64,000 bases of DNA from Aeromonas aquatica (GTDB lineage: Bacteria > Pseudomonadota > Gammaproteobacteria > Enterobacterales > Aeromonadaceae): NCBI RefSeq assembly GCF_000764655.1, contig NZ_JRGL01000162.1, forward strand, positions 1 to 64,000, given 5' to 3'. Below the pieces are notes generated by a model. The model was not told the origin of the DNA. It ran no database searches and saw only the letters and a list, made by a program, of their open reading frames with translations. The translations under genes were made by a program, and so were the position numbers. Positions 1-64,000 of the stretch are shown piece after piece. The first letter of the stretch is position 1. The number at the start of each line of letters is the position of its first letter.

Positions 1-1349
1 CCCCCTTCTGCGGCCAGGCCGCCCGTCGCCAGATAGAGGCGAGCCTGGGCTGCACCATCGAGACCCTGTTCGACGAATTCGACGAGACGCCGCTGGCGTC
101 CGCCTCCATCGCCCAGGTGCACACCGCCAGGTTGAAAGAGAATGGCCGCGAGATCGTCATCAAGGTGATCCGGCCCGACATCGAGCCGGTCATCGAGGCG
201 GATCTGCGCCTGATGCAGGCGCTGGCCCGTCTGGCGGCCCGTTTCGCGCCCCAGAGTGCGAGATTACGCCCCATCGAGGTGGTGGAGGAGTATCGCAAGA
301 CCATACTCGACGAGCTGAACCTGATGCGCGAAGCCGCCAACGCCATCCAGCTGCGCCGCAACTTCACCGGCTCGGATGCCCTCTATGTGCCCGAGGTGTT
401 CACCGAGCACTGTCGCGAGCAGGTGCTGGTGATGGAGCGCATCTATGGCATTCCGGTCTCCGACATCGCGGCGCTGGAGGCCAACGGCACCAATATGAAG
501 CTGCTGGCCGAGCGCGGGGTGGAGGTGTTCTTCACCCAGGTGTTCCGCGACAGCTTCTTCCACGCCGACATGCACCCTGGCAACATCTTCGTCTCCCATG
601 AGCACCCCGAGAATCCGCTCTGGATCGGCATCGACTGCGGCATCGTCGGCACCCTCAACCGGGAAGACAAGCGCTACCTGGCGGAGAACTTCCTCGCCTT
701 CTTCAATCGGGATTACCGCAAGGTGGCCGAGCTGCACGTGGAGTCCGGCTGGGTACCTGCCGACACCAAGGTGGACGAGTTCGAGTTTGCCATCCGCACC
801 GTGCTGGAGCCCATCTTCGAGAAGCCGCTGTCCGAGATCTCGTTCGGCCACGTGCTGCTCAACCTGTTCAACACCGCCCGCCGCTTCAACATGGCGGTGC
901 AGCCGCAGCTGGTGCTGCTGCAGAAGACCCTGCTCTACGTGGAAGGGCTGGGACGCCAGCTCTATCCGCAGCTGGATCTGTGGCAGACCGCCAAGCCTTA
1001 TCTGGAAAGCTGGATGCGCGAGCAGGTGGGGCCCAAGGCGGTGCTGAATGCGATCCGGGAGAAGGCGCCGTTCTGGGCGGAGAAGCTGCCGGAGCTGCCG
1101 GAGCTGGTCTACGAGACCCTGCGCCAGGCCCGTCATCAACAACACCATTTCGAGCAGATGTTTGCGGATTTCCGCCGGCACAGCCATCGTCAGGGTCAGG
1201 CACGCTACCTCTTAGGGGTTGGAGCCAGCCTACTGTTAGTGGGTGTATTCTTGCTGACCCAGAAACAACATATTGAGTGGGGACAAATAACCCTCGCCGG
1301 TGCCGGTGTATGCTGGTTGCTTGGCTGGCTGAAAACCCGTTCCCACTAA
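1..1349 (+). CDS. ubiB: UbiB, ubiquinone biosynthesis atypical kinase/ATPase (5' end outside window)
   Basis: C-terminal ~448 codons of UbiB; the frame is already open at base 3, so the start lies before the window. UbiB is an ADCK/ABC1-type kinase-like ATPase needed for coenzyme Q synthesis at the inner membrane. Visible family marks: the Ala-rich loop ASASIAQVH, the nucleotide-binding Lys in VIKVIRP, the [10 protein letters not shown] loop and the metal-binding IDCGIVG motif. Two hydrophobic segments close the protein (around [17 protein letters not shown] and [15 protein letters not shown]), the usual C-terminal membrane anchor. It precedes tatABC, the conserved gammaproteobacterial order. 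The kinase-like core present here looks intact. Confidence 0.95.
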
Positions 1350-1371
1350 ACAAAAAACGGCGCTTTCCGGT

Positions 1372-1607
1372 GCCAATCTCGGAGAACTTGCCGGGCTGGT
1401 ATCGGCATCCTTTCCGTCAATAACATACTCGCGCACCTCGGGCGCCAATCTTGGAGAAAGTGCTGGGCTGGTATCAGCATCGTTCCCGTTAATGACAAAC
1501 TCGCGCACTTCGGGCGCCAATCTTGGAGAAAGTGCTGGGCTGGTATCAGCATCGTTCCCGTTAATGACAAACTCGCGCACTTCGGGCGCCAATCTTGGAG
1601 AAATATC
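1372..1607 (+). repeat. 72-bp tandem repeat carrying the tatA ribosome-binding site
   Basis: Units begin at about 1372, 1444, 1516 and 1588, an exact 72-bp period. The first unit is diverged, the second and third are nearly identical, and the fourth is interrupted by the tatA start. Every unit carries GCCAATCTTGGAGAA or a close variant, so the Shine-Dalgarno sequence is present four times, but only the last is followed by a real start codon. After the SD, each upstream unit keeps GGTATCAG at the same distance as codons 2-5 of tatA, so the unit seems to be a decayed copy of the tatA initiation region. Confidence 0.9.
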
Positions 1608-1856
1608 ATGGGTGGTATCAGTATTTGGCAGTTGTTGATCATCGCAGTCATCGTCGTGCTGCTGTTCGGTACCAAGAAGCTGCGCGGGATCGGCGGCGAT
1701 CTCGGGGCGGCGGTCAAGGGTTTCAAGAAGGCGCTGTCGGACGATCCGGCCGATGCCAAACCCGAGCAGAAGGATGCGGAGTTTCCTCCCAAGCAGCTGA
1801 ACGAAGCGGCCAACAGTGCCGATACCGCCAAGCAGAAAGACAAAGATCAGGCCTAA
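1608..1856 (+). CDS. tatA: Twin-arginine translocase subunit TatA
   Basis: An 82-residue protein with the TatA plan: one N-terminal membrane segment (about residues 4-20), the FGTKKLR hinge, an amphipathic helix with [15 protein letters not shown], then a charged tail. TatA oligomers form the pore through which folded, often cofactor-bearing, proteins cross the inner membrane. The start follows TTGGAGAAATATC. It is the first gene of tatABC, 3 bases before tatB. The upstream 72-bp repeat multiplies its ribosome-binding site and may affect expression (inference). Confidence 0.97.
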
Positions 1857-1859
1857 GCC

Positions 1860-2318
1860 ATGTTTGACATCGGTTTTTGGGAGCTGGTCGTCATCGGTGT
1901 GGTGGCCCTGGTGGTGCTGGGGCCCGAGCGGCTGCCGGTCGCCATCCGTACGGCATCCCACTGGATCAAGCTCATTCGCAGCACCGCCAACTCGGTGAAG
2001 TCCGAGCTGGAGCAGGAGCTCAAGTTGCAAGAGCTGCACAACGATCTGAAGAAGGCCGAGCAGTTGCAGATGAGCAACCTCAGTCCCGAGCTGCAGGAGT
2101 CCATCGAGCAGTTGAAGGCGGCCGCCCAGTCGGTGAACCGCCCCTACCAACCACAGTCTGAGCCACAAAATGAGATCCGTCCGCCGCAGGCGACCCCGAC
2201 GCCAGCTCCCGAACCGGTAGCGCAGGCCATTGCCGTCCCTGAACCGGGTGCGGTGGAGACTGAGGTAGTCGCCGTCGCCCAGGATGCCGCCAGAGAGAAA
2301 GGGGAGGTGAGGTCATGA
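1860..2318 (+). CDS. tatB: Sec-independent translocase subunit TatB
   Basis: A 152-residue TatB: an N-terminal membrane helix ([20 protein letters not shown]), the LGPERLP hinge and a long Glu/Gln-rich amphipathic helix, followed by a Pro/Ala/Glu-rich low-complexity tail. TatB binds TatC to form the receptor for twin-arginine signal peptides. The start lies 3 bases after tatA, and the 3' end overlaps tatC by 4 bases, which suggests translational coupling. The tail is variable in the family and its length here is ordinary. Confidence 0.97.
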
Positions 2319-3070
2319 GTCAGACCGAACAACCCCTGATCAGCCACCTGGTGGAGCTGAGGACGCGTCTGTTGCGGTCGATCTCGGCCATCTTGCTGGC
2401 GTTTGTCGCGCTGATCTATTTCTCCAACGACATCTACGACTTCGTGGCCCAGCCGCTGCTCAGCCAGCTGCCGGCAGGCACCAGCATGATAGCGACGGAT
2501 GTGGCGACCCCCTTCATCACGCCGATCAAGCTGACCCTGGTGGTCTCCTTCTTCGTGGCTATCCCCTATCTGCTGTATCAGGCCTGGTCCTTCATCGCCC
2601 CCGGTCTGTACCAGCACGAGCGACGGCTGATCATGCCGCTGGTGGCCTCCAGCGCCGTGCTGTTCTACGCCGGCATGGCGTTTGCTTACTACGTGGTGTT
2701 CCCGCTGGTGTTCGGCTTCTTCACCAGCACGGCGCCCGCCGGGGTGACGGTGGCGACCGACATCGCCAGCTACCTGGACTTCGTGCTGACCCTGTTCTTC
2801 GCGTTCGGGGTGGCGTTCGAGATCCCGGTGGCCACCATACTGCTGTGCTGGACCGGGGTGACCAACCCCAAGAGCCTGCGGGAGAAACGCCCCTACGTCA
2901 TCGTCGGGGTGTTCGTGGTGGGCATGTTGCTGACCCCGCCGGACGTCTTCTCCCAGACCTTGCTCGCGATCCCCATGTGGGCGCTGTGGGAGATAGGCTT
3001 GTTCTTCGCCCGTTTCTACACCAGGAAAGAGGATGAAGAGTCGCAGGAACAGACGGATGAGGGGAGCTGA
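2315..3070 (+). CDS. tatC: Sec-independent translocase subunit TatC
   Basis: A 251-residue polytopic protein close to the usual length (about 250-260), with six hydrophobic segments and the family motifs [12 protein letters not shown] near the N-terminus and the [20 protein letters not shown] region. TatC recognises the twin-arginine signal peptide and organises the translocase. The ATG overlaps the tatB stop. The acidic C-terminal tail ([13 protein letters not shown]) is cytoplasmic. No clear terminator was seen between it and tatD. Confidence 0.97.
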
Positions 3071-3181
3071 GGCTCCCTTCCTCTTTTCAGGCTCCGCCCG
3101 GAGGCGTATGGTAAGGCCCCAATCAGAAGATATTTTTCAACTATCTGAAATCTCTTATTTTTGTTCGGAGTATCCCGCGCC

Positions 3182-3967
3182 ATGATCGATATCGGAGTCA
3201 ACCTCACCAGCAGCCAGTTTGCCGGCGAGCAAGCCGAACTGGTGGCTCGAGCCCGCGCCGCCGGGGTCGAGGGGCTGATCCTCACCGGTACCGATCTGGC
3301 GGGCAGTGACGCAAGCGCCGAGCTGGCATCCCGCTGGCCGGGCTATTGCTTCTCCACCGCCGGGGTGCATCCCCACGATGCCAAGAGTGTCGATGACGGC
3401 ACCCTGGCCACGCTGCGCGAGCTGGCGGCCCAGCCCCAGGTGGTGGCCATCGGCGAGTGCGGGCTCGACTACAATCGCGACTTCTCCCCCCGGCCGGTAC
3501 AGGATGCGGTGTTCGACGCCCAGCTGGCCCTGGCCGCCGAGCTGTCGATGCCGGTGTTTCTGCATTGCCGCGATGCCCATGCCAGGTTCATCGAGATCCT
3601 GCGCCCCTGGTTGCCCAAACTGCCGGGGGCCGTGCTGCACTGCTTCACCGGTGCCGACGCCGAGCTGGACGAGTGTCTGGCGCTCGGGCTGCATATCGGG
3701 GTGACCGGCTGGATCTGCGACGAGCGCCGTGGCCAACTGCTGCGCGAGCAGGTGGCCCGGATCCCGGCCGGTCGGCTGATGATAGAGACGGATGCCCCCT
3801 ATCTGGTGCCACGGGATTTGAAACCCAGGCCCAAGCGCAACGAACCCGCTTTTTTGCCGCACATCGCTCAGGTGGTGGCGGCTTGTCGTGGTGAGACGCC
3901 CGAGGCCTTGCTGGCCCATACCCGGGCCACCTCAGCCGCGTTCTTCCAACTTCCATTCCAGGAGTGA
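3182..3967 (+). CDS. tatD: TatD family metal-dependent 3'-5' DNase
   Basis: A 261-residue TatD with an amidohydrolase-type metal site: [24 protein letters not shown] and ETDAPYL are all present. The family acts as a Mg-dependent exonuclease on single-stranded DNA or RNA; despite the name and position it is not needed for Tat export. The ATG at 3182 is chosen because [13 protein letters not shown] is the normal family N-terminus and CGGAG lies upstream; a TTG 21 bases earlier would only add unrelated residues. hemB starts 3 bases after the stop. Confidence 0.93.
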
Positions 3968-4990
<1,023 letters not shown>

Positions 4991-5010
4991 TCCCGCTGCC
5001 ACAGTGCCTC

Positions 5011-5038
5011 AGGATGCCGGTCTTTGGACCGGCATCCT
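5011..5038 (+). terminator. Hairpin downstream of hemB
   Basis: Perfect 12-bp stem (AGGATGCCGGTC / GACCGGCATCCT) with a 4-base loop, 20 bases after the hemB stop. The T-run after it is weak (CGTTTCTGG), so termination may be partial. Confidence 0.7.
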
Positions 5039-5210
5039 CGTTTCTGGCAGTCGATCTGGCTATTAAATGAACGAGTTTTGGCGAAAAGTGGGCAACTGGC
5101 CGCGCTCTCGGCGGCAAAGGCTTGATTAATGGGGTTTCTGCCTACATCTTAGGTGGTCCAAGCAAGCTTCTGGACGGCAGGGGCTGTAGAGCATTTAGAG
5201 GTACCCAGTC

Positions 5211-7253
5211 ATGAACAACCCTTTGCTGACAATGGACGCACTGCCCCCCTTCAGCCAGATCCGTCCCGACCAGGTACAGCCTGCCGTGACACAGGCCATC
5301 GCCGACTGCAAACAGAAGATCGAAGACGTGCTGACCCAGCGGGATCCCCACACCTGGGACAGCCTGATAGCCCCGCTCGAAGAGGTCAACGATCGGCTGG
5401 CGCGCATCTGGTCGCCGGTCAGTCACCTCAATTCCGTGCTCAACAGCGAGGCGTTGCGTGAAGCCCACGACGCCTGCCTGCCGCTGCTGTCCGAATTCCA
5501 GACCTATGTCGGTCAGCATGAGGGCCTCTATCAGGCCTATCTGGCACTGTCAGAGAGCGACGACTTCCCCTTGCTGAGCAGCGCCCAGCGCAAGGAGATC
5601 CAGAATACCCTGCGCGATTTTCGTCTGTCCGGCATCGGCCTGTCTGCCGAGGCGCAGCAGCGCTACGGCGAGATCCAGGCCCGCCTCTCCGAACTGGCCT
5701 CCCGTTTCAGCAACAACGTGCTGGACGCGACCCAGGGCTGGAGCAAGCTGGTGACTGACGAGGCCGAGCTGGCCGGATTGCCCGCCAGTGCCCTGGCCGC
5801 CGCCCGCCAACTGGCGGAGCACAAGGGTCAGCAGGGCTGGCTGTTCACCCTGGACATCCCCTCCTACCTGCCGGTGATGATGTATGCGGACAACCGCGCA
5901 CTGCGCGCCGAGCTGTACGAGGCCTTCACCACCCGTGCCTCGGATCAGGGCCCCAACGCCGGCAAGTGGGACAACTCCGCCATCATGACCGAGCTCTTAT
6001 CCCTGCGCCGCGAGCTGGCCCAACTGCTCGGCTTTGGCAACTACGCCGAGCTGTCCCTGGCGACCAAGATGGCGGACAAGACCGAACAGGTGGTGGGCTT
6101 CCTCACCGATCTGGCGGCGAAATCCCTGCCCCAGGGCAAGGCGGAGCTGGAAGAGATCCGCGCCTTCGCCACCGAGCAACACGGCCAGAGCGAGCTGGCG
6201 GCCTGGGACATTCCCTACTACGCCGAGAAGCTCAAGCAGCACAAATTCTCCATCTCCGACGAGCAACTGCGTCCCTACTTCCCCGCCAACAAGGTGGTGA
6301 AGGGGTTGTTCGAGGTGGTACGCCGGGTGTTTGGCATCAAGGTGCGCGAGCGCCTCGGCATCGATACCTGGCATCCGGACGTGCGTTTCTACGACATCTT
6401 CGATAGCGAAGACGAGCTGCGTGGCAGCTTCTACCTCGATCTCTATGCCCGCGAACACAAGCAGGGCGGCGCCTGGATGGATGTCTGCCTGGGTCGTCGC
6501 TACCGTCAGGATGGCTCGCTGCAAAAGCCGGTGGCCTACCTGACCTGCAACTTCAACGGCCCGGTGGATGGCAAGCCGGCGCTGTTCACCCACAACGAGG
6601 TGGTGACCCTGTTCCACGAGTTCGGCCACGGCATTCACCACATGCTGACCCAGATCGACGTGGCCGGTGTGGCCGGTATCAATGGCGTGGCCTGGGATGC
6701 GGTGGAGCTGCCGAGCCAGTTCCTCGAGAACTGGTGCTGGGAGTCCGAGGCGCTGGCCTTTATCTCCGGTCATCATGAGACCGGCGAGCCGCTGCCAGTG
6801 GATTTGTTGGAGAAGATGCTGACCGCCCGCAACTTCCAGGCGGCGATGCAGATGCTGCGCCAGCTGGAGTTCGCCCTGTTCGATTTCCGCCTGCACCAGG
6901 AGTTCGATCCGGCCCACCCCGAGCGGGTGCCCGCCCTGCTGGCGGAGGTGCGCAGCCAGGTCGCCGTGTTGACGCCGCCCGCGTTCAACCGTTTCCAGCA
7001 CAGCTTCTCCCACATCTTCGCCGGCGGCTATGCGGCGGGCTATTACAGCTACAAGTGGGCCGAAGTATTGTCGGCGGATGCCTTCTCCCGTTTCGAGGAA
7101 GAGGGGATCTTCAACCCGGCCACCGGCCAGTCCTTCCTGAAGAACATCCTGGAGAAGGGCGGCTCGAAAGAGCCCATGGAACTGTTCCGCGCCTTCCGGG
7201 GCCGCGAGCCCCAGGTAGATGCCCTGCTGCGCCACAGCGGGATCGCCGTGTGA
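5211..7253 (+). CDS. prlC: Oligopeptidase A (M3 family zinc metallopeptidase)
   Basis: A 680-residue cytosolic thimet-type oligopeptidase. The zinc motif HEFGHGIHH is present (first His about residue 469), followed by the M3 motif with VAWDAVELPSQFLENW. The family degrades short peptides, including cleaved signal peptides, and is known as prlC or opdA. The length matches the E. coli enzyme. Start at MNNPLLTMDALPPF, with GAGG about 10 bases upstream. It stands alone between the hemB hairpin and its own terminator. Confidence 0.95.
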   Translation: MNNPLLTMDALPPFSQIRPDQVQPAVTQAIADCKQKIEDVLTQRDPHTWDSLIAPLEEVNDRLARIWSPVSHLNSVLNSEALREAHDACLPLLSEFQTYVGQHEGLYQAYLALSESDDFPLLSSAQRKEIQNTLRDFRLSGIGLSAEAQQRYGEIQARLSELASRFSNNVLDATQGWSKLVTDEAELAGLPASALAAARQLAEHKGQQGWLFTLDIPSYLPVMMYADNRALRAELYEAFTTRASDQGPNAGKWDNSAIMTELLSLRRELAQLLGFGNYAELSLATKMADKTEQVVGFLTDLAAKSLPQGKAELEEIRAFATEQHGQSELAAWDIPYYAEKLKQHKFSISDEQLRPYFPANKVVKGLFEVVRRVFGIKVRERLGIDTWHPDVRFYDIFDSEDELRGSFYLDLYAREHKQGGAWMDVCLGRRYRQDGSLQKPVAYLTCNFNGPVDGKPALFTHNEVVTLFHEFGHGIHHMLTQIDVAGVAGINGVAWDAVELPSQFLENWCWESEALAFISGHHETGEPLPVDLLEKMLTARNFQAAMQMLRQLEFALFDFRLHQEFDPAHPERVPALLAEVRSQVAVLTPPAFNRFQHSFSHIFAGGYAAGYYSYKWAEVLSADAFSRFEEEGIFNPATGQSFLKNILEKGGSKEPMELFRAFRGREPQVDALLRHSGIAV

Positions 7254-7333
7254 TATTCCGTACCTGTCGCGGCATGGCTTCAAGCAGGTACAGTTCCACG
7301 TCATAGTGGGATCGACGCTTGTTTTTTGAGATA

Positions 7334-7357
7334 AAAAGGGACCTTTTGGTCCCTTTT
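7334..7357 (+). terminator. Rho-independent terminator after prlC
   Basis: Perfect 10-bp stem AAAAGGGACC / GGTCCCTTTT with a TTTT loop. An outer TTGAG...CTCAA pairing can extend the stem. It lies about 80 bases after the prlC stop. Confidence 0.8.
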
Positions 7358-7456
7358 CTCAAAGCTTTTTAATATCTTGCGGAGTGCACATTTGCACTGT
7401 CCCCGCCTCTTGAGTAGAGTCGGGTTCTACCTTCCAGGGAGAGAAAGAACCTTGCC

Positions 7457-10027
7457 ATGAGGCGAGCACTCGAGTCTGTCTATCAAATCATCTCAAGCCT
7501 GTCTCATCTGAGCGGCAAAGGATATTTCGATACCTTTGTGAGTGAAATCGCCAAAGCGGTTGAGGCGGATCTCGTCCTCGTTTCAGGTGGGGACCATTCG
7601 GGCCTATTTTTTACCATACATGCCGCTCATCCCGCCTCCCTCGACATCGATTCCTACAGTTTTCCCCTCGCCGGCACCCCGGGCGAGATCGTCATGCAGC
7701 AGGGTGAAGCCTGGTTCAACGATCGCATCCGGCAGCTGTTTCCCCATGCCGCCGTGCTGGAGCGTTGCCAGGTCAAGGGTTACGCCGGTGTCGCGCTGAA
7801 GGATGCCCAGGGCGAGACCGTGGGGCTGTGCAGCGTCATGTTCAAGCGGGCCATGCCCAGCATGGACAAGATCATGGGCCTGTTGCGCCTGCTGGCGCCG
7901 ATCGCCGGTCGCGAGCTGGCGCTGATGTACCAGCAGCAGTCTCGCCCCCAGCCGTTGCAGACACAGCCGGAGCACCCTCATTTTTTGGACACCATGATGT
8001 CCCATGCCCCGGTCGGCATCGGCAAGCTCGACCTGGAGGGGAAGATCATCTGGGTCAATCCGGCCATCGAGAAGATGCTGGGATACAACCAGCATGAGCT
8101 GCAGCAGCGCACCGCTGCCGAGATCAATCACCCGGAAGATTGGCTGGTCAGCATTCCCTACTATGAAGAGCTCAGACGGGGGGAGAGGCACGCCTTCACC
8201 CAGGAGAAACGCTACCTGCACCGGGATGGCTCCGTGCTCTGGGGCCGGGTGACGGTAACCCTGATCCGCGACAAGCAACTGCGCCCCGATTACCTGATGC
8301 TGGTGCTGGAAAACATCGATCCCATCAAGCGCCACGCCGAACAACTCAAGCTCTCCCACCGGGTCTATGACAACCTCTCCGAAGCCATCCTGGTGTGTGA
8401 TGTGGACAGTCGCATCATCTCGGTGAATCCGGCGTTCGAGAAGATCACCGGTTACAGCGAAGAGGAGGCCCGTGGCCAGCGCCCCAGCCTGCTCAAGTCC
8501 GGACTGCACGATCAGACCTTCTACGCCGACATGTATCACGCCCTGGAGCGGGTCGGGATCTGGCGCGGCGAGGTGTGGAACAAACGCAAGAACGGCAAGC
8601 TCTATCCCCAGCAGCTGATGATCAGCGCCTTGCGGGAAGGGGGCCGGATCAGTCAGTACATCGCCATCTTCAGCGATCTCTCCCAGACCAAGCTGGCGGA
8701 GCAGAAGATCGCGGCCCAGGCGAATTATGACAATCTCACCGGCCTGCCCAACCGCTGGCTGTTTGGCCGCTGCCTCAGCCGCTTCTGCGAGCGGGGTGAG
8801 CGCTTCGCGCTCATGGTGCTGGATCTCAACAACTTCAAGGCGGTCAACAACAGCATGGATCACCATGTTGGCGATGCCCTGCTGCGGGAGGTGTCGGATC
8901 GGCTGGTGAGCCGGGTGCGCACCGAGGATCTGGTGGCCCGCATCGGCGGCGACGAGTTTGCCTTCCTGGTGCCGGGCATCGTCAACCGCCGCCAGGCCGA
9001 GGTGTTTGCCAAGCAGGTGATAGGCGGCTTCGCCCGTCCCTTCATGCTGGCCAACCAGCATCTCTATGTGACGGCGACCTTGGGGATCACCCTCTGCCCC
9101 AACGACGGCACCGACAGTGATGAGCTGCTGCGCAATGCCGAGCAGGCGCTGTTCGTCGCCAAACGGCAAGGGCGGCCGATCGGCACCTACAGCTCCTCCA
9201 TGCGCGAGGAGGTGAGCCAGCGTCACCAGATGCAGCAGGATCTCGCGGAGGCCATCAAGCTGGGGCAGTTGACCATGGCCTATCAGCCGATCTGGGACAA
9301 CCGCAGCGGCCGGGTCGCCAAGCTGGAGGCGCTGGTGCGCTGGTACCATCCCCACTGGGGTCAGGTCTCGCCGGCGGACTTCATTCCGCTGGCGGAAGAG
9401 GCGGGGCTCATTCAGGGGCTGGGGGCGCTGGTGCTGTGGCAGTCCTGTCGCGATCTGGCCCGGCTGCAGCAGTCCGGTTTCCCGGAGCTGCAGATGTCCA
9501 TCAACCGCTCCACCCTGGAGTTCCAGACAATCGATCCCGAGGCCAGCGAGTGGCTCAGGGTGATCCATCACTTCGGCCTGGACCCCAAGGACATCATCAT
9601 CGAGATCACCGAGTCCCTGTTGATGGAGACCAGCGATCAGCACAGGGTGCGGATCGATGCCTTGCGCGAGGCGGGCTGCAAGCTGGCCATCGATGACTTC
9701 GGCACCGGCTACTCGGCACTGAACTACCTGCGCACCTTCCCGGTGGATCTGGTCAAGATCGACCGCTCCTTCGTGCGCCACATCCCCTTCAACGAGCAGG
9801 ACAGGCTGCTGCTCGACGGCATCATCAACATAGTGCACAACCTCGGCATGCAGGTGGTGATCGAGGGGGTCGAGACCCGCGAGCAGCTCAACTTCCTCTG
9901 CCAGAAGGGTTGTGCCTTCACCCAGGGTTACCTGCTCAGCCGCCCACTGCCCTACGACGACCTGGTGGAATACCTGACCCTCAACCGGCAGGGGATGAAC
10001 CTGGCCAATCTGACCATCGTGAGCTGA
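7457..10027 (+). CDS. GAF-PAS-PAS-GGDEF-EAL cyclic-di-GMP protein
   Basis: An 856-residue soluble protein with no membrane segment. In order: an N-terminal GAF-like region (about 10-160), two PAS domains (about 180-290 and 310-415), GGDEF (about 430-590) and EAL (about 605-845). GGDEF is intact (RIGGDEF, residues 497-501) and is preceded by RTED at the spacing of an inhibitory I-site (RxxD). The EAL domain keeps KLEALVRW, EITESLL, DDFGTGYS, KIDRSFV and EGVET, so phosphodiesterase activity is likely. Both catalytic halves look competent; which one dominates cannot be read from sequence. Input is probably cytoplasmic redox or small molecules (inference). Single-gene unit. Confidence 0.9.
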   Translation: MRRALESVYQIISSLSHLSGKGYFDTFVSEIAKAVEADLVLVSGGDHSGLFFTIHAAHPASLDIDSYSFPLAGTPGEIVMQQGEAWFNDRIRQLFPHAAVLERCQVKGYAGVALKDAQGETVGLCSVMFKRAMPSMDKIMGLLRLLAPIAGRELALMYQQQSRPQPLQTQPEHPHFLDTMMSHAPVGIGKLDLEGKIIWVNPAIEKMLGYNQHELQQRTAAEINHPEDWLVSIPYYEELRRGERHAFTQEKRYLHRDGSVLWGRVTVTLIRDKQLRPDYLMLVLENIDPIKRHAEQLKLSHRVYDNLSEAILVCDVDSRIISVNPAFEKITGYSEEEARGQRPSLLKSGLHDQTFYADMYHALERVGIWRGEVWNKRKNGKLYPQQLMISALREGGRISQYIAIFSDLSQTKLAEQKIAAQANYDNLTGLPNRWLFGRCLSRFCERGERFALMVLDLNNFKAVNNSMDHHVGDALLREVSDRLVSRVRTEDLVARIGGDEFAFLVPGIVNRRQAEVFAKQVIGGFARPFMLANQHLYVTATLGITLCPNDGTDSDELLRNAEQALFVAKRQGRPIGTYSSSMREEVSQRHQMQQDLAEAIKLGQLTMAYQPIWDNRSGRVAKLEALVRWYHPHWGQVSPADFIPLAEEAGLIQGLGALVLWQSCRDLARLQQSGFPELQMSINRSTLEFQTIDPEASEWLRVIHHFGLDPKDIIIEITESLLMETSDQHRVRIDALREAGCKLAIDDFGTGYSALNYLRTFPVDLVKIDRSFVRHIPFNEQDRLLLDGIINIVHNLGMQVVIEGVETREQLNFLCQKGCAFTQGYLLSRPLPYDDLVEYLTLNRQGMNLANLTIVS

Positions 10028-10078
10028 TCCCCCGCTTCTGCTATCATGCTCGGCTCCATGCCGTCATGAGTCTTCGTT

Positions 10079-10837
10079 ATGCACCATATCCAGGTTTTCA
10101 GTGAAGTGCCCGCCCGTGAAGGGGAGCTCGATGCCTTGCGGCTGCGGCTGGCAGGGGTCGACTTTCCCGCGCCCTTCGCCCTGGTGCTGACCGAGACCAG
10201 GCTGGAGCTGCGCAAGTTGGATGAACCCAAGCTGGGGGCCGTCCACGTGGACTTCGTGGACGGCGCCGTGGCCCACAGACGCAAGTTTGGTGGCGGCCGG
10301 GGCCAATCCATCGCCAAGGCGGTGGGGCTCAAGGCGGGGGCCATGCCGACCGTGGTGGATGCGACGGCGGGGCTGGGGCGCGATGCCTTCGTGCTGGCTT
10401 CGCTGGGTTGCAAGGTGACGCTGATCGAGCGCAGCCCCGTGGTGGCGGCCCTGCTGCAGGATGGATTGACGCGGGCGGCGCAGGATCCCGAGATCGGGCC
10501 CTGGGTGCGCGAGCGGATGCAGCTGCTGCAAGGCCCGGCGGTGGACAACCTGCTGGCGCTGGCCGAGCGACCGGATGTCATCTACCTGGACCCCATGTTC
10601 CCCCACAAGCAGAAGTCGGCGCTGGTGAAGAAAGAGATGCGGGTGTTTCAGTCCCTGGTGGGGCCGGATCTGGACGCGGATGCCCTGCTGCCAGCAGCGT
10701 TGCAGATGGCCGACAAGCGGGTGGTGGTGAAGCGGCCGGACTACGCGGGCTGGCTCAACGAGCAGAAGCCGAGCATGGCCATCGAGACCAAGAGCAACCG
10801 CTTCGACGTCTATGTGATGGCGGCGCTGGCGGGGTAG
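10079..10837 (+). CDS. rsmJ: 16S rRNA (guanine-1516-N2)-methyltransferase
   Basis: A 252-residue RsmJ (YhiQ) that methylates G1516 of 16S rRNA using S-adenosylmethionine. Visible motifs: SAM-binding [15 protein letters not shown], acidic LIERSP after beta-2, and the catalytic-region [16 protein letters not shown] typical of this family. In E. coli it is next to prlC; here the GGDEF-EAL gene lies between them. It ends at a strong bidirectional hairpin shared with rof on the other strand. Confidence 0.94.
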
Positions 10838-10862
10838 GCCGACATCAGGGCAACACGAACAT

Positions 10863-10899
10863 AAAAACAGAGGGCCAGCATAGCTGGCCCTCTGTTTTT
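10863..10899. terminator. Bidirectional terminator between rsmJ and rof
   Basis: Perfect 17-bp stem with a 3-base loop; A-run on the left and T-run on the right, so it can act for rsmJ (+) and for rhlB-gppA-rof (-). Confidence 0.9.
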
Positions 10900-10914
10900 A
10901 TTCGCTGCACAGGA

Positions 10915-11169
10915 TCAGCCTTCCGGGATGAAGTGCACCCGCTTCTGCTCCCCCTGCCAGATCAGATCCAAGGTGGCCAGATCCGCCAGACTCAGTCGCT
11001 CGCCGCTGTCGAGCAGCAGATACTCGACGCCGTCCCTTGCCTCTATGGTGCGGATCTTGTCTGCCCATTGCCGTCCTTCGCGGCTGGTGAGTGTCACCGG
11101 CAACTGCCAGCTGGCGGCGATCTCGAGCCAGTCGTAGAGGTCACAGCTGATGGGTTGATAGTCCGTCAT
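10915..11169 (-). CDS. rof: Rho-binding antiterminator Rof (YaeO-like)
   Basis: An 84-residue protein matching Rof/YaeO in length and pattern: YQPISCDLYDWLE at the N-terminus, VEYLLLDSGE in the middle, and a final beta-strand with GEQKRVHFIP. Rof binds Rho and blocks its primary RNA-binding site, lowering Rho-dependent termination. The ATG has AAGGAG 8 bases upstream. It is the last gene of rhlB-gppA-rof, 25 bases after gppA, and lies about 3.5 kb from rho, which is on the opposite strand. Confidence 0.85.
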   Translation of the reverse strand: MTDYQPISCDLYDWLEIAASWQLPVTLTSREGRQWADKIRTIEARDGVEYLLLDSGERLSLADLATLDLIWQGEQKRVHFIPEG

Positions 11170-11194
11170 GGGGCTCTCCTTCGAGAGGGGAAGA

Positions 11195-12685
11195 TCAGGC
11201 TTCCAGCAGGTGGGTGGGCCAGCCCATCTTCTGCTGGCGCTCTACCTCGAGCCGCAGTTCGCTGGCGCGCAGATAGTGTTCGTCCAGCCAGCCCTTGGGC
11301 AGGGTCAGGGTCAGCGCTTCTTCATCGGCCTGCAGCAGGAAGCTGGGCACTGTGCCCTGGGTACGGCGCATGCAGAGGATGAGGGAGATGCGCAGGATGC
11401 GGGCCAGCCGGATCGCCTGGCGGCCGGTGACGGCGCCCTGCTTCTCCAGGGTGTCCAGCTTGAATTCGTCCCGCTGGTTGAACAGCAGGGCCGACAACAG
11501 CTTCTTCTGGGCCGGCGTGAAGCCCGGCATGTCGATGTTGTCGATGATGTAGGCGGCGTGCTGCGGCGCCTTCTTGTACTCGATACAGAGACCGATCTCG
11601 TGCAGCAGGGCCGCATAACGCAGGATCGGGCGGCCGTAACGCTTGGAGAGGCGCCAGGCTGGTTGCAGCTGGTTGAACGCCTCGACGGCTGTGTCGCGCA
11701 CCCGCTCGGCGTGTTCTTTATCCAGCTGATAGCGGCTGATCAGGCTGTCGGCGGTGCGATCCCGGGCGTCACAGTCGTGGTTGTTGCCGAGCAGGCCGTA
11801 GATCAGGCCTTCGCGCAGGGCGCCGCCGGCGAGAGTCATGCTCTCTATCCCTAAGGTCTCGAAGATGGCGATCAGGATGGCGAGGCCGGAGGGGAACACG
11901 GTCAGCCGCTCGGCCGCCAGTCCTTCCAGCTGCAGTCGATCCAGCCGGCCACAGGCGATGGCCTGACCCATCAGCTCCTGCAATTTCGGCAGGGTGACCC
12001 GCTCGCTCTTGCCCTGTGCCAGCATGATCTCCTGCAGCGCCTGGACGGTGCCGGAGGCACCGACACAGGTACGCCAGCCCAGGGCGCGGTAATCCTCCGC
12101 GACCGGTGCCATCACCGCCTTGGCGGCGGCGATGGCCTGGTTGAAGCGGGTCTCGCTCAGCTCGCCGTCACCGAAGTGATTGTTGAGCCAGGTAACGCAG
12201 CCCATGTGCAGGCTGTTGAGCAGCTTCGCCTCGCTGTGCTCGCCGATCACCAGCTCGGTGCTGGCACCGCCGATGTCGATCACCAGTCGGTTGCCTTCCC
12301 CGGCGGAGGTCCAGGAGACCCCCTCGTAGATGGTCTTGGCCTCTTCCTCGCCCGAGATGATCTCGATGCTGTGGTTGAGTACCCGTTCCGCCTCGCTCAG
12401 GAATTCATCGACGTTAGTGGCAAGCCGCAGGGTGGCGGTGCCTACTACCCGGATGTTGTCGGAGGGAATGTCCTGCAACTGCTCGGAGAACAGCCGCAGG
12501 CAGTCCCAGCCCCGCTCCATGGCGGCGCGGCTGAGACGAAACTCGGAGTCGAGACCGGCGGCGAGGCGCACCTTGCGCTTGACCTTGGTGACGGTGCGCA
12601 GGGCACCGGCGACCTCGCGCACCACCAGCATATGGAAGCTGTTGGAGCCGAGGTCGATGGCGGCATAGAGCGGCGAGTTGTGCAA
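11195..12685 (-). CDS. gppA: Guanosine pentaphosphate phosphohydrolase / exopolyphosphatase family
   Basis: A 496-residue Ppx/GppA protein. It carries the ASKHA-type phosphate loops AAIDLGSNSFHML and DIGGASTELV, the SGEEEAKTIY motif, and the C-terminal HD-like region with ALLHEIGLCIEY. GppA converts pppGpp to ppGpp and can hydrolyse polyphosphate. The position directly after rhlB supports GppA over Ppx. The start is a TTG 14 bases after the rhlB stop with AAGGGA upstream; no ATG gives the family N-terminus. Confidence 0.93.
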   Translation of the reverse strand: MHNSPLYAAIDLGSNSFHMLVVREVAGALRTVTKVKRKVRLAAGLDSEFRLSRAAMERGWDCLRLFSEQLQDIPSDNIRVVGTATLRLATNVDEFLSEAERVLNHSIEIISGEEEAKTIYEGVSWTSAGEGNRLVIDIGGASTELVIGEHSEAKLLNSLHMGCVTWLNNHFGDGELSETRFNQAIAAAKAVMAPVAEDYRALGWRTCVGASGTVQALQEIMLAQGKSERVTLPKLQELMGQAIACGRLDRLQLEGLAAERLTVFPSGLAILIAIFETLGIESMTLAGGALREGLIYGLLGNNHDCDARDRTADSLISRYQLDKEHAERVRDTAVEAFNQLQPAWRLSKRYGRPILRYAALLHEIGLCIEYKKAPQHAAYIIDNIDMPGFTPAQKKLLSALLFNQRDEFKLDTLEKQGAVTGRQAIRLARILRISLILCMRRTQGTVPSFLLQADEEALTLTLPKGWLDEHYLRASELRLEVERQQKMGWPTHLLEA

Positions 12686-12699
12686 CTGGGCCCGGTCCC

Positions 12700-13989
12700 T
12701 TAGTTCTTGCGAGGCGGGCGGCGGCGGTTGTTGCTGTTGCCACCACCCTGGCGATCCCGCATGTTGCGGTTCACCGGCTGGCGGTTGCGGAACACCCGTT
12801 TCGGGGCGGTCACGTCATCCAGCAGCGATTCGCGATCATACTTGCTGACCGGGATCGGGTGGTGGATGTACTCCTCGATGGCCGGCAGGTTGAAGGCATA
12901 GTCTTCACAGGCCAGGCTGATGGAGTGACCGCTCTTGCCGGCACGACCGGTACGACCGATACGGTGTACATAGTCTTCGGCATCGTCGGGCAGGTCGTAG
13001 TTGAAGACGTGGGTCACGTCCGGGATGTGCAGACCACGGGCGGCCACGTCGGTGGCGACCAGGACGTCCAGCGTTCCCTTGGTGAACTCTTCCAGGATCT
13101 TCATCCGCTTCTTCTGCGGCACGTCACCGGTCAGCAGGCCGACCCGGTGGCCGTCGTTCTCCAGCCACGCATGCACGTCTTCACAGACATGCTTGGTGTT
13201 GGCGAAGACGATGGCTTTCTCCGGCCACTCCTCTTCCATCAGGGAGAGCAGCAGCAGCATCTTGTCTTCGTTGGAGGGGTAGAACAGCTCCTCCTTGATG
13301 CGCACGCCTGTCATCTGTTCCGGTTCGATTTGCACGTGTTCCGGGTGGTTCATGTGCTCGTAGGCCAGCTCCTGCACGCGCAGGGAGAGGGTGGCGGAGA
13401 ACAGCATGCTCAGACGCTCGGTGGCCGGCGGCATGCGGCGGAACAGGAAGCGGATGTCCTTGATGAAGCCGAGATCGAACATGCGATCCGCTTCGTCCAG
13501 CACCACGACCTGGATGCTGCCCAGATCGATGACCTTGGACTTGAAGTAGTCGATGATGCGACCGGTGGTGCCGATCAGGATGTCGACACCCTGTTCCAGC
13601 ACGGCCAACTGCTTGTCGTAGCCCTCGCCGCCATAGGCGAGACCGAGCTTCAGACCGGTGGAGGCGGACATGCCTTCGGCATCGTTGTAGATCTGGACGG
13701 CCAGCTCACGGGTCGGTGCCAGTATGATGGCGCGCGGCTGATTGATCAGGCGCGGTTGGGTCAACGGGTGGGTCAGCAAATAGTTGAAGGTCGCTGCCAG
13801 GAAGGCAAGGGTCTTGCCGGTTCCCGTCTGGGCCTGACCGGCGAGGTCATGGCCTTCTACCAGCAGTGGCAGAGACAGTGCCTGGATGGGCGTGCAATAG
13901 TGAAATCCCTTTGATTCCAGACCAGCCAGAACTTCGGGTTCGAGGCCCATTTGGGCGAATTTTTCGGTCGTAAGGTGTGTTTTGCTCAT
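12700..13989 (-). CDS. rhlB: ATP-dependent RNA helicase RhlB
   Basis: A 429-residue DEAD-box helicase of the RNA degradosome. Motifs seen: Q motif GFHYCTPIQ, Walker [13 protein letters not shown] in [17 protein letters not shown] in LFSATLS, and [10 protein letters not shown] near the end. The C-terminus is a basic Arg/Asn-rich tail (RRRPPRKN), typical of RhlB. It lies divergent from trxA and upstream of gppA, the same order as in E. coli. Confidence 0.95.
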
Positions 13990-14102
13990 GGCGGTAGGTT
14001 ATCAGGTTAGGCTTGCAATAATAAACAGGATCATTTCAAATAGGGCAACTATTGCCTTTGTTGATCCATCAATAAAGCCTTAATTACTGACTGGAGTTGG
14101 AG

Positions 14103-14429
14103 ATGAGTGACAAGATTGTTCAGCTGAGCGATGCCAGCTTCGAGGCCGATGTAATCAAAGCCGACAGCCCCGTTCTGGTCGATTTCTGGGCTGAATGGTG
14201 CGGTCCGTGCAAGATGATTGCCCCGATCCTGAACGAAGTCGCCCAAGAATATGCCGGTCGCGTGACTGTGGCGAAATTGAACATCGATCATAACGCCGAC
14301 ACTCCGCCCAAGTATGGCATTCGCGGTATCCCGACCCTCTTGCTGTTCAAGAATGGCGAAGTGGCAGCGACCAAGGTCGGTGCCCTGTCCAAGACTCAGC
14401 TGAAAGAGTTCCTGGACGGTAACCTGTAA
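14103..14429 (+). CDS. trxA: Thioredoxin 1
   Basis: A 108-residue thioredoxin with the active site WCGPC (Cys33 and Cys36) and the cis-Pro region [11 protein letters not shown]. It reduces protein disulfides with electrons from thioredoxin reductase. The ATG at 14103 gives the standard MSDKIVQL start and has TGGAG 6 bases upstream; a TTG 6 bases earlier is unlikely. Divergent from rhlB and followed by its own terminator, then rho. Confidence 0.97.
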
Positions 14430-14437
14430 TAATCAAG

Positions 14438-14466
14438 AAGGAGCGCATTGCAATAATGCGCTCCTT
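14438..14466 (+). terminator. Rho-independent terminator after trxA
   Basis: 12-bp perfect stem AAGGAGCGCATT / AATGCGCTCCTT, loop GCAAT, followed by GTGTTTT, 9 bases after the trxA stop. Confidence 0.85.
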
Positions 14467-14634
14467 GTGTTTTATCACCTAGACGCTCATCCCGATTGGT
14501 GCTAGTTTATCGTTCGTTTGCTAACCATTTTGCCGACTCATAGCTTCACCACAGCCTGGCAAGTCAAATCCGATTAGCATCAATCCAGCAGACTGTCTCC
14601 TCATTTCAATCCTTGCTTACAGACTCTCACCACT

Positions 14635-15900
14635 ATGAATCTGACTGAATTAAAGAACACTCCTGTGTCCGAGCTGGTCAAGCTTGGCGAATCCATGGGG
14701 TTGGAAAATCTGGCTCGGGCGCACAAGAAAGACATCATTTTCGCGATCCTCAAGGCGCACGCCAAGGGTGGTGAGGATATCTTTGGCGACGGTGTGCTGG
14801 AAATCCTGACCGACGGCTTTGGCTTCCTGCGTAGCGCCGATGGCTCCTACCTGGCCGGCCCGGATGACATCTATGTCTCCCCGAGCCAGATCCGCCGCTT
14901 CAACCTGCGTACCGGTGATACCGTCTCCGGCAAGATCCGTCCGCCGAAAGAGGGCGAGCGCTACTTCGCGCTGCTCAAGGTTAACGAAGTCAACTATGAC
15001 CGTCCGGAAAACGTCCGCAACAAGATCCTGTTCGAAAACCTGACGCCGCTGCACGCCAACGAGCGTCTGCGCATGGAGCGCGGCAACGGTTCGACCGAGG
15101 ACATCACCGCCCGTGTGCTGGACCTGGCGTCCCCCATCGGTAAAGGCCAGCGTGGCCTGATCGTGGCGCCGCCCAAGGCCGGTAAGACCATGCTGCTGCA
15201 GAACATCGCCCAGAGCATCGCTTACAACCACCCGGACTGTGAGCTCATCGTCCTGCTGATCGACGAGCGTCCGGAAGAAGTGACCGAGATGCAGCGCATG
15301 GTCAAGGGGGAAGTGATCGCTTCCACCTTCGACGAGCCAGCTTCCCGTCACGTTCAGGTTGCCGACATGGTGATCGAGAAGGCCAAGCGTCTGGTCGAGC
15401 ACAAGAAGGATGTGGTCATCCTGCTGGACTCCATCACCCGTCTGGCTCGTGCCTACAACACCGTCATCCCCTCATCGGGCAAGGTACTGACCGGTGGTGT
15501 GGATGCCAACGCCCTGCACCGCCCCAAGCGCTTCTTCGGCGCCGCCCGTAACGTTGAGGAAGGCGGCAGCCTGACCATCATCGCCACCGCGCTGGTCGAC
15601 ACCGGTTCCAAGATGGACGAGGTGATCTACGAAGAGTTCAAGGGTACCGGCAACATGGAGCTGCACCTCTCGCGCAAGATCGCCGAGAAGCGTGTCTATC
15701 CGGCTATCGACATCACCCGTTCCGGCACCCGCAAGGAAGAGCTGCTCACCGCACCGGACGAGCTGCAGAAGATGTGGATACTGCGCAAGATCATTCACCC
15801 CATGGGCGAGATCGACAGCATCGAATTCCTCATCGACAAGCTGGCAGCCACCAAGACCAACGACGAGTTCTTTGACTCCATGAAGCGTCAGCAGAAGTAA
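14635..15900 (+). CDS. rho: Transcription termination factor Rho
   Basis: A 421-residue hexameric RNA-dependent ATPase. The N-terminal RNA-binding part shows DGFGFLRS; the motor domain has Walker [13 protein letters not shown], Walker [17 protein letters not shown], and the GALTGG-like [12 protein letters not shown]-loop region. The length matches E. coli Rho (419). A ~170-base leader separates the trxA terminator from the start; Rho genes are usually autoregulated through such leaders, but no leader peptide could be confirmed here. Confidence 0.98.
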
Positions 15901-15917
15901 CTGCCTGCTGGCATGAC

Positions 15918-15943
15918 AAAACCGCGGCCCAGGTCGCGGTTTT
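15918..15943 (+). terminator. Rho-independent terminator after rho
   Basis: Stem AAAACCGCG / CGCGGTTTT with an 8-base loop, followed by TGTTTAT, 17 bases after the rho stop. Confidence 0.85.
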
Positions 15944-16009
15944 TGTTTATCTATTTCCCGGCGGGCTGAGTAGTATGTGAAGCCTCGATGTCACAAGGAC
16001 AGGGACGTC

Positions 16010-17014
16010 ATGAAGCTGGTATTTCTCTTATGGCTCGGCTGGCTGATGGCTGCACCTGTGCAGGCCGACGCTCCCCCGCAGTTGCGGGCGCCTCTGGTGG
16101 CGGACGAGGGGGTTCAGGGGCATCTCGATTATCTGAACAATCGACTGAGGTTGGGGCAGTTTGCCGCCATGGATTCCCTGCTCGCGACCCTGGCGGTGGG
16201 CCAGCGCGAGTATCTGCTGTATCAACTGCTCGGCGGCCTCAAGTCGGCGACGACACCGTCCCCCGCGCTGTTGGCCTGGGTGCGCAGCAAGGCCGCCAGG
16301 GCGCCGCAATGGCTGGTGGAAGGGGAGGTGGACGGTTTTCTGGTCCAGCTGCCCGCCTACGACTTTGCCGCCGAGGCGCGGCTGGTGCTGAGCCGCTGGC
16401 AACAGCTGGCCTGGCAGGACAACTACCGTCAACTGCTGGAGCAGAACCGCTTCGACTACAAGCAGCTCTACTTCAGCCGCAACCCTGAGCTGGCCCGGCA
16501 GCAGCAGGCGCTGCTGACGGTGCTCGACGACCAGTCCGCCCCCGTGCTCAGGCGAGAGGCCAGGCGGCTGGCCTCCCTGAACCTCTTCCTGCCGGACAAC
16601 CGGCTGCTGCTGCACCTCATCGAGCGCACCGGCGATCCCGCCCTCTACCAGAAACTGTGGCGTCAGCCAGTGGATCACGACAGTCTGGCGGCACTGCACA
16701 CTATTATCCGCTTCTATAAAGGTCAGGAGGCGAGCGATCTGCTGATTTCCGCCAGCCGCAACGACCGCCTGATGATCCCCGCCCTGCATCAGCTCAGCCA
16801 GCTCTCGCCGCTGCCGGACACGGCCCAGCAATATCTGCTGGTCGAACTCGGCAAGCATCAATATGGCGGCCTGGTGGCCGGTCTGTTGCTGCAGATGGAC
16901 GAGCCCAGGCTGCTGGCCCAACTGGCCGACAGGCTCACCCGGCAGGAGTGGCGTCACGCCTCGTCCGTCATGCTGCCCGATACGGGTACACCGGATGCGC
17001 GGCCGGGGTTATAA
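16010..17014 (+). CDS. Secreted protein of unknown function
   Basis: A 334-residue protein not recognised by family. The N-terminus is a clear signal peptide (MKLVFLLWLGWLMAAPVQADA, cleavage probably after AQA/ADA-type site), which also decides the ATG at 16010 over an upstream GTG; GGACAGGGAC precedes it. The rest is Leu/Gln/Arg-rich and looks all-helical, with repeating LL-x-L patterns that could be HEAT/TPR-like (inference). No cysteines or enzyme motifs were seen. It stands between the rho terminator and ubiD, 33 bases before ubiD, so it may be co-transcribed with it. Confidence 0.7.
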   Translation: MKLVFLLWLGWLMAAPVQADAPPQLRAPLVADEGVQGHLDYLNNRLRLGQFAAMDSLLATLAVGQREYLLYQLLGGLKSATTPSPALLAWVRSKAARAPQWLVEGEVDGFLVQLPAYDFAAEARLVLSRWQQLAWQDNYRQLLEQNRFDYKQLYFSRNPELARQQQALLTVLDDQSAPVLRREARRLASLNLFLPDNRLLLHLIERTGDPALYQKLWRQPVDHDSLAALHTIIRFYKGQEASDLLISASRNDRLMIPALHQLSQLSPLPDTAQQYLLVELGKHQYGGLVAGLLLQMDEPRLLAQLADRLTRQEWRHASSVMLPDTGTPDARPGL

Positions 17015-17047
17015 TGCGGCACCTCCTGAACCCGCTAGGGTACCTTC

Positions 17048-18517
17048 ATGAAATACAAGGACTTGCGTGATTTCATCGCGCAGCTGGAACAAAACGGACA
17101 GCTCAAGCGCATCAGCCGCGAGATAGACCCCTATCTGGAGATGACCGAGATCAGCGATCGAACCCTGCGTGCGGGTGGCCCGGCCCTGCTGTTCGAAAAC
17201 CCCAAGGGCTACGGCATGCCGGTGCTGACGAACCTGTTCGGCACCCCGGATCGGGTCGCCATGGGCATGGGTCAGCCCAACGTCGGTGCCCTGCGTCAGG
17301 TGGGCACCTGGCTAGCCTATCTGAAGGAGCCGGAGCCGCCCCGCGGTCTCAAGGAGCTGATGGAGAAGCTGCCGATCTTCAAGCAGGTGCTCAACATGCC
17401 GACCAAGCGGCTCTCCTCCGCCCCCTGCCAACAGATAGTGCAGGAAGGGGAGGCGGTCGACCTGGATCAGATCCCGATCCAGCACTGCTGGCCCGGCGAT
17501 GTGGCGCCGCTGGTCACCTGGGGGCTGACCATCACCCGCGGCCCCTACAAGAAACGGCAGAACCTCGGCATCTATCGCCAGCAGAAGATCGGCAAGAACA
17601 AGCTGATCATGCGCTGGCTGGATCACCGCGGCGGCGCCATCGATTTTCGCGAGTGGCAGGAGGCCCACCCGGGCGAGCGTTTCCCGGTGGTGGTGGCGCT
17701 CGGCGCCGATCCTGCGACCATACTCGGCGCCGTGACGCCGGTGCCCGACACCCTCTCCGAATACGCCTTCGCCGGCCTGTTGCGGGGCAGCCGCACCGAG
17801 GTGGTGAAGGCCCTGAGCTGCGATCTGGAGGTGCCCGCCAGCGCCGAGATCGTGCTGGAAGGCTATCTGGAGCCGGGGGAGATGGCGCCGGAGGGTCCCT
17901 ATGGGGACCACACCGGCTACTACAACGAGGTGGACGAATTCCCGGTGTTTACCATCACCCACTTGACCATGCGCCGCGATGCCATCTATCACAGCACCTA
18001 CACGGGTCGCCCGCCCGATGAGCCGGCGGTGCTCGGGGTGGCGCTGAACGAGGTGTTCGTGCCGCTGTTGCAGAAGCAGTTCCCCGAGATAGTGGACTTC
18101 TACCTGCCGCCGGAGGGGTGCTCCTACCGGATGGCGGTGGTGACCATCAAGAAGCGCTACCCCGGCCACGCCAAGCGGGTGATGCTGGGGGTCTGGTCCT
18201 TCCTGCGCCAGTTCATGTACACCAAGTTCGTGATCGTCTGCGACGACGACATCAACGCCCGTGACTGGAAGGATGTGATCTGGGCCATCACCACCCGGAT
18301 GGATCCGGCGCGGGATACCACCCTGATCGAGCACACCCCCATCGACTACCTCGACTTCGCCTCGCCGGTGTCGGGGCTCGGCTCCAAAATGGGGCTGGAT
18401 GCCACCAACAAGTGGCCGGGGGAGAGCAACCGGGAATGGGGCCAACCCATAGTCCAGGATGCCGCCGTCAGCGCCAGGATCGATGAGATCTGGGCCGAGC
18501 TGAAGATCCTCGACTGA
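17048..18517 (+). CDS. ubiD: 3-octaprenyl-4-hydroxybenzoate carboxy-lyase UbiD
   Basis: A 489-residue prenylated-FMN-dependent decarboxylase of ubiquinone synthesis. Characteristic stretches: [15 protein letters not shown] near the N-terminus, NLGIYRQQ with the prFMN-binding region, [18 protein letters not shown] around the catalytic Glu/Arg network, and [21 protein letters not shown] at the C-terminus. Length agrees with E. coli UbiD (497). Followed by fre, as in E. coli. Confidence 0.96.
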
Positions 18518-18670
18518 GCCTCACCCTGTGCGCCCGCTGGTCCCGACACAAAAGATCGGTATTAGCGGGCTGAATTGGGTATGCTCGACTGACCTGACCA
18601 GCCGCTGGTCGCCAGATCACAGTGAATCAATGAGCGAAGCGGGCCGAGCGAGCCCGTCACAAGGACAAGA

Positions 18671-19369
18671 ATGCAACGTATCAAGTGCCGCGTAGAGGAA
18701 CTGCGCGAATATGTCGACACCATCTGGCACGTGGCCCTGGCGCCGCAGCAAGCCATCAGCTTCAAGCCGGGCCAGTATCTGCTGGTGGTGATGAGCGACT
18801 CGGACAAGCGCCCCTTCTCCATCGCCAACTCGCCGACCCGCTCCGGTGTGCTGGAGTTGCAGATAGGCGCCACCCCTGAAAACGCCTATGCCGGCCAGGT
18901 GCTGGCTCGCATGCGCGAGCAGGGCGAGATCGAGATCGAACTGGCGGCGGGCAAGGCCTTCCTGCGTGACGAATCGCCGCGTCCCCTGATCCTGATGGCG
19001 GGGGGCACCGGTTTCTCCTACGCCCGCTCCATCCTGGAGTATCTGATCGCCAGCGACAGCAAGCGCCCGGTGTTCCTCTACTGGGGCGTGCGCCAGGCGC
19101 ACTGGCTCTATGAGCAGGAGCAGATGCTGCAGTGGGAGCGGGACTATGCGCCGCTCACCTTCGTGCCCGTGGTGCAGGAGCCGGAGGCCGACTGGACCGG
19201 CAAGACGGGTCTGGTGCACAAGGCCATCATGGACGACTTCGTCAGCCTGCACGACTACGACATCTATGTGGCGGGCCGCTTCGAGATGGCGGGTGCGGCG
19301 CGGGAGGAGTTCAAGGTGCTGGGGGCCGAGCCAGAGCGGATCTTCGGCGACGCCTACGAGTTTATCTAG
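18671..19369 (+). CDS. fre: NAD(P)H-flavin reductase
   Basis: A 232-residue ferredoxin-reductase-fold enzyme that reduces free FMN or riboflavin with NAD(P)H. Motifs: FKPGQYLLV and RPFSIANSP (flavin site) and LMAGGTGFSYARSIL (nicotinamide site). Length matches Fre (233). The ATG has AAGGAC upstream. The gene is downstream of ubiD with a 153-base gap and ends at a strong hairpin. Free reduced flavin may support the UbiX/UbiD cofactor, but that link is inference. Confidence 0.95.
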   Translation: MQRIKCRVEELREYVDTIWHVALAPQQAISFKPGQYLLVVMSDSDKRPFSIANSPTRSGVLELQIGATPENAYAGQVLARMREQGEIEIELAAGKAFLRDESPRPLILMAGGTGFSYARSILEYLIASDSKRPVFLYWGVRQAHWLYEQEQMLQWERDYAPLTFVPVVQEPEADWTGKTGLVHKAIMDDFVSLHDYDIYVAGRFEMAGAAREEFKVLGAEPERIFGDAYEFI

Positions 19370-19403
19370 GCGATAGCCGGCGTCTCTTCGCTGTTCCAGA
19401 AAC

Positions 19404-19432
19404 AACAAACCCCAGCCTGGCTGGGGTTTGTT
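19404..19432. terminator. Terminator between fre and ubiK
   Basis: 12-bp stem AACAAACCCCAG / CTGGGGTTTGTT with a 5-base loop and a TTTT tail on the plus strand. It can serve fre and, less well, ubiK on the minus strand. Confidence 0.85.
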
Positions 19433-19478
19433 TTATGTGCCGTCGAGGCAGGTGGTTCGAGCCCGACGTTCGGCGTGA

Positions 19479-19736
19479 TTACTCACCCTTGGCACCGAGT
19501 TGCTGTTCCAGCTGGGCCAGCTTTGCCTCGAGGGCGGTCAGCTTCTCCCGGGTGCGCAGCAGCACCTTGGTCTGCACATCAAACTCTTCGCGGCTGACCA
19601 GGTCCAGCTTGTTGAGCTGGGCCTGCAGTACCTGACGAGTCTTCTTCTCCACCTCTTCACCCATGCTGCGAATGCCGGGCGGCAGGGCGTTGTGTACCTG
19701 TTTGGCGATCTCTTCCAGTTTCTTCGGGTCGATCAT
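19479..19736 (-). CDS. ubiK: Ubiquinone biosynthesis accessory factor UbiK (BMFP family)
   Basis: An 85-residue coiled-coil protein with the BMFP pattern: [19 protein letters not shown] at the start, then [27 protein letters not shown]-type heptads and a final [15 protein letters not shown] helix. UbiK binds UbiJ and helps the soluble Ubi complex handle the lipid tail. The ATG at 19736 is preferred: it has AAGGAG 7 bases upstream and gives the family N-terminus, whereas an earlier in-frame ATG adds six odd residues. Third ubi gene of this window. Confidence 0.88.
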
Positions 19737-20035
19737 GGGGTTCTCCTTAAGCAATGGGCCATTCTACCGACAAATCCCCCTCTTTGCCGAGATCGGGGTG
19801 GCTTTTTGCGTGTCGGGTCCAAACAGGCTCTGGTCGGGTCTGGCATTGTGCCGAATGCTGTTACCCTCCGCCAGCGGGGTCAATGCCAATTCCTTGATGT
19901 TGTACACAAAAAAATCAGATCAGATGACCGACCAGATGCTTATAAATTGTTGCGTTGCTGTTAATATGGTTCGGTCGGGTTTGGACGCTACCCCGTCAGG
20001 CTCATCATGGATAACAACATAAAAGAGATAAGGAT
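19737..20035. other. Intergenic region between ubiK and the lipase gene
   Basis: About 300 bases holding the divergent control regions of ubiK and the lipase gene. An AT-rich stretch near 19905-19970 (with TTATAAATTGTTG) is the likely lipase promoter area. GATAAGGAT lies just before the lipase ATG as ribosome-binding site. No gene or structured RNA was recognised. Confidence 0.5.
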
Positions 20036-22453
20036 ATGAAAAAAAAGCTAATTTATGCAGCGGTCCTCAGTGCGCTACTGAGCGGTTGTGGTGGCAGTGA
20101 CGATAATAAAGGCGATACCTCAAGCTATCTCGATTACCTGCTGAGTGGCTCCAATGCGACCCGACCCAGCGCCCTGGCTGCTCGCGCGACCGACGGCACC
20201 CTGAAGTTCTCGACCGAAACGGCCGATCTCTCCAACCCGGTCTCCGCACTCTCCACCCTGGATGGCTGGTCCACGACCCAGGCCATCCAGATAGTGCCGG
20301 TGACCGCCTCCGGCATCACCGTCAAGGCGCCGACGGCCACCGAATTTGGTGCCTCAGTGGCCCCGCTCTATCTGCTGGAGCTGGCTTTTGACAGCGCCGC
20401 TCTGCGCCCGAGCGGCGTGAAGAAGGTGCTGGCCTACGGGGTGGACTTCGTGGTCGCCGAGTCGGCCGGCAAGCTGAACCTGGTGCCGCTCAAGCCGCTC
20501 AATCCCTCTTCCTACTACATGATAGTGGCCACGGATGCGCTCAAAGACAGCAGCGGCAATCCCCTCAAGCCGGGCAGCGACTATAGCAACTACAAGAGCA
20601 ACACCGGCAGCAATGCCCAGGAGCAGACCATCAACGGCCTGATCACCCTGCAAGAAGGGCTGTTCAAGGCTGCCACCGGCATCACCAGCGATCACGTGAT
20701 CTTCTCCGACTGGTTTGGTACCCAGTCCGGTGCCGATGTGCTGGTGGCGGTGAAAGGGGCGGCCGCCTCTGTGTTGAAGGGCAGCCCGACCCTGGATGCC
20801 GCCGTCCTGTGGAAACAGGATGCCAAGGGCAATACCAGCCTGCCTGGTACCTACACCCTGGCGGTGACCGGCAGCAATGCCTTCCTGACCCAGCTGGATG
20901 CCGAGCAGTTCCTGCCCCAGGAGCAGAAGGATGCGATTGCTACCGCCTTTGGCGCCGGCACCCCGCTCAACGGCCTGGCGCAAGCCACCAAGGTTTACAG
21001 CGGCACGGTCAAGCTGCCTTACTTCCTCTCCTCGCCGGCCACCGCCGGTTCCTGGGACAAGGCCAGGACCCAGTCCTGGCACGGTGCCATCCCCAGCCTG
21101 TACGCCATCGCCAATGCCCTGAAAGCCTCGGACAGCGAGGTGATCGGCGGCCTGGTGGGCGCCGGGGTGGACCCGGCCCTGCTGGGGGCGCTGATCGCCG
21201 ATCCTAGCCGCCAGGCCGAACTGCTGGCGGAGGCGAGCAAGCTGATTGGGGTAACCCTCACCTCCGGCGGCAAGCCGCTGGATGCCGAGATGAATATCGG
21301 CCGCTTCAACCCGCTGCCGGCACTGGAAGAGGTGCAGTCCGTACCGATGCGCGTCTTCGCCAAGGATGCGCTCAACACCATCACCGATGTGATCATCTAT
21401 CAGCACGGCGTCACTTCGGTGAAGGAGAATGCCTACGCCCTGGCATTGGGTCAGATTGCGGCCGGTGCCCAAGCGGGCAAGAAAGTGGCCCTGGTGGTGA
21501 TCGATCATCCGCTGCACGGTGAGCGTGGCTATGCCCTGAGCGGCAGCATGGCGACCGTGACCACCTCCGATAACCCGACCCCCTATCTGAACCTGAGCTA
21601 CCTGACGGTGGCGCGGGACAACCTGAAACAGAGCGTGGCGGATCTGCTGGGCCTGCGTCTGGCGGTGGGGTTGGCCAATGCCAAGGGAGCCTTGGGCGCG
21701 GCTGGCGTCAAGGTGCACTTCCTGGGTCACTCCCTGGGGGCCATCTCGGGTGCCAACCTGTTGGCAGTCGCCAACCAGTCCCTCGGCAATCCCCAGGCGG
21801 ATGCCCTGTTCAAGTTCGACACCGGTGGCCTGGCCATGCCGGGTGGCAGCATAGCGCCGTTGCTGCTGAACTCGCCGACCTTCGGCCCGACCATCAAGAT
21901 GGGCGTGCTGACCGGCGGCAGCCCGGAGTTGAAGACGGCTTTCACCGCCTATGCCCCGAGCTGCAAGACGGCGGTAGCGAGCTGCTTCGTCAACGAGTTC
22001 CTGCCGAGCCTGGACGCTACCGCTCAGGCGAGCGCGGCCGGTACGCTGCAGAGCTACGTTTTCGCGGCCCAGTCGGTGCTGGATTCGGCTGACCCGATCA
22101 ACCTGGCCCGTGGCATCAAGGCCGACTTCCCGCTGTTTGCCACCGAAATTGTCGGTGACGGCGCCCTGAGCCTGTCGGATCAGGTGATCCCGAACAGCAT
22201 CGCGAGCGCGCCGCTGGGAGGCACCGAGCCACTGTTCCGGATGCTGGCACTGCAGCCGCTGACCGCAACCGGCGCGGCCAACCACCACGCGGCCCGCTTC
22301 CTGGCCGGTGGTCACAGCTCGCTGCTGGCACCGGATGACAACTTCGATCCGACCGGTGCGGTCACGACCGAGATGCAGACCCAGTTCGGCAGCTTCTTCA
22401 TGAGCGGTGGCACCGCGGTCAAGGTGACCGACGCCAGCCTGCTCAAGCAGTAA
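20036..22453 (+). CDS. Surface/extracellular lipase-phospholipase, Pla-1/cef (VolA-like) family lipoprotein
   Basis: An 805-residue predicted lipoprotein. The N-terminus MKKKLIYAAVLSALLSGC has a lipobox with Cys18, followed by a short Gly/Ser/Asp linker. The N-terminal third resembles the virulence-lipase N-terminal domain; the alpha/beta-hydrolase part carries GHSLGA with nucleophile Ser566 and an upstream VVIDHPLHGERG segment. Relatives include Aeromonas Pla/Apl-1 lipases and Vibrio VolA, a surface lysophospholipase. Likely releases fatty acids from host or environmental phospholipids. Two cysteines (CKTAVASC) may form a disulfide. Monocistronic, with its own terminator. Confidence 0.88.
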   Translation: MKKKLIYAAVLSALLSGCGGSDDNKGDTSSYLDYLLSGSNATRPSALAARATDGTLKFSTETADLSNPVSALSTLDGWSTTQAIQIVPVTASGITVKAPTATEFGASVAPLYLLELAFDSAALRPSGVKKVLAYGVDFVVAESAGKLNLVPLKPLNPSSYYMIVATDALKDSSGNPLKPGSDYSNYKSNTGSNAQEQTINGLITLQEGLFKAATGITSDHVIFSDWFGTQSGADVLVAVKGAAASVLKGSPTLDAAVLWKQDAKGNTSLPGTYTLAVTGSNAFLTQLDAEQFLPQEQKDAIATAFGAGTPLNGLAQATKVYSGTVKLPYFLSSPATAGSWDKARTQSWHGAIPSLYAIANALKASDSEVIGGLVGAGVDPALLGALIADPSRQAELLAEASKLIGVTLTSGGKPLDAEMNIGRFNPLPALEEVQSVPMRVFAKDALNTITDVIIYQHGVTSVKENAYALALGQIAAGAQAGKKVALVVIDHPLHGERGYALSGSMATVTTSDNPTPYLNLSYLTVARDNLKQSVADLLGLRLAVGLANAKGALGAAGVKVHFLGHSLGAISGANLLAVANQSLGNPQADALFKFDTGGLAMPGGSIAPLLLNSPTFGPTIKMGVLTGGSPELKTAFTAYAPSCKTAVASCFVNEFLPSLDATAQASAAGTLQSYVFAAQSVLDSADPINLARGIKADFPLFATEIVGDGALSLSDQVIPNSIASAPLGGTEPLFRMLALQPLTATGAANHHAARFLAGGHSSLLAPDDNFDPTGAVTTEMQTQFGSFFMSGGTAVKVTDASLLKQ

Positions 22454-22473
22454 GCTATCTTGGTAAGCCAATA

Positions 22474-22501
22474 AAAACGCCGCCCCAAGGGGCGGCGTTT
22501 T
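22474..22501. terminator. Terminator between lipase gene and glpG
   Basis: Perfect 13-bp stem AAAACGCCGCCCC / GGGGCGGCGTTTT with a 2-base loop; symmetrical, so it can act on both strands. Confidence 0.9.
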
Positions 22502-22532
22502 CGTCTGTGGCAATCAGAGCAATAGCTGTGGA

Positions 22533-23399
22533 TCAGGTGGGTCTGTGGTGCCGATCCAGCCAGCCTTGCAGCAGGCCCACCAGCAGACCCGTCAGATGGG
22601 CGATGTTGGCGGTGGGCGTGCCGAGCATGTCGAAGAAGCCGAGCGCCATCCAGAACAGCATGAAGCCCATCAGCGCCGGCGGCAGGCTGAGGCCGCAGGC
22701 CGGTTGCAGCTTGGCGCGCAGCCAGCAGTAGCCGAGCAGGGCATAGACCACCCCGGAGAGGCCACCAAAGCGCGGGCCGCTCGCGAAGAACTCCGCCACG
22801 TTGGGCAGGGCTGCGCCGACGATCAGCAGGATAAACAACTTGCCGCTGCCCAGACGCTGCTCGATCTGGCCCCCCAGATACCACCACCACAGCAGGTTGA
22901 ACACCAGGTGCAGCACCGAGAAGTGGATGAAGGCCGGGGTAATGTAGCGCCACGCCTGCCAGTCGGTGAACTGGGCCAGGGTCGGATGGAACGCCAGCTG
23001 GTCGAAGATGGGCAGGCCGATGGCATCGAGGGCATAGATGGCCAGGCAGGCGATGATGACCACCAGGGTCAGGGGCCCCGCCTGATGGAGAAAGTCGGTG
23101 ATGGGATCCGTCATCCCCTTGCTGTAGTCGATGCGGGCATCGGCCCGGCCGGACTGCCAGGAGGCCTCCATGTAGCGGGGGTGGTTCGGTTCGGCCAGGA
23201 AGCGCTTCACCTCCAGCTGGGCCTGGGCGAGGCGCCGCTCGTCCGCCAGCCAGACCGAGACGCCGAGCTCGGACTGGGTCAGCTCGCACGGGATGCCCAG
23301 GGTGGCGAGGTAGTCCACCAGCGCCTGGGCCATGCGGGCGTCGCCCAGCACCAGCAGCTGGATCATGCCGGATGAGGGGGAGTTGCCTGCCTCCGTCAT
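22533..23399 (-). CDS. glpG: Rhomboid intramembrane serine protease GlpG
   Basis: A 288-residue rhomboid with a cytosolic N-terminal domain and six membrane segments. Catalytic pair visible: Ser215 in [13 protein letters not shown] and His268 in [11 protein letters not shown]; the WR motif region ([14 protein letters not shown]) is present. GlpG cleaves membrane protein segments within the bilayer. The start overlaps the glpE stop (ATGA), which supports it over the internal Met12. It is the second gene of glpEG. Confidence 0.94.
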
Positions 23400-23725
23400 G
23401 CGTCCCCCGCCTGAATGGGGAACTCCCTGCGCCAGGCCTCGAAGCCGCCATCCAGACTGTAGACGGCGTCATAGCCCTGTTGCAGCAGGTACTGGGCCGC
23501 GCCCTGGCTGCTGTTGCCGTGGTAGCACATCACGATCACCGGGGTGTCGAAGTCCACCTCGTTCATAAAGCGAACCAGAGAACCATTCGTTAAGTGGAAG
23601 GCGCCGACCGCGTGGGCCGCCTCGAACGATTGGGGATCGCGAATGTCCACGAGGCGGGCCTCACCGGCCTCCAGCTTCTGGTGGGCATCCTGGGCGTTGA
23701 TATGGGCAAACTGGTCCACTGACAT
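23396..23725 (-). CDS. glpE: Thiosulfate sulfurtransferase GlpE
   Basis: A 109-residue single-domain rhodanese. The catalytic loop reads CYHGNSS (Cys67), identical in style to E. coli GlpE, and the N-terminal part has [21 protein letters not shown]. It transfers sulfane sulfur from thiosulfate to acceptors such as cyanide or thioredoxin. Co-transcribed with glpG through a 4-base overlap. glpR does not follow here, unlike in E. coli. Confidence 0.94.
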
Positions 23726-23885
23726 GTCCTGCGAATAGATGATTGAGAGCCAGTTTACCGCAAGCGGTGGCTGGTGCTAAGCCCGCAATGCGGGCTGTCA
23801 TGCAGTGGGGCGGGATCGCAATTTCCTTCAATACCCGGCACCGCCTGCTGGCTAGTCTGGGGCTCCCTATCGATGAGGAGTTCCC

Positions 23886-24482
23886 ATGGACGCGAGTCTG
23901 TTGTTATCCATGGCCGGCTTTGCCCTGGCCATGTCCATCTCCCCCGGCCCGGTCAATCTGGTCGCCCTCAGCACGGGGGCCCAGTATGGCTTCTGTGCCA
24001 GCCTGCATCACGTGGTGGGGGCAACGCTGGGCTTTATCCTGCTGCTCCTGCTGATGGGGCTGGGCCTCGGCGCCGCCCTGTCACGGTGGCCCATGGCGGC
24101 TGGCACCCTGCACTGGGGCGGCATCCTCTTCCTCTGTTACATGGCCTGGCAGCTGGTGATGGACGGGGGCAGGGTGGAGCGGGCTGACGGGAAGCCACCC
24201 GCCTTCCTGTACGGCGCCCTGATGCAGTGGCTCAACCCCAAGGCCTGGCTGGCGGCCAGCATGGGGATGGGGGCCTATGGCGGTGCCGGCGGCATGGGGC
24301 AGATAGTCTCCTTCACCGCGCTCTATCTGGTGATCTGTCTGGGCTCCATCGCCTGCTGGGCCTATGCCGGCAGCTGCCTGCAGGAGGCCTTGCTCAAGCC
24401 CCGCCGGTTGCGCTGGTTCAACCGCTCCATGGCCCTGTTGCTGATGTTCAGCGCCGCTTACCTGGGGCTGGCCGAGGGCTGA
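23886..24482 (+). CDS. LysE/RhtB family amino-acid exporter
   Basis: A 198-residue inner-membrane protein with about six membrane segments and the LysE hallmark SPGPVNLVALSTGAQYG near the N-terminus, plus LNPKAWLAASMGMGAYG in the middle. The family exports amino acids or their derivatives; the substrate cannot be told. GAGGAG lies 6 bases before the ATG. Its last 35 bases overlap the 3' end of the AraC regulator on the other strand. Upstream (23780-23796) is a small GC-rich hairpin. Confidence 0.85.
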   Translation: MDASLLLSMAGFALAMSISPGPVNLVALSTGAQYGFCASLHHVVGATLGFILLLLLMGLGLGAALSRWPMAAGTLHWGGILFLCYMAWQLVMDGGRVERADGKPPAFLYGALMQWLNPKAWLAASMGMGAYGGAGGMGQIVSFTALYLVICLGSIACWAYAGSCLQEALLKPRRLRWFNRSMALLLMFSAAYLGLAEG

Positions 24483-25299
24483 GCTGCAACCGGTATTGGC
24501 CCGGGGTGGCGGCGACCCGCCGTTTGAACTGGCGCTGGAAATGCGCCTGATCGGCGAAGCCGCTCGCCAGGGCGACCTCGGCCAGGGGGTGCCCCTGCCT
24601 GAGCAGGGTGCGGGCGTGACGGATGCGTTGATCGAGCAGGTAGGCGTGGGGCGTCATGCCGTAATGGTGGCTGAAGGCGCGCACGAAGTGGGAGGGACTG
24701 AGCCCGGCGACCACGCTCAGTTGTTGCAGATTGAGCGCGCTGGCACTGTCATCCTGCATCAGCTCGGCGGCCCGTTGCAGGTGCAGCGGCGGGCGATCAT
24801 CCCAGCTGGCGGGGGTCAGCCTGGCCAGCAGCTGGTGCCCGAACAGCTGGCAGGCCACCCCCTTGGCCAGCGGATCCTGCCCCTGCAACAGCGCGCGGTG
24901 CAGCCGCTGCAATGCCAGATAGAGCACGGGATCCCGGCTCGCCGTCATGTCGAAGGGGCGGAATCGGGATCCCAGTCCCGCCTCTTCCTGCAGGCCGTGC
25001 AGCCAGTCGGTATCGAGGTAGAACATCAGATAGGACCAGGGCTGGTCGGCGATGGGGTTGCAGGCGTGCACTTCTTCCGGGTTCATCAGCACCAGGTGGC
25101 CGCTGCCGACCTCCTGATTGCTGCGCTGGTTGAGGTAGTGGCTGTGGCCACCGGTGATGGCGCCGATGGAGAAGTGGGCGTGGCTGTGTTTGTCGTAGCA
25201 GACGTGGCGGCCATCCTGCACCGCCCGTGTCTCGATAAATGGCAGGGCCGGATCGCACCAGAAGTGATGGCGGTCCGGCCCAGGGTTGGTGGCGCTCAT
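24448..25299 (-). CDS. AraC family transcriptional regulator
   Basis: A 283-residue regulator: an N-terminal cupin-type AraC-binding domain (His-rich, with HSHAHFSIGAITGGHSHYL) and a C-terminal double helix-turn-helix (about 185-280; LSVVAGLSPSHFVRAFSHHYGMTPHAYLLDQRI and a second helix ending GFADQAHFQRQFKRRVAATPGQYR, quoted in part). It lies 24 bases after livF on the same strand, so it may share the liv transcript, and converges with the LysE exporter, which is a plausible target. The ATG at 25299 is chosen; a GTG 9 bases earlier is possible. Confidence 0.85.
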   Translation of the reverse strand: MSATNPGPDRHHFWCDPALPFIETRAVQDGRHVCYDKHSHAHFSIGAITGGHSHYLNQRSNQEVGSGHLVLMNPEEVHACNPIADQPWSYLMFYLDTDWLHGLQEEAGLGSRFRPFDMTASRDPVLYLALQRLHRALLQGQDPLAKGVACQLFGHQLLARLTPASWDDRPPLHLQRAAELMQDDSASALNLQQLSVVAGLSPSHFVRAFSHHYGMTPHAYLLDQRIRHARTLLRQGHPLAEVALASGFADQAHFQRQFKRRVAATPGQYRLQLSPRPAPGKRR

Positions 25300-25323
25300 G
25301 ACGGGCACGATGGCACCCTGTTG

Positions 25324-26025
25324 TCAGCCGCCAAGGTAGGCCTGACGCACCGCCGGGTTTGCCAGCAGGGCGGCACCCGTGTCTTGCAGCACCACCCGGC
25401 CGTTCTCCAGCACATAGCCCCTGTCCGCCAGCTTGAGCGCCTGGTTCGCGTTCTGCTCCACCAGGAAGATGGTCATGCCCTTCTCCCGCAGCTGCAATAT
25501 GGTGTCGAAGATCTGCTGGATGATGATGGGCGCCAGCCCCAGGGAGGGCTCGTCCAGCAGCAGCAGGCGCGGCTTGCTCATCAGGGCGCGGCCTATGGCC
25601 AGCATCTGCTGCTCGCCACCTGACATGGTGCCGGCGCGCTGCTCGAGTCGCTCGTGCAGGCGCGGGAACATGGTGAACACCTGATCCAGCAGGGCCGGTT
25701 GCTCGGCCTTGTCGACGAAGAAAGACCCCATCAGCAGGTTCTCCTGTACCGTCAGGCGGGCGAAGATGCGGCGCCCCTCCGGGACCACGGCGATATCCTT
25801 GCGCATGATGCGGGCGGTGCTGAGGGAGCTTATCTGCTCCCCCTCGAACCAGATGCTGCCGCTGCTGGGCTTGGGTTCGCCACAGAGCGTCATCAGCAAG
25901 GTGGTCTTGCCGGCGCCATTGGCGCCGATCAGGGTGACTATCTCGCCCTCTTTGACCTCGACGCTGACATCGTGCAGCGCCTGGATCTTGCCGTAATGGG
26001 TCGATACGTTGCGAAGTTCTAACAT
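25324..26025 (-). CDS. livF: Branched-chain amino-acid ABC transporter ATPase LivF
   Basis: A 233-residue ATP-binding subunit. Walker A GANGAGKTTLLM, signature MSGGEQQMLAIGRAL, Walker B LLLLDEPSLGLAP and the switch His region FLVEQNANQAL are all intact. It pairs with LivG to drive import of branched-chain amino acids through LivHM. Last liv gene, 10 bases after livG. Confidence 0.94.
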   Translation of the reverse strand: MLELRNVSTHYGKIQALHDVSVEVKEGEIVTLIGANGAGKTTLLMTLCGEPKPSSGSIWFEGEQISSLSTARIMRKDIAVVPEGRRIFARLTVQENLLMGSFFVDKAEQPALLDQVFTMFPRLHERLEQRAGTMSGGEQQMLAIGRALMSKPRLLLLDEPSLGLAPIIIQQIFDTILQLREKGMTIFLVEQNANQALKLADRGYVLENGRVVLQDTGAALLANPAVRQAYLGG

Positions 26026-26035
26026 CTTTTTGTCC

Positions 26036-26821
26036 TTACGACTCGCCCAGATAGGCCTTGATCACGGCCGGATTGTTGCGGATATCAATCGGCTTGCCAT
26101 GGGCCAGCGGCGTGCCCTGATTGACCACGAAGATGCGATTGGAGATCTCCATCACCAGCTTCATGTCGTGCTCGATCAGCAGGACGGAGACGCCAAACTC
26201 GTCCCTCAGGCTGGTGATGAGCTCGTTGAGCTCGTCGGTCTCGTGGGGGTTGAGGCCGGCGGCCGGCTCGTCCAGCATCAGCAGCTCGGGCCTGGTCGCC
26301 ATGCAGCGGGCGATCTCGAGCCGGCGCTGCTGGCCATAGGCCAGGTTGCCGGCGGCGCGGTTCGCGAGATCCTTGAGGCCGACCTTCTCCAGCCAGAAGG
26401 CGGACTGCTCCAGCCCCTCTTTCTCGGCGCGGCGGAAGGCCGGGGTCTTGAACAGACCGGCCAGAAAACCGGTATTAAGATGCCTGTGCTGGGCGACCAG
26501 CAGATTTTCCACTGCCGTCATTTCCTTGAACAGACGAACGTGCTGGAAGGTGCGCACTATGCCCTTGCGGGCGATGAGGTGGCCGGGCAGGCCCTGGATC
26601 TCCTCGCCACGATAGCGGATGGTGCCGCCAGTCGGGCGGTAGAAGCCGGTCAGGCAGTTGAAGATGGTGGTCTTGCCGGCGCCGTTGGGGCCAATGATGG
26701 AGATCACTTCCCCCTTGTCCACGTCCAGCTTGACGCCGTTGACCGCCAGCAGACCCCCGAAGCGCATCGACAGATCAGAGACATCCAGCAACTTGTTGTT
26801 TGTGTTGTTCATGTTGCTCAT
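26036..26821 (-). CDS. livG: Branched-chain amino-acid ABC transporter ATPase LivG
   Basis: A 261-residue ATPase partner of LivF. Walker [15 protein letters not shown], signature [15 protein letters not shown], and Walker [17 protein letters not shown] are present; the longer insertion after Walker A is typical of LivG. The ATG overlaps the livM stop by 4 bases, pointing to translational coupling. The N-terminal [10 protein letters not shown] run is a low-complexity extension before the ABC fold. Confidence 0.94.
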
Positions 26822-28086
26822 TTTCGTAGCTCCAGGTGAGGGCGGCTCATCGGCAGCAGGCCCTGGGGTCGCCAGATCATCATGAACACCATCAGCAGAC
26901 CGAACATCAGCATGCGGTACTCGTTGAACTCACGGGCCAGCTCCGGCAGCACCGTCATCACGATGGCGGCCAGCACCACCCCGATCTGGGAGCCCATGCC
27001 CCCCAGCACCACGATCGCAAGGACGATGGCCGACTCGATGAAGACGAAGGACTCCGGGCTGATGAAGCCCTGGCGCGAGGCGAAGAAGCTGCCGGCGAAG
27101 CCCGCGAAGCAGGCCCCTATGGTGAAGGCGGTCAGCTTGATGATGGTGGGGTTGAGGCCCAGCGACTTGCAGGCGATCTCGTCTTCCCGCAGCGCTTCCC
27201 AGGCGCGGCCCAGCGGCATGCGCAGCAGGCGGTTGATGACGAACAGGGTGGCGATCACCAGCAGCAATGCCATCAGATAGACGAAGATGACCTTGTGATT
27301 GGCGTTGTAGGCGATGCCGAAGAAGTCGTGGAAGGTGCCGAAGCCCCCGTCCTTGACGGTGCGGTTGAATTCCAGGCCGCCGAGGGTCGGCTTGGGAATG
27401 CCGGAGATGCCGTTCGGGCCGCCGGTGAGGCTGGTCATGTTGTTGAGCAGGATGCGGATGATCTCGCCAAAGCCCAGGGTGACGATGGCCAGATAGTCTC
27501 CTCGCAGCCGCAACACCGGGAAGCCGAGCAGGAAGCCGAAGGTGGCCGCCGTCAGGCCGGCGATGGGCAGACACTCCCAGAAGCTCAGCCCGAAGTAGGT
27601 GTTGAGCAGGGCATAGCTGTAGGCACCGACCGCGTAGAAGCCGACGTAGCCGAGATCCAGCAGACCGGCCAGACCCACCACCACGTTCAGGCCCAGCCCC
27701 AGCATGATGTAGATCAGCGCCAGGGTGGCCAGATCGATGGCACCGCGGGAGGCCATGAAGGGCCAGCTCACCGCGAACAGCAGCACCAGCACGGCGGTGA
27801 GGTTATAGAGCTTGGGTGCCTCTTCCGGGCTGGGCAGCACCAGCTTGGTGAAGCCGACGGAGAAGCCGCTGATGGAGGCCTGGAACAGCCTGGCGATCTG
27901 GCCGCGCAGCATCTGGAACCAGAACACCAGGGCGGCGCCCCCCAGCAACCAGGCGAGAGACACATCGAGCCGGCTCACCACCAGCAGGCGGTTGCCGTCG
28001 GTCTCGAGCTTGAAGCCGAGCAGCCAGAAGGAGAGCACCAGCAGCATCAGGCTGGCGATGCAGGCATGGATAAATTGACGCTTCAT
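26818..28086 (-). CDS. livM: Branched-chain amino-acid ABC transporter permease LivM
   Basis: A 422-residue inner-membrane permease with about ten hydrophobic segments. It has the LivM pattern: an N-terminal extension, then [25 protein letters not shown] (quoted in part), the coupling-helix EAALRED-type motif [12 protein letters not shown], and [13 protein letters not shown] near the C-terminus. Length agrees with E. coli LivM (425). It forms the channel with LivH; 55 bases separate it from livH. Confidence 0.93.
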
Positions 28087-28141
28087 GCTTTCACCTCCGG
28101 ATTGTGCTGGTTAACGACGCAGGTACGGGTAGTTGGATGTG

Positions 28142-29068
<927 letters not shown>

Positions 29069-29102
29069 ACTGCGTTCCCTGTACTTGCCCGCAAAGAAAG
29101 GA

Positions 29103-29124
29103 GGGGGTGACGCTTGTCACCCCC
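29103..29124 (-). terminator. Hairpin between livK and livH (possible attenuating terminator)
   Basis: Perfect 9-bp stem GGGGGTGAC / GTCACCCCC with a 4-base loop, just after the livK stop. On the minus strand it is followed by TCCTTTCTTTG, a broken U-tract, so partial termination or transcript-end protection is likely. Confidence 0.65.
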
Positions 29125-29134
29125 GACCGGCAGA

Positions 29135-30256
29135 TTATTTGAGTTGAGTGGAGGTACCATCGGCGTGCCACTGGAACACACCGAACTCGAAGCCCTTCAG
29201 GTCACCGTTCGGTGCCCAGGTCAGGGGACCCATAACGGTGTCGATCGGTGCGGCCTTGATGGCGGCAGCCACGGCAGCCGGATCATCTTCACCCGCCTTG
29301 GCGATACCGGCCGCCAGGGTTTGTACCGCGGCATAGGTAGTCCAGACGAAGGGGCCTGAGGAGTCCTGACCCTTGGCCTTGAACGCAGCGACGATGGAGG
29401 CGTTGGCAGGCAGCAGGTCATATTTGTTCGGCAGGGTGACCAGCAGGCCTTCGGAAGCCGGGCCGCCGATGGCGGAGATGTCCTTGTTACCCACGCCTTC
29501 CGGACCCATGAACTTGGCCTTCAGACCCTTCTCGCCCGCCTGGCGCAGGATCAGACCCAGCTCCGGGTGGTAGCCGCCGTAATAGACGAAGTCCACGTTC
29601 TCTTTCTGCAGCTTGGCGATCAGGGCGGAGAAGTCCTTGTCGCCGGCGGTGATGCCTTCAAAGGCCACTACCTTGACGCCAGCCTTCTCCAGCGCAGCCT
29701 TCACACTGGTGGCGATGCCTTCACCGTACTGCTTCTTGTCGTGGATGACGGCCACGCGCTGGGGTTTGACCTGTTCGATGATGTACTTGGCGGCGGTCGG
29801 GCCCTGGTCGCTGTCCAGACCTATGGTACGCATGGTCAGCTGATAGCCACGCTCGGTGATCTTGGGGTTGGTGGAGGCCGGGGTGATCATCAGCACGCCT
29901 TCATCTTCATAGATGTCGGAGGCGGGCAGGGTGTTGTCGGAACAGAGGTGGCCGACCACGAACTTGACGCCGTCGTTGATCACCTTGTTGGCGATGGCCA
30001 CGGCCTGTTTGGGGTCGCAGGCGTCGTCATAGATGACGGCTTCGATCTGCTTGCCCTTGATGCCGCCTGCCTTGTTGATCTGCTCGACCGCCATCTTGCC
30101 GCCGGTGAACTGCATGTCACCGTACTGGGCGACCGGGCCGGTCAGCGGGCCGGCGATGCCGATCTTGATGGTGTCGGCCGCGTTGGCCATGGAAACCGAT
30201 CCAAACAGAGCCAAAGAAACCGCTGCTCTGATTGCCATTTTGCTCAAGTTATGCAT
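29135..30256 (-). CDS. livK: Branched-chain amino-acid periplasmic binding protein LivK/LivJ
   Basis: A 373-residue periplasmic binding protein with a signal peptide ending SVSMANA before [15 protein letters not shown]. The paired cysteines of the family are present ([10 protein letters not shown] and [10 protein letters not shown]), forming the usual disulfide, and YTPASTNP-like [11 protein letters not shown] marks the ligand pocket. It delivers Leu/Ile/Val to LivHMGF. It is the promoter-proximal gene of the liv operon. LivJ and LivK cannot be told apart from sequence alone. Confidence 0.92.
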
Positions 30257-30691
30257 TGATTCGTCCCTTAATCAGTGAAATGTTTCGTTTTTTGCGCATC
30301 ATTCCGAGCCTGTATCCCGTCAGCCCGGTAATAGACAAGGTTCTATCATCCCTCGCCGTGCCATGACAAGATGTTAAAGATACTAACCGGGGAGGGGGTG
30401 TCAGTGGTTTTGTGGAGCTAATGCGCTGCTATTTCTGTTTTTGTGGAATTTAATTCTGGATTTGTCGGTTAACAACTTAACAACATGGCGTGGGGGTGGC
30501 AAAAGTCAGAGTAAAAAACTGGCGATATTTCGCTCTGCGCCTGCTCTCATTTTGACCAAAATTCGTTTGCGCAAATAGAAATGTCCGCCTAGATTAGCCA
30601 GCATTGACAATTCGCTGGCAGCTCCCGTTAAAACCAAGCCTTTATTCGGGAAATCTGCTACTGTTCCGCTTTTGATCTTCAGGAGACAGAG
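30257..30691. other. Divergent control region of livK and the LacI-type regulator
   Basis: About 435 bases without a gene, AT-rich in 30410-30560. It must hold the promoters for livK (minus) and the regulator gene (plus). CAGGAGACAGAG precedes the regulator ATG. A 10-bp palindrome at 30566-30575 is listed separately. No leader peptide or riboswitch was recognised. Confidence 0.5.
30566..30575. promoter_or_regulatory. Palindrome TTTGCGCAAA, candidate LacI-family operator
   Basis: Perfect 10-bp palindrome about 117 bases before the regulator start, flanked on the left by CG so that one side reads CGTTTGCG, a PurR-type half site. The full PurR consensus is not matched. An autoregulatory operator is a guess based on position and symmetry. 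Confidence 0.3.
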
Positions 30692-31696
30692 ATGGCCACT
30701 ATCAAGGATGTCGCTTCCCGTGCAGGCGTATCCATCTCCACCGTCTCACATGTACTCAATCACACCCGTCGGGTCAGCGAAGATGCGACTCAAAAAGTGC
30801 TTGAGGCGGTGGCAGAACTCAACTACGCGCCGAACTCGGTGGCGCGCAGCCTCAAGATAAATTCGACCAAGACCATCGGCATGCTGGTGACCACCAGTGC
30901 CAATCCCTTCTTCGCGGAAGTGGTGCAGGGGGTGGAAGCCTACTGCTTCGAGCAGGGCTACAGCCTGATCCTGTGCAACACCGAAAACCAGCCGCCCCGT
31001 CAGCAGCACTATCTGCGCATGCTGATGGAGAAGCGGGTGGATGGCCTGCTGGTGCTGGGAACCGACATCGACACCCCGCTGCGCGACATGCTGCGCATTC
31101 ACAAGAACGTGCCACAGGTGGTGCTGGACTGGGGCACCGAGTGCGATTTCGCCAACGTGATCAACGACAACGCCCGCATAGGCGCGCGTCTGGCGGTGCG
31201 CCATCTGCTGGAGCAGGGCCATAAAGAGATCGTCTGCATCACTGGTCAGCTCTCCAAACCGACCACCCAGCAGCGGCTGGACGGGGTGCGCGATGCCCTG
31301 GGCGAGCACGGCTTGACCCTGAAAGAGGAACAGATCTTCGAGGGTGACTACGAGAGCCAGAGCGGCTTCGATGCCATGCAGCGCATCCTGGCCCTCAAGC
31401 CGCGGCCGACCGCGGTGTTTGCCTTCGACGATCCCATGGCCATAGGTGCCATCTGCGCCGCCTGGGAAGCCGGGGTCAAGGTGCCTGACGACATCTCCAT
31501 GATTGGCTATGACGATATCGAGATGGCGCGCTTCTCCAGCCCGCCGCTTACCACCATTCGCCATCCCAAGGCCGAGCTGGGCCTGCTGGCGGTGCAGCAT
31601 CTGGTGAGCCGGATCCGCAACAAGGCCCTGGAAGTCGAGTCCATGACGGTCCAGCCTGAGCTTATCGTCCGTCGCTCGGTCAAGTCCCTGCGCTGA
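30692..31696 (+). CDS. LacI family regulator (PurR/RbsR-like)
   Basis: A 334-residue repressor. The N-terminal helix-turn-helix reads ATIKDVASRAGVSISTVSHVLN, quoted here in part, with the hinge helix NSVARSLKIN; the rest is a periplasmic-binding-protein-like sensor domain with KRVDGLLVLG and DDISMIGYDDIEMARF. It resembles both PurR and RbsR: the C-terminal RRSVKSL is PurR-like and the body RbsR-like. No ribose genes adjoin it. It stands alone, divergent from the liv operon, and ends at a strong terminator. Target genes unknown. Confidence 0.85.
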   Translation: MATIKDVASRAGVSISTVSHVLNHTRRVSEDATQKVLEAVAELNYAPNSVARSLKINSTKTIGMLVTTSANPFFAEVVQGVEAYCFEQGYSLILCNTENQPPRQQHYLRMLMEKRVDGLLVLGTDIDTPLRDMLRIHKNVPQVVLDWGTECDFANVINDNARIGARLAVRHLLEQGHKEIVCITGQLSKPTTQQRLDGVRDALGEHGLTLKEEQIFEGDYESQSGFDAMQRILALKPRPTAVFAFDDPMAIGAICAAWEAGVKVPDDISMIGYDDIEMARFSSPPLTTIRHPKAELGLLAVQHLVSRIRNKALEVESMTVQPELIVRRSVKSLR

Positions 31697-31721
31697 CCCT
31701 CCAGCGGCATCCGATGCAACG

Positions 31722-31751
31722 AAAAACCCCCTCCGTCAGGAGGGGGTTTTT
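31722..31751. terminator. Bidirectional terminator between the LacI-type gene and norR
   Basis: 13-bp perfect stem AAAAACCCCCTCC / GGAGGGGGTTTTT with a 4-base loop; usable on both strands. Confidence 0.9.
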
Positions 31752-31776
31752 GTTTATGGGCGCCGCGCGCCTTGTC

Positions 31777-33309
31777 TCAGTCTTTGAGGCCGAGCCGCCT
31801 CGCGAGGCGGTGCAGGTTGCCGCTGTCGAGCTCCAGGGCGCGGGCGGTGGCGGCCCAGTTGCCGTCCTGGGCCGTCAGGGCCTGCTCTATCAGGGCGAGC
31901 TGGAAGGCATCGGTGGCGGCGCGCAGCCCCAGGCCAGCAGTTATCGGCGGCGATACCGGTTCCGTGGGGATGCGGGTGGATGCCGGGATTGGACCTGAAG
32001 CCGTCAGATTGAAGTGATGGCTGCCGAGGGTCGGCGTCTGGCTGCCCTGCTCGGCACGGGCCAGCACGGCGGCGCGGTGGATGGCGTGCTCGAGTTCGCG
32101 CACGTTGCCCGGCCAGTCGTGGCGATCGAGCAGTTGCAGCGTCTGGGGCTGGATGCGCAGCCGCTCCAGCCCCAGGCTGACCCGGCAGCGTTCGCAAAAA
32201 TAACCGGCAAGCAGGGGAATGTCGTCCGGCCGCTCCCGCAGCGCGGGGGCGTGGATCGGGAACACGCTCAGCCGGTGATAGAGATCGGCCCTGAACTGCC
32301 CCTCCACCACCGCCTGCTTCAGATCCCGGTTGGTGGCGGCCAGGATGCGCACATTGACCTTGAGGGGGGTGTCGTCACCGATCCGCTGCAGATCGCCGTA
32401 TTGCAGCACCCGCAGCAGCTTGGCCTGCAGCGGCAGGGAGAGCTCGCCGATCTCGTCGAGAAAGAGGGTGCCTCGGTCGGCCAGTTCGAACTTGCCCGCC
32501 CTGTGGTGGATGGCGCCGGTGAAGGCCCCTTTCACGTGGCCGAACAGCTCGCTCTCCGCCACCGACTCCGGCAGGGCGGCGCAGTTGAGGTAGACCAGCG
32601 GCGCCTTGGCGCGCAGGGAGCCCTGATGCACCGCCTTGGCGATTAGCTCCTTGCCGACCCCCGTCTCCCCCAGGATCAGCACGTTCAGCTCCGAGTTCGC
32701 CACCACATCGATCTCGTGGCGCAGCCGGGCCATGGCGGGGGAGTGACCTATCATCTCCGGCTGGCCAGGGCCGGTCCGGGCGCCGGGGACGAGGGGCTCG
32801 CTGCTCTGGCGGGCGAGCCGTTCCAGCAACAGGGCGTTGCTGAGGGCGGCGGCGGCCAGGGCCCCCACCAGGCGCAGCTCCTCGTCGCTGATGCCGTCGA
32901 ACTGGGTCGGGTTCATGCCGTCTATGGTCAGGGCGCCGATGAGGGCCTGATCCGAAAACAGCGGCAGGCCGACGCAGGCGTGCACCCTGAAGTCGTCGTG
33001 ATCCGGGATCAGGCCGTCATAGGGGTCGGGCAGGTTGCTGTCGGCGGGGAAGCGCACCACGTCGCCGGCGCGGGCTATGGCCTCCATGCGCGGGTGATCC
33101 TTGAGGGCGAAGCGGCGGCCCAGCACGTCCTGCATCAGGCCGTCGATGGCCAGCGGGATGAACTGGCCCCCCTCGTAGCGCAGCAGGGCCGAGGCATCGG
33201 AGTGCAGCAGGCTGCGCACGCTCTGGATCAGGCGGTGGAATCTGTCCTGATGGGAGATGCCGAGTTGCAGGTCGAGGGCGATGCGCGCCAGGCTGTCGGT
33301 CGAGATCAC
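31777..33309 (-). CDS. norR: Nitric-oxide-responsive sigma-54 activator NorR
   Basis: A 510-residue enhancer-binding protein: GAF domain (about 20-165), AAA+ domain (about 185-420; Walker A GETGVGK 214-220, GAFTGA 261-266, Walker B LFLDE 282-286) and a C-terminal Fis-type helix-turn-helix. The GAF iron site is conserved relative to E. coli NorR with a shift of one (Asp95, Asp98, His110, Cys112, Asp130). NO binding to the mononuclear iron relieves repression of ATPase activity and turns on norVW. The start is a GTG; divergent from norV with NorR-type sites between them. Confidence 0.95.
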
Positions 33310-33316
33310 GATGATT

Positions 33317-33327
33317 GTCCAAATGAC
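33317..33327 (+). promoter_or_regulatory. NorR-type enhancer site 1
   Basis: GTCCAAATGAC fits the NorR core GT-N7-AC. It lies 8 bases from the norR start codon, so binding there could also autorepress norR. Confidence 0.6.
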
Positions 33328-33336
33328 AGTGTATTT

Positions 33337-33347
33337 GTGATTTTGAC
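33337..33347 (+). promoter_or_regulatory. NorR-type enhancer site 2
   Basis: GTGATTTTGAC fits GT-N7-AC. It is 20 bases from site 1 (start to start), about two helical turns. Confidence 0.5.
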
Positions 33348-33361
33348 TATAGAGAGAAGCT

Positions 33362-33372
33362 GTCTAAATGAC
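33362..33372 (+). promoter_or_regulatory. NorR-type enhancer site 3
   Basis: GTCTAAATGAC fits GT-N7-AC and is nearly identical to site 1. It is 25 bases from site 2. Three sites upstream of norV match the E. coli arrangement. Confidence 0.6.
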
Positions 33373-33414
33373 AATGTCAGATATTGTAATCTAGTAAAAA
33401 CAATAGGTTATAAG

Positions 33415-33431
33415 TTGGCACGTCCGCTGCA
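33415..33431 (+). promoter_or_regulatory. Sigma-54 promoter of norVW
   Basis: TTGGCACGTCCGCTGCA has the GG and GC dinucleotides exactly 10 bases apart (-24/-12). It lies about 50 bases before the norV ATG and downstream of the three NorR-type sites. Confidence 0.8.
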
Positions 33432-33480
33432 ATAGGGAATTCAGTCACACATTCACTATTGCCTGCTGAGGAACTGCCTG

Positions 33481-34962
33481 ATGAGCATTCACGTCAAAAA
33501 CAACATCCACTGGGTCGGCCAACGGGACTGGGAGGTACGCGACTTCCACGGCACCGAGTACAAGACCCACAAGGGCACCAGCTACAACAGCTACCTCATC
33601 CGCGAAGGGAAGAACGTGCTGATCGACACGGTGGATCACAAGTTCAGCCGCGAGTTCGTGCAGAACCTGGCGGCGGAGATCGATCTCGCTTCCATCGATT
33701 ATGTGGTGATCAACCACGCCGAGGAGGATCACGCCGGCGCCCTGACCGAGCTGATGGCCCGCATCCCGGGCACCCCCATCTACTGCACCCACAACGCCAT
33801 CGACTCCATCACCGGCCACCATCATCACCCGGAGTGGAACTTCCAGCCGGTCAAGACGGGGGACAGCCTGGACATAGGCAACGGCAAGCAGCTGGTGTTT
33901 ATCGAGACCCCCATGCTGCACTGGCCCGACAGCATGATGACCTACATGACGGAGGATGCCGTGCTCTTCTCCAACGACGCCTTCGGCCAGCACTACTGCG
34001 ATGAGCACCTGTTCAACGACGAGGTGGATCAGACCGAGCTGATGGAGCAGTGCCAACGCTACTACGCCAACATCCTCACCCCCTTCAGCCCGCTGGTGAC
34101 CGCCAAGATCAAGGAAGTGCTGGGCTTCAACCTGCCGGTGAGCATGGTGGCCACCTCCCACGGCATCGTCTGGCGCGAGGATCCCACCCAGATCATCCTC
34201 AAATATCTGGAGTGGGCGGATCACTACCAGGAGGATCGTATCACCCTCTTCTACGACTCCATGTCCAACAATACCCGCATGATGGCGGACGCCATCGCCC
34301 AGGGCATCCACGAGGTGGATCCGGGCGTGGCGGTGAAGATCTTCAACGTGGCGCGCCACGACAAGAACGAGATCCTGACCCAGGTGTTCCGCTCCAAGGG
34401 GGTGCTGGTGGGCTCCTCCACCATGAACAACGTCATGATGCCCAAGGTGGCGGGCATGCTGGAGGAGATCACCGGCCTGCGCTTCAGAAACAAGCGTGCC
34501 GCCGCCTTTGGCAGCTACGGCTGGACCGGTGGCGCCGTGGACAGGATCCAGACCCGGCTGATGGACGCGGGCTTCGACATCAGCATCTCCCTCAAGACCA
34601 AGTGGCGGCCGGATGGCTCGGCGCTGGCCGAGTGCCGCGAGCATGGCCGCCAGCTCGCCCGCCAGTGGGCGCTGCACCCGCTGGAGGCTCCCCGTCCGAT
34701 CACCACAACCGCCGTGACGGCGGCGCCTGTGGTGGTAGCTCAGGCCTCTCAAGCCGCCGCCTCGGCCGCCAGCACGCTGGACGATGACCAGAGCATGCTC
34801 TGCGTGGTCTGCCAGTGGGTCTATGACCCGGCACTGGGCGAGCCGGATCAGCTGGTGGCACCGGGCACTCCCTGGGCCCAGGTACCTGACAGCTTCCTCT
34901 GCCCGGGCTGCGGCATCGGCAAGGAGGTATTTGAACCCTGTGGGGCGGAGGCCTGTGTATGA
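33481..34962 (+). CDS. norV: Anaerobic nitric oxide reductase flavorubredoxin
   Basis: A 493-residue flavodiiron protein with three parts: a beta-lactamase-like diiron domain (NHAEEDHAG gives the HxExD ligands), a flavodoxin domain ([16 protein letters not shown]), and a C-terminal rubredoxin (VVCQWVYDP and FLCPGCG supply the four Fe cysteines). It reduces NO to N2O without oxygen, using electrons from NorW. An Ala/Thr-rich linker precedes the rubredoxin, making it slightly longer than the E. coli protein (479). The 3' end overlaps norW by 4 bases. Confidence 0.96.
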
Positions 34963-36125
34963 ACGCAGCAACTCAGAGTGACGCCGGTGTCTGCCGGGAG
35001 ATAGTGGTGATCGGCAGCGGCTTCGCCGCCCAGCAGCTGGTCAAGAGCCTGCGCAAGCTGGACGGCGAGCGGCCCATCCGCCTCATCACCGCCGACAGCG
35101 GCGACGAGTACAACAAGCCGGACCTGAGCCACGTGGTGAGCCGGGGGGGCAGCGCCGCGGCCATGACCCGGCTGAGCGGCAGTGAATTTGCCGAGCAGCA
35201 GCGCATCACACTGCTGCCCCACTGCCCGGTGCTCGGTATAGATCCCGCCCGCCGCACCCTGTTGACCGCACAGGGAAGTTTTCCCTACGGTCAGCTGGTG
35301 CTGGCCACCGGTGCCAGCGCGGCGCGGCCCGATATGCCGGGGGGCGAGCATCTGGTGACCCTCAACAGCCAGCGGGAGTATGCCGCCGCCGAGGCATCGA
35401 TCCGTCAGGCTCGCCGCATCATGATATTGGGGGCCGGGCTGATTGGTTGCGAGCTGGCGATGGACATGGCGAGCGATGGTCGCGAGGTCACCCTGCTGGA
35501 CTTGGCCGAGAGCCCGCTGAGCAGCCTGTTGCCGGCGGCCCTGAGCCAGCCGTTGCTGCAGGCACTGCGCGAGCAGGGGGTGAGGCTGCAACTGGGGCTG
35601 GGCATCGCCGGGATAGACGCCCAGCCCGGTGATGGCTGGCGAGTGACCCTGAGCGACGGCCGTACCTGCGAGCAGGATCTGGTGATCGCCGCGATCGGCC
35701 TGCGGCCGAATCTGGCCCTGGCTCAGGGGGCCGGGCTGGCGGTGGGGCGCGGCATACTGATCGATGACCTGCTGCGCACCAGCGATCCCCATATCTTCGC
35801 GCTGGGGGATTGCGTGCAGTGGCGGGGGCAGCTGCTCCCCTTCCTGCAGCCCATAGTGCTGGGGGCCAGTGCCCTGGCCCGCACCCTGCTTGGCACCCCG
35901 ACCCCGCTGACCCTGCCGCCCATGCTGGTGAAGGTGAAGACCCCGCGTTATCCGCTGCAACTGGCTGGCCGCACCCAGGGCGAGGATCTGGCCTGGCAGT
36001 GCCACTGGAACAGCCACGGCATGGTGGCCGAGGCGCGCGGTGCAGATGGCGAGCTGTGCGGCTTCGTGGTGGGGGGCGACAAGATGAGCGCCGCCTTCCC
36101 GCTGCTGCGCCAGCTGCCCCGCTGA
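34959..36125 (+). CDS. norW: NADH:flavorubredoxin reductase
   Basis: A 388-residue FAD/NAD(P)-dependent disulfide-reductase-fold protein of the rubredoxin-reductase type. FAD motif [19 protein letters not shown] motif [17 protein letters not shown], and the second FAD motif [10 protein letters not shown] are present. It passes electrons from NADH to the NorV rubredoxin. Translationally coupled to norV (ATGA overlap). Confidence 0.94.
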
Positions 36126-36141
36126 TCCGTCAACTATTCAA

Positions 36142-36158
36142 GGCCGGGCAGACCGGCC
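36142..36158 (+). other. Intercistronic hairpin after norW
   Basis: GGCCGG / CCGGCC, 6-bp stem with 5-base loop, between norW and the DUF1971 gene. There is no U-tract, so it may only stabilise or attenuate the transcript. Confidence 0.4.
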
Positions 36159-36175
36159 CTTCGAGGAGAATTACC

Positions 36176-36514
36176 ATGTCCATGCAGCTTATTCCCACCC
36201 ATTGGGTCGTTCGTCGCTCCACCCCCTTCTTCACCCGCGCCAACGTGCCGCCGGCCCTGCTCAGCCATCACAACACCGCGGCCGGGGTGTTCGGCCAGCT
36301 CTGCGTGATGGAGGGCACCGTCACCTATCACGGCTTCGCCGACGAGCGGGCCGAACAGCCTGAGATCAGCCTGGTGATCCACGCCGGCCAGTTCGCCACC
36401 AGCCCGCCTCAGTACTGGCACAGGGTCGAGCTGTCCGAGGATGCCCGCTTCAACATCCACTTCTGGGCCGAGCAGGGTTCGTCGGATCAGCCCCTGTTCA
36501 ACAGCCGAAAATAA
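36176..36514 (+). CDS. DUF1971 / YeaR-like cupin-type protein
   Basis: A 112-residue protein of the DUF1971 (YeaR, TehB N-terminal-like) family. Visible: VPPALLSHHNTAAGVFGQLCV, quoted in part, and FATSPPQYWHRVEL, the typical small cupin pattern with several His. E. coli yeaR is induced by nitrate and NO, and its place here right after norW, 50 bases downstream, fits a role in the NO or nitrite response. The molecular function is unknown. Start at the ATG with GAGGAG 8 bases upstream. Confidence 0.8.
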   Translation: MSMQLIPTHWVVRRSTPFFTRANVPPALLSHHNTAAGVFGQLCVMEGTVTYHGFADERAEQPEISLVIHAGQFATSPPQYWHRVELSEDARFNIHFWAEQGSSDQPLFNSRK

Positions 36515-36653
36515 TAAGGTTCAACAGCCGCAAGGGGGGAGTCACCGGGGATGGATCGGTGCGAATGACCCCATTGCCCATGCAGATCAAATTAATCAAC
36601 TCAGATGTTGGTTACCCTGAGCCCCTGATCCGGATGAGCGCAGTGAGGGAAGC

Positions 36654-37871
36654 ATGAGTGTGATCGAAGCCGTGACCATGGCCGCTGGCCTGGTCTATCT
36701 GGTCCTGCTGTTGTGGCAGGGGCGATCCGGTTGGTCATGGACTCTCTCCCTCGTGCTGGCCGGTGCCGCCTGGCTGGTGGCGGCGGACTCGGTGCTCTGG
36801 CTCGCGCTGGGGCTGGTGGTCGGTAGCCTCGGCCTGCTGCACCGCATCCGGCCCTTGCCCGTGCTGGCCGAGATCAGCAGCCAGCCGCTGCGGGCCTGGA
36901 CACGCCACCTGTTGCTGCTCTGCTGGGGGCTGGTGACGGTGCAGTACAGCATTCATATCTGGCAGCTGGGGCAGGGGGAGACTCCCTGGCTGATGCGTCC
37001 TGACGTGGTAGACGGCTTCCTGCCCATCGCCGGCGGGCTCGGGTTGCGGGCCTGGCTCGGCCAGGGCATCCAGGATCCGCACCATCCGGCGGCGACCATC
37101 ACAGTGCTGGTGCTCAGCCTGTCGGCCCTGCTGCTGGGGCGGGCGTTCTGTGCCTGGTTCTGCCCGCTCGGGCTGGTGGGGGAGTGGCTGCACGGCCTGC
37201 GCAGCCGATGGATAGCGGGGGAGTGGACGCCGCCGCGCTGGCTCGATGCCGTGCTGCGTTCCCAGAAATTTCTGGTGCTGGCTTTCCTGCTGTTTATCGT
37301 GCTGATCGCGGTGCCGAGCGTCGCCCTGCCCGGCTACTTCACCAGCCCCTACCATCAGGCGGCGGACATGAAGATGGGGGCCTTCTTCTTCAACCTGAAC
37401 CTCCTCTCCGGACTCTGCCTCGGCTGGGTGCTGCTGCTCACCGTCGCCTTCCGGCAGGGGTTCTGCCGCTACCTCTGTCCCTACGGCGCCTGGCTGGCCC
37501 TGCTCGGCCTGGTGACGCCGCTGCGCATTCGCCGGGATCCGGCGCGCTGCCTGAGAAGCCAGGGCCACGACTGTGACAGGTGCAGCCGGGCCTGTCCTTC
37601 CCGCATCCAGGTGCACCAGCTGATCGCGGTGCGCAGCCTGGAGTGCACCAGTTGTATGAGCTGCGTCGCCGCCTGCCCCAAGCGGGCCGATGCGCTGCAC
37701 CTTGGCAGCAAGGCGCGCAGGCTTGAGCCCCGTTGGCTGCTGGGTCTGCTCTGCCTGCTGTTGTTGATATTGCCGCTGCTCTCATACGGCTTGCTGGATA
37801 TCTGGGTCAGCCAGACGCCGCTCGCCGACCGATACGAGTTGCTGCAACGGCTGCCCTGGCTGAACCATTGA
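36654..37871 (+). CDS. NapH/NosR-like membrane polyferredoxin
   Basis: A 405-residue inner-membrane protein with several hydrophobic segments. It has two CxxxCP motifs after membrane helices (CAWFCP at Cys166/170 and CRYLCP at Cys271/275) and two ferredoxin-like 4Fe-4S clusters (CDRCSRACP and CTSCMSCVAACP), like NapH, NosR C-terminal and YccM. Such proteins move electrons from the quinol pool to periplasmic reductases or thiol/flavin partners. It lies 139 bases after the DUF1971 gene with GAGGGAAGC before the ATG. Partner enzyme unknown. Confidence 0.82.
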   Translation: MSVIEAVTMAAGLVYLVLLLWQGRSGWSWTLSLVLAGAAWLVAADSVLWLALGLVVGSLGLLHRIRPLPVLAEISSQPLRAWTRHLLLLCWGLVTVQYSIHIWQLGQGETPWLMRPDVVDGFLPIAGGLGLRAWLGQGIQDPHHPAATITVLVLSLSALLLGRAFCAWFCPLGLVGEWLHGLRSRWIAGEWTPPRWLDAVLRSQKFLVLAFLLFIVLIAVPSVALPGYFTSPYHQAADMKMGAFFFNLNLLSGLCLGWVLLLTVAFRQGFCRYLCPYGAWLALLGLVTPLRIRRDPARCLRSQGHDCDRCSRACPSRIQVHQLIAVRSLECTSCMSCVAACPKRADALHLGSKARRLEPRWLLGLLCLLLLILPLLSYGLLDIWVSQTPLADRYELLQRLPWLNH

Positions 37872-38055
37872 GGCTGCGCAGGGAAGGCGTGATGGTTAAA
37901 TGGCGTTAACGGGGGAGTGAGCCATATATTGCTCTCCCGATAAAACTGTTAGCGCCATCCCAAATATCTGATCTCGTAATTGATAATGAAGGGCTGCCAT
38001 CCATAATAGGGTGCGTTAATGCTGCGTTATTCATTTCAACCAGATGAGCAACAAC
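37872..38055 (+). other. Region upstream of tnaC
   Basis: About 180 bases, AT-rich between 37920 and 38040, the likely tna promoter region. No confident catabolite-activator site was matched by eye. No other gene seen. Confidence 0.4.
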
Positions 38056-38127
38056 ATGGCTACCCTGATCGCTTCACCCAAGTGGTTTACCCTGGATCAC
38101 AAGATCGCCTTCTTCTTCCCGCTGTAA
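38056..38127 (+). CDS. tnaC: TnaC tryptophan-sensing leader peptide
   Basis: A 23-codon ORF (or 27 codons from an in-frame ATG at 38044) ending SPKWFTLDHKIAFFFPL. E. coli TnaC has SKWFNIDNKI and a final Pro exactly 12 residues after the critical Trp; here Trp, Asp four residues later, Lys-Ile, and Pro twelve residues after Trp are all kept. With free tryptophan, the nascent peptide stalls the ribosome at the stop and blocks Rho-dependent termination, allowing tnaA expression. Here one Leu follows the Pro before the UAA stop, unlike E. coli. About 200 bases separate it from tnaA. Confidence 0.85.
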   Translation: MATLIASPKWFTLDHKIAFFFPL

Positions 38128-38327
38128 TTCCCGCGGCCGCTTGGCTATTGCTGACAATAATCCAAGCCTGCCCGAATCCCTGAACCGAAATAATCTGCAC
38201 CCTCGCTCGCCATATTGATTGGCGGGGCGCCGGCGTGCACCCGATCTCATAGCGTTATTTCCGCCAACTATTAATTAAGGCGGGAGATGAGACTCATCCT
38301 GAATATTTAAAGTTGGGTGTTTATATT
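38128..38327 (+). other. tna leader between tnaC and tnaA
   Basis: 200 bases with no gene. By analogy with E. coli this is where Rho loads and terminates unless the TnaC ribosome stalls. The C-rich stretch just after the tnaC stop (TTCCCGCGGCCGC) is followed by C-containing unstructured sequence. The role is inferred from the TnaC match. Confidence 0.5.
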
Positions 38328-39794
38328 ATGGAAAACTTCAAGCATCTTCCCGAGCCGTTCCGTATTCGTGTCATCGAGCCGGTCAAGCGCACCACCCGTG
38401 CCTACCGGGACGAGGCCATCGTCCGGGCGGGTATGAACCCCTTCCTGCTGGACAGCGAGGATGTGTTCATCGACTTGCTGACCGACAGCGGCACCGGCGC
38501 CATCACCCAGAACATGCAGGCCGCCATGTTGCGCGGTGACGAGGCCTACAGCGGCAGCCGCAGCTACTACGCCCTGCAGCAGGCGGTGCAGGAGATCTTC
38601 GGCTATTCCCTCACCATCCCCACCCACCAGGGACGCGGCGCCGAGCAGATCTACATTCCCGTGCTGATCAAGAAGCGGGAGCAGGAGAAGGGGCTGGATC
38701 GCAAGAAGATGGTGGCGCTCTCCAACTACTTCTTCGACACCACCCAGGGTCACACCCAGATCAACTGCTGCGTGGCGAAAAACGTCTACACCAAGGAGGC
38801 GTTCGATACCTCGGTCACCGCCGACTTCAAGGGCAACTTCGATCTGGTCAAGCTGGAGGAGGCCATCCTGGAAGCGGGCCCGGCCAACGTGCCCTACATC
38901 GTCAGCACCATCACCTGCAACTCCGCCGGCGGCCAGCCGGTCTCCATCGCCAACCTGAAGGCGGTGTATGAAATTGCCCGCAAGTACGACATTCCGGTGA
39001 TCATGGATTCGGCCCGCTTCGCGGAGAACGCCTACTTCATCCAGCAGCGCGAGCCCGGCTACGCGGACTGGAGCATAGAGGCGATCACCATGGAGTCCTA
39101 CCAGTACGCGGACGGCCTTGCCATGTCAGCCAAGAAGGATGCCATGGTGCAGATGGGGGGCCTGCTCTGCTTCAAGGACGACAGCATGCTGGACGTCTAC
39201 ACCGAGTGCCGCACCCTGTGCGTGGTGCAGGAGGGCTTCCCGACCTACGGCGGCCTGGAAGGGGGGGCCATGGAGCGGCTCGCGGTCGGCCTGCGCGATG
39301 GCATGCGCCAGGACTGGCTGGCCTACCGCATCGGTCAGGTGCAGTACCTGGTGAATGGCCTGGAGGCCATCGGCGTGGTGTGCCAGCAGGCGGGAGGCCA
39401 CGCGGCCTTCGTGGACGCCGGCAAGCTGCTGCCCCATATCCCGGCGGATCAGTTCCCGGCCCATGCGCTGGCGTGCGAGCTGTACAAGGTGGCGGGCATC
39501 CGGGCGGTGGAGATAGGTTCCCTGCTGCTGGGGCGTGATCCGGCCACCGGCAAGCAGCATCCCTGCCCGGCCGAGCTGCTGCGCCTGACCATACCGCGCG
39601 CGACTTATACCCAAACCCACATGGACTTTGTCATCGAGGCCTTCGGCGAGGTGAAGAAGAACGCCAGGAACGTGAAGGGGCTCGACTTTATTTATGAGCC
39701 GGCGGTGCTGCGCCACTTTACCGCCAGGCTGAAAGAGGTGGAGCAGGGCGTTCAGACGAGCGGCAAGAAACAAGAGAAACTGGTAGAGGCATGA
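38328..39794 (+). CDS. tnaA: Tryptophanase
   Basis: A 488-residue PLP enzyme that splits L-tryptophan into indole, pyruvate and ammonia. The [20 protein letters not shown] start (20 residues) is the tryptophanase signature; SAKKDAM holds the PLP lysine, and [21 protein letters not shown] and [15 protein letters not shown] are conserved. These distinguish it from tyrosine phenol-lyase. The ATG at 38328 matches E. coli; an upstream in-frame GTG-type start is not needed. The ribosome-binding site is weak. Controlled by tnaC. Confidence 0.96.
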
Positions 39795-39964
39795 TCAGTC
39801 GGGGGCTCGGATTGTTCTGTGCCCTGTTGCTCACCAGGTTGCGAATGATGTGATTGAGAGTGGCGGTAGTGATTTATTTCGCCAGAGATGAATATTGCGT
39901 GCTCTTCTGCTGCTAAATGGCAGCCCCGAATAAGGGGTCGGATACCCGGCAGATCTCATCGTAA

Positions 39965-39990
39965 AAAACGGCGCCCTCGGGCGCCGTTTT
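39965..39990. terminator. Bidirectional terminator between tnaA and the small membrane protein gene
   Basis: 12-bp perfect stem AAAACGGCGCCC / GGGCGCCGTTTT with a 2-base loop. It lies 170 bases after tnaA and immediately after the minus-strand gene. Confidence 0.88.
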
Positions 39991-39991
39991 C

Positions 39992-40375
39992 TTATGGCTG
40001 CGTTAGGGGTTGGCGCCGCATAAACAGCGCCAGCATGATCCCCATGGCGATCAGCACCGCCAGGGAGGAGAGGGCGAGCAGGGGATCGAGCCGCTCCGCT
40101 GGCAACAGCCGGCCATAGAGCAGGTAGAGCCCGACCGACATCACCAGCGCCCCCAGCTGGTGCAGGTAGAACTGGATGCATGCCAGCCGCCCGCTTGGGT
40201 TGCCGAGCCACAATCGGTGGCAGAGCGCATAGATAAACGAGACCACGAAACCGACCAGCATGATGTGGGCATGGGTCACGAACTGGCTGTGATCCTTGCT
40301 GGCGGCCATATAGATGCCGAGCACCATGCCGAGCAGGGCATAGCAGAGGGCACTGATGACGAACTTCCTGTCCAT
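39992..40375 (-). CDS. Small four-helix membrane protein with conserved histidines (heme-copper oxidase subunit I-like)
   Basis: A 127-residue protein with four hydrophobic segments. Histidines fall inside or at the ends of helices (THAHIML, LCHRLW, YLHQLGAL), as in short proteins resembling part of cytochrome oxidase subunit I. No signal peptide or other domain. The ATG at 40375 has AAGGAG 8 bases upstream and decides the start; the longer open frame upstream lacks family character. Function unknown; heme binding is inference from the His pattern. Confidence 0.65.
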   Translation of the reverse strand: MDRKFVISALCYALLGMVLGIYMAASKDHSQFVTHAHIMLVGFVVSFIYALCHRLWLGNPSGRLACIQFYLHQLGALVMSVGLYLLYGRLLPAERLDPLLALSSLAVLIAMGIMLALFMRRQPLTQP

Positions 40376-40702
40376 GGGGTGGCTCCTTGCCGTGAAAACC
40401 GGCTTGAGTATAGTGCCGCGCTTCCCGCAAACGGGGCCGTTCGCCAGAGATAGCGCCATGGGCAATGACACCAACATTTGATACCCGGGGGTGAGCAGGG
40501 TAAAGTCACACCCCCAAAATGGCGGCCCTGCTGCCATGTTGGGATCGGTAGCTAGCCTCAGCCACGTCTTGCCTCGCCGACGCAGCAGCAAGCGGCTGGG
40601 CGCCGATAGTACAGATGAGCGCGATCTTACGATGACAACCGGCGTAGCAGATGCAACGGTCCGCGGTCGCGACCAGATCAACAATCGTCTTTGGGGAAGT
40701 AA
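40376..40702. other. Divergent intergenic region before the aromatic amino-acid permease
   Basis: About 327 bases with no supported gene. It must contain promoters for the small membrane protein (minus) and the permease (plus). GGGGAAGTAA before the permease ATG is the likely ribosome-binding site. Short open frames across it have no homology that I recognise. Confidence 0.45.
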
Positions 40703-41920
40703 ATGGAACATAAACCATCGTTGGTGGGCGGGGCATGCATCATTGCCGGCGTCTGCGTGGGAGCTGGCATGCTGGGGCTGCCGAGTGCGGGGGCGGGTGC
40801 CTGGTCCCTCTGGTCCATGCTCGCGGTGGCGCTGACCATGGTGGTGATGACCGTCTCCGGCTGGATGCTGCTGGAGTCCTATCGGGGCTACCCATTGCGC
40901 GTCTCCTTCGATACCGTGACCCGGGATCTGCTGGGGAACAAGGTCAACGCCCTCAACAACTTAAGCGTCTATTTCGTCGGCGGCATCCTGCTCTACGCCT
41001 ACATCACCTCGGCGGGCCTCATCATAGAGGGGATGACCGGGCTCGGCAGCCAGTGGGCCTCGGTGCTCTTCACCCTGGGCTTCTCCTTCGTGGTGTGGCA
41101 CTCCACCCGGGCGGTGGACCGCATCTCTATCCTGCTGGTGATCCTGATGGGGCTGAGCTTCGCCTTCGGCATCTCGGGCATGTCCATGAACATCCGCCTG
41201 GATCTGCTGCTCGACAGGGTCGGTGCCGAGCACAGCTACGCCCCCTATGCCCTGGTGATGCTGCCGGTGGCGCTCACCTCCTTCGGTTATCACCATTCGG
41301 TGTCATCCATGCGCGCCTACTACGGCGAGGAGCGCCGCGCCAGTCGCGCCATCCTGGGCGGCACCGTGATCGCGCTCGCCTTCTACCTCATCTGGCTGGC
41401 CAGCGTGTTCGGCAACCTGCCGCGCAGCGCCTTCGGCCCGGTGATCGAGCAGGGTGGCAACGTGGATGCCCTGCTCACCGCGCTGGGCTCGGTGATCGAA
41501 TCCGAGGCGGTGGCGAATGCCCTCAACGCCTTCTCCATGGCGGCCATCCTCTCCTCCTTTATCGGGGTGGGGCTCGGGGTGTTCGACTACCTGGCGGATC
41601 TGTTCAAATTCGACAACGACCGCAGCGGCCGCACCAAGTCCTGGGCCCTGACCTTCCTGCCGCCGCTGCTGCTCTCCCTGCTGTTCCCGTTCGGCTTCCT
41701 GGTCGCCATCGGCTATGCCGGCGCCGTGGCCACCCTCTGGACCTGCATCATTCCGCCCCTGCTGGCCTGGAAGGTGCGTTCGGCCCAGGGTGACAAGGGC
41801 GAAGGCTTCCGCGCCCCGGGCGGGGTGCTGATGATCGCCCTGGTGATCCTGTTCGGGGTGCTGACCGCCGTCTTCCACCTGCTCAACATGGTGGGTTGGT
41901 TGCCCGCCTATACCGGCTGA
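40703..41920 (+). CDS. Aromatic amino-acid permease, TnaB/Mtr-like (HAAAP family)
   Basis: A 405-residue transporter with about eleven membrane segments. The HAAAP family marks are visible: GGACIIAGVCVGAGMLGLP at the start, TSFGYHHSVSSM in the middle and GVFDYLADLFKFDNDRSGRTK near the C-terminus. Members import tryptophan or tyrosine by proton symport. Being one gene away from tnaA, tryptophan is the likely substrate, so it may feed tryptophanase. In E. coli tnaB directly follows tnaA; here a minus-strand gene intervenes, so it has its own promoter. Confidence 0.85.
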   Translation: MEHKPSLVGGACIIAGVCVGAGMLGLPSAGAGAWSLWSMLAVALTMVVMTVSGWMLLESYRGYPLRVSFDTVTRDLLGNKVNALNNLSVYFVGGILLYAYITSAGLIIEGMTGLGSQWASVLFTLGFSFVVWHSTRAVDRISILLVILMGLSFAFGISGMSMNIRLDLLLDRVGAEHSYAPYALVMLPVALTSFGYHHSVSSMRAYYGEERRASRAILGGTVIALAFYLIWLASVFGNLPRSAFGPVIEQGGNVDALLTALGSVIESEAVANALNAFSMAAILSSFIGVGLGVFDYLADLFKFDNDRSGRTKSWALTFLPPLLLSLLFPFGFLVAIGYAGAVATLWTCIIPPLLAWKVRSAQGDKGEGFRAPGGVLMIALVILFGVLTAVFHLLNMVGWLPAYTG

Positions 41921-41962
41921 AGAAGATGATTTTCAGCCTCTGTATCGAGTCGGGGAAATAGC

Positions 41963-41988
41963 AAAACGGCGCCTGCGGGCGCCGTTTT
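41963..41988. terminator. Bidirectional terminator between permease and DM13 genes
   Basis: 11-bp stem AAAACGGCGCC / GGCGCCGTTTT, loop TGCG, with T-runs for both directions. Confidence 0.88.
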
Positions 41989-42039
41989 TGTTGGTTTTAA
42001 TGCTTTATGCTGCCCTGGTCACGCCGCTAGTCAGCATGA

Positions 42040-42522
42040 TCAGTTTTTTTGATACTGGGCAGCGGTAATGAATTGTCCGAACGTCTCGCACCAGATGATC
42101 ACGCTGTTGTAGTCAGATGGATCCATATTGGTCGGCAGCGGCACGATAAAGTTGTCGAAGGTCTTCACCGGCCCGATATGTACCATCTGCGGCTTCAGGC
42201 GGGCGAAGTCCGCCTCCGTCTCCACGAAGGTCGGCGACAGATAGAGCTGATAGTCGGGCCCAGGCGCCAGCTGGCCCATCAGGCTGATGGCGCCCGGCCC
42301 TATGCTCACCCGCCCCTCACCCCAATGCAGCCGATCGCTGTCTTTCAAGTCCCGCTTGAAGGTGCCTTGATAGGTCGCCTGCGCCTGGCTGGCCGCCACC
42401 TGCTCGCCACTCGGGGCGGGTGGCGCTATCAGGATCGGCAGCAGATAGATGCCGGCGGCAAAGCCAATCCCCCCGACCAACAGATGGGTGGCCAGCAGCA
42501 GGGCCAGGGTCTTGCGGTGCAT
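42040..42522 (-). CDS. DM13-domain membrane-anchored protein
   Basis: A 160-residue protein: an N-terminal membrane anchor or signal (LALLLATHLLVGGIGFAAGIYLLPIL), then a DM13 domain (about 55-155) with TYQGTFKRDLKDSDRLHWGEG, quoted nearly to limit, and SVIIWCETFGQFITAAQ, which holds the single conserved Cys. DM13 is found in proteins thought to take part in extracytoplasmic redox reactions. The Met at 42522 is chosen since it starts the hydrophobic helix; an upstream Met adds 11 charged residues. Confidence 0.75.
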   Translation of the reverse strand: MHRKTLALLLATHLLVGGIGFAAGIYLLPILIAPPAPSGEQVAASQAQATYQGTFKRDLKDSDRLHWGEGRVSIGPGAISLMGQLAPGPDYQLYLSPTFVETEADFARLKPQMVHIGPVKTFDNFIVPLPTNMDPSDYNSVIIWCETFGQFITAAQYQKN

Positions 42523-42671
42523 AACGTCTCGCTCGTCTATCACATGAATGGCCATACCCTAACAGCGGCCATCGCCGATGCCCATCCCCGACATGGCGCA
42601 GCCTTTGCAAGGGGCGGCGTCGCGATAGCTTGGCATCGATTCGATGATGCTGCGCCAATCGAACCTAGGGG

Positions 42672-43562
42672 CTAATCGGTGCCGCGCCCCTTCGCCGGCA
42701 GCCGTGCGCCGCTGCGCAGCAGGGGCAGCTGATAGAGCACCAGGGCCCCGAGCACCAGCCCGGCACCGGCCAGCTTGGCGCCGCCGAGGGCCTCCCCATA
42801 GCAGAGGGTGCTGAGCATCAGGGTCCAGACGGGTTCGAGCAGCATCAACAGGGCCGCGTGGGTGGTGGTCATCTTGCTCAGGGCCAGGGTCAGCAGCAGG
42901 TAGCGCAAGGTGGTGGCGAGCAGCACGCTGGCGGCGAACCAGCCCCAGGTGCTGGTGCTGACCAGGGGTGGCCAGCTCTCGGTCAGCAGGGACAGCGTGG
43001 TACCGATCAGGCCCGTCATGGCCAGCTGGATGCAGGTGAGCCAGCGCGGCGGGATCGACTGGGCGAAGTGGCGATGGACCGCGAGCTGGGTGCCGAGCGC
43101 CATGGCGGCGGCCAGGAACCAGAGCAGGGAGCGGGAGACGCCCCAGTCGGTGCCGCTCGAGAGCAGCAGCAGACCTGCCACGGCCAGGGGAAGTGTGGTC
43201 CAGTAGTGGCGGCCGGGGCGGGTCTTGAAGCCGGCCCAGGCGGCCAGTGGCGCCATCAGGGTGGCGACGCTCATGATAAAGGCGCCGCTGCCGAGGGCGT
43301 CGCTCTGGCTGATGGCGGTCACCCAGAGCAGCAGGTTGAGGCCGAGCATGGAGCCGCAACCCAGGGCACGCAGCAGCTGGGCGCGGCTGGGCCTGGGTTC
43401 GTACAAGATGGCAAGGGGCAACAGGATCAGGGCCGCCAGCAGGAAGCGACTGCCGATAAAGGCGGCGGGGGGCAGTTCGCGGATCGCCTCCTTGGAGAAG
43501 AACCAGCCGGCGGCCGCCAACAGGGTGGTGCAGATCATCAACAACAGGGGCGTACGGTTCAT
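42672..43562 (-). CDS. EamA/DMT family transporter
   Basis: A 296-residue protein with ten predicted membrane segments arranged as two EamA repeats; the second-repeat hallmark THAALLMLLEPVWTLMLS is clear, as is the first-repeat FIGSRFLLAALILLPLA. The family exports metabolites such as amino acids; the substrate is unknown. The basic C-terminal tail is cytoplasmic. 149 bases upstream of the DM13 gene on the same strand. Confidence 0.88.
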   Translation of the reverse strand: MNRTPLLLMICTTLLAAAGWFFSKEAIRELPPAAFIGSRFLLAALILLPLAILYEPRPSRAQLLRALGCGSMLGLNLLLWVTAISQSDALGSGAFIMSVATLMAPLAAWAGFKTRPGRHYWTTLPLAVAGLLLLSSGTDWGVSRSLLWFLAAAMALGTQLAVHRHFAQSIPPRWLTCIQLAMTGLIGTTLSLLTESWPPLVSTSTWGWFAASVLLATTLRYLLLTLALSKMTTTHAALLMLLEPVWTLMLSTLCYGEALGGAKLAGAGLVLGALVLYQLPLLRSGARLPAKGRGTD

Positions 43563-43669
43563 GGGGTCGCCGTCGGGTCAAAGAGGCTGGAACGAGTGAG
43601 GGATTGTACACGGAAAAGGCGGGTATACAGATTTGGCTGGCAGTGGTCACCCTCAAGCCTGATGGAAAA

Positions 43670-43699
43670 AAGCCCCGATGATGGTCATCATGGGGGCTT
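43670..43699 (-). terminator. Hairpin downstream of the small lipoprotein gene
   Basis: AAGCCCCGATGAT / ATCATGGGGGCTT with one mismatch and a 4-base loop. On the minus strand it is followed by TTTTTCCATC, giving a usable U-tract. Confidence 0.75.
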
Positions 43700-43733
43700 C
43701 TTATTGCGACAAGACGGTGATCGCGGCAGCGGA

Positions 43734-43961
43734 TTACTCGATGGCGGTCAGGCGGAAGCCTTTGCCTTGCATGCACAGGTTGATCAACTCTTCCTGCTCC
43801 TCATCCTCGATCTTGTTGAGCTTCACCTGATATTGGCATTCGGACAGGGCATCCGTTCTCTGGGCCTCGGAGGCGCCCTCTTTCATATATTCACTGTCGG
43901 GAGTCGAAGAGCAGGCGCTCAGTACGAGCATGGTGCCAAGCACGACAAGGTGACGCTTCAT
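43734..43961 (-). CDS. Small predicted lipoprotein
   Basis: A 75-residue protein with a lipoprotein signal: MKRHLVVLGTMLVLSACSS, lipobox LSAC at Cys17. The mature part is short and acidic (EDEEQEELINLC) with two further cysteines that could pair. The Met at 43961 is chosen because it begins the signal peptide and AAAGGAC lies upstream. No family recognised. Confidence 0.7.
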   Translation of the reverse strand: MKRHLVVLGTMLVLSACSSTPDSEYMKEGASEAQRTDALSECQYQVKLNKIEDEEQEELINLCMQGKGFRLTAIE

Positions 43962-44421
43962 ACAGATGTCCTTTAACGTGATACAGATTGCAGATATGGC
44001 CAATATGTTTATTTATTGTGTCAGCTTTGATATTAATGTTTCTTGTCAAATAAAAATCGCCAACTGAATAGCGGTATTATCTGTTTTTTTGAGATGTATC
44101 ACCCTTTTGAATTGAACGATAGTGCTGACTAGGCACTATTAGCATCGAACTCATGATACATAAGGCAACATTATATCAGCGCATGGGTTTTTGATATTGA
44201 CTGGAGCTGAATCAGAGGGTGGAAAATCATCGTTCCTTGTCACCGGTTCAATACCCATGGAGCATCATGGTGCCAATGCAAGTCATCGGGGCTGCAGGTC
44301 TACGTACTCACTTGGGGTAAGTTTCTATATTAGTGCCCCTACCCCGTTAACACTGAATTATATATGTCCGCTATCATGTCCTATTGTGCTTCACTAATCT
44401 AAACTACCGACCTCCATATTT
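43962..44421. other. AT-rich intergenic region bordering the Kiwa island
   Basis: About 460 bases, clearly AT-richer than the flanking genes up to ~44180 and again near 44320-44420. It marks the left edge of the island. No tRNA, integrase, direct-repeat att site or credible ORF was found; a 68-codon plus-strand frame (44191-44397) has no recognisable character. Confidence 0.5.
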
Positions 44422-45390
44422 TTAGTTTGCCGAGTCCTTCTCTACAGCAAGAAATGGTGAATTGTCCAGAGCAGCAAATGAAGCTTCATTGTTTAGCAAG
44501 CGGATAAAATATCGCTTCTGTTCCTTCGTTTTTAAAACAATAAGGTTGTTATTAATCATTAATTTACGTTGGAATATTGGGAAGTTAGACATCACTTTCT
44601 CTATTTGAGAAATATCAATACCTTTTTGTACAATGGTACCCTGAGCTACCATCGCTAATGTTTTCATAAATCGACGATCCTTATGCATGTCATCAAAAAT
44701 ATTATTAGGCTTTGCCATACCACTCTGATCAATTATATTTAGAGATAGAACCAACGGGGTCGCTTTTTTCGCCAGATTATCTATAACTGCCTCAAGACCA
44801 TAAAATCTTTCTAATAGATTCACATTAATTACGTAGAAAACTTTGTTAAAATAAAAGAAATCTATTGTGTTGTTAATATCAATGCTGTCATTCGTAACTC
44901 TATCAAGAGTCCTTCCATTTAAACTCCAGTACGATAGCTTAGTCTTTTTATGCAGTGAGACTGGATATTTGTGTTGGTATAAAACAACGCTGTTTCCGTT
45001 TCCATCACATAGATGGTATATAACACCCTTAACTTGAGCTAAGTTATCTTTAGTAAAATCGAAAGAATTTATTTTAGAATTTATCCCGTTAGACAAAACA
45101 TCCTGCATTCTTGAAAACTCAGGAGGCATATGGTTTATCTTGGCATGATCATATTCAAACACCTGCTTGTCTCGCTCTAATAGAGTAGAAACAAGTGGGA
45201 CATTAGTTTTACCGCTGTTTGGTTTAATGACAACAGAGGTTAGCGTGTTACAAAACTCAATTGTCATGTTGCTTTCAGCAGTAGGTTCTAAGTTTACTCG
45301 ATATATCTCTGACTGTGCATCACTCATAACGAAGAATGCTTCACCTGAAATATGCTTAGATTTTATTATTGTCTCTACGCTCTGGAACAT
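44422..45390 (-). CDS. kwaB: KwaB-like anti-phage protein (DUF4868), Kiwa system
   Basis: A 322-residue soluble protein that fits the KwaB/DUF4868 family in length and partner: N-terminal part with a conserved-looking beta-rich core and a C-terminal domain around FFYFNKVFYVINVNLLERFYGL and the final NNNLIVLKTKEQKRYFIRLLN, quoted in part. In Kiwa, KwaB binds DNA and works with membrane-bound KwaA to stop phage replication. It starts 15 bases after kwaA with no clear Shine-Dalgarno, so coupling is likely. Base composition is strikingly AT-rich against its GC-rich neighbours, a sign of transfer. Family assignment is by recollection of sequence pattern. Confidence 0.72.
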   Translation of the reverse strand: MFQSVETIIKSKHISGEAFFVMSDAQSEIYRVNLEPTAESNMTIEFCNTLTSVVIKPNSGKTNVPLVSTLLERDKQVFEYDHAKINHMPPEFSRMQDVLSNGINSKINSFDFTKDNLAQVKGVIYHLCDGNGNSVVLYQHKYPVSLHKKTKLSYWSLNGRTLDRVTNDSIDINNTIDFFYFNKVFYVINVNLLERFYGLEAVIDNLAKKATPLVLSLNIIDQSGMAKPNNIFDDMHKDRRFMKTLAMVAQGTIVQKGIDISQIEKVMSNFPIFQRKLMINNNLIVLKTKEQKRYFIRLLNNEASFAALDNSPFLAVEKDSAN

Positions 45391-45405
45391 AATAGTATCA
45401 ATCCA

Positions 45406-45999
45406 TTATATTTTTTTGATAAAGAAAGTATTTTCATCAATTTTTATGTATTTGATTTTATCTGATGAGGAAAGATCTCCATGGCAAATAACTACACAGT
45501 CCTTTTCTCCTCGATCTGATATTTTTAGTCTATATAATCTGAATCCAAGAACAGCGAGTGATGGATTTGAATAGAATCTATTTGTTTTTATATAAATGAT
45601 TCCTATAACAAAAATCATCAGAAACAAATTAAAAATAGTTCTTTTTGTATTCACATCGGTAAACACAAGCGGCATTATATATGTTGTTAAGAATTCTAGA
45701 TGTTCATGGCTTTCATTTTGTATATCTGTAATGCTACAAGCTACTGACCAACCTCCAGATACAGAATTTACTAGAACAAAGAAAATTAGAAAGCCAATAA
45801 GTATAAAGAAGACACTTACCAAAAAAACAAAGTTCCGTACTTTGAACGTTTTTATTGTAAATTCATTTTTACATTCGGATATTAATGTCCATATTCTTTC
45901 CAAGAAACTGAGATCAAAGGACATTATCGCAAGAGACATGAATAGCAACCATAGAGATAGTATGTATAGAAGTACTTTAAAAATCGTCTGATTGTTCAT
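45406..45999 (-). CDS. kwaA: KwaA-like membrane protein, Kiwa anti-phage system
   Basis: A 197-residue protein with four hydrophobic segments (about 8-28, 54-78, 103-115 and 120-140) and a ~55-residue cytoplasmic tail. The tail motif TNRFYSNPSLAVLGFRLY recalls KwaA. KwaA is the membrane sensor of Kiwa; it detects phage attachment or injection and acts together with KwaB. It is the first gene of the pair and as AT-rich as kwaB. No Shine-Dalgarno is obvious before the ATG. The two-gene layout with a DUF4868 partner is the main support. Confidence 0.7.
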   Translation of the reverse strand: MNNQTIFKVLLYILSLWLLFMSLAIMSFDLSFLERIWTLISECKNEFTIKTFKVRNFVFLVSVFFILIGFLIFFVLVNSVSGGWSVACSITDIQNESHEHLEFLTTYIMPLVFTDVNTKRTIFNLFLMIFVIGIIYIKTNRFYSNPSLAVLGFRLYRLKISDRGEKDCVVICHGDLSSSDKIKYIKIDENTFFIKKI

Positions 46000-46105
46000 G
46001 GTTGTAACGAGAGCTAAAAATATAATTGTTACTTTATAGGTTTGTATGGAGACGTTTTGTGATCAATAGCATAACTAATAAAAATATCTGGATTCGTTTG
46101 GGATA

Positions 46106-46135
46106 AAAAAGGCGCCCTAAAGGCGCCGTTTTTTG
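46106..46135 (-). terminator. Terminator after glyQS
   Basis: GGCGCC / GGCGCC stem flanked by A- and T-runs; on the minus strand it ends in TTTTTT, 20 bases after the glyS stop. It also separates glyQS from the Kiwa genes that follow on the same strand. Confidence 0.85.
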
Positions 46136-46155
46136 ATCTAGCCAACAAACCTCAA

Positions 46156-48225
46156 TCACTGCAGCAGCGAGATATCCGCCACTTGCAGGAACAGGTTGCG
46201 CAGGTTGTTCAGCAGCGCCAGACGGTTGGCCTTGAGGGCTTCGTCGTCGGCCATCACCATCACCTCGTTGAAGAAGGTGTCGACCGGCTCGCGCAGGGCG
46301 GCCAAACGGGTGAGGGCAGCCTGATAGTCACCGGCCGCGAACAGCGGTGCCAGTTCGGCTTGCAGTGCAGCAACCTGGGTGGCCAGCGCCTTCTCGGCGG
46401 CATCGACCAGCAGTTCCGGTTTGACGGCAGTCGGCAGCTCGCCTTCGACCTTGGCCAGGATGTTGCTGACGCGCTTGTTGGCGGCAGCCAGGGCCAGGGC
46501 AGCATCCAGGCTGCGGAAGTGGCTGACGGCCTTGACGCGGCGATCGAAGTCCAGCGGACGGGTCGGGCGGCGGGCCAGCACGGCCAGCACCACGTCGGCA
46601 CCTATGCCTTCGTCCTGATAGGCGGCGCGGAAGCGGCCCAGCATGAAGTCGACCACGTCGGTGACGACGGTTTTGTTGGTCAGCTTGTCGCCGTAGACGC
46701 GAACGGCTTCTTCCACCAGTTCGACCAGATCCAGATCCAGCTGCTTCTCGGTCATGATGCGCAGGGCACCGATGGCGGCGCGACGCAGGGCGAAGGGATC
46801 CTTGTCACCCTTCGGCAGCATGCCGATGCCGAAGATACCGGCCAGGGTGTCGAGCTTGTCCGCCAGCGCCACGGCGCAGGCTTCCAGCGCGGACGGCAGG
46901 GCATCACCGGCGAAGCGCGGCATGTACTGCTCGTTCAGGGCCACGGCCACCACTTCGTCTTCGCCGTCGTGACGGGCGTAGTGCATCCCCATGACACCCT
47001 GGGTGCTGGCGAACTCGCCGACCATGTTGGTCATGAGATCGCACTTGGAGAGCAGGCCGGCACGCTTGGCCTGAGCCACGTTGGCACCGATGCGCTCGGC
47101 GATAAAGCCGGCGACGGTCTCGATGCGCTCGACCTTGGCCTTGACGGTGCCGAGCTGTTGCTGGAACAGCACGGTTTCGAGGCGCGGCAGGCGGGAGGCC
47201 AGGCTCTGCTTGAGGTCGGTCTTGAAGAAGAACTCGGCGTCAGACAGACGGGGGCGCACCACCTTCTCGTTGCCGCTGATGATCTGGCTCGGGTCTTTCG
47301 ACTCGATGTTGGTGACGAAGATGAACTTCGGCAGCAGCTTGCCGCTCTTGTCGTAGACCGGGAAGTACTTCTGGTCACCCTTCATGGTGTGCACCAGCGC
47401 CTCGGCCGGTACCGCCAGGAACTTCTCTTCGAAGTTGGCGGTCAGCACCACAGGCCATTCGACCAGGGCGGTGACTTCTTCCAGCAGGGCGTCGTCCAGA
47501 TCGGCGACGCCACCGAAGGCGGCGGCGGCCGCTTCGACGTCAGCCTTGATCTTGGCCTTGCGCACCATAAAGTCGGCTACTACCTTGCCTTTTTCCAGCA
47601 GGATCTGCGGGTATTGGCCGGCGTTGTCGATTTGGAATTCGGGCTCGCCCATAAAGCGGTGACCGCGGATGGTGCGGGCGGAGTCGATCCCCAGGATGGT
47701 GGCGGGCACCAGATCGCCGTCCAGCAGCAGGGTCACGGTGAACACCGGACGCACGAACTGGATGGTCTTGTCGCCCCAGCGCATCATCTTGGGAATGGGC
47801 AGCTTGGCCAGAGATGAAGCTACAAGCTCACCCAGCAGCTCGCGCGCCGGACGACCTTCAACCTTGGCGGTGTGGACCAGCCACTCACCCTTGTCGGTGA
47901 CCAGCCGCTCGGCCTGTTCGACCGTGATGCCGTTGCCACGGGCCCAGCCTTCGGCGGCCTTGGTCGGCTTGCCATCGGCATCGAACGCCTGGGAGACGGC
48001 CGGGCCGCGCTTCTCGACGCTCTTGCTCGGCTGCTCGCCGGCCAGCTCACTCACCTTCAGCGCCAGACGGCGCGGTGAGGCGAACCACTCGACGTCGCCG
48101 AAGGCCAGATCGGCCTTGGTCAGCTCGGCCTTGAAGTTGTCGGCAAAGGCTTCGGCCAGGGAGCGAAGGGCCTTGGGTGGCAGCTCGGCGGTGCCGATCT
48201 CTACCAGAAATGTATGTTGTGCCAT
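46156..48225 (-). CDS. glyS: Glycyl-tRNA synthetase beta subunit
   Basis: A 689-residue beta chain of the bacterial alpha2-beta2 glycyl-tRNA synthetase. Start [19 protein letters not shown] is the family N-terminus; [13 protein letters not shown]-like [14 protein letters not shown] and the HD-domain-like region with YARHDGEDE are present, and the C-terminal anticodon-binding DALR-like helix bundle ends VADISLL. It binds tRNA-Gly and is needed for charging with GlyQ. It follows glyQ by 9 bases. Confidence 0.97.
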
Positions 48226-48234
48226 GTCCGTTCC

Positions 48235-49161
48235 TTAACCTTGCTGCTCGTTGTTGCCACGCTTGCACATGGGGAAGCCCAGCGCTTCGCGGGAGGCGTA
48301 GTAAGCCTCGGCCACGGCCTTGGTCAGGGTGCGAATGCGCAGTATGTAGCGCTGACGCTCGGTGACCGAGATGGCCTTGCGGGCATCCAGCAGGTTGAAG
48401 GAGTGGGCGGCTTTCAGAATGCGCTCGTAGGCGGGCAGGGGCAGCGGTTTTTCCAGCGCCAGCAGGTGCTGGGCTTCCTTCTCGTACTGCTCGAAGCAGT
48501 GGAACAGGAAGTCCACGTCGGCGTGCTCGAAGTTGTAGGTGGATTGCTCCACCTCGTTCTGGTGGAAGACGTCGCCGTAGGTGGTCTTGCCCAGGGGGCC
48601 ATCAGACCAGACCAGGTCATAGACGCTGTCCACGCCCTGGATGTACATGGCCAGACGCTCGAGACCATAGGTGATCTCGCCGGTCACCGGCTTGCACTCC
48701 AGGCCGCCAACCTGCTGGAAGTAGGTGAACTGAGTCACTTCCATGCCGTTGAGCCAGACTTCCCAGCCCAGACCCCAGGCGCCCAGAGTCGGGTTTTCCC
48801 AGTTGTCTTCCACGAAGCGGATGTCGTGGATCTCGGGATCCATGCCCAGCTCTTTCAAAGAGCCGAGGTAGAGTTCCTGAATGTTGTCGGGGGAAGGCTT
48901 GATGATCACCTGGAACTGGTAATAGTGCTGCAGGCGGTTCGGGTTCTCACCGTAGCGGCCGTCGGTGGGACGGCGGGACGGTTGCACGTAGGCGCAGGCG
49001 ATGGGCTCCGGGCCCAGGGCGCGCAGGCAGGTCATGGGGTGGGAGGTACCGGCACCCACTTCCATATCCAGCGGCTGAATGATGGTACAGCCCTGGCGGG
49101 ACCAATAGTCCTGCAGCTGCAGGATCAGGCCCTGAAAGGTTTTGACATCGAATTTTTGCAT
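48235..49161 (-). CDS. glyQ: Glycyl-tRNA synthetase alpha subunit
   Basis: A 308-residue class II catalytic chain. Motif-like stretches: [21 protein letters not shown] near the N-terminus (quoted to limit), [20 protein letters not shown] for motif 2, and [16 protein letters not shown] for motif 3. It forms glycyl-adenylate and charges tRNA-Gly with GlyS. First gene of glyQS. Confidence 0.97.
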
Positions 49162-49338
49162 AGTGTTTTTCGCGCGAAGTGAAATCAGAGCAAGATTTGC
49201 TGAATGTGAACCGAAGGAGTATACCGTCTGGCATGGTCGGATAATAGGCGAAATTGTAGGGGATTCATGGGGTGGCGCTGCGCCGGGCCTGGTCGGCCCG
49301 GGATGAAAGCCCTGTCATGTCGCCGATGAAATCCCCTT

Positions 49339-49362
49339 GTCGGACAGAGAGTCGGACAGAGA
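49339..49362 (+). repeat. 12-bp perfect tandem duplication upstream of tag
   Basis: GTCGGACAGAGA occurs twice head to tail, 20 bases before the tag start. Another small local tandem duplication in a gene-start region. Confidence 0.85.
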
Positions 49363-49382
49363 AAAATAACAGGAGACGAGGA

Positions 49383-49952
49383 ATGGAACTGCGCTGCGCC
49401 TGGGTGACCAGGGACCCGGAATATATCGAATACCATGACAAGCAGTGGGGGCGGCCGGTGCGTGATCCGCGCGAGTTGTTTGCCAAGCTCTGCCTCGATG
49501 GCCAGCAGGCGGGGCTCTCCTGGATCACCATTCTCAAACGCACCGACAGTTACTACCGCGCCTATGCCGGCTTCGATCCCACCCTCATTGTCCGGTTCGA
49601 CGAGCAGGATGTGGCGCGGCTGATGCAGGACAAAGGCATCATCCGCAATCGCCTCAAGGTGCAGTCGATCATCAAAAACGCTCGCGCCTATCTGGCACTG
49701 GAGGCGCAGGGCATCGACTTCGCGGACTATCTGTGGGGCTTCGTCGGCGGCGTCCCCATCGTCAATCAGCGGCAGGGCAACGGCGATATCCCGGCTACCT
49801 CGCCGGAGTCGGATGCCATGGCCAAGGCCCTCAAGAAGCTCGGTTTTACCTTCGTCGGCAGTACCATCTGCTACGCCTTCATGCAGGCGGTGGGCATGGT
49901 GAACGATCATCTCGTCATCTGCCCCTGTCACGTCGCCTGTCAGCAAGGCTAA
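49383..49952 (+). CDS. tag: 3-methyladenine DNA glycosylase I
   Basis: A 189-residue Tag protein that removes 3-methyladenine from alkylated DNA. MELRCAWVTRDPEYIEYHDKQWG (in part) is the family start, followed by LCLDGQQAGLSWITIL and the zinc-binding residues near both ends (Cys in ELRCAW; His in YEYHD-type IEYHD; CPCH at the C-terminus). The ATG at 49383 follows GGAGACGAGGA; the open frame upstream is not family-like. Followed by a hairpin and a decayed copy of its own 3' end. Confidence 0.93.
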   Translation: MELRCAWVTRDPEYIEYHDKQWGRPVRDPRELFAKLCLDGQQAGLSWITILKRTDSYYRAYAGFDPTLIVRFDEQDVARLMQDKGIIRNRLKVQSIIKNARAYLALEAQGIDFADYLWGFVGGVPIVNQRQGNGDIPATSPESDAMAKALKKLGFTFVGSTICYAFMQAVGMVNDHLVICPCHVACQQG

Positions 49953-49965
49953 ATCGGGAGTGGAA

Positions 49966-49996
49966 GAAGAAGGGAGGCCAGCAGCCTCCCTTCTTC
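49966..49996 (+). terminator. Terminator after tag
   Basis: 13-bp perfect stem GAAGAAGGGAGGC / GCCTCCCTTCTTC with loop CAGCA, then CTTTCT; 13 bases after the tag stop. Confidence 0.8.
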
Positions 49997-50005
49997 CTTT
50001 CTGGC

Positions 50006-50170
50006 CTGCCATCTCGCCAGGATCTGACGCAATGGTGAAAGCGCTCAAGCGGCTCTGTCTTACCTTGGTTGGCAGCCCTGGCTGCTGCGCCTCCATGCGG
50101 GCCTTGGGCTTGGTGAATGATCATCTCGTCGCCGGCCCCTGTCAGGCCCCCTGCCAGCAGGACCAGGGGT
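50006..50170 (+). pseudogene. Decayed partial duplicate of the tag 3' end
   Basis: The stretch repeats the last ~53 codons of tag at an offset of 214 bases. In translation it reads SDAMVKALKRLCLTLVGS and later GLVNDHLVAGPC, against SDAMAKALKKLGFTFVGS and GMVNDHLVICPC in Tag. The reading frame is kept across the copy, but there is no proper start and the stop codon is lost (CAGGACCAG in place of CAAGGCTAA). It lies behind the tag terminator, so it is a gene remnant made by tandem duplication. Confidence 0.8.
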
Positions 50171-50248
50171 CCGTTTTTCGGCGCTCGGTACAGCCGGCAT
50201 ACAGTAACTGCTGCTCAAAATTGGGACATTCATCACGAGGATTTACCT

Positions 50249-50503
50249 ATGTCACTGAACTCATTTCGTCACCGTACCCTCGGCACCCTGATCCTGGCGG
50301 GTTGTTCCCTGCTGGCGACCTTGCCTGCCCAGGCGGCCGATCGCCAGGATTCCCGCGACGTGCGTCAGGAGGTGCGTCCCGAAGTCCGTGAGGCTACGCA
50401 GGACTGCCGCGAGGCCGATCAGAAGAACAACATCGAATGCCGTCAGGACAAGCATGACGTCAAGCAAGGGGCTCGTGAGAAGAGCCGCGACGTCAAATAC
50501 TGA
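50249..50503 (+). CDS. Small secreted Arg/Asp/Gln-rich protein, paralogue 1 of 4
   Basis: An 84-residue protein with a signal peptide (cleavage after PAQA) and a mature part of about 55 residues dominated by Arg, Asp, Gln and Lys. Two cysteines sit in QDCREA and IECRQD and may form a disulfide; the protein ends RDVKY. The Met at 50249 starts the signal peptide. It is the most diverged of four tandem paralogues, containing EVRPEVRE in place of the usual QxxRQES. Function unknown. Confidence 0.78.
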   Translation: MSLNSFRHRTLGTLILAGCSLLATLPAQAADRQDSRDVRQEVRPEVREATQDCREADQKNNIECRQDKHDVKQGAREKSRDVKY

Positions 50504-50556
50504 TCCACCGCCCAGGACCGCAGCAACCTCAGCCCGAATAACCAGGGAGCCTCAAT

Positions 50557-50829
50557 ATGAACGCTGTCACTCCTCATAATGCCCGTAGCGCGCTGCTGTC
50601 TGCCCTGCTGGCTGGTTGTTCCCTGTTGGTAGCCCTGCCGGCTCAGGCCACCGAACAAGCCCAGCAGCGTCGCGACGCGCGGGATCTGCGCCAGGCAGTC
50701 CGTCAGGAGTCTCGCGAACAGAAGCGCGACTGTCGTCAGGAAGAGTTCCTTGGCAACGCCGATTGCCGCCAGGAGCATCGCCACCACAAGCAAGATGCGC
50801 GCGAAGCGGCACGCGATATCAAATATTGA
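50557..50829 (+). CDS. Small secreted Arg/Asp/Gln-rich protein, paralogue 2 of 4
   Basis: A 90-residue protein; signal peptide through LPAQA, then repeated R-x-x-R and D-x-R units, cysteines in RDCRQE and ADCRQE, a His-rich patch (EHRHHKQD) and the end RDIKY. It starts 53 bases after paralogue 1 with GGGAGCCTCAAT before the ATG. The LLAGC within the signal looks like a lipobox, but the AQA site right after is the shared one in all four proteins. Function unknown. Confidence 0.78.
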   Translation: MNAVTPHNARSALLSALLAGCSLLVALPAQATEQAQQRRDARDLRQAVRQESREQKRDCRQEEFLGNADCRQEHRHHKQDAREAARDIKY

Positions 50830-50882
50830 GGCCGGGATGGGATCGTTCCCCCTGCCATTAACCCTTATTTATTGGAGTCCCC

Positions 50883-51137
50883 ATGACTATTTCTATCTCT
50901 CGCCTGAGCGCCACCCTGCTGACCGCTTGCACCCTGTTCGCCGCCGTGCCGGCTCAAGCCACCAATCAGGGTGAGCAGCGTCAGGATGCCCGTGACATCC
51001 GCCAGGACGGTCGTCAGGAATCCCGTGACGCCAAGCAGGAGTGCCGTGAGGGCGTGGTTGGCAACGCTGATTGTCGTCAGGACAACCGCGACAACAAACA
51101 AGAAAACCGTGACGAGGCTCGTGACGTCAAATATTGA
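50883..51137 (+). CDS. Small secreted Arg/Asp/Gln-rich protein, paralogue 3 of 4
   Basis: An 84-residue protein with the same plan: signal through VPAQA, a mature part with QDARDIRQD and SRDAKQECRE, second Cys in NADCRQD, and end RDVKY. GGAGTCCCC precedes the ATG, 53 bases after paralogue 2, the same spacing as between 1 and 2, consistent with duplication of gene plus spacer. Function unknown. Confidence 0.8.
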   Translation: MTISISRLSATLLTACTLFAAVPAQATNQGEQRQDARDIRQDGRQESRDAKQECREGVVGNADCRQDNRDNKQENRDEARDVKY

Positions 51138-51224
51138 TAGTCAGGGCTTGCCAGCCCAACGCCGGGCCCCGTGTATAATTGAGAGACGCCGATCCGCTGC
51201 GTTTCAATCACTTTAGGAGTCACC
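51138..51224 (+). promoter_or_regulatory. Possible internal promoter before paralogue 4
   Basis: A perfect TATAAT lies at 51174-51179, 46 bases before the paralogue 4 ATG. A TTGCCA at 51148-51153 is a poor -35 match with a 20-base spacer, so strength is uncertain. TAGGAGTCACC is the ribosome-binding site. Confidence 0.45.
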
Positions 51225-51467
51225 ATGAAGAAGTCCGTATTCATGCTGCTTGCCGCCACCGTCTTGTTGACTGCCCTGCCTGCGCAGGCCACCAAGCAGG
51301 CACAAGAGCGCCGTCAGGCTCGCGATGTACGCCAGGACACTCGCCAGGATTCCCGCGACGCCAAGCAAGATTGCCGCAATGGTTTGGTGGGCAATGCCGA
51401 TTGCCGCCAAGAACACCGCGACAACAAGCAGGAAGGGCGCGACCAGGCCCGCGACATCAAATATTGA
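51225..51467 (+). CDS. Small secreted Arg/Asp/Gln-rich protein, paralogue 4 of 4
   Basis: An 80-residue protein: signal MKKSVFMLLAATVLLTALPAQA (in part), mature part with ARDVRQDTRQDSRDAKQDCR, then NADCRQEHRDNKQEG and end RDIKY. It is closest to paralogue 3. Both cysteines are kept with the same spacing. Likely periplasmic or released; a highly charged small protein that could bind polyanions or form coiled helices (inference). Followed by a hairpin. Confidence 0.8.
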   Translation: MKKSVFMLLAATVLLTALPAQATKQAQERRQARDVRQDTRQDSRDAKQDCRNGLVGNADCRQEHRDNKQEGRDQARDIKY

Positions 51468-51498
51468 TTCGCTGCCCTCGTGGGCAGGCGATGGGATT

Positions 51499-51532
51499 GA
51501 TGAACAGGGGGGCTTCGGCCCCCTTGTTCATC
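51499..51532 (+). terminator. Hairpin after the four-paralogue cluster
   Basis: 15-bp stem GATGAACAGGGGGGC / GCCCCCTTGTTCATC with one G-T pair and a TTCG tetraloop. There is no clear U-tract after it, so termination strength is uncertain. Confidence 0.6.
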
Positions 51533-51623
51533 TCGGTGACGCATGCGCGTCACACTCTGGCGTTCCTCTGAGGTAGAATGCGCGACTGTTCGGCTTGAGT
51601 CGTTTTTTCAGAGGTTTTTTCCC

Positions 51624-52280
51624 ATGCATTTCAAGAAACTCGTTCCAGCACTTGCCCTGACCGTCGCCATGACCGGCTGTACCACCAATCCCTATACCGG
51701 CGAATCCCAGACCTCCAAGGGCGCCTGGGGTGCACTGGCCGGTGCCGCCACCGGCGCCGCCGTGGGGGCACTGTCATCCAGCAAGGGTGATCGCAAGAAG
51801 GGTATTTTGACCGGCGTCGCCGCCGGCGCGGCGCTGGGTGGTGGCATCGGCTACTACATGGACGTGCAGGAAGCCAAGCTGCGCGAGAAGCTGCAAGGCA
51901 CCGGCGTCAGCGTGACCCGCAACGGTGATCAGCTGATCCTCAACATGCCGAACAACGTCACCTTCGACAGCTCAAGCGCCCAGTTGAAGGCGGCCGGTGC
52001 CAACACCCTGTCCGGCGTGGCCATGGTGGTTGCCGAGTTCGACAAGACCCGTCTTAACGTGGTCGGTCACACCGACAGCACCGGCTCCCGCGAGCTGAAC
52101 ATGAAGCTCTCCGCCCAGCGCGCCGACGCCGTCGCCGCCCAGCTGATCGGCCAGGGCGTGACCGGTAGCCGCATCGCCACCAGTGGTGTGGGCCCGGATC
52201 AACCGGTCGCCACCAACAGCACCGCCGCCGGCAAGGCCCAGAACCGTCGTGTGACCATTACCCTGACCCCGACTGCCTAA
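51624..52280 (+). CDS. yiaD: OmpA-family outer-membrane lipoprotein (YiaD-like)
   Basis: A 218-residue lipoprotein: signal with lipobox MTGC (Cys18), a Gly/Ala-rich glycine-zipper stretch (GALAGAATGAAVGAL and GVAAGAALGGGIG), then a C-terminal OmpA peptidoglycan-binding domain (about 105-215) with VVGHTDSTGSRELNMKLSAQRA and NRRVTITLTP. It likely links the outer membrane to peptidoglycan. The ATG at 51624 starts the signal peptide. Monocistronic with its own terminator. Confidence 0.9.
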   Translation: MHFKKLVPALALTVAMTGCTTNPYTGESQTSKGAWGALAGAATGAAVGALSSSKGDRKKGILTGVAAGAALGGGIGYYMDVQEAKLREKLQGTGVSVTRNGDQLILNMPNNVTFDSSSAQLKAAGANTLSGVAMVVAEFDKTRLNVVGHTDSTGSRELNMKLSAQRADAVAAQLIGQGVTGSRIATSGVGPDQPVATNSTAAGKAQNRRVTITLTPTA

Positions 52281-52301
52281 GTCGCCCGGTTGCCGGTAAC
52301 G

Positions 52302-52332
52302 AAAAGGCCCCGCCAATCTGGCGGGGCCTTTT
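52302..52332 (+). terminator. Terminator after the OmpA-like lipoprotein gene
   Basis: 14-bp perfect stem AAAAGGCCCCGCCA / TGGCGGGGCCTTTT with a 3-base loop; also well placed for the RidA-like gene on the minus strand. Confidence 0.9.
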
Positions 52333-52356
52333 GCTATCTCAGGCTGGGCGGGCGGC

Positions 52357-52704
52357 TCAGACCGCCGCGGTCAGTTGCACCTCGACCTTGTAGTCCTCGT
52401 GGGCGAGGCGAGCCTGCACGCAGGCGCGTACCGGGGCCGTGCCCGCCGGGAGCCAGGCATCCCACTGGGCATTGAAGGCGGCGATATCGCCGATGTCTTT
52501 CAGATAGATGTTGGCCATCAGTATCTTGTCGACCCCGGAGCCGTTGGCTTCCAGCAGGCGCTGCAGGCTGGTCAACACCTCGCGGGTCTGCTGGTGAATG
52601 TCGGCTTCATCCGTGGCGGGGACTTCAACCACATAGAGGGTGCCGTTGTGGATGACCACATCTGACCAACGCTGGGTGGTGCCGATTCGGGTAATGGCTG
52701 TCAT
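52357..52704 (-). CDS. RidA family protein (YjgF/YER057c/UK114)
   Basis: A 115-residue RidA-superfamily protein with GTLYVVEVPATDEADIHQQT, LEANGSGVDKILMANIYLKD and the near-terminal PVRACVQARLAHEDYKVEVQ segment that includes the Arg of the family pocket. Classical RidA hydrolyses reactive enamines and imines; this one belongs to a side group. The Met at 52704 has AGGAAGAG upstream. It lies 20 bases after tusA on the same strand, so they probably share a transcript. Confidence 0.85.
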   Translation of the reverse strand: MTAITRIGTTQRWSDVVIHNGTLYVVEVPATDEADIHQQTREVLTSLQRLLEANGSGVDKILMANIYLKDIGDIAAFNAQWDAWLPAGTAPVRACVQARLAHEDYKVEVQLTAAV

Positions 52705-52724
52705 GGACTCTTCCTGCATGGGGA

Positions 52725-52970
52725 TCATTGACCCTTGCGGATCAGATAGCGGTAAGGAGCCTGCTCGATTTCGCTGGCGATCAGGGTGTGATCCATGAAA
52801 CGGCAGAAACTGGGAATGTCGCGGGTGGTGGAGGGATCGTCGGCGCTGACCAGCAGGGTCTCCCCCTCGGCCATCAGCCGCACTTTCTTGCGCACCATCA
52901 TCACGGGTTCCGGGCAACGAAGCCCAATTGCGTCCAACTCATGAGTTGCGTCGCAGAATAAATTACTCAT
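52725..52970 (-). CDS. tusA: Sulfurtransferase TusA
   Basis: An 81-residue TusA (SirA-like) protein with the catalytic CPEP motif (Cys19). It accepts persulfide sulfur from IscS and passes it on, mainly for 2-thiouridine of t[23 protein letters not shown] (20 residues) matches the family. Its ATG overlaps by one base the stop of the last of five truncated copies of its own start region, so its ribosome-binding site (AAGG) lies inside that copy. Followed by the RidA-like gene. Confidence 0.95.
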
Positions 52971-53080
52971 TAATAATCAACCTTCAGCCACACTTTCTTG
53001 CGCGCTATCGTCACGGGTTCGGGGCAACGAAGCCCGATTGCGTCCAACTCATGAGTTGCGTTGCAGAATAAATTACTCAT
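52970..53080 (-). CDS. Mini-TusA ORF, copy 1 (adjacent to tusA)
   Basis: 36 codons, beginning [13 protein letters not shown], keeping [15 protein letters not shown] and ending WLKVDY. The TAA stop shares its last base with the tusA ATG. It equals the first strand and helix of TusA, including the catalytic Cys. Product unproven. Confidence 0.45.
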
Positions 53081-53190
53081 TAATAATCAACCTTCAGCCG
53101 CACTTTCTTGCGCGCTATCGTCACGGGTTCCGGGCAACGAAGCCCGATTGCGTCCAACTCGTGAGTTGCGTCGCAGAATAAAGCACTCAT
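53080..53190 (-). CDS. Mini-TusA ORF, copy 2
   Basis: 36 codons, [13 protein letters not shown]...RCPEPV...RLKVDY, stop TAA overlapping the start of copy 1. Intact frame, no other start codon. Confidence 0.42.
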
Positions 53191-53300
53191 CAATAATCAA
53201 CCTTCAGCCACACTTTCTTGCGCGCTATCGTCACGGGTTCGGGGCAACGAAGCCCGATTGCGTCCAGCTCGTGAGTCGCATCGCAGAATAAAGTAGTCAT
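53190..53300 (-). CDS. Mini-TusA ORF, copy 3
   Basis: 36 codons beginning [13 protein letters not shown] and ending WLKVDY, with RCPEPV kept. The stop is TGA, giving TGATG overlap with copy 2. Confidence 0.42.
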
Positions 53301-53410
53301 TAATAATCAACCTTCAGCCGCACTTTCTTGCGCGCTATCGTCACGGGTTCGGGGCAACGAAGCCCGATTGCGTCCAACTCGTGAGTCGCATCGCAGAATA
53401 AAGTAGTCAT
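53300..53410 (-). CDS. Mini-TusA ORF, copy 4
   Basis: 36 codons beginning [13 protein letters not shown] and ending RLKVDY, with RCPEPV kept. TAA overlaps the start of copy 3. Confidence 0.42.
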
Positions 53411-53520
53411 TAATAATCAACCTTCAGCCGCACTTTCTTGCGCGCTATCGTCACGGGTTCGGGGCAACGAAGCCCGATTGCGTCCAACTCATGAGTTGCG
53501 TCGCAGAATAAAGCACTCAT
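53410..53520 (-). CDS. Mini-TusA ORF, copy 5 (promoter-proximal)
   Basis: 36 codons beginning [13 protein letters not shown] and ending RLKVDY. Its own leader GAAGGTTGATTATTG matches the repeat leader and carries the first ribosome-binding site of the array. Confidence 0.42.
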
Positions 53521-53691
53521 CAATAATCAACCTTCAACCAATTCAGCTGCCAATGATACTAAAGGCGAAAAAATAATCAAATAATAGGGCTGCTATGCAG
53601 CATATGTAACCAAAGTGTGATCTGACCCTATCCAGCTCCTGCCCGATGAGTAATATAAAAATTGAATCATATTCAACAAGGAGGTGTGAAT
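53521..53691. other. Divergent control region of the tusA array and the 63-residue membrane protein
   Basis: AT-rich 170 bases with promoters for both directions. On the plus strand AAGGAGGTG lies 7 bases before the small gene, an almost ideal Shine-Dalgarno. No gene seen. Confidence 0.5.
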
Positions 53692-53883
53692 ATGCAGGTC
53701 TCCTACGGCAGATTACAAGCCTACGCAGGCATGGGGTTCCTGTCTTTCGCCATGATAGTGCTGGGCAGTCCGATCGGAAACACCGGCACCTGGTTCGGGT
53801 CCATGGTGATGATAGGGCTGGGGCTCTGGATCGAGCTCAGCGACTACTACGACGAGGACGAAGACGAGAACGATCGCTCTTGA
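53692..53883 (+). CDS. Small membrane protein with acidic tail
   Basis: A 63-residue protein with two hydrophobic segments (about 10-26 and 32-50) and a strongly acidic end (YYDEDEDENDRS). The Met at 53692 is chosen because of the strong AAGGAGGTG before it. No family recognised. It stands alone and ends at a hairpin shared with the solute-binding protein gene. Confidence 0.7.
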   Translation: MQVSYGRLQAYAGMGFLSFAMIVLGSPIGNTGTWFGSMVMIGLGLWIELSDYYDEDEDENDRS

Positions 53884-53903
53884 ACATTCAGGCTTCGATG
53901 ACC

Positions 53904-53928
53904 CAAAGGCGGACTGGTTCCGCCTTTG
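53904..53928. terminator. Terminator shared by the small membrane protein gene and the binding-protein operon
   Basis: 10-bp stem CAAAGGCGGA / TCCGCCTTTG with a 5-base loop and TTATTT on the plus-strand side; it ends exactly at the stop of the minus-strand gene. Confidence 0.75.
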
Positions 53929-55185
53929 TTATTTCTGCTCGGCGCCGGAGCGGGTCGAGCGCATGGCGCGCTCCAGTTGCAGCGCCGTTTGCTCGGGGTT
54001 GGCCCGGGTGTCGTTGAAGAAGCTGCTCAGCACATCCATGATCGCCTGGCGCATGTTGGTCGGCACGGCCATCCCCTCCGCCATGCTGGGCAGCAGGTTG
54101 CCGTCTCGCTCCGCCAGCTGGAAGTCCTGATAGGAGCGGATGGCGCAGCGATCGAACTTGCTCATGTCCGGCTTGGTGAGCGCGGGGATGGAGCCCTTCA
54201 CCCGGTTGAACTCCTCCTGGAACTTCGGCGTCATCAGCAACTGGGCCAGCTCGCCCTGGGCCTGAAGCTGGGCGGGATCCCGCTGCTTGAACATGGCGAT
54301 GGAGTCCAGGTTGTAACTGAACAGGCCCTGGCTGCCCGGGCTCGGCAGGCATTCGATGTCCTCCCCGGGTCGGTAGTTGCCGGCACTCAGCTCCCCCTTC
54401 ACCCAGTCCCCCATGATCTGCATGGCGGCGCCGCCGCTCTCCAGCAGGTTGGTGGCCTGGTGCCACTTCAGCCCGGCGTATTTCTCGGGCACAAAGCCAC
54501 GCAACTGGCGGAAGCGGGTCAGCACCCGCACCATGTCGGGCCCGGTCAGGGTGGCCTCGTCCTGCTCCAGGAAGGCCTTGCGATAGAAGGCCTTGCCCCC
54601 TTCCCCCAGCGCTACCGTTTCGAACAGTACCGCCAGCTGCCAGGGCTCGTTGCCGATGGCGAGCGGTGCCACCCCCTCGGCCTTGATCTTCTCCGCCACC
54701 GCCATGAACTGTTTCCAGTCGGTCGGCGGTTGCAGTCCCAGCCGCTCGAACACCTTGCGGTTGAGCCACAGCCAGTTGACTCTGTGGATGCCGGTCGGCA
54801 CCGCCATCAGGGCGCCGTTCTGGCTGAGGGTTTCGCGCACCATGGGGGAGAGCTGCGGGTACCAGCCGAGGTGTTCGGCCATGGGGCTGAGGTCGCGCAG
54901 GAAGCCGAGCCCGGCCCACTCGTGCAATTCATAGCCCTTGAGGTGGGCCGCCTCCGGTGGATTGGCCGCCAGTGCCCGGCTCTTGAGCACCGTCATGGCA
55001 CTCTTGCCGCCGCCCCCCTGCACCGCGAAGTCGTTCCACTGGTTGCCGCGCTCGGCCCACTCCGACTTGAGCACCTCTACCGCCTTGGCCTCGCCGCCGG
55101 AGGTCCACCAGTGCAACACCTCCACCTGAGCGGCACCGACGGGAAGGGACAACAGGGCAATGACAGAAAAAGACAACCACTTCAT
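53929..55185 (-). CDS. ABC-type sugar solute-binding protein linked to a two-component system
   Basis: A 418-residue extracellular solute-binding protein (family 1) with signal MKWLSFSVIALLSLPVGAAQ (20 residues) and the mature start VEVLHWWTSGGEAKAVEVL. The pattern resembles glucose/mannose-binding GtsA-type proteins. The Met at 55185 starts the signal peptide. It is the third gene of response regulator, histidine kinase, binding protein, with its start 5 bases from the kinase stop. No permease or ATPase genes adjoin, so it may serve as ligand sensor for the kinase or work with a transporter elsewhere (inference). Confidence 0.85.
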   Translation of the reverse strand: MKWLSFSVIALLSLPVGAAQVEVLHWWTSGGEAKAVEVLKSEWAERGNQWNDFAVQGGGGKSAMTVLKSRALAANPPEAAHLKGYELHEWAGLGFLRDLSPMAEHLGWYPQLSPMVRETLSQNGALMAVPTGIHRVNWLWLNRKVFERLGLQPPTDWKQFMAVAEKIKAEGVAPLAIGNEPWQLAVLFETVALGEGGKAFYRKAFLEQDEATLTGPDMVRVLTRFRQLRGFVPEKYAGLKWHQATNLLESGGAAMQIMGDWVKGELSAGNYRPGEDIECLPSPGSQGLFSYNLDSIAMFKQRDPAQLQAQGELAQLLMTPKFQEEFNRVKGSIPALTKPDMSKFDRCAIRSYQDFQLAERDGNLLPSMAEGMAVPTNMRQAIMDVLSSFFNDTRANPEQTALQLERAMRSTRSGAEQK

Positions 55186-55189
55186 AAGG

Positions 55190-56635
55190 TTACTGCCTTG
55201 GTAGGGAGAGGGTGGCCTGCAGGCCACCCTGGGGGCGATTTTCCAGCACCAGATCGCCGCCGTGGGCGTGGGCGATGTTGCGGGCGATGCCGAGGCCGAG
55301 GCCGGTGCCGGCAGCGTCCGTGCTCAAGCGGTAATAGGGCTCGAAGATGCGTTCGAGCTGATCTTCCGGCAGGCCCTGACCCTCGTCCATGATGAACAGG
55401 ATCAGCATCTCCTCGTCATCCATGACGATGATGCGCACGCGCTGGCCGTACTTGATGCCATTGTCCACCAGGTTGCCGATGCAGCGCTTGAGTGCCAGCA
55501 ACTTGCCGCGGTAGGGCCACTTGCAGTGCCCCTCGATGATGAGCAGGTCCTGGTGCAGGTTCATGGACTCCGCCATCTGCTCCAGCAGGGCGTTGACGTC
55601 GATCTGCTCGAGGTTCTCGTGAATGTCGGTCTCCTTGACCGTCTGCAGCGCCCCTTTCACCATCAGCTCCAGCTCGTCGAGATCCTTGTTGAACTTGCCG
55701 ATCTGGGTCTCGTTGTCGAGCAGCTCGACCCGCAGCCGCAGCCGGGTGATGGGGGTCTTGAGATCGTGGGAGATGGAGCTGAACAGTCGCTCCCTGTCAT
55801 CGATGAAGCGGCGGATACGCTGCTGCATGATGTTGAAGGCGCGGGTTGCCGCCACTATCTCGGAGGCCCCTTCCTCCTTGAGGGGGGGCTGGTCGATGTC
55901 CTTGCCGAGATTGACCGCCGCCTTGGCGAGCCGGCGCAGGGGCCGGGTCTGCCAGCGCACCAGCAGGAAGGTGAAGAAGCAGAGGAACACCGTCATCAGG
56001 GCGATGAAGCGTACCTGGTTGCTCGGCATCACGGTATCGTCGAGCGTCATGTAGGGGGCGGGCAACAGGGCCGCCAGGTAGAGCCACTCCCCCGGCTCTA
56101 TCTCGATCTGGGTCACCAGCACCGGGGGATTGATGGGTTCGAGGGAGAGGGTGTAGCGGGCCCAGGAGGAGGGCAGATCCGCCAGCAGGGTGTCGTTGTT
56201 GAAGACGTGCAGCTCTTCCGGACGGGAGAAGTCCACCTTGATGGCCATGGCGTCGGAGAGCTTGCGGGCGAGCACCTCCTCCACCTCCTTCAGCACCAGC
56301 GTCTTGCGCTCGCTGTCCGGGATGGCGCTGATGTGGATCTCCTCCTCGTTCAGCGACACGAAGAAGCGGCTGCCCCCCATGTTGCGCAGCTGGTCCAGCG
56401 CGATATGGCGGTACTGCAGCGGCAGGGACTTGAAGAAGTTGACTGTGGAGGCGGCCGACAGCGCCAGGTTGCGGGTGGTGCTGAGCATGCCTTCCAGCTC
56501 CCGCTTCTGGATCTGCTGCATCCAGATGCCGGTGAGTATGGTCTGGGAGAGCAGGATGGCGAGCAGCAACAGCAACAGCATCCGCGACAGCAGGGAGCGG
56601 GGCACCAGCGCCTGCCAGAACCGCCGGCTTTTCAT
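55190..56635 (-). CDS. Sensor histidine kinase
   Basis: A 481-residue membrane kinase: first membrane helix (about 18-38), a ~165-residue periplasmic sensor, second helix (about 205-225), HAMP, then HisKA with SSISHDLKTPITRLRLR (phospho-acceptor His), and HATPase_c with NLVDNGIKYG, DEGQGLP and GTGLGLGIA. It should phosphorylate the regulator encoded upstream. Its ATG overlaps the stop of a 26-codon mini-ORF created by a 77-bp duplication. The Lys-rich NEEEIHISA periplasmic segment gives no ligand clue. Confidence 0.92.
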   Translation of the reverse strand: MKSRRFWQALVPRSLLSRMLLLLLLAILLSQTILTGIWMQQIQKRELEGMLSTTRNLALSAASTVNFFKSLPLQYRHIALDQLRNMGGSRFFVSLNEEEIHISAIPDSERKTLVLKEVEEVLARKLSDAMAIKVDFSRPEELHVFNNDTLLADLPSSWARYTLSLEPINPPVLVTQIEIEPGEWLYLAALLPAPYMTLDDTVMPSNQVRFIALMTVFLCFFTFLLVRWQTRPLRRLAKAAVNLGKDIDQPPLKEEGASEIVAATRAFNIMQQRIRRFIDDRERLFSSISHDLKTPITRLRLRVELLDNETQIGKFNKDLDELELMVKGALQTVKETDIHENLEQIDVNALLEQMAESMNLHQDLLIIEGHCKWPYRGKLLALKRCIGNLVDNGIKYGQRVRIIVMDDEEMLILFIMDEGQGLPEDQLERIFEPYYRLSTDAAGTGLGLGIARNIAHAHGGDLVLENRPQGGLQATLSLPRQ

Positions 56636-56763
56636 GGGATCTCGTGCCTCTTGTCGATCAGCGGGTAGCCGCTGCTATGGCGCTGCGCCTGCCAGAACGT
56701 CTGGTCTTTCATGGGATCTCGTGGACTTCGGCGATCAGCATGTAGCCGCTGCCCCGTATGGTC
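56610..56763 (-). repeat. 77-bp tandem duplication at the response regulator/kinase junction
   Basis: GCCTGCCAGAA occurs at 56610 and again at 56687, and TTTCATGGGATCTCGTG at both junctions, 77 bases apart. Homology extends to GTAGCCGCTGC on each copy. The unit covers the last ~15 codons of the regulator and the first ~9 codons of the kinase. 77 is 26 codons minus one base, so the stop/start overlap is regenerated. Confidence 0.9.
56632..56712 (-). CDS. 26-codon mini-ORF between response regulator and kinase
   Basis: Starts MKDQTFWQAQ, like the kinase MKSRRFWQAL, and ends SGYPLIDKRHEIP, like the regulator SGYMLIAEVHEIP. Its ATG overlaps the regulator stop and its TGA overlaps the kinase ATG, both as ATGA. 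It is thus a chimera of the two gene ends and would carry ribosomes from the regulator to the kinase. Product unproven. Confidence 0.45.
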   Translation of the reverse strand: MKDQTFWQAQRHSSGYPLIDKRHEIP

Positions 56764-57431
56764 TTGATGATGCGCGGGCTCTTGCCGTTGTCACCGAGCT
56801 TCTGGCGCAGGCGACTGATCTGCACGTCGATGCCGCGCTCCATCGGCAGGCTCTCGCGGCCACGGGTGGCATCCGAGATGGTGTCTCTGTCCAGCACCAC
56901 GCCGGGCTGCTGCAGGAACATGCCGAGCAGCAGGGCATCGCTGCCGGAGAGATCCAGCAGGCTGCCGTCGTCGTGGGTCAGCTGATGGCTCAGGGTGTCC
57001 AGGGTCCAGTCGGCGAAGCGCAGGCGACGGCTCGGCTCCTTCTCTTTTTCCGGCTGGCGGAATTCGGCCCGGCGCAGCAGCGCCTTGATGCGGGCCTGCA
57101 GCTCGCGCGGGCTGAACGGCTTGGCGATGTAGTCATCGGCGCCGAGTTCGAGGCCGATCACCCGATCCGCCTCATCGGAGGCGGCGGTCAGCATGATGAT
57201 GGGCACCTGAGAGTCGCGACGGATCTGCTGGCAGAGGGTAAAGCCGTCGTCGCCGGGCATCATGATGTCCAGAATGATCAGGTCCGGGCTGTGCTGGGCG
57301 AGTTGCTGACGCATCTCGTCGCCCCCTGCCGCCGTCAATACCTGAAAGCCGGCCCGGCTCAGGTATTCATTGAGCAGCTCGCGGATCTCTTGGTCGTCGT
57401 CGACGATCAGCAATTGTTTGCTCGTTGACAT
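56709..57431 (-). CDS. OmpR-family response regulator
   Basis: A 240-residue regulator: receiver domain with LIVDDDQ acidic pocket, phospho-acceptor Asp in LIILDIMMPG, Thr in IIMLTAA and Lys in YIAKPFS; C-terminal winged helix (about 135-235) ending IKTIRGSGYMLI. First gene of the operon with the kinase and binding protein. The Met at 57431 gives the family N-terminus; upstream in-frame starts add a His-rich or unrelated run. Confidence 0.92.
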   Translation of the reverse strand: MSTSKQLLIVDDDQEIRELLNEYLSRAGFQVLTAAGGDEMRQQLAQHSPDLIILDIMMPGDDGFTLCQQIRRDSQVPIIMLTAASDEADRVIGLELGADDYIAKPFSPRELQARIKALLRRAEFRQPEKEKEPSRRLRFADWTLDTLSHQLTHDDGSLLDLSGSDALLLGMFLQQPGVVLDRDTISDATRGRESLPMERGIDVQISRLRQKLGDNGKSPRIIKTIRGSGYMLIAEVHEIP

Positions 57432-57553
57432 ATGTATGTGCATCCACCCATTTTTTTGTGCAGATTGAACCTGTCGAGGGGGCAAAAAGCAAGCAAGCCC
57501 CCCTCCTAATGTGAGGTTATGGGCAATATAGCCCCAGATCCGGGGTTGAGAAG

Positions 57554-57581
57554 AAAAAAGGCCGACCCAAACGGGGCGGCC
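57554..57581 (-). terminator. Terminator after fadBA
   Basis: On the minus strand GGCCGCCCCGTTTGGGTCGGCC folds with an internal mismatch and is followed by TTTTTTCTTCTC. It lies 170 bases after the fadA stop. Two further GC-rich hairpins without U-tracts fall between (about 57644-57662 and 57677-57708). Confidence 0.75.
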
Positions 57582-57751
57582 AACACGCAGATTCCGACGG
57601 TAAGAGATCACCCCGTGTGGCGATCTCCACAGACTCGATGACGGGTCGGTCAGGCCGACCCCACAGCAGACAATTCGGTATCGCCCTCACCCACGAGTGC
57701 GGGCGATACCCTGATCTAGCCGAGATGGCCGGATCAGCGACGTTCAGTTCA

Positions 57752-58936
<1,185 letters not shown>

Positions 58937-61084
58937 TCAGTAGAAGGTTTTGCCCTGGGCGGCCATTGCACGCAGCTTGTCGCTGACGCGGTAGAGCGGG
59001 CCCAGATCGGCATACTGGTCGGCCATGGCCACGTAACGATCCAGACCTATGGTGTCCAGATAGCGGAACACGCCACCACGGAAGGGAGGGAAGCCCAGCC
59101 CATAGACCAGCGCGATGTCCGCTTCCGCCGGGGTGGCGACTATGCCTTCCTCCAGGCAGAGCACCACTTCGTTGATCATGGGGATCATCATGCGGGCGAT
59201 GATGGCGTCCTTGTCGTAATCCTGTTTCGGCTTGGCAATGGGGGCCAGCAGCTCGTAAGCGGCCACATCGGCCACCTTCTTCGGCTTGCCCTTCTTGTCC
59301 TGCTCGTAGGCGTAGAAGCCCTTGCCATTCTTCTGACCGAAGCGGCTGGCGTCATACATCACATCGATGGCGGTGCGGCTGGTCTTGCTCATGCGCGCCG
59401 GGAAACCCTGCGCCATGACGTCACCGGCATGGTGACCGGTGTCGATGCCGACCACGTCCAGCAGGTAGGCTGGGCCCATGGGCCAGCCGAACTCTTTCTC
59501 CATCACCTTGTCGACCGCGGCGAAGTCGGCGCCATCGGCGACCAGCTGGTTGAAGCCGAAGAAGTAGGGGAACAGCACGCGGTTGACGAAGAAGCCCGGG
59601 CAGTCGTTGACCACCACCGGGGACTTGCCCATGGCGGCGGCATAGGCCACCACGCGGTTGATGGTGTCGTCCGACGTCTGCTCGCCGCGGATGATCTCCA
59701 CCAGGGGCATGCGGTGCACCGGGTTGAAGAAGTGCATGCCGCAGAAATTCTGCGGGCGCTTCAGCCCCTTGGCCAGCAGGGAGATGGGAATGGTGGAGGT
59801 GTTGCTGGCGAGCACGGCGTCGTCGCCGATAACGGCTTCCACTTCACCCAGCACGGCGGCCTTCACCTTGGGATTCTCGACTACGGCTTCGACCACCAGA
59901 TCCACGTGCTTGACGCTGTCATAGCTGAGGGTCGGGGTGATGGCGGAGAGCACCTGGCCCATCTTGATGCCGTCGATGCGGCCCTTCTCGAGCTGGCCGT
60001 TGAGCAGCTTGGTGGCTTCGCCCATGCCAAGCGCCAGCGCCTTCTCGTTGATGTCCTTCATCACCGCCGGAATGCCCTTGCTGGCGGACTGGTAGGCGAT
60101 GCCGCCCCCCATGATGCCGGCACCCAGTACGGCGGCGTGGCTGGTGGCCTTGGCTGCCTGCTTGGCCGCCTTCTTGGCCAGCGCCTTGATGTGCTGATCG
60201 TTCAGGAAGATGCCGACCAGCGCCTTGGCCACGTCGGTCTTGGCCAGCTTGATGAAGCCTTGCGCCTCGACGTTGAGCGCCTCGTCGCGGCTCATGCCGG
60301 CGGCGGCCTCGACGGTTTTGACTGCTGTCATGGGCGCCGGATAGTGCTTGCCCGCTACGGCGGCAACCATGCCGGCAGCTGTGGTGAAGCTCATCATGGC
60401 TTCCAGCTTGGAGAGGCGCAGTGGGGCCTTCTTGGCGGCGCGACGGCCCTGCCAGTCCAGCTTGCCGGCGATGGCGTCTCTCATCATCTGCAGGGCGGCG
60501 CTCTGCAGCGCTGCGGGGGCGACCACGGCGTCGATGGCACCTACCTTGAGGGCGTCATCGGCACGGTAATCCTTGCCTGTGGTGATCCACTCCAGGGCGT
60601 TGTCGGCGCCGATAAGGCGCGGCAGACGGACTGTGCCGCCAAAGCCCGGCATGATGCCGAGTTTGGTCTCGGGCAGGCCGATCCTGGCAGTGGTGTCAGC
60701 CAGACGGAAATCGGTGGAGAGTATGGTCTCGCAGCCGCCGCCCAGGGCGTGGCCCTTGATGGCGGACAGGGTCGGCACCGGCAGATCTTCGATGGCGCTG
60801 AAGATGTCGTTGGCTTTCTTCAGCCAGCCGAGCAGCTCTTCTTGCGGCAGATCGAACAGTTCCAGGAATTCGGTGATGTCGGCGCCGACGATAAAGGCGT
60901 CTTTGCCGGAGGTGAGGATCAGACCCTTCAAATCGGCTTGTTGCTGTAATGTGGCGATCGCTTCGCTCAGCGAGAGCAGGGTAGCGCGATCCAGCTTGTT
61001 GACTGAACCCGGGGCATCAAACCTCAGCTCGGCAATGCCGTGTTCGAGGTAGCTGACCGACAGGGTTTCGCCTTGGTAGATCAT
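58937..61084 (-). CDS. fadB: Fatty acid oxidation complex alpha subunit FadB
   Basis: A 715-residue fusion: N-terminal enoyl-CoA hydratase/isomerase ([38 protein letters not shown]) and C-terminal 3-hydroxyacyl-CoA dehydrogenase (NAD motif [29 protein letters not shown]). It catalyses hydration and oxidation in aerobic beta-oxidation and binds FadA. Length matches the family (about 715-730). AAGGAGACACTCTC precedes the ATG. First gene of fadBA. Confidence 0.97.
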
Positions 61085-61191
61085 GAGAGTGTCTCCTTGT
61101 TCCCACGCGGTGGGGGGCTTTGCTCCTTTCTCCCCAGCAGGGGGCGAGGCTCACTATTGATCCAAAATAAGACAATTTCAACACCTATTTA

Positions 61192-61203
61192 AAACAATTG
61201 TTT
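61192..61203. promoter_or_regulatory. Palindrome AAACAATTGTTT upstream of fadB
   Basis: Perfect 12-bp palindrome about 108 bases before the fadB start in an AT-rich stretch. It could be an operator for a fatty-acid regulator, but it does not match the FadR consensus well. Symmetry and position are the only support. Confidence 0.35.
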
Positions 61204-61242
61204 AACAGATCTCGAGTAAAAACTCGTTCTGGGTGATGAGAC

Positions 61243-61274
61243 AGAATAAAGGCGCCAGGAGGCGCCTTTATTCT
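61243..61274 (-). terminator. Terminator after acetoacetyl-CoA synthetase gene
   Basis: 14-bp perfect stem AGAATAAAGGCGCC / GGCGCCTTTATTCT with loop AGGA; on the minus strand it ends in TTTATTCT, 12 bases after the stop. Confidence 0.85.
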
Positions 61275-61285
61275 GCTGATCCGGC

Positions 61286-63223
<1,938 letters not shown>

Positions 63224-63412
63224 GAATTGTTCCTGACTGCTTATATCTGCTGGCAGTGTATTGAATTGTTCTTTATTTGTTAATGGTTGGTTTTTGTTTC
63301 ATAACAAAATCCTTGTAACCTATGCGTTACCTCACGAAGCGACAGCTTGACGGTTCGAGCCAGAATTCGCTTGATGTTATGCTGAAGCCACATTTGCCCG
63401 GAGCAGGACGCC

Positions 63413-64000
63413 ATGAGCAGTTACAGTCAACTTTTTGCCCAGCACCTCGACACCCTGCAGCAACGCACCCGCGACATACTGCAACAGCAGGGGCTCGGCG
63501 GCCTGGCCATTCATTCGGGCCAGACCCACCGCATCTTCCTCGACGATCAGGACTACCCCTTCAAGGTCAATCCGCACTTCAAGGCCTGGTTGCCCCTGCT
63601 GGACAACCCCCACTGCTGGTTGCTGGTGGACGGGGTGAGCAAGCCGGTGCTGCTGTTCTACCGGCCGGTGGATTTCTGGCACAAGGTCGCGGACCTGCCC
63701 AATGCTTTCTGGGTCGATTTCTTCGACATCCGCTTCCTGACGAGGCCGGAGCAGGTGGCGGATCACCTGCCCGCCGACAAGCAGGAGTGGGCCTATCTGG
63801 GGGGCCATCTCGAGGTGGGCGAACTGTTGGGGCTGGGTCAACCCAACCCGGAGGCGGTGCTCAACTACCTGCATTACCACCGTGCCTACAAGACCGCTTA
63901 TGAGCTCGAATGCCTGCGGGAAGCAAACCGCATCGGCGTGCGTGGTCACATCGCGGCCAAAGACGCCTTCATGGCGGGGGCGAGCGAGTTCGAGATCAAC
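63413..64000 (+). CDS. pepQ: Xaa-Pro dipeptidase PepQ (3' end outside window)
   Basis: First 196 codons of a prolidase. The N-terminal creatinase-like domain reads [20 protein letters not shown] (20 residues), then [20 protein letters not shown] as in PepQ, and the frame enters the catalytic M24 domain at [22 protein letters not shown], quoted in part. The metal ligands lie beyond the window. PepQ splits Xaa-Pro dipeptides. GGAGCAGGACGCC precedes the ATG. In E. coli pepQ is divergent from fadBA; here the synthetase gene lies between. Confidence 0.93.

Follow-up and report, generated by a model that had tools for sequence, protein, structure and literature searches.

The window analysed here is a 64,000-nucleotide stretch of Aeromonas aquatica DNA. 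On its minus strand, tusA (52725..52970, 81 codons) is directly preceded by five units of 110 bp each (52971-53520), every one an ATG-initiated open reading frame (ORF) of 36 codons that copies the first 33 codons of tusA. Unit 1 (53411..53520) is furthest upstream and starts behind the native leader; it is followed by unit 2 (53301..53410), unit 3 (53191..53300), unit 4 (53081..53190) and unit 5 (52971..53080), which lies next to tusA. The unit ATGs are at 53520, 53410, 53300, 53190 and 53080, respectively. Tandem Repeats Finder detects a single array across this region (52874-53536; period 110, 6.0 copies, 94% matches, score 1151), the sixth copy of which is the start of tusA itself. The N-termini read MTTLFC in units 2 and 3, MSALFC in unit 4 and MSNLFCN in unit 5, and R31W is found in units 3 and 5. 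All five units end in KVDY, carry an intact CPEP motif and read TIA where tusA reads MMV. Each stop codon shares one base with the following ATG, as TAATG in four cases and as TGATG in one (unit 3). The original prediction of five chained mini-TusA ORFs upstream of tusA is confirmed by the repeat and ORF coordinates, as are, for the five window units, the retained CPEP and the one-base overlaps. Any two window units are separated by 2-8 differences, and each of them by at least 15 from tusA; their amplification from a common unit, also proposed, is supported.

A Shine-Dalgarno (SD)-like sequence, GAAGGTTGA, occurs in the 3' end of each unit, finishing 6 bases ahead of the next ATG, and tusA is itself preceded by a unit-borne copy. 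The native leader (53521..53552, minus strand), in which the message would start, also contains GAAGGTTGA. A promoter-like TTGATT-16-TATCAT lies upstream of unit 1 (53553..53580, minus strand). Both promoter-like sites found in 52700-53700, where 1.3 are expected by chance, are upstream of unit 1, so the units and tusA would share one message. By eye, a similar site lies upstream of tusA in most of 38 Aeromonas loci, with or without an array. A Ribonuc_L-PSP (RidA) family gene is situated directly downstream of tusA (52357..52701, minus strand), presumably in the same operon. An Rfam search of 52600-53800 returned no known RNA family up to E = 1. By Pfam, the full-length gene is a normal TusA with a whole-domain match to PF01206 (E 1.4e-21; 76.6 bits against a curated cut-off of 28.6), unlike the units, of which the one tested matches 22 of the 70 profile positions (1-22) at 21.4 bits, under the family cut-off.

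tusA is present in all 37 Aeromonas species genomes, and array units occur in 10 of them, carrying 1, 2 or 5. Five units are found in the window genome, two each at L002 (A. tecta), L003 and L004, and one each at L005 (A. bestiarum), L006 (A. popoffii), L007, L008, L009 and L010. Outside these species genomes, A. caviae KAM479 (L031) has three. The species were named through loci whose flanks are identical. Repeat number therefore differs between genomes (0, 1, 2, 3 or 5 units), a comparison that had been suggested. All 11 arrays consist of abutting units (20 in total) with a period of 110 throughout, as in a tandem duplication. The original prediction had held that an array confined to one assembly would point to a neutral duplication or an assembly artefact; the array is not so confined, as 10 of the 37 species genomes and KAM479 carry it. 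A single-assembly artefact is ruled out, since the one-contig genomes G002 and G029 and the complete record NZ_AP026896 also have arrays.

In a sample of 394 genomes of the order, 346 matched the unit peptide (E <= 0.001), and more than one match was seen only in Aeromonas (7 of the 21 Aeromonas genomes in that sample). A search for the motif RCPxP in 67 loci, 66 of them non-Aeromonas, gave extra matches in 9, none of which was a second tusA start by eye; this search missed the unit of L046 (A. bestiarum), where the Cys is lost. In 72,556 plasmid-collection records, a unit match was found only in the A. caviae record NZ_AP026896. That record (NZ_AP026896.1) is 4.94 Mb long with only 18 annotated features in that collection and is chromosome-like, although labelled plasmid pKAM479_3. 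Within the genomes and collections searched, the array is found only in Aeromonas, and no account of a tusA start array was found in open-licence papers.

None of the 20 units is interrupted or departs from 110 bp, and every one overlaps the ATG that follows, by one base in 13 cases and as ATGA in 7. This is the stop-start overlap of a translationally coupled gene chain, and the original prediction listed a ribosome relay that sets TusA level among the possible roles. In such a relay, ribosomes would pass from unit to unit by termination and reinitiation, unit number would tune TusA and selection would keep the chain. The overlap is indeed kept in 20 of 20 units, but it follows from the repeat itself: mini-ORFs form an overlapping chain because the period is 2 modulo 3 and the start reads ATGA. 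At the next start, the 110-bp period places the frame of a unit in one that ends at TAA or TGA or, where these are missing, at the TGA within ATGA. Of the three frames through the native leader, one has a stop that overlaps the ATG, and the stops of the other two lie 6 and 13 bases before it (hand-counted positions); a random junction would give the chaining frame in one case out of three. Frame-breaking units, which had been named as a sign of neutral duplication or artefact, are absent from the 20. Zero stops has a probability of about 0.76 under neutrality, in a calculation that covers substitutions, and the lack of stops is uninformative because it is expected from neutral youth. A neat array of overlapping, open mini-ORFs does not have to be functional; repeat length and youth account for the pattern in this case.

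The translation of such a chain can be considered in the light of known coupled genes. In one study, strict coupling was reported for 13 of the 14 overlapping gene pairs tested (PMC6728339), and a review notes that, in the main study it covers, SDs aid coupling without being absolutely required (PMC12548453). The systems in these two sources share with the array stop-start overlaps of -1 and -4 nt and an SD-like sequence near the second start; in the array, the upstream partners are shortened copies of tusA itself, and coupling is a prediction from sequence. The units are probably translated and their peptides probably degraded, and TusA level could be affected. By folding prediction, tusA starts behind junctions are less accessible than native ones, with an opening cost of 6.6 versus 5.3 kcal/mol (P 0.010; 11 junction starts with 100 nt of upstream context, 27 native starts with 31 nt), which makes an effect on expression plausible. 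The array may shift TusA level modestly. Both the coupling of overlapping pairs and the predicted accessibility would suit a ribosome relay. On the other hand, the units retain their own SD-like sequences, and initiation could therefore proceed without a relay; 27 of the 37 species genomes do without the array; and a similar chain at an envZ-like kinase (see below) is missing in 10 of the 16 loci where a script pattern finds the copy. We consider a selected relay unlikely.

In order to compare substitutions, a change was counted as unit-specific if it occurred in no tusA allele of the 38, with the founder TIA excluded. There are 11 such changes, 2 synonymous and 9 nonsynonymous, the latter including C19Y, C19F, P22N (two changes), L17P and R31W. 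The neutral expectation is 12-13% synonymous (27% raw, before allowing for the excluded tusA variants), and 2 of 11 fits it (P of 2 or more, 0.42). In tusA, 10 of 12 changes are synonymous against about 20% expected (P about 4e-6; 30 alleles, with L030 and L112-L118 left out). Units and tusA differ by Fisher's test (P = 0.003, or 0.008 with P22N counted once). Change in the units is neutral-like while tusA is conserved, although the small number of unit-specific changes, 11, gives the test little power. The original prediction set neutral duplication beside assembly artefact as its alternative; the former gains from these substitutions, and the latter has been ruled out above.

Cys19 of CPEP, which we take to be the TusA active-site residue, is kept in 18 of 20 units and lost in those of L005 and L008. 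That the peptides might be functional, for example by carrying persulfide or by acting as decoys for partners of TusA, would agree with the intact CPEP of the five window units. The neutral-like pattern, the occurrence of C19Y, C19F, P22N and L17P among units and a profile match limited to positions 1-22 of 70 leave this extremely improbable, and functional micro-peptides, the persulfide-carrying kind originally suggested included, are rejected on the neutral-like change and the Cys loss. The claim that all copies carry TIA holds for the five window units and fails in the wider set, where 16 of 20 have the full TIA and the others read TMA (second unit of L004), MIV (L009), MIA (L010) and MMV (third unit of L031). 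We read these four as products of conversion by, or recombination with, tusA. Their occurrence fits gene conversion and fits more than one origin as well.

On a tree of the upstream flanks (37 rows, L021 omitted), the array needs at least 8 changes, 6 of which are forced by well-supported branches, and it shows no more clustering than labels shuffled at random (90 of 500 shuffles were as low). Codon 3 is N or T in tusA of all 11 array-bearing loci, in 7 of 9 inner units and in 1 of 27 array-free tusA genes; it is A or D in all 11 first units and in 26 of 27 array-free tusA genes. This pattern suggests that the inner sequence arrived as one block. At KAM479, the leader and first unit differ from the array-free L018 by 1 mismatch in 300 columns, and the same columns show 43 mismatches to the close relative L004. 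We read this mosaic as homologous recombination between species, which replaces array ends and is able to add or remove units.

The codon 3 pattern could also be expected of a scar left by a site-specific element that integrated in the tusA start and brought a replacement 5' end, since in 11 of 11 carriers the downstream start is unlike the local one. However, 50,697 phage records hold no similar sequence, two unit patterns have no exact match in viral contigs, and homologous recombination explains the KAM479 mosaic. Within the interval of leader, units and tusA, the 38 Aeromonas loci contain no insertion; no element or recombinase is seen at the site in these loci, and the searches of phage records and viral contigs did not show the site in a phage. 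An integration scar is accordingly very improbable. A phage origin is ruled out by the lack of similarity in phage records together with the lack of an exact match in viral contigs.

Copy number among the species genomes (0, 1, 2 or 5) bears on another proposal, a contingency switch in which recombination between units alters copy number within a population and hence TusA level. KAM479 has 3 units and G017 has 2, with upstream flanks 96.6% identical, but this difference includes the tract imported into KAM479. Repeats of 110 bp are long for fast slippage. Variable-number tandem repeat contingency loci likewise have a repeat number at a gene start that varies between genomes; the tusA array differs from them in its 110-bp unit and in that its variation is known from genome comparison. 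We hold a switch to be quite improbable, somewhat more so than a relay, and these data give no sign of selection for either.

Unit bases 70-110 show 9% divergence between the two main clades, or 6% without L010. Divergence at fourfold sites between the clades is 21% in the tusA tail and 31% in the upstream solute-binding gene, a comparison by which the arrays are either younger than the clades or constrained. Their youth depends on the yardstick, fourfold sites or all sites of the tusA tail, as the latter differ by 8.5% between clades, like unit bases 70-110. Recurrence across clades could reflect selection instead of passive exchange.

With reasonable confidence, we favor the view that the array is a young partial tandem duplication of the tusA translation-initiation region, spread by recombination and translated as a by-product. 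Tandem duplications form by slippage or unequal exchange. This one probably arose in the same way between two short similar sequences, presumably in a single slippage event; GGyTGAwGGy is present at codons 31-34 and in the leader. The founder unit would then have gained the MMV-to-TIA changes, copies would have been amplified and deleted by recombination among themselves, and the array would have been carried between Aeromonas species through homologous recombination in tusA. The duplication was tolerated because each unit has its own SD-like sequence and start, and tusA is intact. As in other tandem duplications, the units are head-to-tail, with short junction similarity and copy-number variation; here, in contrast, the unit spans a gene start and an SD-like sequence, forms chained mini-ORFs and is shared across species. 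Structure, distribution, neutral-like change and the interspecies recombination at KAM479 form the observed basis of this view, whereas a single origin by slippage, translation and any effect on TusA level are inferred. The gene-boundary duplications of similar size in Aeromonas samples (see below) also speak for it. Against a by-product, 20 of 20 open, exact-length, chained units are also predicted by a selective model. The evidence favors a tolerated young duplication over an evolved device.

The two other Tandem Repeats Finder arrays of the window also sit at gene starts. At 1365-1603 (plus strand), a 72-bp, 3.3-copy array holds degenerate copies of the start region of the gene behind it, which from its protein sequence we take to be tatA; the copies keep the SD-like GGAGAAA and have lost the ATG. 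One degenerate copy of this kind was seen by eye in several other Aeromonas. At 56608-56752 (minus strand), a 77-bp duplication lies between a presumed ompR-like regulator and a presumed envZ-like histidine kinase, so named from their protein sequences; the kinase has Pfam HisKA and HATPase_c domains. The duplication creates a 26-codon mini-ORF, MKDQTFWQAQRHSSGYPLIDKRHEIP, whose stop overlaps the kinase ATG. Among relatives, 22 of 30 loci were parsed and a script pattern for the copied regulator tail matched in 16, with the chain intact in 6 and not intact in 10; this pattern missed some copies visible by eye. The broken chains may have decayed from an intact one.

Near-tandem repeats across gene starts or ends were counted in samples of 400 kb per genome, taken as 20 blocks of 20 kb within the first 1.35 Mb. 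Three other Aeromonas genomes (G029, G003, G002; 1.2 Mb in total, L179-L218 and L239-L258) gave 5, 6 and 15, in total 26 for 999 predicted genes, at offsets between 60 and 171 (median 103). No such repeat was seen in any of three genomes from other genera (1.2 Mb in total, 1007 genes; Fisher P 1e-8). Not all of the 26 are independent, as a dnaA-dnaN duplication is counted three times and another gene start twice, and some have an unrelated spacer between copies. Near-tandem repeats of any class numbered 45 in Aeromonas and 12 in the other genera. Genes were called with a home-made finder, under which the tusA array itself was classed as 'other'. A cruder rule, counting repeats outside stop-to-stop frames of at least 120 codons, with chance frames counted as genes, yielded 5, 4 and 11 for the Aeromonas genomes and 1, 5 and 2 for the controls. 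Given the home-made calls and this cruder 20 versus 8, the size of the Aeromonas excess is uncertain. An earlier Tandem Repeats Finder count with fewer samples placed 3 of 5 (G029), 3 of 3 (G003) and 0 of 2 (G344) at gene boundaries. In 66 loci without an Aeromonas title (406 kb, all around tusA), no near-tandem repeats were found, and 14 Aeromonas loci (86 kb) contained 15: 3 in long frames, 6 with offsets over 300, which by their spacing are probably paralogous genes, 3 belonging to the tusA array and 3 others.

Starts are not favored over ends among the 26 (8 start only, 13 end only, 5 both). Their periods leave remainders of 0, 1 and 2 modulo 3 in 8, 4 and 14 cases (P 0.054, or 0.135 without two dnaA-dnaN repeats), which gives no firm frame preference. 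Aeromonas may make short gene-edge duplications unusually often, some 50-170 in each genome if the three samples are representative. We tentatively suggest that an unrecognised Aeromonas process, or an unusual tolerance, yields start or end duplications of about 100 bp, that the tusA array is one product of it, amplified and spread by recombination, and that chained mini-ORFs of this kind can tune the gene behind them; we regard this as a serious candidate that falls somewhat short of an even chance. If the excess holds, Aeromonas would be a natural laboratory for the origin, translation and decay of truncated gene copies and mini-ORFs, and could show whether duplicated start regions tune expression.

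The dnaA-dnaN duplication (65 bp; L199:1558-1688, L179:1267-1397, L239:1045-1175; genes presumed from their protein sequences) forms a mini-ORF of a dnaN head and a dnaA tail and is matched over its full length in 29 of the 37 Aeromonas genomes. At L191:6079-6285, the start of a gene that by its N-terminus is presumably mutL is duplicated over 105 bp, leaving a 33-codon mini-ORF just upstream of it. The start region of a presumably aminotransferase-like gene is duplicated in two Aeromonas genomes (L181:1321-1543 and L241:12817-12986; offsets 102 and 104). The ridA-like gene downstream of tusA has 118-bp tandem copies of its 3' end, 2.8 to 4.9 in number (L003:2247-2826, L004:2263-2706, L031:3951-4276, L112:2046-2388), a gene-end counterpart of the tusA array. 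Elsewhere in the window (50117-51467, plus strand), four successive similar small genes with signal-like starts and DARD/RQ-rich sequences are apparently paralogues.
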